Source: JAWOFN01 sp046497505 [NCBI: bacterium] (GTDB lineage: Bacteria > Blakebacterota > Blakebacteria > Blakebacterales). From it: a stretch of DNA of 21,648 nucleotides. Below are positions 1 through 21,648 of the stretch, one piece after another (the stretch's first letter is position 1; every line of letters starts with the position of its first letter). The notes beneath the pieces were generated by a model. It was given only the letters and a program-made list of their open reading frames with translations. It had not been told where the DNA came from and ran no database searches. Location: positions 1 through 21,648 of the forward strand of contig JAWOFN010000072.1 of assembly GCA_046497505.1 (NCBI GenBank). The letters are read 5' to 3'. Both the position numbers and the translations under genes were made by a program.

Positions 1-270
1 GTTCACGCTCATGATGACGCCCACCGAGGCGTCCGCCCGGGATATCTCCTCCAGGGCCAGCACGTAGCCCAGGTGTCCCGCCCCGGTCCCCCCCCACTCC
101 TCGGGGATCGCGATGCCCATGAAGCCGAGCTCTCCGAGCTGCTTCACGAGCTCGTCGGGGAACTCCGCCTTCTCGTCCCGCTCGGCTGCGCCGGGCTTGA
201 CGGCTTCGTCGGCGAACTCCTTCGCCGCCTGCTGGATGAACTGATGCTCTTCGGAAAGATGGAAGTCCAC
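1..270 (-). CDS. Acyl-CoA dehydrogenase, N-terminal part (runs off left edge)
   Basis: This is the first 90 codons of an acyl-CoA dehydrogenase; the rest lies beyond position 1. The flavoenzyme family oxidises acyl-CoA to trans-2-enoyl-CoA and passes electrons to ETF. The visible protein starts MDFHLSEEHQFIQQAAKEFA and contains the N-terminal alpha-domain signature ELGFMGIAIPEEWGG followed by LALEEISRADASVGVI, typical of the family. The start is GTG at 270-268, with GGAGG seven bases upstream. It lies 20 bases after the 3-hydroxyacyl-CoA dehydrogenase gene and is the last visible member of a five-gene acyl-CoA operon. The FAD-binding middle domain and the catalytic Glu are outside the window, so chain-length preference cannot be judged. 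Confidence 0.9.
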   Translation of the reverse strand, partial: MDFHLSEEHQFIQQAAKEFADEAVKPGAAERDEKAEFPDELVKQLGELGFMGIAIPEEWGGTGAGHLGYVLALEEISRADASVGVIMSVN

Positions 271-290
271 GGCGGTTCCTCCGGCTCGAT

Positions 291-1145
291 TTACTCGCTG
301 TAGTCGTAGAAGCCCTTGGCTGTCTTCCGGCCAAGATGACCGGCGGCCACCATGCGCCGCAGCAGCGGACAGGGACGGTACTTGGGGTCGCCCAGTTCGG
401 TGTGGAGCACCTCCATGATGTCCAGGCACACATCCAGGCCGATGAAATCGGCCAGGGTCAGGGGCCCCATGGGATGCGCCATGCCCAGCTTCATCACCGT
501 GTCGATGGCCTCGACGTCCGCCACCCCCTCCATGAGGGCGAAGACCGCCTCGTTGATCATGGGCATCAGTACCCGGTTGCTCACGAAACCGGGGTAGTCG
601 TGGACCTCCACGGGGGTCTTCCCCAGGGCGGAGGCCTCCTCCATGACCCGCTCCGTCACCTCGTCCGAGGTAGCGTGGCCCCGGATGACCTCCACCAGCT
701 TCATCACCGGTACCGGGTTGAAGAAGTGCATCCCGATGAAGGATCCGGGACGGGAGGTGAGGGCGGCCAGCTTCGTGATCGAGATGCTGGAGGTGTTGGA
801 AGCCAGCAGGGCCTCACTCGAGGATATATCGTCCAGCTTCTCCCAGACCTGCTCCTTCACCTCGAACTGTTCCAGGACTGCCTCAACCACCAGGTCCGCT
901 CCGGAGGCCGCGTCCAGCTCGGTCCCGGTGGTGATCCGGGCCAGCGTCTCCTCGGCCTGCTCGGATGTGATGACCTCCTTCTTCACCTGGCGGTCCAGGT
1001 TCTTCCGTATCGTACCCATGGCCCGGTCGAGTATACCCTGCTCGATATCGATGAGCTGTACCTCCCGGCCGGCCAGCGCGGCCACGTGGGCGATGCCGTT
1101 GCCCATGGTGCCCGCTCCCACCACCGCGTATCGTTCGATACCCAC
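291..1145 (-). CDS. hbd: 3-hydroxybutyryl-CoA dehydrogenase
   Basis: NAD(P)-dependent oxidation/reduction between 3-hydroxyacyl-CoA and 3-ketoacyl-CoA in the cytoplasm. The 284-residue length matches the stand-alone short-chain form. The N-terminal Rossmann motif GAGTMG covers residues 10-15. The substrate Ser and Asn lie in [11 protein letters not shown] (about 117-127). The catalytic His140 is in [16 protein letters not shown], with its partner Glu152, and the C-terminal helical domain follows from PGFVSNR (185-191). The start is GTG with AAGGAG seven bases upstream. It sits 29 bases after the thiolase gene and 20 before the next acyl-CoA dehydrogenase, so the three are surely co-transcribed. 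The pairing with a thiolase and two acyl-CoA dehydrogenases suits short-chain beta-oxidation or butyrate-type metabolism; direction in vivo is not decided by sequence. Confidence 0.93.
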
Positions 1146-1174
1146 GGTTCTGCTCCTTCTTCGAGTAGCTCGTT

Positions 1175-2371
1175 CTACGATTCCAGTTCCACGGCCATGG
1201 CCACGGCCCCGCCGCCCCCCAGGCAGAGGACGGCAAGGCCAAGGTCCCCTCCCCGGTCCCGCAGGGCGTGGATCAGCGTGGTCAGCACCCGGGCACCGCT
1301 TGCACCGATGGGGTGTCCCAGGGCGATGGCTCCTCCGTGGACGTTGACCTTCTCCCAGTCCCAGCCCAGTTCCCTCCCATCGGCGAGGGCCTGGGCAGCG
1401 AAGGCCTCGTTGGCCTCGATGAGATCGAAGTCGCGGATCCCCGTCCCCATCTGGTCCATCAGGCTCCGCACCGCGTGCACGGGGGCGAAGAAGAGTTCCT
1501 TCGGTGTGACGGCCGCCTGGGCGAACGCCCGGACCCGGGCCAGGGGTCGCACCCCCAGTTCCTCGGCGACGGCCCTGCTCGCCACGACCACCGCGCTCGC
1601 CCCGTCGTTCAGACCCGGAGCGTTGCCGGCTGTGACGATCCCCTCCTTCTGGAAGGCGGGGCGCAGACCGGCCAGGATCTCCAACGTGGTGTCAGGACGC
1701 GGGGTCTCGTCCGCCTCCATGACCACCGGCTCTCCGCGGCGCTGGGGCACCTCCACGGGTACGATCTCAGCGTCGAACTTCCCCTCCTCCTGTGCCTTCT
1801 TCGCCTTCATCTGACTATGATAGGCGAACTCGTCCAGCTCCTCGCGGGTCAGGTCCGCCTTCTCGGCCGTGTATTCGGCCAGTACGCCCATGTGACAGTC
1901 GTTGAAGCCGCACCAGAGACCGTCATGGATCATGAGGTCGGTGACCTCCTTGTTCCCCATGCGATAGCCTCCCCGGGCGTCCCGCAGCCCGTAGGGCACG
2001 CTGCTCATGCTCTCCTGCCCCCCGGCCACCAGCAGCCCGGCGTCCCCCGCCTTGATCATACTGGACGCCAGCATGACCGTCTTCAGTCCCGACCCGCAGA
2101 CCTTGTTGATGGCCGCGGCCGGGGTGGTGTCGGGCAGTCCGGCGGCCAGGGCAGCCTGGCGGGCCGGAGCCTGGCCGCATCCGGCCTGGACCACGTGCCC
2201 CATGAGGACCTCCTCGACCCGGTCCCCGGGGATCCCGGCCCGTTCCACCGCGGCACGGATGGCGACCGCTCCCAGACGGGGTGCGCTCAACGGGGCGAGT
2301 GTACCCTGGAAGGTACCGATCGGGGTGCGTACGGCGCTCAGTATGACGGGCTCGTTGGCGCTGTTGCTCAT
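1175..2371 (-). CDS. Acetyl-CoA C-acyltransferase (thiolase)
   Basis: A 398-residue thiolase that condenses two acetyl-CoA or cleaves 3-ketoacyl-CoA. All catalytic features are present: nucleophile Cys92 in NKVCGSGLK, the NEAFAAQ motif at 321-327, His353 in [14 protein letters not shown], and the general-base Cys383 in LCLGGGG. The presence of [11 protein letters not shown] (161-171) and the overall length resemble the biosynthetic/acetoacetyl-CoA group (AtoB/PhaA), but specificity cannot be fixed from sequence alone. The ATG start at 2371 has AAGGAG five bases upstream. It follows the MBL-fold hydrolase gene by 42 bases and precedes hbd by 29 bases, in one operon. Confidence 0.94.
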
Positions 2372-2413
2372 CTTCGCTCCTTGTCGTGGACGACTCCTGG
2401 ACTCGCGTGACGG

Positions 2414-3367
2414 TCAGCCCCGAAGAGACGTCGGGGCGGCCGTCTGGATCTCCTCCAGCTGATAGGACCCCGAGGGGCCCGAGAGCACCCGGGCCCAGAG
2501 GACCCGCGGTGCGTGATAGAAAGTCATGTATCCCCTCGTCGCCACCAGCCGGGACAGCAGTCCGGCCTTCGCCGAGGCCGTCCTCGAGGGCTGGTGGTCC
2601 ATCCCCTCCTGGACCTCCCCGCGCAGGTGGGTGGTGGTGGGGACCATGTCCCCGGGCATCAGGACGGTGCGTTCGGACCCCTCCAGCCAGACGACCTGGT
2701 GACCGGGGGTATGGCCTCCGGTTCGCTCCAGGCGCACGCCGGGGAAGGGTTCGTCGTCCCCCATCACCCGTGCCAACCGTCCCGCCTGTTCGTAGGCGGT
2801 GCACACGGCGGGGGCCACGAAGGCCGCGGTGCGGAGGTCGGGCTGCAGGGCGGCCCGGACCTCCTCCTCCTGTACGAAGAGCGCCGCCGACGGGAGGGCC
2901 GGTTCCAGGTCACCTGTGAGCTGCTCCGCCCACTCCCTGGGGCTCAGGTCCTCTGCTGTCTCCTGGGGGGGGAGGACGGCCGCGGCGACGTGGTCGAAGT
3001 GCAGGTGGGTGGCTATCAGGGCCTTGACCTCTCCGGGATCGGTGTCCGCCTCACCGAGCATCTCTGCCAGACTCCGCTGGCCCTGCAGTGCGTAGCGGTC
3101 CACGGCCCGGGGGCCCCACCCGCTCCCGATGCCCGGGTCGATGACCACCTTCCCGAAGGGGCCCTCCACCAACAGGGGCGACGAGGCCAGGAGGACCCGG
3201 TTGTCTTCGTCCGGCCGGTTCTTCTTCTCCCAGAACACCTTCGGGAGGATGCCGTAGAGGGTGGCTCCGTCCAGGCGGAAGGTGCCCCCGTCCAGGACCC
3301 GCAGTCGCATGCCCCCCAGGTCCAGGACCGCACTGCCGTCCTCCCTGCCCCCGGCGGTCCCCCTCAT
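2414..3367 (-). CDS. MBL-fold metallo-hydrolase
   Basis: A 317-residue metallo-beta-lactamase-fold hydrolase. The metal-binding motif HLHFDH is at residues 121-126, a third ligand is in GGHTPGHQ, and the Asp ligand is in LMPGDMVP. The arrangement resembles lactonase/glyoxalase-II-like enzymes; the substrate is unknown. Its ATG overlaps the stop of the upstream acyl-CoA dehydrogenase (TGATG, one shared base), and GGAGG lies four bases before the ATG, so the two are translationally coupled. Because it sits between acyl-CoA dehydrogenase and thiolase genes, hydrolysis of an acyl-CoA or other thioester is a reasonable inference, not shown by motif. No signal peptide is visible, so it should act in the cytoplasm. 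Confidence 0.88.
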   Translation of the reverse strand: MRGTAGGREDGSAVLDLGGMRLRVLDGGTFRLDGATLYGILPKVFWEKKNRPDEDNRVLLASSPLLVEGPFGKVVIDPGIGSGWGPRAVDRYALQGQRSLAEMLGEADTDPGEVKALIATHLHFDHVAAAVLPPQETAEDLSPREWAEQLTGDLEPALPSAALFVQEEEVRAALQPDLRTAAFVAPAVCTAYEQAGRLARVMGDDEPFPGVRLERTGGHTPGHQVVWLEGSERTVLMPGDMVPTTTHLRGEVQEGMDHQPSRTASAKAGLLSRLVATRGYMTFYHAPRVLWARVLSGPSGSYQLEEIQTAAPTSLRG

Positions 3368-4515
3368 CAGCCCTCCAGTTCCTTCTGTATCTCACGACCG
3401 ATCACCAGGAGCTGTACCTCGCTCGTGCCCTCCCCGATCGTGGTCAGCTTGGCGTCTCGCCACATACGTTCCGCCGGGTATTCCTTCGTGTAACCGTACC
3501 CGCCGTGGACCTGGATGGCCCGAGTCGTCACCCACTCCGCCGTCTCGCTGGCGTAGTACTTGGCCATGGCGGCCTCCTTCACGAAGGGGGTCCCCTCGTC
3601 CTTGAGTACCGCGGCGTCGTAGACCAGGTGCCGGGCGGCCTGGATGCGTGTGGCCATCTCGGCCAGCATGAAGCCGATGCCCTGGAATCGGGCGATGGGC
3701 CGTCCGAACTGCTCCCGTCCCGCGGCATAGCGGCGGGCCTCTTCATAGGCCCCCTGGGCGATGCCCAGGGCCATGGCCCCGATAGAGATCCGACCGCCGT
3801 CCAGGATGGTCAGGAACTGCTTGAAACCCTCTCCCGACGTACCGAGCTGATCCCTCTTCGGTATCCGCACGCCCTCGAACACCACCTCGGCGGTGGTGGA
3901 GCCCCGCACCCCCAGCTTCCCCTTGATGGGGTTGATGGTGATCCCTTCCGCCCGGGGATCCACGATGAAGGCCGTGATGTCCCTCGTCCCCTCCTCGTGC
4001 CCCCCGGTCCGGGCCGTGAAGACCATCGTCCCGGCATAGAGGGCGTTGGTGACCCACATCTTCGTCCCGTTCACCACCCAGGCGTCGCCCTCCTCCTCGG
4101 CCGACGTGCGGGTGGACCCGGCATCCGACCCCGCGTCCGGCTCGCTGAGCCCATAGGCTCCCAGGTGTTCCCCGGCGGCCATGGGGCGGAGGTAATCCTC
4201 CTTCTGTTCCGCGGAGCCGAAGAGGTGGAGAGGCTGGCAGCCGAGGCTGATATGGGCGGCCAGGGTGAGCGCGGTGGACCCGCAGACGCGGGCCACCTCC
4301 TCGACGGCCACAGCATAGGCGAGGGTGCTCATGCCGCTCCCGCCCTCCTCTTCGGGGATGGTGATCCCCAGCAGGCCCAGTTCGGCCATGGTGCGGAGGG
4401 CGTCATGGGGGAAGGATTCTTCGCGATCGATCTCGGCGGTGACCGGTCGGAGCTCGTTCTCGGCGAACTCGCGGACCATCTGCCGGACCATGAGTACATC
4501 TTCAGGCACACGCAC
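3367..4515 (-). CDS. Acyl-CoA dehydrogenase
   Basis: Full-length FAD-dependent acyl-CoA dehydrogenase, about 382 residues. The N-terminal domain carries ELGLLGITIPEEEGG. The FAD/substrate signature is GAYGLSEPDAGSDAGS, followed by the NGTKMWVTNA motif. The C-terminal domain has QVHGGYGYTKEYPAERMWRD and then IGEGTSEVQ, whose first Glu aligns with the catalytic base of MCAD/SCAD-type enzymes. The open frame extends to a TTG at 4533, but GTG at 4515 has AAGGA seven bases upstream (4527-4523), whereas the TTG has no well-placed ribosome site, so 4515 is preferred. It is the first gene of the acyl-CoA operon, 70 bases after recJ, and its stop overlaps the start of the hydrolase gene. Confidence 0.92.
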   Translation of the reverse strand: MRVPEDVLMVRQMVREFAENELRPVTAEIDREESFPHDALRTMAELGLLGITIPEEEGGSGMSTLAYAVAVEEVARVCGSTALTLAAHISLGCQPLHLFGSAEQKEDYLRPMAAGEHLGAYGLSEPDAGSDAGSTRTSAEEEGDAWVVNGTKMWVTNALYAGTMVFTARTGGHEEGTRDITAFIVDPRAEGITINPIKGKLGVRGSTTAEVVFEGVRIPKRDQLGTSGEGFKQFLTILDGGRISIGAMALGIAQGAYEEARRYAAGREQFGRPIARFQGIGFMLAEMATRIQAARHLVYDAAVLKDEGTPFVKEAAMAKYYASETAEWVTTRAIQVHGGYGYTKEYPAERMWRDAKLTTIGEGTSEVQLLVIGREIQKELEG

Positions 4516-4585
4516 GGCAGGATCCTTGTTCAATCGGGCTGCGCTGCTCGGGCTCCCAGAAGGTACGTGCCGGGCGGGTGCCTTT

Positions 4586-6292
4586 TCAAGGAGCCTGGAC
4601 TCGCAGATCCTTCAGCCGGAGCTGGGGACGGCGTACCCCGCGGAACTCGTTCTCCTCGAAGGCGAAGACCAGGTCCGCCTCGCCCTGCTCGAGTTCCGAG
4701 GCGCGGTCGCCGAGTCCGAATCCGATCACGTCGAGGGGCGGTTCCCCGTCACGCCTCACCGAGAAACGCAGGTGGGAACGGTCGGAACCCACCCTCCGCG
4801 CGCTCCCGCGGAGCTGCACGTCCCGCGCCAGGAACAAGGGGCGGCGGTTCTTGTTCCCGAAGGGCTCGAACCGCTTGAGCACCTCCAGGACCTCGGGGGT
4901 CAGTTCCTCCAGCCGGACCTCAGCATCCACTTCAAGTTCAGGACGTATCTCCCTGTCCGACAGTCTACTGGCGGCTACTTCCTCAAAGGAGGCGACGAAC
5001 TCGTGCTGCTTGGCCCTGCTCAGCGTGAGTCCCGCCGCGTGGCGGTGACCCCCGAACGCCTCCAGGTGTTCCGCGCAGGAGGCGAGGGCGTCGTAGAGGT
5101 CGAACCCGTCGATACCCCGGGCACTCCCCCTCCCGAGCTCTCCCTCGAAGGAGACGAGCACCGTCGGCCGGTTGTACCGCTCCGCCAGCCGGCTGGCCAC
5201 GATACCGATGACCCCGGGATGCCAGTCCTCGGCACAGAGCACCAGGGCACGACGGTCCGCTACCCCTCCCTGGTCCCGGATGAGTTCCAGGGCCAGGTTC
5301 AGGGTCTGCTCGTCCGCCTCCCTCCGGAGGTCGTTCTGTTCGTCCAGTTCCCGGGCCAGTTGGGAGGCACGGAAGGGGTCGTCGGTGAGGAACATCTCGA
5401 GGGCCGCCTCTGCGTGGGCCATCCGGCCGGCGGCGTTGATCCTGGGGGCCACATTGAAGACCAGGTGCCCTGCGGACAGCCCGTCCCGCTTCAGCCCCAC
5501 CCGGTCCATGAGAGCGTCCAGCCCGGGCCAGCACGTCTGGGCGGCCTGGATCAGGCCGTATTTCACCAGCATCCGGTTCTCCCCGCGCAGGGGCACCACG
5601 TCCGCCGTGGTCCCCAGGGCCACCAAGTCCAGGTAGTCCATCAGGCACGGCTCGGGACAGGGAGCGTCGAGGGCCAGGGCCAGCTTGTAGGCCACGCCCA
5701 CGCCGGCGAGGTCCTTGAAGGGGTAGGCGTCGCCCGGCCGCCGGGGGTTGATGACGGCCAGCGCGTGGGGGAGCCTCTCGGTCGGCGTGTGGTGGTCGGT
5801 GATGATGAGGTCCAGCCCCAGTTCACGGGCCCTGCCTGCCTCCTCGATCGCCGTGATCCCGCAGTCCACGGTCACGAGCAGGTCCACCCCGTCCGAAGCC
5901 GCCTCCTCCACCGCCTCCATGCTCAGGCCGTACCCCTCCACGTTCCGGTGGGGGATCCGGGCGTCCACCCTGCCCCCCATGCTCCGGGCCACCCGGACCA
6001 GCAGGGCGGTGGCTGTCACCCCGTCAACATCGTAGTCGCCGTGGATGCGGATCGATTCTTCCCCGGCAACGGCCCTGCGCAGCCTGCGGGCAGCAGCAGG
6101 GAGATCGGTGAGGAGGGAGGGATCGTGCCCGCCGGTCAGGTCGGGCGCCAGGAAGGACTCCACCTCACCCGGACTCGAATAGCCCCGGTGGTAGAGCACC
6201 CGTGCGAGTACCCGGGGGATCCCGGCCGTGCGGCTGATCTCCCGCAGCTCCTCCTCCGGCGGGTCGGGCAGGATGTTCCAGCGGTAGCGCAT
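4586..6292 (-). CDS. recJ: Single-stranded-DNA-specific exonuclease RecJ
   Basis: A 568-residue DHH-superfamily 5'-3' exonuclease for single-stranded DNA, used in RecF recombination, mismatch repair and base excision repair. The DHH-domain motifs are GDYDVDGVTA (85-94, motif I), TVDCGI (Asp143, motif II), TDHH (165-168, motif III) and GTTADVVPL (227-235, motif IV). The DHHA1 motif GGHRHAAG is at 414-421, and an OB-fold-like C-terminal domain follows to residue 568. Length is normal for the family. The ATG has AGGAG only three bases upstream, slightly close. It begins 41 bases downstream of the 3' end of rnpB. Confidence 0.95.
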   Translation of the reverse strand: MRYRWNILPDPPEEELREISRTAGIPRVLARVLYHRGYSSPGEVESFLAPDLTGGHDPSLLTDLPAAARRLRRAVAGEESIRIHGDYDVDGVTATALLVRVARSMGGRVDARIPHRNVEGYGLSMEAVEEAASDGVDLLVTVDCGITAIEEAGRARELGLDLIITDHHTPTERLPHALAVINPRRPGDAYPFKDLAGVGVAYKLALALDAPCPEPCLMDYLDLVALGTTADVVPLRGENRMLVKYGLIQAAQTCWPGLDALMDRVGLKRDGLSAGHLVFNVAPRINAAGRMAHAEAALEMFLTDDPFRASQLARELDEQNDLRREADEQTLNLALELIRDQGGVADRRALVLCAEDWHPGVIGIVASRLAERYNRPTVLVSFEGELGRGSARGIDGFDLYDALASCAEHLEAFGGHRHAAGLTLSRAKQHEFVASFEEVAASRLSDREIRPELEVDAEVRLEELTPEVLEVLKRFEPFGNKNRRPLFLARDVQLRGSARRVGSDRSHLRFSVRRDGEPPLDVIGFGLGDRASELEQGEADLVFAFEENEFRGVRRPQLRLKDLRVQAP

Positions 6293-6312
6293 GGTCTCCT
6301 AGATACGGGTAG

Positions 6313-6327
6313 CTCTGATACTCAGAG
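6313..6327. repeat. Perfect inverted repeat between rnpB and recJ
   Basis: A 6-bp perfect inverted repeat with a 3-base spacer (CTCTGA-TAC-TCAGAG on the plus strand). On the minus strand it directly follows the T6 run after rnpB and precedes the recJ ribosome site by roughly 15 bases. It could be a 3'-trailer hairpin of rnpB, a recJ leader hairpin or an operator. The function is not known. Confidence 0.4.
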
Positions 6328-6333
6328 AAAAAA

Positions 6334-6709
6334 GGGGGGAGACGGCCTGTAAGCCGGATTCTGTGCGGCCCGGCCAGGCCGGACCGCGGTGACCATCTAT
6401 CTGGGATCCCGGTCACCCGGGACCTCGTGCGGCCTACCCGGGAGTCGTAGCGAGGCGGGCCGCCTCTGCTCCCCTATTTGGCCTTGCTCCGGGAGGGGTT
6501 TGCCATGCCCGCGCGGTCACCCGCAGCGGCGGTGGGCTCTTACCCCACCTTTTCACCCTTACCGGCCCGTAGACCGGCGGTCTGTTTTCTGTGGCACTTT
6601 CCGTCGGGTCACCCCGCCTGGGGATTGCCCAGCTCCCTGCCCTGTGGAGTCCGGACTTTCCTCACCTCCCGGCAGGGCCGGGAAGCGCGGTCACCCGTCC
6701 GTCTCCCCC
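6334..6709 (-). ncRNA. rnpB: RNase P RNA (bacterial type A)
   Basis: Catalytic RNA of RNase P, which removes tRNA 5' leaders. Read on the minus strand, the universal 5' P4 segment GAGGAAAGTCCGGACTCC, the P10-P12 region with GGTAAGGGTGAAAAGGTGGG and GTAAGAGCCCACCG, the AGATAGATGGTCACC segment and the 3' P4 partner ACAGAATCCGGCTTACAGG all appear in order. The ends are set by helix P1: GGGGGAGACGG (6709-6699) pairs with CCGTCTCCCCC (6345-6335). A T6 tract (6333-6328) follows the 3' strand of P1. The molecule is about 376 nt, usual for type A. Its first 19 bases overlap the end of the upstream RNase H-family coding region. Confidence 0.95.
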
Positions 6710-7134
6710 GAAACCGCGATGCCCAGATCCATACCCAGGTTGGCCAGGGCGTCGGCCTCGGAATTCTTCACGCGGGGGACATGCACGACCTTCACGTGCC
6801 CCAGCCTCTCCAGGTGGCTCATGACCTCCTGGTAGAGGGGCTTGAGCCCCGCGTCCTTCACACGATATTCCCCGCTGACCTGCTTGACCAGCAGTTCGGA
6901 ATCGCTGTGTACGATCCCGAACCTCAAACCCATCTCTTCCAATACGCTCAGACAGTGCACCAGTGCCCGGTATTCCGCCTGGTTGTTCGTCGTCCTGCCG
7001 AGGTAGTCGGCCCGGCGGTACACCTCTCCCATGCCGTCCACGATGATCCGGACCCCGATACCGGCGTGCCCCGGGTTGCCTCGTGCGCCGCCGTCCACAT
7101 GGGCGGTGAAGAGGACCGGCTCGGCCGCCTTCAC
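6691..7134 (-). CDS. Ribonuclease HI family protein
   Basis: A 147-residue RNase H-fold protein, expected to cut RNA in RNA-DNA hybrids. All four acidic active-site positions are present: Asp14 in HVDGGARGNPG, Glu54 in NNQAEYRAL, Asp78 in HSDSELLVKQ and Asp128 in NSEADALAN. The open frame extends upstream, but the extra residues are Arg-rich out-of-frame sequence of the preceding gene. The GTG at 7134 overlaps the TGA of the zinc-ribbon gene (GTGA) and starts directly before the RNase H fold, so it is chosen. The 3' end runs into rnpB: the TGA (6693-6691) lies inside the RNase P RNA near helix P1. It lacks the basic protrusion of E. coli RNase HI and belongs to the shorter group often named RNase HI family. 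Confidence 0.9.
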   Translation of the reverse strand: MKAAEPVLFTAHVDGGARGNPGHAGIGVRIIVDGMGEVYRRADYLGRTTNNQAEYRALVHCLSVLEEMGLRFGIVHSDSELLVKQVSGEYRVKDAGLKPLYQEVMSHLERLGHVKVVHVPRVKNSEADALANLGMDLGIAVSGETDG

Positions 7135-7853
7135 GATGCGTCGGACTCTTCGGCGGGCCAGATGATGATCCGTCCGCAGTTCTCGCACGTGATGGGCCGT
7201 TCGGCCTTCCGGATCTCGTTGAGAGTCTGCGGCGGGATCTTGCTGTAGCACCCTCCGCACGCTCCCCGGACCACCGGCACCACCGCGGTACCCTGCTTGC
7301 CCTGCTTGACCCTGTTGTAGACCCGCTTCAGCCGGTCGTCGATCTGGGTGGAGAGGGCGTCCCGCTCGCTGCGCATCCGGCTCATCCTCGTGTCCACCGA
7401 GCCGAGCTTCTGCTTCAGGTCCTTGATCTCCGTCTCGGCCTGGGACTTGAAGTCCCCCAGTTCCTCGGCCGCGTTCCCTACCGATTCCTCCAGCTCACCC
7501 AGCTCTTCCAGGACCTCGAGGAGCTGGTCCTCGGACGCGGCCATCTTCTTCTTCACCGCGTCCATCTCCTTCTGGAGGGCATCCCACTCCTTGTTGGTCT
7601 TCACGTCCGCCAGCTGCTTCTGGTACTTCTCCATCTGGGTCTTCTGCTCCTGGATCACACGCTCCAGATGCCGCTGCTCCTTCTCCAGTTCCTCGCGGCG
7701 CTTCCGGCTCTCCTCGACATCGCCCCGTCTCTCCTCCAGTTCCTCCTCGAGCTGCTCGATCCGCTCGGGATAATCCCCCTTGGAACGTTCGAGCATGCTG
7801 AGCCGGTCGTCGATCTCCTGCAGTCGAGCCAGGTTCTCCAGCTGCTTCTGCAT
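7131..7853 (-). CDS. Coiled-coil protein with C4-type zinc ribbon
   Basis: A 240-residue protein: a long, highly charged coiled coil (about 1-185, many Glu/Lys/Leu heptads such as IEQLEEELEERRG) and then a C4 zinc ribbon with Cys199, Cys202, Cys223 and Cys226 (GACGGCYSKIP and ITCENCGRII). The internal motif VKTNKEWDAL (84-93) is typical of the family Pfam calls zf-RING_7/DUF164 (CT398-like). Family members are thought to bind nucleic acid or act as chaperone-like factors; the exact role is unknown. It starts 36 bases after nif3, and its stop overlaps the RNase H-family start by four bases. The nif3, zinc-ribbon and RNase H order is common in bacteria (from general knowledge), so a shared operon is likely. 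Confidence 0.88.
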   Translation of the reverse strand: MQKQLENLARLQEIDDRLSMLERSKGDYPERIEQLEEELEERRGDVEESRKRREELEKEQRHLERVIQEQKTQMEKYQKQLADVKTNKEWDALQKEMDAVKKKMAASEDQLLEVLEELGELEESVGNAAEELGDFKSQAETEIKDLKQKLGSVDTRMSRMRSERDALSTQIDDRLKRVYNRVKQGKQGTAVVPVVRGACGGCYSKIPPQTLNEIRKAERPITCENCGRIIIWPAEESDAS

Positions 7854-7889
7854 TCGTCTTGCTTCCTCCCGGGCCCAGGGCCCTCCGTG

Positions 7890-9002
7890 TCAGAAGGTCC
7901 GGCTCAGAGCCGGATCCTCATGGAATGTGCGCACTTCCAGCTCCCACGACCGCTCCCGCGCGGCCTCCCCGAGTGTCTCCGCCAGGCGCTCGACCCCCGG
8001 CTGTTCCGAAGCCCGATGACCCGGGTCGACGCAGACCATCCGGCCGGTGTGCTCCAGCAGGTCGTGATACTTCAGGTCCCCCCCCACGAAGAGCTCGGCA
8101 CCCCGAGCATGGGCAGGGGCGATGAGTCCGCTCGCGCTCCCGCCGGCCACCGCGACCGTCCCCACCTCACCACCTTCGGGCCCGGTCACACCCAGGGGCA
8201 CCCAGAGCAGTGCCTCCTTCAATCTGTTCAGGGCCTCTTCCAGGGGCAGAGGACGCTGCCAGTGTCCGATCACCCCCATACCGAGGGGGTCACCCTGCCG
8301 ATGTGATTCGAAGAGGTCATAGGCCGCTTCGTCGTAGGGGTGTGCCTCGAAGAGCGCCTCGAGCACCCTGTCGATGTGCCCCTCCTCCACCCGCATCTCC
8401 AGGCGTTCCTCGGTCGCCTCTTCCAGCCGGTCCACCTCTCCTGCCATCGGTTCGGCCCCTTCCTGGGGTCGGTACGTCCCTCTGCCGCTCGCCGTGAAGC
8501 TGCATTCGGTGTAATCGCCGATCTCCCCGGCCCCGGCGGCTGCGAGGGCGTTCCGGACCGCCTCGAGATGTCCGCCGGGCACGAAGGTCACCAGCTTGTA
8601 GAACCCGGCCTCGCCATCCGGTGCCAGGATCCGCTGCCCCTCCAGTCCGATCAGGTCGGCGAGGGCGCCGCTCACACCGTCCAGGTGCCGGTCCGCACAG
8701 GTGTGGGATGCCAGCAGGCCGATCTCGGAGGCGAGCAGGCCGGCGGTCATCCGACCGATCCGGTCATCCGGGTCGAGGCCGCGGATGTGCGGGAAGTAGA
8801 GGGGATGATGGGTGAGGAGGAGCTGCGCGTCCCAGGAGCGGGCTTCCTCCAGGGCGGCTTCCGAGGGGTCCAGAGCGACCAGACAGCGGGAGATGGGGCG
8901 CGTGCCCCGGACCTGCCAGCCGCTGTTGTCCCAATCGTAGGCCGTGTGGAAGGGGTATCGGGAATCCAGCGTTCCGTACACCTCCGCCGGCCCGGGGATC
9001 AT
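7890..9002 (-). CDS. Nif3-like dinuclear metal centre protein
   Basis: A 370-residue Nif3/DUF34 family protein, which forms hexameric toroids with a two-metal site in each subunit. Biochemical role is unsettled; some members act as GTP cyclohydrolase-like enzymes. Seen here: DWDNSGWQV (23-31), metal ligands in LLLTHHPLYF (His65, His66), HTCADRHLDG (His100, Asp104) and DPGHRASE (His329, Glu333). A central inserted YqfO/CutA-like domain spans about 135-235 (YKLVTFVPGGHLEAV to HPYDEAAYD). The frame is open to 9050, but codons above 9002 lie inside a terminator hairpin. The ATG at 9002 has GGGGGA nine bases upstream and starts the conserved domain. Confidence 0.9.
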   Translation of the reverse strand: MIPGPAEVYGTLDSRYPFHTAYDWDNSGWQVRGTRPISRCLVALDPSEAALEEARSWDAQLLLTHHPLYFPHIRGLDPDDRIGRMTAGLLASEIGLLASHTCADRHLDGVSGALADLIGLEGQRILAPDGEAGFYKLVTFVPGGHLEAVRNALAAAGAGEIGDYTECSFTASGRGTYRPQEGAEPMAGEVDRLEEATEERLEMRVEEGHIDRVLEALFEAHPYDEAAYDLFESHRQGDPLGMGVIGHWQRPLPLEEALNRLKEALLWVPLGVTGPEGGEVGTVAVAGGSASGLIAPAHARGAELFVGGDLKYHDLLEHTGRMVCVDPGHRASEQPGVERLAETLGEAARERSWELEVRTFHEDPALSRTF

Positions 9003-9024
9003 ATGCGCGAATCCCCCTGAAACG

Positions 9025-9049
9025 AAAAATGCACCCTGTCCCGGGTGCA
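9025..9049 (-). terminator. Intrinsic terminator upstream of nif3
   Basis: On the minus strand TGCACCC (9049-9043), loop GGGACA, GGGTGCA (9036-9030), then TTTTT (9029-9025): a perfect 7-bp GC-rich stem with a U-run. It lies only 22 bases before the nif3 start codon. It either ends the Ppx-side transcript or a small RNA, or acts as an attenuator controlling nif3. Confidence 0.7.
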
Positions 9050-9178
9050 CCTTCCTCGTGCTGCGATGTGGTTCTGAGGAGGTGTGACGGATCGGTTCTT
9101 CATCAAGTCTCGCGCTTGGGTCCCGCTGCTCGACACGCCCCCGGACCGGGCTGCCGGTGAGTCGCCCTCACAGCCTTT
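9025..9178 (-). ncRNA. Possible small RNA or attenuated leader between ppx and nif3
   Basis: About 150 bases with no plausible reading frame. On the minus strand a TTGACA box lies upstream at 9209-9204 and a strong intrinsic terminator ends the segment at 9025. A GC hairpin (9175-9149, with GTGAG paired to CTCAC) would form at the very 5' end. I compared it by eye with 6S RNA, SRP RNA, tmRNA and common riboswitch signatures and saw no match. A nif3 leader controlled by termination is an equally good reading. Confidence 0.3.
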
Positions 9179-9180
9179 TT
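9149..9180 (+). terminator. Terminator-like hairpin facing the plus direction
   Basis: On the plus strand GGCTGCCGGTGAG, loop TCGCC, CTCACAGCC, followed by TTTTT at 9176-9180. The stem has GTGAG/CTCAC and GGCT/AGCC with a small bulge. No plus-strand gene is visible before it, so it would stop antisense transcription or end a plus-strand small RNA. The U-run is absent on the minus side, so it does not terminate ppx. Confidence 0.45.
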
Positions 9181-9209
9181 AATGAGCTATCACAGGGACC
9201 GTTTGTCAA
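9179..9209 (-). promoter_or_regulatory. Candidate sigma-70 promoter in the 3' end of ppx
   Basis: A perfect TTGACA lies at 9209-9204 on the minus strand, inside the last codons of ppx. A weak -10 candidate, CATTAA, is at 9184-9179 with a 19-base spacer. A perfect -35 box in such GC-rich sequence stands out, but the -10 is poor. It would drive the 9178-9025 segment. Confidence 0.3.
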
Positions 9210-10191
9210 CGCCCTGTTCCTCCTCCGGTGGCCAGGGATGTCCCTCCTCCCCGATGGTGCGCAGCAGCCCGTCCATGAGGCCGGTACGCGGAAGCCGCAT
9301 GCTGGGAGAGCCCACACGCACCGCCAGCGCCCGGTAGAGGGCCGCAGCACCGGTGAGCATGGGTGCCCGGTCGGCAGGGATCCGAAGACCTTCCAGGATC
9401 TCGGGCGGTGTCCCGGCAAGCCGCTCGTAGAAGGTATCGAAGGCATCCAGCGGCGCACCGTCCCGGGTGGAATCCGCCGCCGACCACATCCCCCACTGCT
9501 CGGCGAGCAGGTCCAGCATGGCGGCCTGTCCGCCGACGAACACGACCGGCGCACCTTCGGGTGCGTCGTCCAGGATGGCCGAGTCGAGTCTCTCACCGAT
9601 CCGTGCGGCTTCCTGCCCCAGTCCCCGGCGGACTTCCTCCCCCGCCACCCGCTCTGCAAGGAAGGACTCGAACCGTGCGGCCAGGCCCAGGGCGTGACTC
9701 TCCAGGAGGGGTTCCTTCCCCTCCCCCCGGTCGAGGATCAGGTCGAGACTGCCGCCCCCCAGATCGACCACGAGCGGGGGCGCCCCCTCCAGATCCCCCA
9801 GCTCAGCGCGTACGGCGACCAGTACCAGGCGTGCCTCCTCTTCGGAAGAGATGGTCTCGATCCGGATGCCGGCGGCTTCCCGTACCCGTTCTGCGGCCTC
9901 CTCATGATTCGCCGCCCTGCGAAAGGCCTCGGTGGCCACCGAGCGGTAGCGCGTGACGTCCTGGCCGTACATGGCGGAGGCGAAGGCGGCCATGGCCCCC
10001 TTCAGCCTTTCGATGGTCTTCTCCGAGAACCGTCCCGTATCGAACGCGTCGTTGGCCAGCCGCAGGGTCGAACGTCCCGCATCGATCTGCTCGAACTCCC
10101 CCTCCCCGGCGGGCTGAACGATCTGCAGACGCAGACTGTTGGAACCCAGATCGAGGCCCGCCCATACCTTGCTGTTCTTATCCGGTCCCAT
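9190..10191 (-). CDS. Ppx/GppA family phosphatase
   Basis: A 333-residue protein of the exopolyphosphatase / guanosine pentaphosphate phosphohydrolase family (ASKHA fold), which hydrolyses polyphosphate or pppGpp in the cytoplasm. Phosphate-binding motif 1 is GLDLGSNSLRL (12-22) and motif 2 is VVDLGGGSLDL (141-151). Family sequences VATEAFRRAAN and ISSEEEARL lie between them. It is the short, two-domain form without the C-terminal HD extension of E. coli Ppx. The ATG at 10191 is 14 bases inside the end of the MOSC gene. The longer open frame above it is out-of-frame MOSC sequence. Which substrate it prefers cannot be told. Confidence 0.88.
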   Translation of the reverse strand: MGPDKNSKVWAGLDLGSNSLRLQIVQPAGEGEFEQIDAGRSTLRLANDAFDTGRFSEKTIERLKGAMAAFASAMYGQDVTRYRSVATEAFRRAANHEEAAERVREAAGIRIETISSEEEARLVLVAVRAELGDLEGAPPLVVDLGGGSLDLILDRGEGKEPLLESHALGLAARFESFLAERVAGEEVRRGLGQEAARIGERLDSAILDDAPEGAPVVFVGGQAAMLDLLAEQWGMWSAADSTRDGAPLDAFDTFYERLAGTPPEILEGLRIPADRAPMLTGAAALYRALAVRVGSPSMRLPRTGLMDGLLRTIGEEGHPWPPEEEQGVDKRSL

Positions 10192-10666
10192 CGTCCCCGT
10201 CCGTTGCCGTCTCCACGAAGTGTACCGGCGCCCCGACGTGGATGACGCCCCCCTCCACGATCTCCCCGTAGGCGCCGCCGTGCCAGGCGGGGAAGAGGAG
10301 CTTCTGCAGGCCCGGTACCGCCTCGTCCATGCGTTCACAGGGCTTGAGTTCCCCGTTGATACGGATTCGGCAGCCCCCGACCTGCAGGACCCGTCCCCTG
10401 CTCTTCTTGAGGGGGATGCCGCGGACCAGGAGGTTGGCGCGCCGGACCGAAGGGTCGGCTTGCACATGCAGGCGGCGCATCATCTCGTCCCAGACCTCCT
10501 CCTCCAGGAGTGTGATCTGGCGCCGACCGCCCTGGTCGGCACTGCCGGCCAGGCCCTGCCCCGGCACCAGTTCCCCCTCCTCCACCCGGTCCATGGGACC
10601 ACGGTGGAAGCGCTTCACGTAGATGGCCCTCAGCGTCGCCCGTCCCTTCCTCCCTCCGTCCGCCAT
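10178..10666 (-). CDS. MOSC domain-containing protein
   Basis: A 162-residue stand-alone MOSC domain, a beta-barrel found at the C terminus of molybdenum cofactor sulfurases and in YiiM/mARC-like proteins that handle Moco or reduce N-hydroxylated compounds. Seen here: RRQITLLEEE, the RRANLLVRGI motif (75-84), the conserved Cys110 in NGELKPCERMD and the closing GAYGEIVEGGVIHVGAPV (131-148). The start is ATG one base after the acetyltransferase stop (TGA-G-ATG), and its 3' end overlaps ppx by 14 bases. Given a Mo-cofactor gene (moaA) and a molybdoenzyme elsewhere in the window, a Moco-related role is possible but not proven by proximity. Confidence 0.85.
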   Translation of the reverse strand: MADGGRKGRATLRAIYVKRFHRGPMDRVEEGELVPGQGLAGSADQGGRRQITLLEEEVWDEMMRRLHVQADPSVRRANLLVRGIPLKKSRGRVLQVGGCRIRINGELKPCERMDEAVPGLQKLLFPAWHGGAYGEIVEGGVIHVGAPVHFVETATDGDDGTG

Positions 10667-10667
10667 C

Positions 10668-11156
10668 TCAGACTCCGATCCGATCGCTCCGCCGTTCCAT
10701 CAAGAGCACGTCTCGCCACCGCCCATCGAGCTCACCCAGACGCTCACGGGTTCCGACCTGGCGGAAGCCGCAGCTCCGGTGGAGGGCGACTGAGGCCTCG
10801 TTCTCAGGGAACATGACCGCCTGCAGGGTCCAGATCCCTTCCTCTTCGGACGCGGTGATCAGGGCTCCCAGCAGCTTCTTCCCCACTCCGCGGCCACGGG
10901 CCTCCTGGGCCACGTAGACACTCACCTCGGATACCCCGGCGTACACACATCGCTCTGAGACAGGTGAGAGGGCGGCCCAGCCGACCACCCGGTCGCCCTC
11001 TTCGGCCACCAGCCGGCAGGCCTCCAGGTGCCCATCCGACCAGTCATCCCAGGAAGGGACCTCGGTCTCGAAGGTGGCGTTCCCGGTGGCGATCCCCTCG
11101 GCATAGACCGAGGCGACCCCAGGCCAATCGGCTGCCTGCATCGCTCGGATCCCCAT
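10668..11156 (-). CDS. GNAT family N-acetyltransferase (PAT-like)
   Basis: A 162-residue acetyl-CoA-dependent N-acetyltransferase. The N-terminal IRAMQAADWPGVASVY and TGNATFET segments resemble phosphinothricin/methionine-sulfone-type acetyltransferases (Pat/YncA). The acetyl-CoA pyrophosphate loop is ARGRGVGKKLL (87-97). ASVALHRSCGF (121-131) is the usual motif B end. The substrate is unknown. An ATG at 11162 is only three bases from the GGAGG site; the ATG at 11156 has a nine-base spacing and is preferred. It is followed by the MOSC gene with one base between. Confidence 0.85.
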   Translation of the reverse strand: MGIRAMQAADWPGVASVYAEGIATGNATFETEVPSWDDWSDGHLEACRLVAEEGDRVVGWAALSPVSERCVYAGVSEVSVYVAQEARGRGVGKKLLGALITASEEEGIWTLQAVMFPENEASVALHRSCGFRQVGTRERLGELDGRWRDVLLMERRSDRIGV

Positions 11157-11189
11157 CAACATCGACCTCCGATCGTCCGGGATGACAAC

Positions 11190-11399
11190 TCAGATGAGCG
11201 GGAATCCCCGGAACCCGAAGTGATCCTGGGTCTCCCGGCGGAGGAAGACCAGGACCTGGAAGGCATAGAAGCCGGTCCCCACCAGCAGACCGACCATCTG
11301 GGTCCCCCGGACCTCCGGGGCCGCCCCGCCCAGGGCCAGCACGTCGATGAAGATGCGGAACAGACTCCATGCGGAGAAGGCAAGAACGAGGAGGACCAC
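11190..11399 (-). CDS. Small two-helix membrane protein (5' end probably frameshifted)
   Basis: A 69-residue hypothetical protein with two hydrophobic segments, VLLVLAFSAWSLFRIFIDVL and QMVGLLVGTGFYAFQVLVFL, and a short hydrophilic tail. I do not recognise a family. The only in-frame start is GTG at 11399, with no ribosome site. However, an ATG at 11421-11419 overlaps the lipoprotein stop (ATGA) and encodes MKYFGDL; removing one G from the GGG run at about 11401-11399 would join it to VVLLVLAF and give a 76-residue protein with a coupled start. That corrected form is the more natural gene. It is followed by the acetyltransferase after about 33 bases. Confidence 0.6.
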   Translation of the reverse strand: MVLLVLAFSAWSLFRIFIDVLALGGAAPEVRGTQMVGLLVGTGFYAFQVLVFLRRETQDHFGFRGFPLI

Positions 11400-11417
11400 C
11401 CAGGTCGCCGAAATACT

Positions 11418-12149
11418 TCATCGCCTCCAGGCGTACTCCGCCCGGACCGTCATCATCCCTCCGGGGAACCGTACCTCCTGGATCCGCATGCGGGGGAGTC
11501 CGGTCTCCCGATTCACTATGAGGACCGCTTCACCCGAATCCTGTCCTGAGACCCGGATCCCGAAGCGGAAGCTGCTGCTCCCGCTCTCCTCCCCTTCCAT
11601 ATTGCCGGAGGGAGCCCGGACGTCCACCACCTCCACCCACTCCCGGACGCCCCCCTCCCCGTGGTCGGGAGGTTGGGCCGCGCTCAAACGGGCCAGGTTG
11701 TGGAAGATCCCCATGCGGGTGAGACCGATGACCAGTGCCTCGCGGACATCCTCGGGCCTCTCCACCGACTTCTGGCGATCGCCGGAGCGGGCGATCAGGC
11801 TGTCTCCCCTGATCGCCAGCACCAGATCCATCACCTCTCCGCCGAAACTGCCCTGTGCAGTCAGCAGTGTGTCGGCATCGGTCCGAAGGTCCAGCACGCC
11901 GGTGAGGAAGGCGGTGAAGGCGCCCGAGGACTCGACCGTGTAGGTCATACGGACGGCCTCCATGCCCTCGATGCCCTCTTCCATGAGTCCGAAGGCTTCG
12001 ATGTGGTCATCGGAGGAGAGCGCCGCGAAGAAGGCATCATGGTTGGGGAGCCTGGGAACTTGTTCGCCCCTGCCGCAGGACGTCAGCAGTGCGAGGGAGA
12101 CCACGAGGCCGACCAAGGAGAGCCGGAGTGTGTGTCTGAGATGAGCCAT
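11418..12149 (-). CDS. Predicted lipoprotein of unknown function
   Basis: A 243-residue protein with a type II signal peptide: hydrophobic LRLSLVGLVVSLALL and lipobox TSC, with lipidated Cys25. It should be anchored in a membrane facing the periplasm. The mature part is beta-rich with repeated strand-like segments (VRMTYTVESSGAFTAFLTG, VMDLVLAIRGDSLIARSG, EAVLIVNRETGLPRMRIQEV). That pattern is loosely like LolA/LppX-type lipid-binding folds, but this is only a pattern resemblance. No catalytic motif is visible. It starts 50 bases after the tRNA gene, without a strong ribosome site, and its stop overlaps an ATG (ATGA) for the small membrane protein. Confidence 0.75.
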   Translation of the reverse strand: MAHLRHTLRLSLVGLVVSLALLTSCGRGEQVPRLPNHDAFFAALSSDDHIEAFGLMEEGIEGMEAVRMTYTVESSGAFTAFLTGVLDLRTDADTLLTAQGSFGGEVMDLVLAIRGDSLIARSGDRQKSVERPEDVREALVIGLTRMGIFHNLARLSAAQPPDHGEGGVREWVEVVDVRAPSGNMEGEESGSSSFRFGIRVSGQDSGEAVLIVNRETGLPRMRIQEVRFPGGMMTVRAEYAWRR

Positions 12150-12168
12150 GTGAGGATACTAACCTCGA

Positions 12169-12191
12169 CAGCGGCGTTCCGCCAGCCGCTG
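12169..12191 (-). other. GC-rich hairpin after the tRNA gene
   Basis: A 7-bp perfect inverted repeat (CAGCGGC / GCCGCTG, 9-base loop) lies eight bases downstream of the tRNA 3' end. No T-run follows, so it is not a standard intrinsic terminator. It may be a 3'-trailer structure for tRNA processing, with transcription continuing into the lipoprotein gene. Confidence 0.35.
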
Positions 12192-12198
12192 GAGAAGA

Positions 12199-12275
12199 TG
12201 GTGGGCCCACCAGGGATCGAACCTGGAACCTGCGGATTATGAGTCCGCTGCTCTAACCAGTTGAGCTATAGGCCC
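12199..12275 (-). tRNA. tRNA with anticodon CAU, probably tRNA-Ile2
   Basis: A complete 77-nt cloverleaf with encoded CCA: acceptor GGGCCTA / TGGGCCC, D arm GCTC-AACTGGTTA-GAGC, anticodon stem GCGGA / TCCGC with loop CTCATAA, T arm CCAGG-TTCGATC-CCTGG, discriminator A. The anticodon CAU fits elongator Met or Ile2. Pairs C4-G69 and C5-G68 are the acceptor-stem features used by E. coli TilS to recognise tRNA-Ile2, so Ile (lysidine-modified, reading AUA) is favoured. It is not the initiator: position 1 pairs with 72. Confidence 0.93.
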
Positions 12276-12283
12276 TCGCAGAC

Positions 12284-12289
12284 ATGATA
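12284..12289 (-). promoter_or_regulatory. Candidate -10 box for the tRNA gene
   Basis: TATCAT on the minus strand at 12289-12284, placing a start site at about 12277, two bases before the tRNA 5' end. Seventeen bases upstream is TTCCGA, a weak -35. Spacing to the tRNA is right, but the -35 is poor. Confidence 0.35.
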
Positions 12290-12353
12290 GGACCGCCCCC
12301 GGACTTTCGGAACCGAAGAACTTCCCTCCCGTCAGCTGGCGGAAGTCATGCAC

Positions 12354-12384
12354 TTGATAGCGAGTGCCGAAACCAACGTATCAT
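12354..12384 (+). promoter_or_regulatory. Candidate plus-strand promoter before the zinc-ribbon gene
   Basis: TTGATA at 12354-12359 and TATCAT at 12379-12384 with a 19-base spacer, about 58 bases before the ATG at 12442. The 12276-12441 region is otherwise non-coding and lies between the divergent tRNA and zinc-ribbon genes, so a promoter here is expected. The long spacer lowers confidence. Confidence 0.3.
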
Positions 12385-12441
12385 CGGAAAGACCCGGTTC
12401 GAGGTCGAGCAGTTTCACACCGAAATGCACGAGGGCCTGTT

Positions 12442-12630
12442 ATGCAGCAGCCAGGATTCAGCTTCTCCCGCTGAGAAGACATCACACCGAAGTGCCCCTA
12501 CTGCGAGATGGAACTCAAGGAGGTCTTCGCCCGCTCGAAGGGGGCCGGTTTCATCGAAGGGAGGAACATCGTCTACTTCTGCCCCCACTGCCACAAGGCA
12601 CTGGGATTCGGACAGAGCAGGATGATCTAA
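12442..12630 (+). pseudogene. Small zinc-ribbon protein interrupted by an in-frame TGA
   Basis: The only convincing plus-strand gene. ATG at 12442 has GAGGG seven bases upstream and encodes MQQPGFSFSR; then comes TGA (12472-12474). The same frame continues EDITPKCPYCEMELKEVFAR, then a short Gly-rich turn, NIVYFCPHCHKALGFGQSRM and a final Ile before TAA at 12628-12630. The CPYC and CPHC pairs form a C4 zinc ribbon. Third positions in this frame are mostly G/C, as in real genes here. No ATG/GTG/TTG lies between the TGA and the first Cys pair. The TGA may be a nonsense mutation or base error (CGA or TGG by one change). Selenocysteine is unlikely: no SECIS-like hairpin is obvious. I do not know the function. 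Confidence 0.6.
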
Positions 12631-12723
12631 CGCCGCAGGCGCCGGCCTTGCTTCCACTTCCTCTCCAGGGCCTTGAACTGGGCCTCCTCGACCTTCCCCC
12701 AGAGGTGGATCCGGCCCGGTCAT
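12627..12723 (-). pseudogene. Tiny basic reading frame coupled to the CAP gene, needs a one-base shift
   Basis: Directly after the CAP-protein stop the same frame reads PGRIHLWGKVEEAQFKALER and then KWKQGRRLRR before TAG (12629-12627). Nearly every codon ends in G or C, like coding sequence here, and the peptide is an amphipathic basic helix. An ATG (12723-12721) overlaps the CAP stop as ATGA but is in another frame; removing one G from the GGG run just after it would give MTGRIHLWGK and a 32-residue product. Its stop overlaps the convergent zinc-ribbon stop. The function is unknown. It could also be the lost tail of a longer protein. Confidence 0.4.
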
Positions 12724-13238
12724 GGTGAGGGATGACACCCGTCCGGGGTGGTCTGGATGGCTCCCTCCGTGGCGGCGAGCACTACGCACCAGCAGGTACC
12801 CGACGACCCGGTTCCCCCCTCCGCCCGCCCCACCCCGATGTGCTGGACCGCGGGACTGCGGAGGAACTGGGCCTGGGTCGGTTCGGCCAGCCATCCGGCC
12901 ACGATGTCCTCGCCGGTCCCGGGTCCCGCCGCGACGACCTCGAGGACGGTCGTCGGGGTATAGCCCTCGGCGCTCACGCGATCCACGGCGGTGGATCCGT
13001 CACTCCCCGTGTGGCCCACGAAGAGACTGTCCGCCATGTTCTGGGCATGCCCCTGGGCCGCGTCCACCAGGCGGACATCCACCCGGAGGATCCCCAGGCC
13101 GTTGGCCTGCCGCTCCTGGTTGACGGCGTCCATGACCGCCTGCAGTTCGGTCTGCCCGCACTGCACGCTCTCCGTGCCGCTGTCCTCGCATGCAGAGAGC
13201 CCGAGCGTAAACACACAAAGGGCCATGGCACCGCTCAT
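12720..13238 (-). CDS. CAP-domain (SCP/PR1-like) lipoprotein
   Basis: A 172-residue extracytoplasmic protein with a lipoprotein signal (MALCVFTLGLSAC, Cys17) and a CAP domain. Seen here: MDAVNQERQANGLGIL (36-51), His64 in AQGHAQNMAD, His76 in FVGHTGSDGST, Glu100 in TVLEVVAAG and QHIGVGRA near the end. These match the CAP-cavity His/Glu set, but the usual SPGHR motif is replaced by EPTQ, so one cavity ligand differs. Role in bacteria is generally unknown. The frame is open to 13322, but the segment above 13238 does not look coding; ATG at 13238 sits just before the signal peptide, though without a strong ribosome site. A TATCAT (13298-13293, minus) may be its -10 box. Confidence 0.78.
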   Translation of the reverse strand: MSGAMALCVFTLGLSACEDSGTESVQCGQTELQAVMDAVNQERQANGLGILRVDVRLVDAAQGHAQNMADSLFVGHTGSDGSTAVDRVSAEGYTPTTVLEVVAAGPGTGEDIVAGWLAEPTQAQFLRSPAVQHIGVGRAEGGTGSSGTCWCVVLAATEGAIQTTPDGCHPSP

Positions 13239-13345
13239 CCGGATCGACGTAGCCGGTCCTTTCCAGGGGGTCAGGATACGACCTGCCCGCAGATGATACC
13301 AGCACGAGGCGCAGAACCCCAATCTTCCTGCGGTCCCCCCTCGGG

Positions 13346-16300
13346 CTACTTGCAGGGCAGGAAGCGGATCGTGTTCTCCATCTCCTCCAGCACGTCCTCC
13401 AGGGCACCGATGGTGTGGTCGATATCCTCCTCGGTGGTCTCGGCCGAGAGGGAGAAGCGCACCGAGCAGTGGGCCTGTTCGGTGGTCCGCCCCATAGCCA
13501 GCAGGACATGGGGCGGATCAGGGGAACCCGCCTTGCAGGCCGAGCCCGAAGAAAGGGCCACCCCGTAGCGGTCCATGGCCACCACCACCGACTCCCCCCG
13601 GATGTCGGGGAGGCTCAGGTTGAGGGTGTTGGGGAGCCGCCGCGTGGGGTGCCCGTTCCGGATCGCATCCGGGAGCAGTTCGAGCACGCTCGCCTCCAGG
13701 CGGTCCCTGAGGTCTGCGATGCGCTGCCGCTGCTCAAGGTTCATCCGGCGCCGGGCCCGTTCGGCGGCCTTGCCCATCCCCACAATGGCGGGGACGTTGT
13801 GGGTGCCGGCCCGAAGGCCCCCCTCCTGCTTGCCGCCGTGGATGAGGGGTTCCAGCTCCACCCCCCGGCGCACGTAGAGGGCCCCGATCCCCTTCGGTCC
13901 GTGGAACTTGTGTCCGGAGATGCTCAGCAGATCCACCCCCAGCTCGTCCACGTCCACCGGGATCTTCCCCACCGCCTGGACCGCATCGGTGTGGAAGAGC
14001 ACATCCCGCTGGCGGGCAAGGGCCGCCAGCTCGGTGATGGGCTGGATCGTCCCCACCTCGTTGTTGGCCATCATCACCGAGACCAGGATCGTCTCGTCGG
14101 TGAGGGCGACCTCCAGGCCTGAGGGGTCGAGCATGCCGTCCGAGTCCACCTCCAGGAAGGTGACCCGGAAGCCGCTCCGCTCCAGCCACGCCGCCGCGTT
14201 CAGGATGGCCGGGTGCTCGATGGTGGAGGTGATGATGTGGTCGCCCCGGTCCCGGAGGGCATCGGCCACCCCCTTCAGGACCAGGTTGTCCGACTCCGAG
14301 CCCCCTCCGGTGAAGAGCACCTCCCGGGGCCGGGCGCCGATGAGGGCCGCCAGCTGCCGCCGGGCGTCCTCGGTGGCCTCCTTCGCCTTCCGGCCCACCT
14401 CGTGGAGGCTGGAGGGATTGCCGTGGGCCTCGGTGAAGAAGGGGAGCATGGCCTCCCTCACCTCGTCGGCGGTCCGGGTGGTGGCGTTGTTGTCCAGGTA
14501 GACCCTGCGGACGGGCTCCTTCGGCTCCCGGACCGGGGAGGTCAGCCCCTTGTAGGGCTCGGCCCGCTCGGTGGGGGTGATCCCCTCCCCCGCCCCGTCC
14601 TCGAGCTTGCTGACCTCGCAGAGGAGGGCCTTGTAGACCGGGAAGCCTGAGATCTCGTCGTAGGCCTCAAGGTCGGTGAGCTCGTTCACGTTCCGGTCCT
14701 GCCACGCCTTCGGGCCCACCGGCGTGCCGCCCCCCTGGTTGGCCTCCACGCAGCCCGGGGCGATGTCGTCGGTGACCACGGCCCGGAAGGGCACGGCGCC
14801 CCGGGGGGTGCGGAGTTCCACCAGGTCGCCGTGGGCGATCCCTCGTTCCTCGGCGTCCCGGCGGTTGATCTCCACCACCGGCTCCGGATGGTCGCTCACC
14901 AGCCCGTCGATCCCGTGGTGCTGGGAGCGGAAGTCGGTCTGGATCCGGGCCCCGGAATTGAAGACCAGGGGGTAGTCCTTCGCCAGGCGGGGGGAGCCCA
15001 CCGGACCCTCCCGCGGCTCGACGTACTTCGGAAGGGGCTCGTAGCCGTAGTCCTCCAGGGTGGTGGACCAGATCTCGAACCTGCCCGTGGGGGTGTCGAA
15101 GCCGGGCTCCCCGTCGGGACGCAGCCCCCCCTTCTCCCACTTGCGGTACTCCATGGCCCCGGAGGGCTTCTTGACCCAGCCCCCGGCCTCCCGGACCTCC
15201 TCCAGGGTGTAGCCGGAGCCCTCCAGCGCGTGCCGGACCATGGCCTCCTCGATCTGGGGGAAGCGGTCCCCGTAGCCCAGGCGCCGGGCCAGCTCGGCCA
15301 TGATGAGGTAGTCGTTCCGGGCCTCCCCCACCGGCTCGATGACCTTCTCCCGCAGGCGGAAGATGGGCCCGTACGTCATGTAGCTCTGGATCTCGAACAT
15401 CGTCGTGGCCGGCAGGACGATGTCCGCATAGGCGGCGTCGGCCGTGAGCTGCCGGTCGATGGTGACCAGGAAGTCGAGTCCCTCCAGCGTCTTCCGCCAG
15501 ATGGGGGTCTGGGGCCAGGAGGTGAGGATCGAGGCCCCGTGGATGATGAGGGCCCGGATCGGGTACGGATCCCCCTCCTGGACCGCGTCCACCAGGCCGC
15601 TGGCATGGGACTCACCCCGGTAATGGCTGTAGAGCGGGAATCGGTCCCGGGCGGCGGCTCGATCGAGATCCGGGTTGGGGATGTTCGTGGAACGGTTGAT
15701 GGGGAAGTGGGAATCCCGCATGGCCAGGCCGATCCCTCCCGGCACGTCCAGCTGCCCGGCCAGGGCGAAGAGGGTGTGCACGGCCCGGACGGACTGCAGG
15801 CCCGTATCGGAGTACTCCAGCCCCGTGTACATCACCGGGGCGGCCCCGTCGGAGCGGGCGATGCTCCGGGCCAGGCGACGGATCGTATCCGCGGGCACCC
15901 CGGTGATCACCTCGGTCTGCTCAGGCGTGAAGTGCTGGGTGTAGGTCGTCAGCTCCTCGAAGCCGTGGGTCCACTCCTCGGCGAAGGTGATGTCGTAGAG
16001 GTCCTCTTCCACCAGGACCCCGATCATGCTCAGGGCCAGGGCACCGTCGGTGCCCGGCCGGATGGGGACCCACTCCGCCCCGGTGCGGTGGACAGTCTCG
16101 GTCCTGCGGGGATCGATGACCACGATCTCGGCTCCCCGGGAGGCCGCTGACTCCAGGCGCTCCATGTCCAGGGGGGGCGAATCGGTGGCGGGGTTGGAGC
16201 CCCAGACCAGGAGGGTCTGGGCGTTCTCGATGTCGGTGAACATGTCCACCAGCATCCGCCCCATGGTCAGGTGGGGGGCCATCATGGCGAAGGAGACGTA

Positions 16301-16789
16301 GCAGAGGGCCCCCACCCCCATGGTGTTGGGGCTCCCGAAGGGGAAGAGCACGTTGGAGGCAGAGGAGACGGCCACCCCCTCGGGCTGGTAGAAATCGCAG
16401 AGGGAGAGTTCGAAGGCCCCCCGGCCGGTGTAGATGGCCACCGCCTCGGGTCCCGATTCCGCCTTGATGGCTTCCAGACGCCCCACGATCTCCTCGTACG
16501 CCTCGTCCCAGGTGATGCGCTCGAACTCGTGGGTCCCTTTCGGGCCGGACCGGCGCATGGGATGCTTCAGGCGGTGCTCGGAATGGACGATCTCCGGGGC
16601 GTGCTCTCCCCGGCGGCAGATCATGCCAAGCGGGTGGGTGGTGTCGGCCCGGATGCCCGTGAGCCGTCCCTCCTCCACCTGCACCTCCACCCAGCAGCCG
16701 GCGGGACAGATGCCGCAGAGGGCCTGCTTCCATCCCCCCTCATCTGGCGGCACGGAGGAGGGCTCTGGGGCGGAGGAGGGGAGGGACAT
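13346..16789 (-). CDS. Fusion: molybdopterin oxidoreductase - cysteine desulfurase
   Basis: One 1147-residue frame with two whole enzymes. Residues about 20-730 are a DMSO-reductase-family molybdopterin oxidoreductase: 4Fe-4S ligands Cys25, Cys28, Cys32 and Cys58 (CGICPAGCW, MICRRGEHA), a likely Mo-ligand Cys163 in GSPNTMGVGALCYV, LLVWGSNPATDSPP, VVIDPRRTETV, and a C-terminal dinucleotide-binding domain ending ISGFPVYKALLCEV. The Cys ligand groups it with thiosulfate/polysulfide-reductase- and Nap/Fdh-like enzymes; it lacks the Cys-His pair of formate dehydrogenases. A roughly 30-residue linker leads to a complete NifS/IscS-type desulfurase (from VYLDNNATT, about 763): His859, Asp935, PLP Lys961 in SGHKFHGPKG and active-site Cys1085 in SSGSACKAG. 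No Tat signal is present, so it is cytoplasmic. ATG at 16789 has AAGGA six bases upstream. Substrate is unknown. Confidence 0.93.
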   Translation of the reverse strand: MSLPSSAPEPSSVPPDEGGWKQALCGICPAGCWVEVQVEEGRLTGIRADTTHPLGMICRRGEHAPEIVHSEHRLKHPMRRSGPKGTHEFERITWDEAYEEIVGRLEAIKAESGPEAVAIYTGRGAFELSLCDFYQPEGVAVSSASNVLFPFGSPNTMGVGALCYVSFAMMAPHLTMGRMLVDMFTDIENAQTLLVWGSNPATDSPPLDMERLESAASRGAEIVVIDPRRTETVHRTGAEWVPIRPGTDGALALSMIGVLVEEDLYDITFAEEWTHGFEELTTYTQHFTPEQTEVITGVPADTIRRLARSIARSDGAAPVMYTGLEYSDTGLQSVRAVHTLFALAGQLDVPGGIGLAMRDSHFPINRSTNIPNPDLDRAAARDRFPLYSHYRGESHASGLVDAVQEGDPYPIRALIIHGASILTSWPQTPIWRKTLEGLDFLVTIDRQLTADAAYADIVLPATTMFEIQSYMTYGPIFRLREKVIEPVGEARNDYLIMAELARRLGYGDRFPQIEEAMVRHALEGSGYTLEEVREAGGWVKKPSGAMEYRKWEKGGLRPDGEPGFDTPTGRFEIWSTTLEDYGYEPLPKYVEPREGPVGSPRLAKDYPLVFNSGARIQTDFRSQHHGIDGLVSDHPEPVVEINRRDAEERGIAHGDLVELRTPRGAVPFRAVVTDDIAPGCVEANQGGGTPVGPKAWQDRNVNELTDLEAYDEISGFPVYKALLCEVSKLEDGAGEGITPTERAEPYKGLTSPVREPKEPVRRVYLDNNATTRTADEVREAMLPFFTEAHGNPSSLHEVGRKAKEATEDARRQLAALIGARPREVLFTGGGSESDNLVLKGVADALRDRGDHIITSTIEHPAILNAAAWLERSGFRVTFLEVDSDGMLDPSGLEVALTDETILVSVMMANNEVGTIQPITELAALARQRDVLFHTDAVQAVGKIPVDVDELGVDLLSISGHKFHGPKGIGALYVRRGVELEPLIHGGKQEGGLRAGTHNVPAIVGMGKAAERARRRMNLEQRQRIADLRDRLEASVLELLPDAIRNGHPTRRLPNTLNLSLPDIRGESVVVAMDRYGVALSSGSACKAGSPDPPHVLLAMGRTTEQAHCSVRFSLSAETTEEDIDHTIGALEDVLEEMENTIRFLPCK

Positions 16790-16795
16790 CGGCAT

Positions 16796-16800
16796 TCCTT
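16796..16800 (-). promoter_or_regulatory. Ribosome site deciding the fusion-gene start
   Basis: AAGGA on the minus strand directly abuts an ATG at 16795 (zero spacing) but is six bases from the ATG at 16789. The second is therefore the likely start, two codons shorter than the longest frame. Confidence 0.6.
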
Positions 16801-16806
16801 AGACGC

Positions 16807-17856
16807 TCATCGCAGGTCGCCAAGGACCTCGCGCAGGTCGGCGGAGGCCAAGGTCCGGGGACGGGGCCTTCCCCGGTCATCCGGCCACTGCACGAGTCGG
16901 ATACGGCCCTCGGTGATCTCGATGCCTGTGATCTCACCGTCCGCGAAGGAACAGCAGCCGGTGTTGAAATAGCAGGGACAGAGAGGGCGCAGCAACTCGT
17001 CCATCTCGTAGAAGCGATGGCGCTGTCCCGCCCGCACCCACTCCAGGTCCGCCCGCTCCCGGGCCAGCTCCTGCATGTCCACGTCCCGGTCCTCGCGATT
17101 GATCTCCAGGCCGGCACGCATCGCCTCCACGTTCTCGTGCATGAGGAAGACCGGTTTGTGGGTATGACCGGCGATGAGGGCCATGCCCGGGTGGGTGCGG
17201 GCCCAGAGATACATGGCGATGTTGTGGCGCTTGCGGAGCCTGTTGTCGGTGGCGGGGGTGCTGGACGGTGTGCGGCTGAGCCTCTTGTAGGGGCGCCAGA
17301 AGGTACGCACGAACCATCGGGTCTTCTTCCCGTGCCGGTCGCTCCAGAACTCCCCCTGGTGCCCGTGGGCCAGGAAGAGCGTGCCCACTTCCTTCCCTTC
17401 CTCCTCCACCACCAGCCGGAGGGCCTCCCGGACCTCGATCCCCCGCTTGTAGGCGGGCCGCAGGAGTTCGTCCACCGTCCGGGGATCGCTCCACAGGTCG
17501 TCGTGGTTCCCCCAGTAGCGATAGAGGACGCCGCGGGCGAGGAACTGCTCCTCCAGGGCGAGCGTCTCGGGGTAGGTCTCCATGACCTTGCGGGGATCAT
17601 GGCCCCACAACTCTTCCACGTCCCCCAGGAGGTGGAGGTCGTAGCCCTGCTCCAGATAGTAGCCGAGCGCGGCACAGTAGGCCTGCTCGCACAGGCGGAA
17701 GTCGTCGGTCTTGCCGCGCAGGCCACGGTGGTGGTCGGAGAAGATAACCAGGTGGAGGTCCTCGAGGTCCCTTCGGACCTCCTCCGTCTCCGCGCCTTCC
17801 CAGGCCCGCTCCATGCCCCGGGCAATGTTGCGCTGGTAGCGTGTGCTGTCGTCCAT
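16807..17856 (-). CDS. Calcineurin-like metallophosphoesterase
   Basis: A 349-residue cytoplasmic metallophosphoesterase with the full two-metal motif set: FSDHHRG (39-45, DxH), LLGDVEELW (77-84, GDxxE), YWGNHDD (114-120, GNHD), FLAHGHQGE (161-169) and AGHTHKP (229-235, GHxH). The DHHRG and GNHDD forms recall LpxH-like or diadenosine-tetraphosphatase-like branches, but it is longer than LpxH and has extra regions (170-225 and 245-349). The natural substrate is unknown. The ATG has AGGGA six bases upstream. It lies 84 bases after moaA and 17 bases before the fusion gene, so co-transcription with the fusion is very likely. Confidence 0.88.
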   Translation of the reverse strand: MDDSTRYQRNIARGMERAWEGAETEEVRRDLEDLHLVIFSDHHRGLRGKTDDFRLCEQAYCAALGYYLEQGYDLHLLGDVEELWGHDPRKVMETYPETLALEEQFLARGVLYRYWGNHDDLWSDPRTVDELLRPAYKRGIEVREALRLVVEEEGKEVGTLFLAHGHQGEFWSDRHGKKTRWFVRTFWRPYKRLSRTPSSTPATDNRLRKRHNIAMYLWARTHPGMALIAGHTHKPVFLMHENVEAMRAGLEINREDRDVDMQELARERADLEWVRAGQRHRFYEMDELLRPLCPCYFNTGCCSFADGEITGIEITEGRIRLVQWPDDRGRPRPRTLASADLREVLGDLR

Positions 17857-17940
17857 CCTGGGTCCCTTGCGTCGTCCCGCCGTCAGGATACCGGGCTCAC
17901 GCTTCGGGGGACGAGTGGAGCAGCGTGGGCCGGGGAGGTC

Positions 17941-18954
17941 TCAGCCCCCCAGGCGTATCATCTCGATCTTGTCCCGACCGGCGGGATCGTAGCCGGTCTC
18001 CGACTTCATGGCCTCGCAGCGCTCCTCGGAGTAGCGATCCACACGTCGGGACCAGACCCCTCGGATCGCATCGGCGATCTCCTGGTCCGTGGCTCCCCCC
18101 CGGAGCAGTCCCCGGAGATCGAACCCCGCGGCGGCGAAGAGACAGGTGACCAGGGTGCCCTCCGCGGTGAGTCGGGCGCGGCTGCAGGCGCCGCAGAAGG
18201 GTGCGGTGACGCTGGCGATGACCCCTACGCTTCCCGAGCCGTCCTTGAAGCGGTATTCGGCGGCGGGGGCCCGGGGGTCCTCCCGCACGGCGGCTTTCAG
18301 GGGATGCTCGGCCGCGATGGCCGCCAGGATCTCCGCCCCGGGCACCAGCCCCTCCGAAACCCAGTGGTTGGCGTTGCCCACGTCCATGTACTCGATGAAC
18401 CGGGCCTGGAAGCGGTTCTCACGAGCGAAGTCCAGGATCTCCAGGACCTCCTCGTCGTTGACGCCCCGCCTGATCACCGCGTTGATCTTGACCTCCTCGA
18501 AACCCGCGTCCCGTGCGGCCATGAGGCCGGACATCACATCATGGAAATCCCCCCGGCGGGTGATCCTCCGAAAGGTCTCTTCCCGCACCGTGTCGAGGCT
18601 GATGTTCAGGCGGTGCAGTCCCGCCTCCCTCAGCGGTCCGGCGAGCCTGCCGAGCAGGGCACCGTTGGTGGTCAGGCCCAGGTCCTCGATGTCGGGCAGG
18701 GCGGCCAGCATGGCCACCAAGTCCTCGATCTCCGCCCGCACGAGGGGTTCCCCTCCGGTGAGGCGGAGCCGGGAGACCCCCAGAGCGGCGAATACCGCCG
18801 CCAGCCTGCGGATCTCCTCGAAGCGGAGGATCCGGCTGCGGCGGACCCACTCGTAGTGGTCCAGGGGCATGCAGTAGGAACAGCGGAAGTTGCATCGGTC
18901 GGTGACCGATATCCGCAGGTCCCGCAGAGGGCGGCCGAGCGTGTCGTTCAGGAC
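17941..18954 (-). CDS. moaA: GTP 3',8-cyclase MoaA (no canonical start codon)
   Basis: Radical-SAM enzyme for the first step of molybdenum cofactor synthesis, GTP to 3',8-cyclo-GTP (with MoaC giving cPMP). Numbered from GTC at 18954, the SAM cluster ligands are Cys21, Cys25 and Cys28 (DRCNFRCSYCMP), the SAM-binding motif is LTGGEPLV (65-72), the C-terminal cluster is Cys254, Cys257 and Cys271 (FCGACSRARL..VTC), and the essential terminal Gly-Gly ends the 337-residue protein. The first ATG (18870) comes after all three SAM cysteines, so it cannot be the true start. No ATG, GTG or TTG lies in frame between it and the nfuA stop. A strong GGGGAGG (18968-18962) sits seven bases before GTC and ten before CTG. 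Start is therefore GTC/CTG or a base error for GTG. Confidence 0.9.
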   Translation of the reverse strand, partial: VLNDTLGRPLRDLRISVTDRCNFRCSYCMPLDHYEWVRRSRILRFEEIRRLAAVFAALGVSRLRLTGGEPLVRAEIEDLVAMLAALPDIEDLGLTTNGALLGRLAGPLREAGLHRLNISLDTVREETFRRITRRGDFHDVMSGLMAARDAGFEEVKINAVIRRGVNDEEVLEILDFARENRFQARFIEYMDVGNANHWVSEGLVPGAEILAAIAAEHPLKAAVREDPRAPAAEYRFKDGSGSVGVIASVTAPFCGACSRARLTAEGTLVTCLFAAAGFDLRGLLRGGATDQEIADAIRGVWSRRVDRYSEERCEAMKSETGYDPAGRDKIEMIRLGG

Positions 18955-18961
18955 GGTGCTG

Positions 18962-18968
18962 CCTCCCC
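18962..18968 (-). promoter_or_regulatory. Ribosome site of moaA
   Basis: GGGGAGG on the minus strand, directly after the nfuA stop. It is seven bases from GTC (18954-18952) and ten from CTG (18951-18949). It marks where translation of moaA should begin even though no standard start codon is present. Confidence 0.6.
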
Positions 18969-18970
18969 GG

Positions 18971-19549
18971 TCAGTCGGCGCTCTTGCTTGCGTAGTAGGG
19001 GTCCGTACCGGCGGCGTGGTCGGTGGTGTCCACCACGTCCTCTATCTCCGGAACCTCCTCGCGGATCTGGGCCGCCACACCCTCACGGAGCGTGGTGTCG
19101 ACCATCCCGCACCCCTGGCATCCTCCGCCGAAGCGGATGTAGGCCACACCCTCCCGTACCCCCGTCAGGCTCACGAAACCGCCGTGCATGCCCACCCCGG
19201 GGTTGATGCGTGTGTCGATGACCTCCTGGACCGCGTCGGCCAGGGGGTCGGCCCACCCCGCGTTGGGGTTGTCGATCTGGAACCCTCGACGCTGGAGGTC
19301 GTTCACGAAGTCGACGGTCGTGCCCTCCATGTTCCCGGCACTCCGTTCATCGAGCACGGCCTTGAAAGACCCTGCATCCACCTCCATGTCCTCCTCCCGG
19401 CGGTCCTCCTCGGCCACGAAGGCCATGTCGTACTGGAATCCCTGGGGTCCCCGACCCACCAGGGCGATGCGGAGGACCAGGTCGTCCCGGTCCTGCTGTT
19501 CCATGAGACGCTCGATCTCCTGCCGTGCTTCCTCCGTGAACGTGATCAC
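18971..19549 (-). CDS. nfuA: Fe-S biogenesis protein NfuA
   Basis: A 192-residue iron-sulfur carrier. Residues 1-95 are a degenerate A-type (IscA/HesB-like) domain (VITFTEEARQEIERLMEQ, FQYDMAFVAEED) lacking the A-type cysteines, and about 105-185 are a NifU C-terminal domain with the cluster-binding Cys144 and Cys147 in FGGGCQGCGMVDTTL. This is the classic NfuA architecture, which passes 4Fe-4S clusters to client enzymes. The frame is open to 19651, but GTG at 19549 has GGAG seven bases upstream and starts the conserved domain. It precedes moaA by only 16 bases; MoaA (two 4Fe-4S clusters) and the molybdoenzyme fusion are plausible clients in the same operon. Confidence 0.93.
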   Translation of the reverse strand: MITFTEEARQEIERLMEQQDRDDLVLRIALVGRGPQGFQYDMAFVAEEDRREEDMEVDAGSFKAVLDERSAGNMEGTTVDFVNDLQRRGFQIDNPNAGWADPLADAVQEVIDTRINPGVGMHGGFVSLTGVREGVAYIRFGGGCQGCGMVDTTLREGVAAQIREEVPEIEDVVDTTDHAAGTDPYYASKSAD

Positions 19550-19607
19550 GTCACTGCTCCGTTGCGTCGTGTGCTGTGTGATTCTTGACCTTCGGGTCCC
19601 CTGGAAA

Positions 19608-20074
19608 CTAGGGACTCTCCCCGCCCGGTGCAACCCGGGGTCGGGACACATGATGAGGGTGCGACCGGCGCCCGCCTACGGGAGCCAGTACGACCTCTTC
19701 GAAGAGGACGTCCGGTGCCACCACGCTGATGGGGATCCCATCGCCGGTCCGGCCGTCCATCCGGATCTCCCAGGGGTGCCCCCGGGGCCCGAAGACCTCG
19801 TGGAAAAACACGCCCGCCGATCGGTTCAGGAGGATGGCCGGGCCGGTGTACGGTTCGGTGAGGGGGGCTTCCCGGAGCTGCTCCAGGTCCCGGACCCGTC
19901 GATCCAGGTCGCGGTCCAGCTCGACCTCCATGATACGGAGGATCCGCCCCGGGTCCGCCGGCGGTTGGAGGGAGGGGTGTCCGGAGGGGGAGGCAGCGAC
20001 CCGCACGGGAAGCAGACAGGCCAGCCCGAGCAGGAGCAGGCCGACCCGGCCGCCGGTCGTGCGCGATCCTCTCC

Positions 20075-20078
<4 letters not shown>
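19608..20078 (-). CDS. Internally deleted TldD/PmbA-like remnant
   Basis: A 156-residue frame with a Sec signal peptide ([18 protein letters not shown]). Its parts match a secreted TldD/PmbA metallopeptidase in order but with large gaps: [15 protein letters not shown] (42-56, usual mature start), [20 protein letters not shown] then [17 protein letters not shown] (61-97, zinc-site region), and [22 protein letters not shown] (117-138, usual C-terminal end). TldD-type proteins are about 450-550 residues. The zinc motif HExxxH is broken: His93-Glu94 remain but Pro98 replaces the second His. It starts at GTG overlapping the rpoD stop (GTGA). It is probably a decayed gene kept in frame, though a new function for the short secreted protein cannot be excluded. 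Confidence 0.65.

Positions 20079-21648
<1,570 letters not shown>

Follow-up and report, generated by a model that had tools for sequence, protein, structure and literature searches.

Ergothioneine is an antioxidant. A metallopterin-dependent ergothioneine synthase (MES), in which a molybdenum module is fused to a cysteine desulfurase, was described and tested in 2022 (Beliaeva and Seebeck, 2022, JACS Au, PMC9516567). According to that paper, four MES homologues formed ergothioneine in E. coli, and MES is described as exclusive to anaerobes. The published catalytic cycle proposes oxidative C-S bond formation on N-alpha-trimethylhistidine (TMH), the product of EgtD. In the Caldithrix abyssi enzyme (CaMES), sulfur transfer is intrachain and the reaction is reversible. 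Its activity depends on the metal ligand cysteine, the PLP lysine and two relay cysteines, and mutation of C1097 causes a two-fold loss. When the CaMES desulfurase is inactivated, net synthesis stops and the metal centre still swaps sulfur between ergothioneine and TMH, which indicates that every turnover consumes sulfur as a substrate (PMC9516567).

We analyzed a 21,648-nt stretch of DNA (the window) in which one gene very probably encodes an MES. This assignment is based on the architecture and module order of the protein, nine matching residues, its membership in a single clade of fused proteins, the presence of EgtD in relatives, its likeness to acetylene hydratase 2E7Z and a moaA gene nearby. 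A sequence-only reading of the window did not know the fusion as a described architecture. It is not new, as both the fusion and its chemistry were described in the 2022 paper (PMC9516567). The enzyme itself is explained by that paper, and the remaining value of the locus lies in distribution.

Gene and module organization

The gene is a single open frame of 1149 codons on the minus strand, running from an ATG at 16795 to the stop at 13346. The main features are as follows.

13346..16795, minus strand: MES-like gene, 1149 codons from ATG 16795 (frame, Pfam, orthology)
14576..16732, minus strand: N-terminal metallopterin (bis-MGD) module, about residues 22-740 (Pfam; best solved Mo match 2E7Z)
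14507..14590, minus strand: linker, about residues 736-763, free of stops; residues 736-759 are of low confidence in the structure model
13349..14503, minus strand: C-terminal cysteine desulfurase module, residues 765-1149 (Pfam and NCBIfam)
17941..18951, minus strand: moaA, whose product starts molybdenum cofactor synthesis (TIGR02666, 372.3 bits, cut-off 284.05)

The sequence-only reading started the protein at 16789 (1147 aa). An in-frame ATG is present there, two codons downstream of 16795 and with AGGA 6 nt before it, and may be the better start, although the frame is open to ATG 16795. Residues are numbered here from ATG 16795, so that Cys1085 in the earlier numbering is Cys1087. The moaA gene lies two genes upstream on the same strand. 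Its start (CTG) is uncertain, and it is a neighbor rather than a part of the enzyme. A scan for promoters and terminators gave signals at about the level obtained with shuffled sequence.

Four Pfam domains score above their curated cut-offs: Molybdop_Fe4S4 (residues 22-72, 31.2 bits), Molybdopterin (75-504, 134.4 bits), Molydop_binding (617-723, 71.8 bits) and Aminotran_5 (765-1126, 288.8 bits). The chain thus carries the metallopterin module at its N-terminus and the desulfurase at its C-terminus, the order found in MES. The desulfurase half scores 520.8 bits against the NifS model TIGR03402, just under the equivalog cut-off of 530.75. Its residues suggest a desulfurase that functions like NifS/IscS.

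Acetylene hydratase 2E7Z is the nearest solved Mo module by sequence and by fold (24% identity in the fold search). The fold search on the predicted structure recovered the two expected folds and nothing further. In the structure prediction called for by the sequence-only reading, the relative placement of the modules is unreliable (mean pLDDT 77.8, pTM 0.59). The pLDDT falls below 50 in several stretches, around the metal-ligand region, in the persulfide loop (1086-1090) and in the C-terminal tail.

FdhD works with IscS in sulfur supply to formate dehydrogenase. The protein could be a formate dehydrogenase or similar oxidoreductase that matures itself, its desulfurase sulfurating its own Mo cofactor once and replacing IscS-FdhD. 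The Cys ligand and the bis-MGD fold would suit such an enzyme, and desulfurase-to-Mo cofactor sulfur transfer is described as a common theme (PMC9516567). However, the Mo half scores 286.7 bits against the formate dehydrogenase alpha model TIGR01591, far under the equivalog cut-off of 666.25, and we rejected this identity on that score. In addition, sulfur in CaMES is spent at each turnover (PMC9516567). We consider this reading very improbable. The related suggestion that the desulfurase sulfurates its own Mo centre holds in one respect, as a tethered desulfurase feeding Mo is expected by homology. As one-off maturation it disagrees with the published work, where the sulfur is delivered to the metal at every turnover and ends up in the product.

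An even less credible reading is a persulfide, polysulfide or thiosulfate reductase, which would form H2S at the Mo site by reducing the persulfide carried on the desulfurase. Thiosulfate reductase PhsA and polysulfide reductase (2VPW) are among the nearest characterized Mo modules. The score against the PhsA model NF012032 is 257.5 bits, however, far under its equivalog cut-off of 694, and PhsA identity was rejected. As the sequence-only reading had stated, no NrfC- or NrfD-type partner is found among the nine window proteins (Pfam), and a reductase would leave the association with EgtD described below unexplained. The idea of persulfide or polysulfide reduction also disagrees with the oxidative chemistry proposed in print for MES.

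Conserved residues and proposed mechanism

All nine residues named for CaMES have counterparts in the window protein in the alignment of fused rows. They are listed with one further cysteine.

16616..16717, minus strand: Fe4S4 cysteines C27, C30, C34 and C60 (CaMES C14, C17, C21 and C48)
16397..16399, minus strand: Cys133, candidate last sulfur-relay step, conserved in fused and not in unfused proteins
16301..16303, minus strand: Cys165, predicted single Mo/W ligand (CaMES C153; role from PMC9516567)
13907..13909, minus strand: Lys963, PLP lysine (CaMES K952; K in 36/36 fused rows)
13535..13537, minus strand: Cys1087, persulfide cysteine (CaMES C1074; C in 36/36 fused rows)
13466..13468, minus strand: Cys1110 (CaMES C1097; C in 35/36 fused rows, S in one)
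13352..13354, minus strand: Cys1148, relay cysteine, next to last of 1149 residues (CaMES C1135)

Together with the four Pfam domains, these residues agree with the earlier view that both halves look complete. With the window counted, the Cys165 column holds C in 35 of the 36 fused rows and a gap in one. The Cys1148 column is likewise C in 35 rows, with a gap in L018, whose frame ends differently. Cys133 is C in 34 of the 36 (one X, one gap) and invariant in a 34-row alignment; the seven unfused proteins have K (six) or W (one) at this position. We add Cys133 to the relay described in PMC9516567 as a candidate that perhaps serves the last step.

In the proposed mechanism, the C-terminal PLP desulfurase would move sulfur from L-cysteine to Cys1087, and the persulfide would pass to Cys1148 on the C-terminal tail. 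From Cys1148, perhaps via Cys133, sulfur would go on to the bis-MGD cofactor, whose Mo/W has Cys165 as its protein ligand. The imidazole C2 of TMH would then attack the terminal sulfido ligand. Departure of ergothioneine would leave a reduced metal, to be re-sulfurated by the next persulfide. We infer that TMH is the substrate of the window protein as well and that its mechanism is that of its MES relatives.

Relatives and phylogeny

A search with the Mo half gave 65 loci. Close relatives of the fused type account for 44 of them, and in 39 of these 44 a single stop-to-stop frame spans the junction between the Mo half and the desulfurase. These 39 come from many phyla and include chromosome-level records; one of them, L036, has a frame break within the Mo half. 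Among the remaining five, the sequence stops at contig ends in L017, L025 and L037, a run of unknown bases covers the junction in L020, and other sequence follows the Mo half in L040. The sequence-only reading had asked for relatives to be checked for a stop and restart in the linker. A clean case is present in none of the 44 loci, these five included. The claimed fusion is thus upheld by the open frame, the stop-free linker and the relatives. The idea that assembly or binning wrongly fused two separate genes is refuted by these in-frame junctions, and evidence for it was not found; we give it practically no weight.

The phylogeny proposed for each half argues against an artefact as well. The trees of the Mo half and of the desulfurase half both keep the fused proteins together, and in a quick tree they form one clade (45 rows, SH-aLRT 95). 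This clade includes L081, a Calditrichia-class protein from genome G070. Its ATG-start frame is 1136 aa long, and the nine residues fall at the positions published for CaMES; the correspondence to CaMES is one of residue numbering. L081 is 59% identical to the window protein, which belongs to a different subclade, separated with SH-aLRT 99. In the Mo tree the window protein lies nearest to L035, from a Candidatus Eisenbacteria MAG. The Mo halves of L010, L012 and L015 are 70-72% identical to that of the window. Matches occur in 1779 records of a plasmid collection. In none of them does a single place cover at least 80% of the query, so the architecture was not seen on any plasmid in this collection.

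In an unfused sister branch, all six Desulfobacteraceae-type loci (6/6) lie beside a different methyltransferase, which is not EgtD and is of the Trm112 type (Pfam on two loci). This is possibly a new observation.

EgtD and the acceptor

The EgtD family PF10017 is matched in 39 of the 44 fusion-bearing genomes. In a comparison set of 21 genomes whose Mo homologues are unfused or distant, two weak partial matches (24-26 bits) exceed the cut-off and a third falls under it. EgtD lies near the fusion gene in 18 of the 44 loci, L010, L012 and L015 included. Within one class of 40 genomes, EgtD occurs in 11/11 genomes with a match above 500 bits versus 11/29 others (Fisher p 3e-4, relatedness uncorrected; one of the 11, G103, has the desulfurase half only). 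PF10017 also matches E. coli and Methanosarcina acetivorans among 14 control genomes, so a match to this family does not by itself prove ergothioneine. EgtD is absent among the genes of the window. Supply of TMH by EgtD to the window protein would be expected from its relatives.

Because the unfused sister branch adjoins a different methyltransferase, acceptors may vary across the wider family. The window's subclade could retain the relay and the Mo centre unchanged and sulfurate another acceptor, such as another histidine betaine or heterocycle. Its clear separation in the tree is compatible with this. In the profile search of the 44 genomes, an EgtD match is absent in the nearest relative L035 and in L001, a single-contig chromosome, as well as in L022, L025 and L036. 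On the other hand, 16 of the 18 counted genomes of the subclade have an EgtD match, and EgtD is near the gene in L010, L012, L015 and L038 of this subclade. We regard a different acceptor as improbable. Equally improbable is its broader form, in which the window's subclade, frequent in genomes with heme-copper oxidases and including some members without detectable EgtD, uses the tethered relay to sulfurate a non-TMH acceptor. MES would then be one branch of a wider Mo-dependent C-S bond forming family, and the unfused Desulfobacteraceae branch another. We favor TMH as the probable acceptor.

Oxygen and host lifestyle

The heme-copper oxidase family PF00115 is matched in 30 of the 44 fusion carriers. 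In the window's subclade, 14/18 counted genomes have a PF00115 match of at least 389 bits versus 8/20 in the other, and 12/18 versus 6/20 have a TIGR02891 match of at least 560 bits; both comparisons are descriptive only, with thresholds picked after the tables had been seen. These counts cover the genomes in the tree and omit six of the 44 (L020, L025, L036, L037, L040 and L048), of which L020, L036 and L040 have PF00115 at 389 bits or above. In three single-contig chromosomes of the window's subclade, the oxidase match, MES and EgtD are on the same sequence. EgtB exceeds the curated cut-off in 3/44 carriers, one of them a named isolate (Thiorhodococcus minor).

The oxidase matches fit badly with an exclusively anaerobic distribution, which is possibly a new observation. 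If borne out, the O2-independent ergothioneine route would not identify its carriers as anaerobes, and the notion of its simple replacement by the aerobic route would need rethinking.

Comparison with known systems

Like the window protein, CaMES has two modules in the same order, the nine residues, the relay cysteine next to last and 2E7Z as a near Mo structure (PMC9516567). The tie to EgtD known for MES is seen in the window's relatives. As differences, the window protein lies in a subclade apart from that of L081, whose numbering fits CaMES, and no EgtD is encoded within the window. In contrast to MES as published, matches to the heme-copper oxidase family are frequent among its relatives.

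Acetylene hydratase 2E7Z shares the Fe4S4 cluster and the bis-MGD cofactor with a Cys ligand (PMC9516567), whereas it lacks a desulfurase module and catalyzes hydration. EanB and EgtB belong to other routes from TMH to ergothioneine (same source). EanB, however, is an unrelated rhodanese-like enzyme that uses polysulfide, and EgtB is an unrelated sulfoxide synthase dependent on iron and O2. In IscS with formate dehydrogenase and in the Moco sulfurase ABA3, a desulfurase also hands sulfur to a Mo centre (PMC9516567). Sulfuration by IscS-FdhD and ABA3 is maturation, whereas in MES it occurs at every turnover within one chain. The desulfurase residues of NifS/IscS are present in the corresponding half of the window protein, which differs from them in carrying an N-terminal Mo module and an extra C-terminal relay cysteine.

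The molybdenum-desulfurase fusion is a probable metallopterin-dependent ergothioneine synthase

The protein encoded at 13346-16795 joins a molybdenum module to a cysteine desulfurase. The sequence-only reading regarded this architecture as undescribed, which was not borne out. The same fusion is described as metallopterin-dependent ergothioneine synthase (MES) by Beliaeva and Seebeck (PMC9516567), and a review restates this description (PMC10903977). Literature searches on the name of the enzyme turned up three papers. Nine functional residues are named for the Caldithrix abyssi enzyme (CaMES) (PMC9516567). Counterparts of all nine are found in the window protein: C27, C30, C34, C60, C165, K963, C1087, C1110 and C1148. 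We assign the window protein to the MES family as a new member. A homologue locus from the class Calditrichia, L081, was taken as a stand-in for CaMES by the fit of its residue numbering. Its 1136-codon ATG frame places all nine residues at the published CaMES numbers, and none of L076-L080, from the same class, fits all nine.

The gene and its surroundings in the window are as follows.

20075-21556, minus strand, RpoD
18971-19651, minus strand, NfuA-like Fe-S carrier with A-type and NifU domains, below the NfuA equivalog cut-off, upstream of the MES-like gene
17941-18951, minus strand, moaA, upstream of the gene at 16807-17856
16807-17856, minus strand, upstream gene ending 11 bases from the MES-like frame, metallophosphoesterase match just below the Pfam cut-off
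13346-16795, minus strand, MES-like frame, 1149 codons without an internal stop
12199-12275, minus strand, tRNA-Met (CAT)
10178-10666, minus strand, MOSC-domain protein, downstream of the MES-like gene

Pfam domains in the MES-like protein follow the order Molybdop_Fe4S4, Molybdopterin, Molydop_binding and Aminotran_5, each over cut-off. The true start of the gene may be ATG 16789, as the sequence-only reading assumed; an AGGA lies 6 nt ahead of it. The NfuA-like carrier and the MOSC-domain protein both fit an Fe-S/molybdenum setting. In moaA, no ATG, GTG or TTG start retains the N-terminal radical-SAM cysteines, and the TIGR02666 alignment begins at a CTG codon. Among 25 carrier genomes, the window RpoD finds its best-scoring full-length matches in Candidatus Eisenbacteria (L035, 52%) and Latescibacterota (L006, 50%), which points to a probable origin of the window in an uncultured lineage close to these two; some of the other genomes match at higher identity, though over shorter stretches.

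The fusion is retained in relatives

The molybdenum half was scanned against one genome per species with six short peptide patterns, all from the window protein, so the 65 loci recovered are an incomplete census. They comprise 44 close relatives of the fused type, 7 unfused homologues (49-52% identity) and 14 distant ones (27-31%). A single stop-to-stop frame spans both halves and the junction in 39 of the 44, including L036, which has a frame break inside the molybdenum half. Going by record titles, these 39 come from Gemmatimonadota, Acidobacteria, Neomarinimicrobiota, Latescibacterota, Gammaproteobacteria, Nitrospirae and Methanomicrobiales, among other groups. The remaining five show no intact junction because of the contigs themselves: L017, L025 and L037 meet contig ends, L020 contains unknown bases and L040 diverges into other sequence. 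In none of the 44 loci was a clean stop followed by a restart seen within the linker; the earlier reading had named such a break in related genomes as an outcome that would refute it. Together with the open frame in the window, this upholds its claim of a one-frame fusion.

In a quick tree of the molybdenum half (59 rows), 45 fused rows form one clade (SH-aLRT 95). The outgroup was 7 of the 14 distant loci, whose rows drew a long-branch warning; five broken or partial fused loci (L020, L025, L036, L037 and L040) and L048, below the length limit, were omitted. The clade contains two subclades, one of 24 rows including the window (SH-aLRT 99) and one of 21 including L081 (96). The hosts of the window subclade may deserve attention. 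In the desulfurase-half tree, 42 fused rows are set apart from 9 standalone desulfurases, all from one class (support 100). This topology is in line with a single fusion event.

Neighbors of the unfused homologues, and a further neighbor of the fused gene in two loci, are as follows.

L041, L042, L043, L045 and L062, about 7980-10196, and L044, 882-3110: unfused molybdenum-module relatives, Desulfobacteraceae and relatives
L046, 5053-10127: unfused molybdenum homologue with two MTTB-type methyltransferase genes, Spirochaetaceae
L001, 7237-7800, and L004, 7283-7837: MobA-like NTP transferase gene, immediately upstream of MES and divergent from it (PF12804, with Pfam run on L001)

The molybdenum modules of L041-L045 and L062 are 49-52% identical to that of MES and keep the Cys ligand. 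No desulfurase was found within these loci. A Trm112p plus SAM-methyltransferase gene, related among the loci and grouped by clustering with Pfam run on L041 and L045, adjoins the molybdenum gene in all six. These loci perhaps encode another molybdenum-dependent sulfur transfer, to a methylated metabolite. In L046, the homologue directly follows the two MTTB-type genes (PF06253, 293 and 322 bits). Since MES can also run in reverse, this homologue may take part in breaking down ergothioneine or a betaine. The MobA-like neighbor in the fused loci L001 and L004 fits a bis-MGD cofactor.

MES commonly occurs with EgtD

A gene for an EgtD-type histidine methyltransferase adjoins the fused gene in 18 of the 44 loci, assigned by PF10017 in L019 and by BLAST clustering with the L019 gene in the others. 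It lies within about 500 bases in 17 and about 2.2 kb upstream in L028; in L038 it is on the opposite strand. PF10017 is matched in 39 of the 44 fusion-bearing genomes, only partially in L007, L023 and L030 and in two pieces in L026; L001, L022, L025, L035 and L036 gave no match. The 21 genomes with unfused or distant homologues, which are other taxa so that lineage is uncontrolled in this comparison, gave two partial matches over cut-off (near 25 bits) and one below. Within the 40-genome class of G003, EgtD is present in all 11 genomes with a >500-bit match, compared with 11 of the 29 others. That match is near full length in one frame in six (G070, G081, G085, G086, G087 and G093) and partial or broken in G003, G074, G083, G103 (desulfurase half only) and G104. 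Among 14 control genomes, E. coli and Methanosarcina acetivorans also match PF10017, and the family alone is therefore no proof of ergothioneine.

Oxygen-related genes in MES carriers

The abstract of PMC9516567 states that MES homologues are encoded exclusively in anaerobes. Among the titles listed by a literature search aimed at aerobic hosts of MES, none is on that subject. PF00115 is matched in 30 of the 44 carriers, partially in some and with at least 389 bits in 25. This family also includes NO reductases. TIGR02891 (CtaD/CoxA, cytochrome oxidase subunit I) exceeds its strict cut-off in 13 of the 44. Oxidase genes are no proof of aerobic growth, and the carriers are mostly MAGs. In L004, L006 and L008, which are single-contig chromosomes judging from size, MES, EgtD and a PF00115 match (at least 397 bits) share one sequence, which rules out a binning error in these three.

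EgtB, the O2-dependent enzyme, exceeds the TIGR03440 cut-off in three of the 44 carriers, the named isolate Thiorhodococcus minor DSM 11518 (L016) and the MAGs L013 and L039, with weaker sub-cut-off matches in 26 more genomes. O2-independent and O2-dependent routes thus share a genome in these three. EgtB adjoins EgtD in L016 and L013.

Proposed sulfur transfer

Cys133 is kept in 34 of 36 fused rows (X or a gap in the rest); the 7 unfused rows have Lys or Trp. We propose Cys133 as a candidate last relay stop for sulfur. According to PMC9516567, CaMES depends on an active desulfurase, on Cys1074, on Cys1135 and on Cys153 as metal ligand, and loss of Cys1097 costs two-fold. Sulfur moves within a single chain, the step at the metal can run in both directions, and a Mo(VI)=S cycle is its authors' proposal (PMC9516567). 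By homology, the window protein, with C1087 as predicted persulfide, C1148 as relay and C165 as metal ligand, would share the mechanism of CaMES.
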